NCBI GenBank assembly: GCA_024278345.1
Contig: JAJRTK010000233.1
Location: 1 to 7,274, forward strand
Length of the DNA: 7,274 nucleotides
Direction of reading: 5' to 3'
From: a bacterium
GTDB taxonomy: Bacteria > CSSED10-310 > JAJRTK01
A model generated the notes under the pieces. That model had not been told where the DNA came from and searched no databases. It saw nothing but the letters and a program-made list of their open reading frames with translations. A program made the position numbers and the translations under genes. How positions within the stretch are numbered: the stretch's first letter is position 1; each line of letters starts with the position of its first letter. Below are positions 1 to 7,274 of the stretch, piece after piece.

Positions 1-17
1 AGTCCTGCCAGGGGACG

Positions 18-32
18 GGGGACAGCGTCCCC
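18..32. repeat. Short GC hairpin (GGGGAC/GTCCCC)
   Basis: GGGGAC at 18-23 and GTCCCC at 27-32 form a perfect 6-bp stem with a 3-base loop. A second GGGGAC at 11-16 could pair with the same right arm. No T-run follows directly. It could be part of a terminator or intergenic repeat belonging to whatever lies upstream of the window. Confidence 0.4.
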
Positions 33-62
33 GGACGACCTTCGAGTCACGCAAACGTGACC

Positions 63-104
63 CGCCGAGCGGAGCGCGGCGCTGCCCGATGCCAAGTTTT
101 TTTT
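63..104 (+). terminator. Possible weak rho-independent terminator
   Basis: CGCCG at 63-67 can pair with CGGCG at 77-81, and a run of eight T lies at 97-104. The stem is short and separated from the T-run by about 15 bases, which is longer than in a normal intrinsic terminator, so this is a tentative call for the end of an upstream transcript lying outside the window. Confidence 0.2.
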
Positions 105-434
105 CCGCGACCCATTGTCCCGCTTTGCGTGGATACCCCAGGAAAATCGTATCCTTAAGGCGTTCCGCGCCCCTTTTATCGTTTCGGAGGGGGGACTGCC
201 CTGGCGGGGGAGTAGGTCCGAAAGTTGTTTCCTCGGCTGATTCTTCGGGGAGATTTCCTGATTCGTTACCTCTTTTAATGGTCTTTTGGCTGATAAGTTC
301 ATGTTTCTCGGTGAATAACGATATTTTCTGGGGCGATTTTTTCAATTCCAATGTATCTTGGACTCGTGATCCCGCACTACTGGTTGTGATTGGCGCCGGC
401 AGACTGCCGCGGCACAAAAAATCCACCGACCTGT

Positions 435-452
435 AGGAGGTTTGACAAGATG
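435..452 (+). promoter_or_regulatory. Perfect Shine-Dalgarno plus ATG (alternative start)
   Basis: AGGAGG at 435-440 is followed nine bases later by ATG at 450-452. This is the strongest ribosome-binding site in the window, stronger than that of the preferred start of the cytochrome b gene at 798. The ATG is in frame with that gene and no stop intervenes, so it could give a 421-residue form with a 116-residue Arg/Pro-rich N-terminal extension. Alternatively it serves a leader peptide whose frame has drifted, or is coincidence. The extension has no recognisable domain and spans two predicted hairpins, which argues against it being a normal protein segment. Confidence 0.4.
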
Positions 453-495
453 CATCTTGCGCCAAGCTCACCAGCCCGGACGGCCATCCTCCAGA

Positions 496-523
496 ACCCG
501 AGGATTGTCTTGCATCCTCGGGT
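496..523. repeat. Perfect 10-bp inverted repeat, stem-loop
   Basis: ACCCGAGGAT at 496-505 and ATCCTCGGGT at 514-523 are exact reverse complements separated by an 8-base loop. No T-run follows, so it is not a standard terminator. It sits about 270-300 bases before the first well-supported start codon and could be an operator for a dimeric regulator, an mRNA structure, or an attenuator element. Confidence 0.6.
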
Positions 524-666
524 GATTCGTCCACGCTTGCATCGGCTGGGCGAGAGCCGCATCCTGGCGGTGGAGGCGCTTGAGCAGGGAGCCGGGCGTC
601 GAAATTCGGGTGGAGAGACGCCTTGGGGGCACCGAGCCCCGGCCAAGGGCGATGAAAGGGGAGGGG

Positions 667-686
667 CGGCGGACGGACTGCCGCCG
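667..686. repeat. Short GC stem-loop in the leader
   Basis: CGGCGG at 667-672 pairs perfectly with CCGCCG at 681-686 around an 8-base loop. The stem is purely GC and short; in DNA of this base composition it may arise by chance. A purine-rich, A-rich run follows at about 704-720. Confidence 0.3.
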
Positions 687-797
687 ACCCGACCGGAACG
701 TCACCAAAAGAAAAGAAACCAGTCTTTCGGAACTCCCGCCCTGATGGCGTCCCACCACCGAGATTCAGTGGCTCAGGTGGTGGAGCGAGGATCGGGG

Positions 798-1715
798 ATG
801 CGGAGCGGAGCGAAGGAGAAGTCTGGTGCCTTGGCAAAGAGGAGTGGCTCGAGTTTGAACCTTTTGCTGACGATTGTCGGGACCGGGATGATTCTCTTTT
901 TCGGGATCGAAGCCTGGTGCCGGTTGACGTCGGCTTCCCCCACGCTGTTCCAGGTTTTGGAGGCCTACGGCCTGATGCAGGGTGCCAGCCTTGTTTACGA
1001 GCCCGGAAAGGGGTTTGGGCAGGCAATGGGTTACCTTGGGGGGACCCTGTTGCTCTTGACGCTTGCGTACCCGATTCGGAAACGCCTTCCCAGAGTGCTC
1101 CAGGTTGGCCGTCTTCAGGTCTGGTTAGACGTGCATATCTTCTTCGGCATCGTGGGAACGGCGATGATTACTCTTCATACGGCTGGAAAGCTTGGAGGAA
1201 TCGTCGCCCTCAGCTACTTGGCGATGTTGGTGACGTTTTTCAGTGGAGTGATTGGCCGTTTTATCTACGTTCAGTTGCCGCGTCGGGTCCAGGGGAGGGA
1301 GCGAGACCTCCAGGAGTTCCGCTCCGAGACAGTGGCGGAACTGGATCGGCTGAGCGAGGAGTTGGGCGCCGCGGGAGTGTTGTGGCAGGCGCCGGAATGG
1401 CTGGACTCGAAGGAGAATGGAGGATTGGCGGCGGACGTGGGGACATTCTTGTCCAGTGGCCGGCAGATGCGGAGGCGATTCCGGTCTCTCAAGGGGCAAC
1501 TTCGAGGGATTCCCGAACTGGAGAAGAGCCGCCGGCGCCGTCTGGAACGGCTGGCGAAGGCCGTGTTGAAAAAACGCCGGCAGTCGGAGGCATTTCGCGC
1601 GGCCCGGAGGCTCCTCAGTAGTTGGCACCGCTTCCATTTGCCCTTCACCTGGTTGCTGTTCGGAGTCTTCGCTTTGCATGTGACCGTTGCTCTTCTTTTC
1701 TACGTGGGGAACTGA
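798..1715 (+). CDS. Probable di-heme cytochrome b-type membrane protein
   Basis: Predicted inner-membrane protein of 305 residues that probably binds two b hemes and passes electrons between the quinone pool or a redox partner and the cytochromes encoded downstream. Hydrophobic helices lie at about residues 20-40, 77-92, 111-129, 134-157 and 281-302. Helix 3 carries His113 and His127, and His280 and His294 lie at the start of and within helix 5, each pair 14 residues apart, which is the classic arrangement for two stacked hemes in cytochrome b four-helix bundles; His277 is an extra nearby histidine. After helix 4 comes a GRFIYVQLPR motif (153-162), recalled from ferric-reductase/cytochrome b-like proteins encoded beside ferredoxin-type oxidoreductases. 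A long, very basic, partly coiled-coil loop (161-275) separates helices 4 and 5. The start at 798 is preferred because GAGG lies seven bases upstream; ATG at 744 or 450 in the same frame is possible. Family assignment is by motif, not by search. Confidence 0.8.
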   Translation: MRSGAKEKSGALAKRSGSSLNLLLTIVGTGMILFFGIEAWCRLTSASPTLFQVLEAYGLMQGASLVYEPGKGFGQAMGYLGGTLLLLTLAYPIRKRLPRVLQVGRLQVWLDVHIFFGIVGTAMITLHTAGKLGGIVALSYLAMLVTFFSGVIGRFIYVQLPRRVQGRERDLQEFRSETVAELDRLSEELGAAGVLWQAPEWLDSKENGGLAADVGTFLSSGRQMRRRFRSLKGQLRGIPELEKSRRRRLERLAKAVLKKRRQSEAFRAARRLLSSWHRFHLPFTWLLFGVFALHVTVALLFYVGN

Positions 1716-1718
1716 GTC

Positions 1719-3014
1719 ATGTTAGGTGTTAGAAAGAGGTTCGGTTGGTGCTTGTTCTCGTCGCTCTTGATAGGAGCGGTTTCCGGTGGAGAAGCCCGGG
1801 GAGCCGAAGTGGACGGGAGTTTTTCTTTGAGCGCACTCGCGATTGTCTTTGGCGGTGAATCGAGGTTCAGGCTAAGTGGCCGGCTCCAGCTCGACTTGGA
1901 AGGTCTCTTGGGTTCGCGAGGCAAGATGAGCATCGACATGGAAGGGCGCCGGTCGGGTGGGGTTCGAGGAGACTCCGCGGGGCTGCGTGCTTTCCGGCTG
2001 GAATACGATCTGGTTCCGGATCGGGTATCGGTGCAAGTCGGCCGGCTGGAGTTCTGGGAGCTGGAGGGCTTGCTCCTAGACGGGATGTCGCTTCGATGGA
2101 AGATGCGTCGCGGGTTGAGCTTGGAGCTCGTGGGCGGAAGCCGACCCGCTCTCCGATCACCCTACGGGACGACCGATCTTGGCCGGCTGAGTTTTGGAGC
2201 GCTCCTTCGATCAGAGGGACCACGCCACTATCTGACCGCGGGCTTCTCCGAGCTACGGAGTGTTGCGGGATTGGAGCGTCGGGCGGCGAGTTTTTCTGGG
2301 AGAGCATCGCTCCTTGGGCGGAAGTTATCCGTGAGCGGGCAGGCAACCGTCGATTTGGGGCAGGCCCAGAAGGCCGTCAACCTCACGAGCCTTTATTCCA
2401 ACCTGACCTTTCGACCGAACCGAAGATTCGATGTCGCGGCCAGTTTTTCCAGCACGACGGCATTTGTCCCCGACGCTCCGGATCCCAATACACTCTTCGG
2501 GGATCTGCCGCAAGATCTCTGGCCTCCGCAGGATCAAAACGTGGATCGATTTGGCCAAAGGCGTCAGACGCTGAGCTTGCGGGGCCAGATCTCCCCCTTG
2601 CGCCTGGTTTCCATCTACGGCGATTGGAGGCGCGACATGAGCGAATCGGGAGCGGAGGGTCCGGACAGTTGGGGAGTCGGAGCCCAGCTCCGCTTCAGTG
2701 GCCGCGGCAGGACGCGCCTCAAGATGGATCTTTCCCGCTCTTTGTTGGCGGATACTGGGTCGTGGAGAGTGCGCGGCGGCCTTGAGCATCGATTCGGACA
2801 GAAAATCGAGACGGAGGTCACCCTGAGCCGCCGCCAGTACGATGCAAAGGGGTCGGGCCTGGGGTTCTCTTCCGTGGCTCCCAAACTTGGAGTGGATGGA
2901 CAGTTCTTCATTCTCTTGAACCGTCGCCTTTCCCTGGTCACGACTTACGGCCTCGAGCTGCAAGACGGCATGACCACGCATGTTGCGACGAGCCGTTTTC
3001 GGATTCGGTTCTAA
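1719..3014 (+). CDS. Probable outer-membrane beta-barrel (porin-like) protein
   Basis: Exported protein of 431 residues, probably an outer-membrane barrel that could sheath or contact the multiheme cytochrome encoded downstream, as porins do in porin-cytochrome conduits. The N-terminus has basic residues (RKR, 5-7), a hydrophobic stretch to about residue 22 and a probable signal peptidase site near residues 26-29. The mature part is made of many short alternating polar/hydrophobic segments, such as RFRLSGRLQLDLEG and SLRGQISPLRLVSIYGDWRR, typical of antiparallel membrane strands, and it ends in FRIRF with a terminal Phe, the usual barrel-assembly signal. No CXXCH or other cofactor motif is present. 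I do not recognise a named family; it is much shorter than MtrB/PioB porins (about 600-700 residues or more). The start has GGGGA eight bases upstream and lies three bases after the previous stop codon, implying co-transcription and possibly translational coupling. Confidence 0.75.
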   Translation: MLGVRKRFGWCLFSSLLIGAVSGGEARGAEVDGSFSLSALAIVFGGESRFRLSGRLQLDLEGLLGSRGKMSIDMEGRRSGGVRGDSAGLRAFRLEYDLVPDRVSVQVGRLEFWELEGLLLDGMSLRWKMRRGLSLELVGGSRPALRSPYGTTDLGRLSFGALLRSEGPRHYLTAGFSELRSVAGLERRAASFSGRASLLGRKLSVSGQATVDLGQAQKAVNLTSLYSNLTFRPNRRFDVAASFSSTTAFVPDAPDPNTLFGDLPQDLWPPQDQNVDRFGQRRQTLSLRGQISPLRLVSIYGDWRRDMSESGAEGPDSWGVGAQLRFSGRGRTRLKMDLSRSLLADTGSWRVRGGLEHRFGQKIETEVTLSRRQYDAKGSGLGFSSVAPKLGVDGQFFILLNRRLSLVTTYGLELQDGMTTHVATSRFRIRF

Positions 3015-3032
3015 CTGAAGGAAGGCAAAATC

Positions 3033-4361
3033 ATGGGATGGGATCACGTGTTGGTGGGGTTGATCTTGGCGTGGGTTGCGGTTCGAGCCTTTTCCAGGGG
3101 GCAAGAAGAAACGAAGGCGGCGGTGGAAGTGTTGAGCGCGTCCCGCGCCGCGGGCCGGGACCAGCCGCCATCGCTCCATCCGGTGATCGATTTGGGGCTT
3201 TGCATCGGGTGCGGCAGTTGCGTACGGGCATGTCCGGAGCAGAAGGTCTTAGGTCTTATCGACGGGCAGGCGGCTCTTATCGACGCAGCCTCTTGTGTGG
3301 GCCACGGAGCATGCGCCCAAGTTTGCCCGGCCTCGGCCATCGAACTCGTTTTGGGCACTGAAAAGCGGGGCGTCGAGATTCCGGAGCTGGACCCCCAATA
3401 TCAGACGACGGTTCCGGGGCTCTATGTAGCCGGTGAGCTCGGAGGGATGGGCCTGATTCGCAATGCCGTAAGGCAGGGGACTCTGGCGATTGACGCAATT
3501 GCGGAGGATTTGAATCGCGAGCTCCGTGCTGCTCATCCGGGGGACTCCATCGATTTGCTCATCATCGGTGCCGGACCCGCCGGCCTCACGGCGGCCATGG
3601 CCGCCAAGGGAAAGGGGATCTCCGCGAAAATCTTGGAACAGGCCGACGATTTGGGTGGAACGATCCTCCATTTTCCCAGGCGCAAACTGGTCCTTTCCAC
3701 CGATGTCAATTTGCCGGGTTACGGAGCCATCCGAAAGCGGCAGATGAGCAAGGAGGAACTTTTGGGAATTTTGCAGAAAGCGGCCCGGGCCACTGGAATC
3801 GAACCACTTTTTTCCTGTCGCGCCACGGGCATTCGTAGGGAGGACGGGCTCTTTGTGGTGGAAACGACCAAGGGAATTTTTAGGGCCCGCAAGATCTTGT
3901 TGGCCATCGGTCGCCGAGGAACTCCCAGGAAACTACGTATTCCTGGTGAAGACTTGCCAAAGGTGGTCTACCTTCTCCGGGACTCCGAGCAGTACCGCGG
4001 TCGGCGGTGCCTGGTTGTGGGAGGTGGAGACAGCGCCGTGGAAGCCGCTGTTGCACTCTCGAAAGAACCGGGAACCAATGTTACACTTTGTTACCGTGGA
4101 AAATCGGTTTGGCGTGCAAAGGCAAAGAACATTCAAGCCCTGCGGAAAGCGTGCGAATCAGGGAGTCTCGATCTCCTATTAGAAGCGGCTCCCACGCGAA
4201 TCGAGCTGGATGGCGTCTACATATCGGTTCGCGGTGTGGAGCGGTTACTCCCCAACGACGATGTTTTCGTCTTCGCCGGAGGAATCCTACCAACCAAGTT
4301 CTTGGAGAATGCGGGGATCCGGATCAGAATGGTACATGGAGAACCGATGCTTGCGGCATAA
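3033..4361 (+). CDS. Ferredoxin-fused FAD/NAD(P)-dependent oxidoreductase
   Basis: A 442-residue electron-transfer flavoprotein, probably linking NAD(P)H or NAD(P)+ to Fe-S clusters and from there to the membrane cytochromes. An N-terminal helix (about 4-20) without a cleavage site probably anchors it in the inner membrane. A ferredoxin domain follows: CIGCGSCVRACP (Cys57, 60, 63, 67) and CVGHGACAQVCP (Cys88, His91, Cys94, Cys98), in which His replaces the second Cys. Residues 126-160 match the end of a thioredoxin-reductase-like FAD domain (VPGLYVAGELGG). Only after this comes the FAD-binding GAGPAG (179-184), then the NAD(P)-binding GGGDSA (330-335) and a closing FAGGILP (415-420). No redox-active CXXC of thioredoxin reductase is seen. 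AAGGAAGG lies seven bases before the ATG, and the gene starts 18 bases after the barrel gene. The motifs make flavin and Fe-S binding very likely; substrate and direction are inferred. Confidence 0.9.
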   Translation: MGWDHVLVGLILAWVAVRAFSRGQEETKAAVEVLSASRAAGRDQPPSLHPVIDLGLCIGCGSCVRACPEQKVLGLIDGQAALIDAASCVGHGACAQVCPASAIELVLGTEKRGVEIPELDPQYQTTVPGLYVAGELGGMGLIRNAVRQGTLAIDAIAEDLNRELRAAHPGDSIDLLIIGAGPAGLTAAMAAKGKGISAKILEQADDLGGTILHFPRRKLVLSTDVNLPGYGAIRKRQMSKEELLGILQKAARATGIEPLFSCRATGIRREDGLFVVETTKGIFRARKILLAIGRRGTPRKLRIPGEDLPKVVYLLRDSEQYRGRRCLVVGGGDSAVEAAVALSKEPGTNVTLCYRGKSVWRAKAKNIQALRKACESGSLDLLLEAAPTRIELDGVYISVRGVERLLPNDDVFVFAGGILPTKFLENAGIRIRMVHGEPMLAA

Positions 4362-4385
4362 TTGGATGAGAAGGGGGTGCTGACA

Positions 4386-7274
4386 GTGCTTCACGATGGA
4401 TGGCTGAAACGTTTGGCTTCTTTTCTTTGGCTTTTGTTCCTTGGTTTCATGGTCGTTTGGATGGATCCGGCGGGGGCTCAGGATGTCATGTCGGGCCTCA
4501 TTAGCCCCGGGCAGCTCTCCCATGCTCACGCACAACTTGAAGGGGTGTCCAGTTGCACCCGTTGCCACGAGTTGGGGAGCGGGATTCCGGCGAAGGCATG
4601 CTTGGAGTGCCACAGTCCCATTGCCCGCCGAATCGATAGCGGGCAGGGGCTCCATGGCTTGCTTGGCCACAAGGCGGCCAACTGTATCGAATGCCACCAG
4701 GAACACAAGGGAAGAGATTTCGACCTCCTTGGCCTGGATCTCGAGTCCTTCCAACACCATGCCACGGGATGGGACCTGACTGGGCGCCATGGGAAGCTAC
4801 GTTGCCAAAAGTGTCACAAAAGGAAAGGAACATTTCTGGGGGCCCCAAAAGAGTGTCGCCGTTGCCACAAAGATGTCCACAAAGGCCAGTTTCGGGGGCG
4901 CCCTTGCCACGAGTGCCACACGACCGAATCCTTCAAAAAGGTTGATTTTGACCATTCCAAAGCCCGGTACGCCTTGGCGGGACTCCATCGGAAGGTCAAG
5001 TGCGAGAAATGCCATCAGAAGGGCGTCTTCCGGGGGCTTGACTTCGCCGATTGCGCTTCGTGCCATCGAGATCCCCACAAGGGTCAATTCGCCAAACAGC
5101 GCTGCGCCGGGTGCCATCTGGAGACCGAGGCTTGGAAAGAGGCCAAGAAACGGGTGGAGCATTCCAAAACCCGGTTTCCTCTTCGGGATGCACACCGCCG
5201 TGTGGACTGCAAGAAGTGCCATGCTGGCGGCAAGTTCCGTTTTCCCAAGCTGGAATGCGCGAGCTGTCACAAGAACCCTCACCGCCGTCAATTCGCGGGG
5301 CGCGGCTGTGAGAGCTGCCACACCGAGAAGCGTTTTCAACCATCGACATTCCAGCACGACAAAGCAAGATACGCTCTGTCGGGCCGTCACATCGCCTTGA
5401 GGTGTGCCAAGTGTCACCGCAACGGCACTTATCGACCTCTGGAGTTCAAGGACTGCTCCAGTTGCCACAAGGATCCCCACCGCGGGCAATTCCGCGGGCG
5501 GAAGTGCGCGGAATGCCATACGACGTCCGGATGGCAGTCGGGAAAAGAGTCCGTGGATCATGCCCGGACCCGTTTCCCCTTGAAGGGTGCTCACGCTGCT
5601 GTGGCGTGCGAGAAGTGCCATGCCAAGGGGATTTTCCTCTTCGATTCCCTGGAATGCCGCTCCTGCCACAAGGACCCCCACAAGGGGCAGTTTCCTCGCA
5701 GGGACTGCGGGGCCTGCCATACAGACAAAAGCTTCCGGCCCGCCGCGGTCGATCACTCGAAGTCACGGTTCCCGTTGGAGGGGAAGCATCGAAAGGTGGA
5801 GTGTGCCAAATGTCACGACAAGGGCCATTATCGTCCCCTGGAGTTCCAGCGTTGCGCCAGTTGCCACAAAGACGTGCATCGAGGGCAGTTCGGGAAGAAA
5901 GACTGCGTGGCCTGCCACAATGTCGATAACTTCGTGCCGGCCACTTTCGACCATGCTAAGGCCCGGTTCCCGTTGGAGGAGAAGCACCAGAAGGTGGAGT
6001 GTGCCAAGTGTCACGACAAGGGCCATTATCGTCCCCTGGAGTTCCAGCGTTGCGCCAGTTGCCACAAAGACGTGCATCGAGGGCAGTTCGGGAAGAAAGA
6101 CTGCGCGGTCTGCCACACGGCTGGTGGTTTCTTGCCCGTGGTCTTCGATCACCAGAAGGATTCAAGTTTCCCGCTTCTTGGAAAGCACCGGCGGCTCAAG
6201 TGTGAAAAATGCCACCAAAAGGGGCGCTATAAACCACTGAAAACTGACTGCGCCTCATGCCACAAGAACGTCCACAAAGATTCCCTCAAGGCGGTGTGCG
6301 AGGATTGCCACCATCCCGGCGACTGGAAACAGACGCCGTTTCCCCACGATCTTCCGACGTTTGAGCTCGAAGGACAGCACCGGGTGCTCCCGTGCGAGGA
6401 ATGCCACACCGCCGGTGTCGAAGTCGCCGCCACCGAGGTCTTGTCTCCGGAGTGTGCCAGTTGCCACAGAGACGAGCACGCGGGACAGTTGGGCCGAGAC
6501 TGCCAGTCCTGCCACGTTCCGCTCTCCTGGAGCGTCGTCAAGTTCGAGCACGTGGAGATCAGCGACCGCCTTTCCGGTATCCACACAGCGTTGGACTGTG
6601 TGGAGTGTCACCGTGCCAACTTTTTCCGAGGCCAGAGCACCGCCTGCCTTGCTTGCCATGCCGCCAACTACCGCTCCGCCGACGAACCGGACCACGCGAA
6701 CCTGGGCTTCACCGCTTGCGAGCAGTGCCACGGCCAGATCGCCTGGGAACCCGCGAGCTTCGATCACTCCGGCTTCCCATTGAGCGGAGGCCATCTGGGG
6801 CTCGATTGCACGGCTTGCCATGCCAGCGGTTACCAGGGGATCAGCCGCCAGTGCCGATCCTGCCATCTAGCAAACTATCGGGCAACCCGAGATCCCGATC
6901 ACCAAGCGGCAGGCTTCCCGCAACTCTGCGAAAACTGCCATTCTACAGCCTCCTGGAGGCCGGCGGCCCTAGACCATTCGCGGTTTTTCCAATTGACCGG
7001 CGCCCACGTGGGCCTCGATTGTTCCAGTTGCCATCTCGGGGGCCTGTTCGCCGGGACACCACGAGATTGCGTGGGCTGTCACCAGCAGAACTACGATGCC
7101 ACAAAGGAGCCGAACCACCGAGCCTCCAATCTTCCCACGGCCTGCGAGCAGTGCCATTCCACCACGGCGTGGGAGCCGGCGAGCTTCGATCACGACAAGT
7201 TCTTCCAGCTCACGGGAGCGCACCGGGGCCTGGATTGCGCCAAGTGCCACGTCAACGGAACCTACGCGGGAACA
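4386..7274 (+). CDS. Giant multiheme cytochrome c, at least 40 hemes (3' partial)
   Basis: Exported c-type cytochrome running past the window edge; 963 residues are present with no stop. A signal peptide is clear: basic N-terminus, hydrophobic residues about 11-26 and an AGA cleavage site at 29-31, so the protein acts in the periplasm or beyond. Forty CXXCH heme-attachment motifs lie between residues 57 and 955, about one per 24 residues, always in groups of three: three near the N-terminus (57, 72, 100), nine tri-heme units of about 66 residues (140-737), then units of a second type (738 onward). Non-motif His residues in FDH, GxH and DPH contexts roughly match the heme number, suggesting bis-His ligation. 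The likely role is a long molecular wire for extracellular electron transfer. GTG at 4386 is chosen because AAGGGGG (4371-4377) sits eight bases upstream; GTG at 4377 would overlap that site, and the ATG at 4366 hits a stop after five codons. The gene begins 24 bases after the oxidoreductase. Confidence 0.95.
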   Translation, partial: MLHDGWLKRLASFLWLLFLGFMVVWMDPAGAQDVMSGLISPGQLSHAHAQLEGVSSCTRCHELGSGIPAKACLECHSPIARRIDSGQGLHGLLGHKAANCIECHQEHKGRDFDLLGLDLESFQHHATGWDLTGRHGKLRCQKCHKRKGTFLGAPKECRRCHKDVHKGQFRGRPCHECHTTESFKKVDFDHSKARYALAGLHRKVKCEKCHQKGVFRGLDFADCASCHRDPHKGQFAKQRCAGCHLETEAWKEAKKRVEHSKTRFPLRDAHRRVDCKKCHAGGKFRFPKLECASCHKNPHRRQFAGRGCESCHTEKRFQPSTFQHDKARYALSGRHIALRCAKCHRNGTYRPLEFKDCSSCHKDPHRGQFRGRKCAECHTTSGWQSGKESVDHARTRFPLKGAHAAVACEKCHAKGIFLFDSLECRSCHKDPHKGQFPRRDCGACHTDKSFRPAAVDHSKSRFPLEGKHRKVECAKCHDKGHYRPLEFQRCASCHKDVHRGQFGKKDCVACHNVDNFVPATFDHAKARFPLEEKHQKVECAKCHDKGHYRPLEFQRCASCHKDVHRGQFGKKDCAVCHTAGGFLPVVFDHQKDSSFPLLGKHRRLKCEKCHQKGRYKPLKTDCASCHKNVHKDSLKAVCEDCHHPGDWKQTPFPHDLPTFELEGQHRVLPCEECHTAGVEVAATEVLSPECASCHRDEHAGQLGRDCQSCHVPLSWSVVKFEHVEISDRLSGIHTALDCVECHRANFFRGQSTACLACHAANYRSADEPDHANLGFTACEQCHGQIAWEPASFDHSGFPLSGGHLGLDCTACHASGYQGISRQCRSCHLANYRATRDPDHQAAGFPQLCENCHSTASWRPAALDHSRFFQLTGAHVGLDCSSCHLGGLFAGTPRDCVGCHQQNYDATKEPNHRASNLPTACEQCHSTTAWEPASFDHDKFFQLTGAHRGLDCAKCHVNGTYAGT
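4803..6596 (+). repeat. Array of nine tri-heme units (type A) within the cytochrome
   Basis: Residues 140-737 of the cytochrome contain nine successive units of about 64-69 residues, starting at Cys140, 206, 275, 340, 409, 473, 539, 606 and 670. The typical order is CxKCHxKG, an aromatic/Pro segment such as YRPLEF, CxSCHKDPHKGQF, CxxCH, then FDHxKxRFPLxGxH. Each unit carries three CXXCH motifs and usually three further histidines. The units are strongly basic (Lys/Arg). Units 8 and 9 depart from the consensus: the RFPL segment before unit 9 is changed and the spacing is altered. Confidence 0.9.
5766..6116 (+). repeat. Near-identical 198-bp tandem DNA duplication
   Basis: The stretch 5766-5918 recurs at 5964-6116 with an offset of exactly 198 bases (66 codons, one tri-heme unit). 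Within it, 97 bases (5811-5907 and 6009-6105) are identical, including third codon positions, while other units of the array share protein pattern but not DNA identity. This marks a recent in-frame unit duplication or gene conversion. Confidence 0.95.
6597..7274 (+). repeat. Second tri-heme repeat type (type B) in the cytochrome, partial array
   Basis: From residue 738 the heme units follow another pattern: CxxCH, then CxxCHxxNY with a Pro-x-His about nine residues on, then CExCHxxxxWxPAxxDH, FxLxGxHxGLDC and the next unit. Units start at Cys738, 808, 879 and 951, so each is about 70-72 residues. They are less basic than the upstream units and resemble heme repeats common in Geobacter and Anaeromyxobacter cytochromes (from memory, not a search). 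The fourth unit is cut by the window end. Confidence 0.85.

Follow-up and report, generated by a model that had tools for sequence, protein, structure and literature searches.

The stretch of DNA analyzed in this work (referred to as the window; 7,274 nt) is contig C157 of a 6.06-Mb, 550-contig genome, and it carries a series of plus-strand genes related to the PCC3 porin-cytochrome clusters, which He et al. named in 2017 in Proteobacteria as a set composed of a porin, an extracellular multiheme cytochrome (MHC), a periplasmic MHC, and an inner-membrane protein (IMP) (PMC5566968). According to its motifs and five hydrophobic segments, the gene at 798 to 1715 (predicted start codon; frame open from position 390) encodes an inner-membrane diheme cytochrome b-like protein corresponding to the IMP of PCC3 and PCC4. 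It contains the WX3HX13H motif twice (WLDVHIFFGIVGTAMITLH and WHRFHLPFTWLLFGVFALH) with SGVIG between them, which is exactly the signature published for PCC3 and PCC4 (five transmembrane segments, WX3HX13H on TM3 and TM5, and SGXXG on TM4). The following gene (1719 to 3014, plus strand) encodes a product with a signal peptide and a C-terminal alternating FRIRF pattern whose last residue is Phe, and its best matches among all neighbor ORFs, weak ones, are mostly barrel-like ORFs beside cytochromes. These weak signals suggest that it is probably an outer-membrane β-barrel and the porin component of the cluster; no Pfam match was found for this product, and its AlphaFold2 single-sequence fold was too poor to use (pLDDT 31). 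Positions 1 to 139 and 600 to 760 hold a dispersed repeat of an unclassified family. Dozens of copies, mostly 77 to 100% identical and often lying where a contig ends, are scattered over the rest of the assembly, which is a sign that the window is part of this genome.

The third gene (3033 to 4361, plus strand) encodes a membrane-anchored 2[4Fe-4S] FAD/NAD(P)-binding oxidoreductase (YpdA/TrxR-like), as indicated by Pfam (Pyr_redox_3, 1e-38; Fer4_10, 9e-12) and motifs, with a hydrophobic segment at the N terminus. In a Planctomycetota locus (L012), the flavoprotein and the cytochrome b form a single protein; the window flavoprotein is 41% identical to this protein, and the window IMP is 26% identical to its C-terminal part (E = 3e-13). 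The flavoprotein of another locus (L045) bears the IMP motif set, and together these two cases suggest that the flavoprotein and the IMP touch each other. The second Fe-S motif of the flavoprotein (3294 to 3326, residues 88 to 98) reads CX2HX2CX3CP, and His occupied the Cys-or-His place in all 16 sequences captured by this pattern, the window included, which suggests that His is an unusual cluster ligand here.

The fourth gene encodes the cytochrome and runs from a GTG at 4386 to the window edge at 7274 on the plus strand. The original prediction had read 40 canonical CXXCH motifs in 963 stop-free codons, and our recount agreed: neither CX3CH nor CX4CH occurs in this frame and all 80 Cys lie within CXXCH motifs, fewer than one of which would be expected by chance at the given composition (80 C and 89 H in 971). 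The GTG is a plausible start codon, as it lies behind a AGAAGGGGG stretch and ahead of a hydrophobic signal peptide whose end is near AGAQ. The signal peptide (approximately 4386 to 4478, plus strand) is predicted to be cleaved at AGAQ|D, and the hydropathy peak of the entire cytochrome (2.49 over 15 residues) falls within residues 1 to 44. As had been anticipated, the gene is cut by the window edge and the full count is higher. Contig C442, from the same genome, opens with the last 129 nt of the window (7146 to 7274, plus strand) at 100% identity, and in it the frame runs on without a stop directly past the window (L009:130-462), adds motifs up to 45 CXXCH, and ends with TAG at L009:460-462. 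The C terminus obtained by this join is the conserved C-terminal domain of related cytochromes, which supports joining the two contigs. Downstream, a 1,019-aa ORF that by eye resembles TPR repeats with a CHAT-type protease domain lies on the minus strand at L009:459-3518, which makes the cytochrome the probable last gene of the operon; a sigma-70-like factor, also recognized by eye, follows on the plus strand at L009:3675-4229.

The joined cytochrome has 1,073 residues, or 23.8 per heme, in line with the earlier estimate of about 24, and after the signal peptide it is made up of 15 triheme units. Pfam Cytochrome_C7 (PF14522) matches it in 12 stretches (2.9e-51, 171.6 bits versus a curated cut-off of 24.8). 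Each of the 15 units has three or more His that are not part of a CXXCH, a number sufficient to supply second ligands for bis-His hemes throughout the protein. The mature apoprotein is 117 kDa, and about 145 kDa is predicted with 45 hemes. A type-1 N-terminal domain, shared by profile score and alignment with "periplasmic" PCC3-like cytochromes of about 20 hemes, occupies 4494 to 4790 (plus strand, as are the two regions that follow). Type-1 triheme units carrying hemes 4 to 30 extend from 4803 to 6596, with a heme spacing of mostly 16-17/16-17/32-35, and type-2 units carrying hemes 31 to 40 extend from 6597 to 7274, with a spacing of 15-16/24-25/30-31; hemes 41 to 45 lie in C442. Unit by unit, the spacing is near 17-17-32 in units 2 to 10 and near 16-25-30 in units 11 to 14, and the transition from type 1 to type 2 falls between about 6280 and 6600. 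The first part of the protein is basic (pI 9.4) and the second acidic (pI 5.8). A PDB sequence search returned a weak match to flavocytochrome c3 as its sole result, and an AlphaFold2 model of a 9-heme segment was too poor for geometry (pLDDT 51).

Related flavoproteins were sought with a profile in 386 genomes, and 22 genomes from across the bacteria gave matches. Of 23 loci examined at these matches, 22 have the type-1 N-terminal domain, on a cytochrome of usually 17 to 23 hemes; searched for on its own, this domain occurred in 40 of 386 diverse genomes. Most of the flavoprotein loci also contain the IMP and a second cytochrome (type 2), whose heme number varies from 9 to 76 and whose C-terminal domain is common to the group, and in 17 of 18 two-cytochrome loci the net charge of type 1 exceeds that of type 2. 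The same arrangement is seen in a finished record from Emticicia oligotrophica DSM 17448, a cultured member of the Bacteroidota, whose plasmid pEMTOL02 (EMTOL_RS21085-21110; L138:2198-14782) encodes in order CcsA, IMP, flavoprotein, a 23-heme cytochrome, a 40-heme cytochrome, and a further ORF; the N-domain scores 122 bits on the first cytochrome and the C-domain 102 bits on the second. This cluster shares with the window the same IMP, flavoprotein, and cytochrome domains but has two cytochromes instead of one, and a hypothetical ORF takes the barrel position after the cytochromes, whereas the barrel ORF of the window lies upstream. It is a whole electron-conduit cluster on a plasmid, with its own CcsA cytochrome assembly protein. 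A second layout was observed in L101, L102, L103, L108, and L109, where one cytochrome of 26 to 33 hemes with the type-1 N-domain is directly followed by a barrel-like ORF and no flavoprotein is nearby.

The window protein combines what the two-cytochrome loci keep apart. Against the type-1 N-domain profile (22 relatives, window left out) it scored 107.9 bits at residues 37 to 135, versus a shuffle maximum of 27.8, and against the type-2 C-domain profile (window left out) it scored 84.8 bits at residues 1001 to 1072, where the highest score among 200 motif-preserving shuffles was 25.0. Its type-2 part is mostly 41 to 50% identical to the type-2 cytochromes of two-cytochrome relatives (33 to 36% for a few) and 25 to 31% identical to the type-1 cytochromes. 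The middle of the protein keeps the order of repeat types, and the charge contrast between type 1 and type 2 is kept in its two halves. Therefore, by its sequence, the window cytochrome is a natural fusion of the "periplasmic" and "extracellular" PCC3-type cytochromes. No hydrophobic stretch was found near the junction, so that it looks like an in-frame domain fusion rather than the read-through of a lost stop. The type-1 and type-2 modules are so alike that the junction is not sharp, and profile placement gave no exact fusion point.

The fusion is not unique to the window. Complete fused forms exist in another phylum (L169, 53 hemes; L173, 51 hemes), and three others break off where their contigs end, with 32 to 44 hemes read (L104, L170, and L171). 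In the tree, one origin of all fused forms had a p-AU of 0.14, a value that does not tell shared from independent fusion. Nor is the heme count a record. The original prediction had noted that it exceeds most characterised multiheme cytochromes, but for a cytochrome of this kind the count is not exceptional: the earlier survey maximum in print was 45 hemes, a published PCC3 cytochrome has 85 (PMC5566968), and a 76-heme member of the same family, whose C-terminal domain is followed by a tail rich in Pro, Ser, and Arg, is encoded at L068:1345-7206 (genome G283). The original prediction did not extend to the PCC3-type partners upstream or to the joining of two PCC3-type cytochromes, and it is this joining, rather than the number of hemes, that is remarkable.

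The window cluster and PCC3 both have an IMP of about 300 residues with two WX3HX13H motifs and SGXXG, and very heme-dense repeat cytochromes (22 to 39 residues per heme) with large and variable heme numbers; the probable β-barrel of the window may correspond to the PCC3 porin. The published periplasmic MHC has a median of 21 hemes and the extracellular MHC a median of 34 and up to 85 (PMC5566968), whereas the window has one fused 45-heme cytochrome. The periplasmic cytochrome of about 21 hemes is present as the N-terminal part of the window protein, where type 1 is equated with the published periplasmic MHC by its heme number and the position of its gene; the cluster has one cytochrome gene and lacks a separate extracellular one. 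In addition, the window cluster has a 2[4Fe-4S]-flavoprotein, which the parts of the PCC3 description available to us do not mention, and its genome belongs to a different, small phylum, unlike the published proteobacterial examples. With the matching signature, gene content, and heme numbers on one side and the missing separate extracellular cytochrome on the other, we class the locus as a variant of PCC3, not a plain member. The three small periplasmic cytochromes of PCC4 (4, 5, and 10 hemes) are not in the cluster, where the single 45-heme one stands instead.

Two other known systems are close to the window cluster. GSU1996 of Geobacter is a cytochrome c7 polymer with 12 hemes in four triheme domains, and such polymers share with the window protein the tandem triheme modules and Pfam Cytochrome_C7, but the window protein has fifteen modules and sits in a membrane-linked cluster; no c7-polymer PDB entry matched it in sequence. 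The MtrCAB and OmbB-OmaB-OmcB conduits consist of a periplasmic wire, a barrel, and an outside cytochrome, the same working principle as that proposed for the window cluster, whereas the window has far more hemes, in one polypeptide. No Pfam-recognizable porin or decaheme subunit homologous to these conduits was found in the window.

Taken together, these observations suggest that the window encodes a PCC3-type electron conduit in which two normally separate giant cytochromes form one 45-heme polypeptide, a reading from sequence to which we give a probability of about 0.7. Electrons from NAD(P)H (or quinol) would enter the membrane-anchored flavoprotein, pass through its Fe-S clusters to the two b hemes of the IMP, and from there enter the cytochrome at its periplasmic end. 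The type-1 units that make up the basic N-terminal part (about hemes 1 to 27) would cross the periplasm, and the type-2 units of the acidic C-terminal part (about hemes 28 to 45) would pass the β-barrel and reach the outside, with electrons hopping along the 45 hemes and possibly also being stored as charge; an outside acceptor would be reduced, or electrons would be taken up. Partner binding, barrel crossing, direction, and the length of the cytochrome are all predictions. MtrA extends about 100 Å for ten hemes (quoted in PMC5566968), and scaling from it would give a linear length of some 40 nm, longer than a typical periplasm, as an extrapolation only. The heme-dense, wire-like character read from the sequence at the outset proved right, and the idea of a wire spanning the periplasm suits the surrounding cluster and was already in print for PCC3 cytochromes: these have been proposed to bridge the distance between both membranes (PMC5566968), long linear shapes have been predicted in Gallionellaceae, where 21 to 27 hemes could span the periplasm (PMC10734462), and another group reported 24- and 49-heme cytochrome pairs with 22 to 23 residues per heme (PMC7399161). 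In its full form, a single 45-heme chain that starts at the inner membrane on the periplasmic side, threads the barrel, and ends outside, and that is wired to NAD(P)H via the flavoprotein and cytochrome b, the model is tentative, with the odds somewhat against it; one polypeptide from inner membrane to surface would need no protein-protein heme contact in between.

Other explanations were weighed against this conduit. The 45-heme protein might be an assembly artefact, with two genes or repeat copies misjoined, since the contig break sits in a repeated segment: the 129-nt overlap contains 59 nt that are repeated exactly 216 nt downstream. However, the change from type 1 to type 2 lies inside contig C157 and away from the join, no signal peptide remnant occurs at the junction, and complete fused genes with both domains exist in the two other genomes described above, which makes an artefact very improbable. 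Within the window, repeat collapse is unlikely because neighboring units elsewhere are only 50 to 80% identical in DNA (a difference of 20 to 50%) and no tandem array was called; at the break, the 59 identical bases are common to two neighboring units, so that further identical units could be collapsed there and 45 hemes is a minimum.

The cytochrome might instead serve mainly as a periplasmic electron store, a capacitor that the flavoprotein and cytochrome b would charge, and not as a through-wire to the outside. Heme density suits storage too, as has been proposed for such cytochromes (PMC7399161; PMC10734462), and no lipobox or surface anchor was seen on the cytochrome; yet the cluster includes a barrel-like ORF, many relatives have one next to the cytochrome, and the acidic type-2 part matches cytochromes placed outside by the PCC3 work (PMC5566968), so that we consider a mainly storing role unlikely. 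Inward flow is compatible with a conduit and forms a subquestion of it: an outside donor (Fe(II) or a partner cell) would reduce the cytochrome, and the flavoprotein would pass the electrons on to the quinone pool or to NAD(P)+. Binding of NAD(P) is within the capacity of this flavoprotein family, and PCC3 was first described in iron oxidizers, but only a few known iron oxidizers have PCC3 while many other bacteria do (PMC5566968), and sequence does not reveal direction; inward flow seems possible, with the odds somewhat against it.

PCC3 is a putative conduit for extracellular electron transfer. The natural fusion of both PCC3 cytochromes is a separate line of evidence that the two act end to end, and the fused flavoprotein-cytochrome b of L012 is like evidence for the inner-membrane part. 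Together, the two fusions predict a testable sequence of carriers between NAD(P)H and the cell surface, and the N- and C-terminal domain profiles offer a means to find and classify such clusters. The genome of the window also encodes proteins for cytochrome c assembly and is rich in other multiheme proteins, and neither the type-1 N-domain nor the type-2 C-domain scored among the other multiheme proteins read from it. These include another 21-heme cytochrome of a different type (L132:1042-3039) and more than 10 further multiheme frames.
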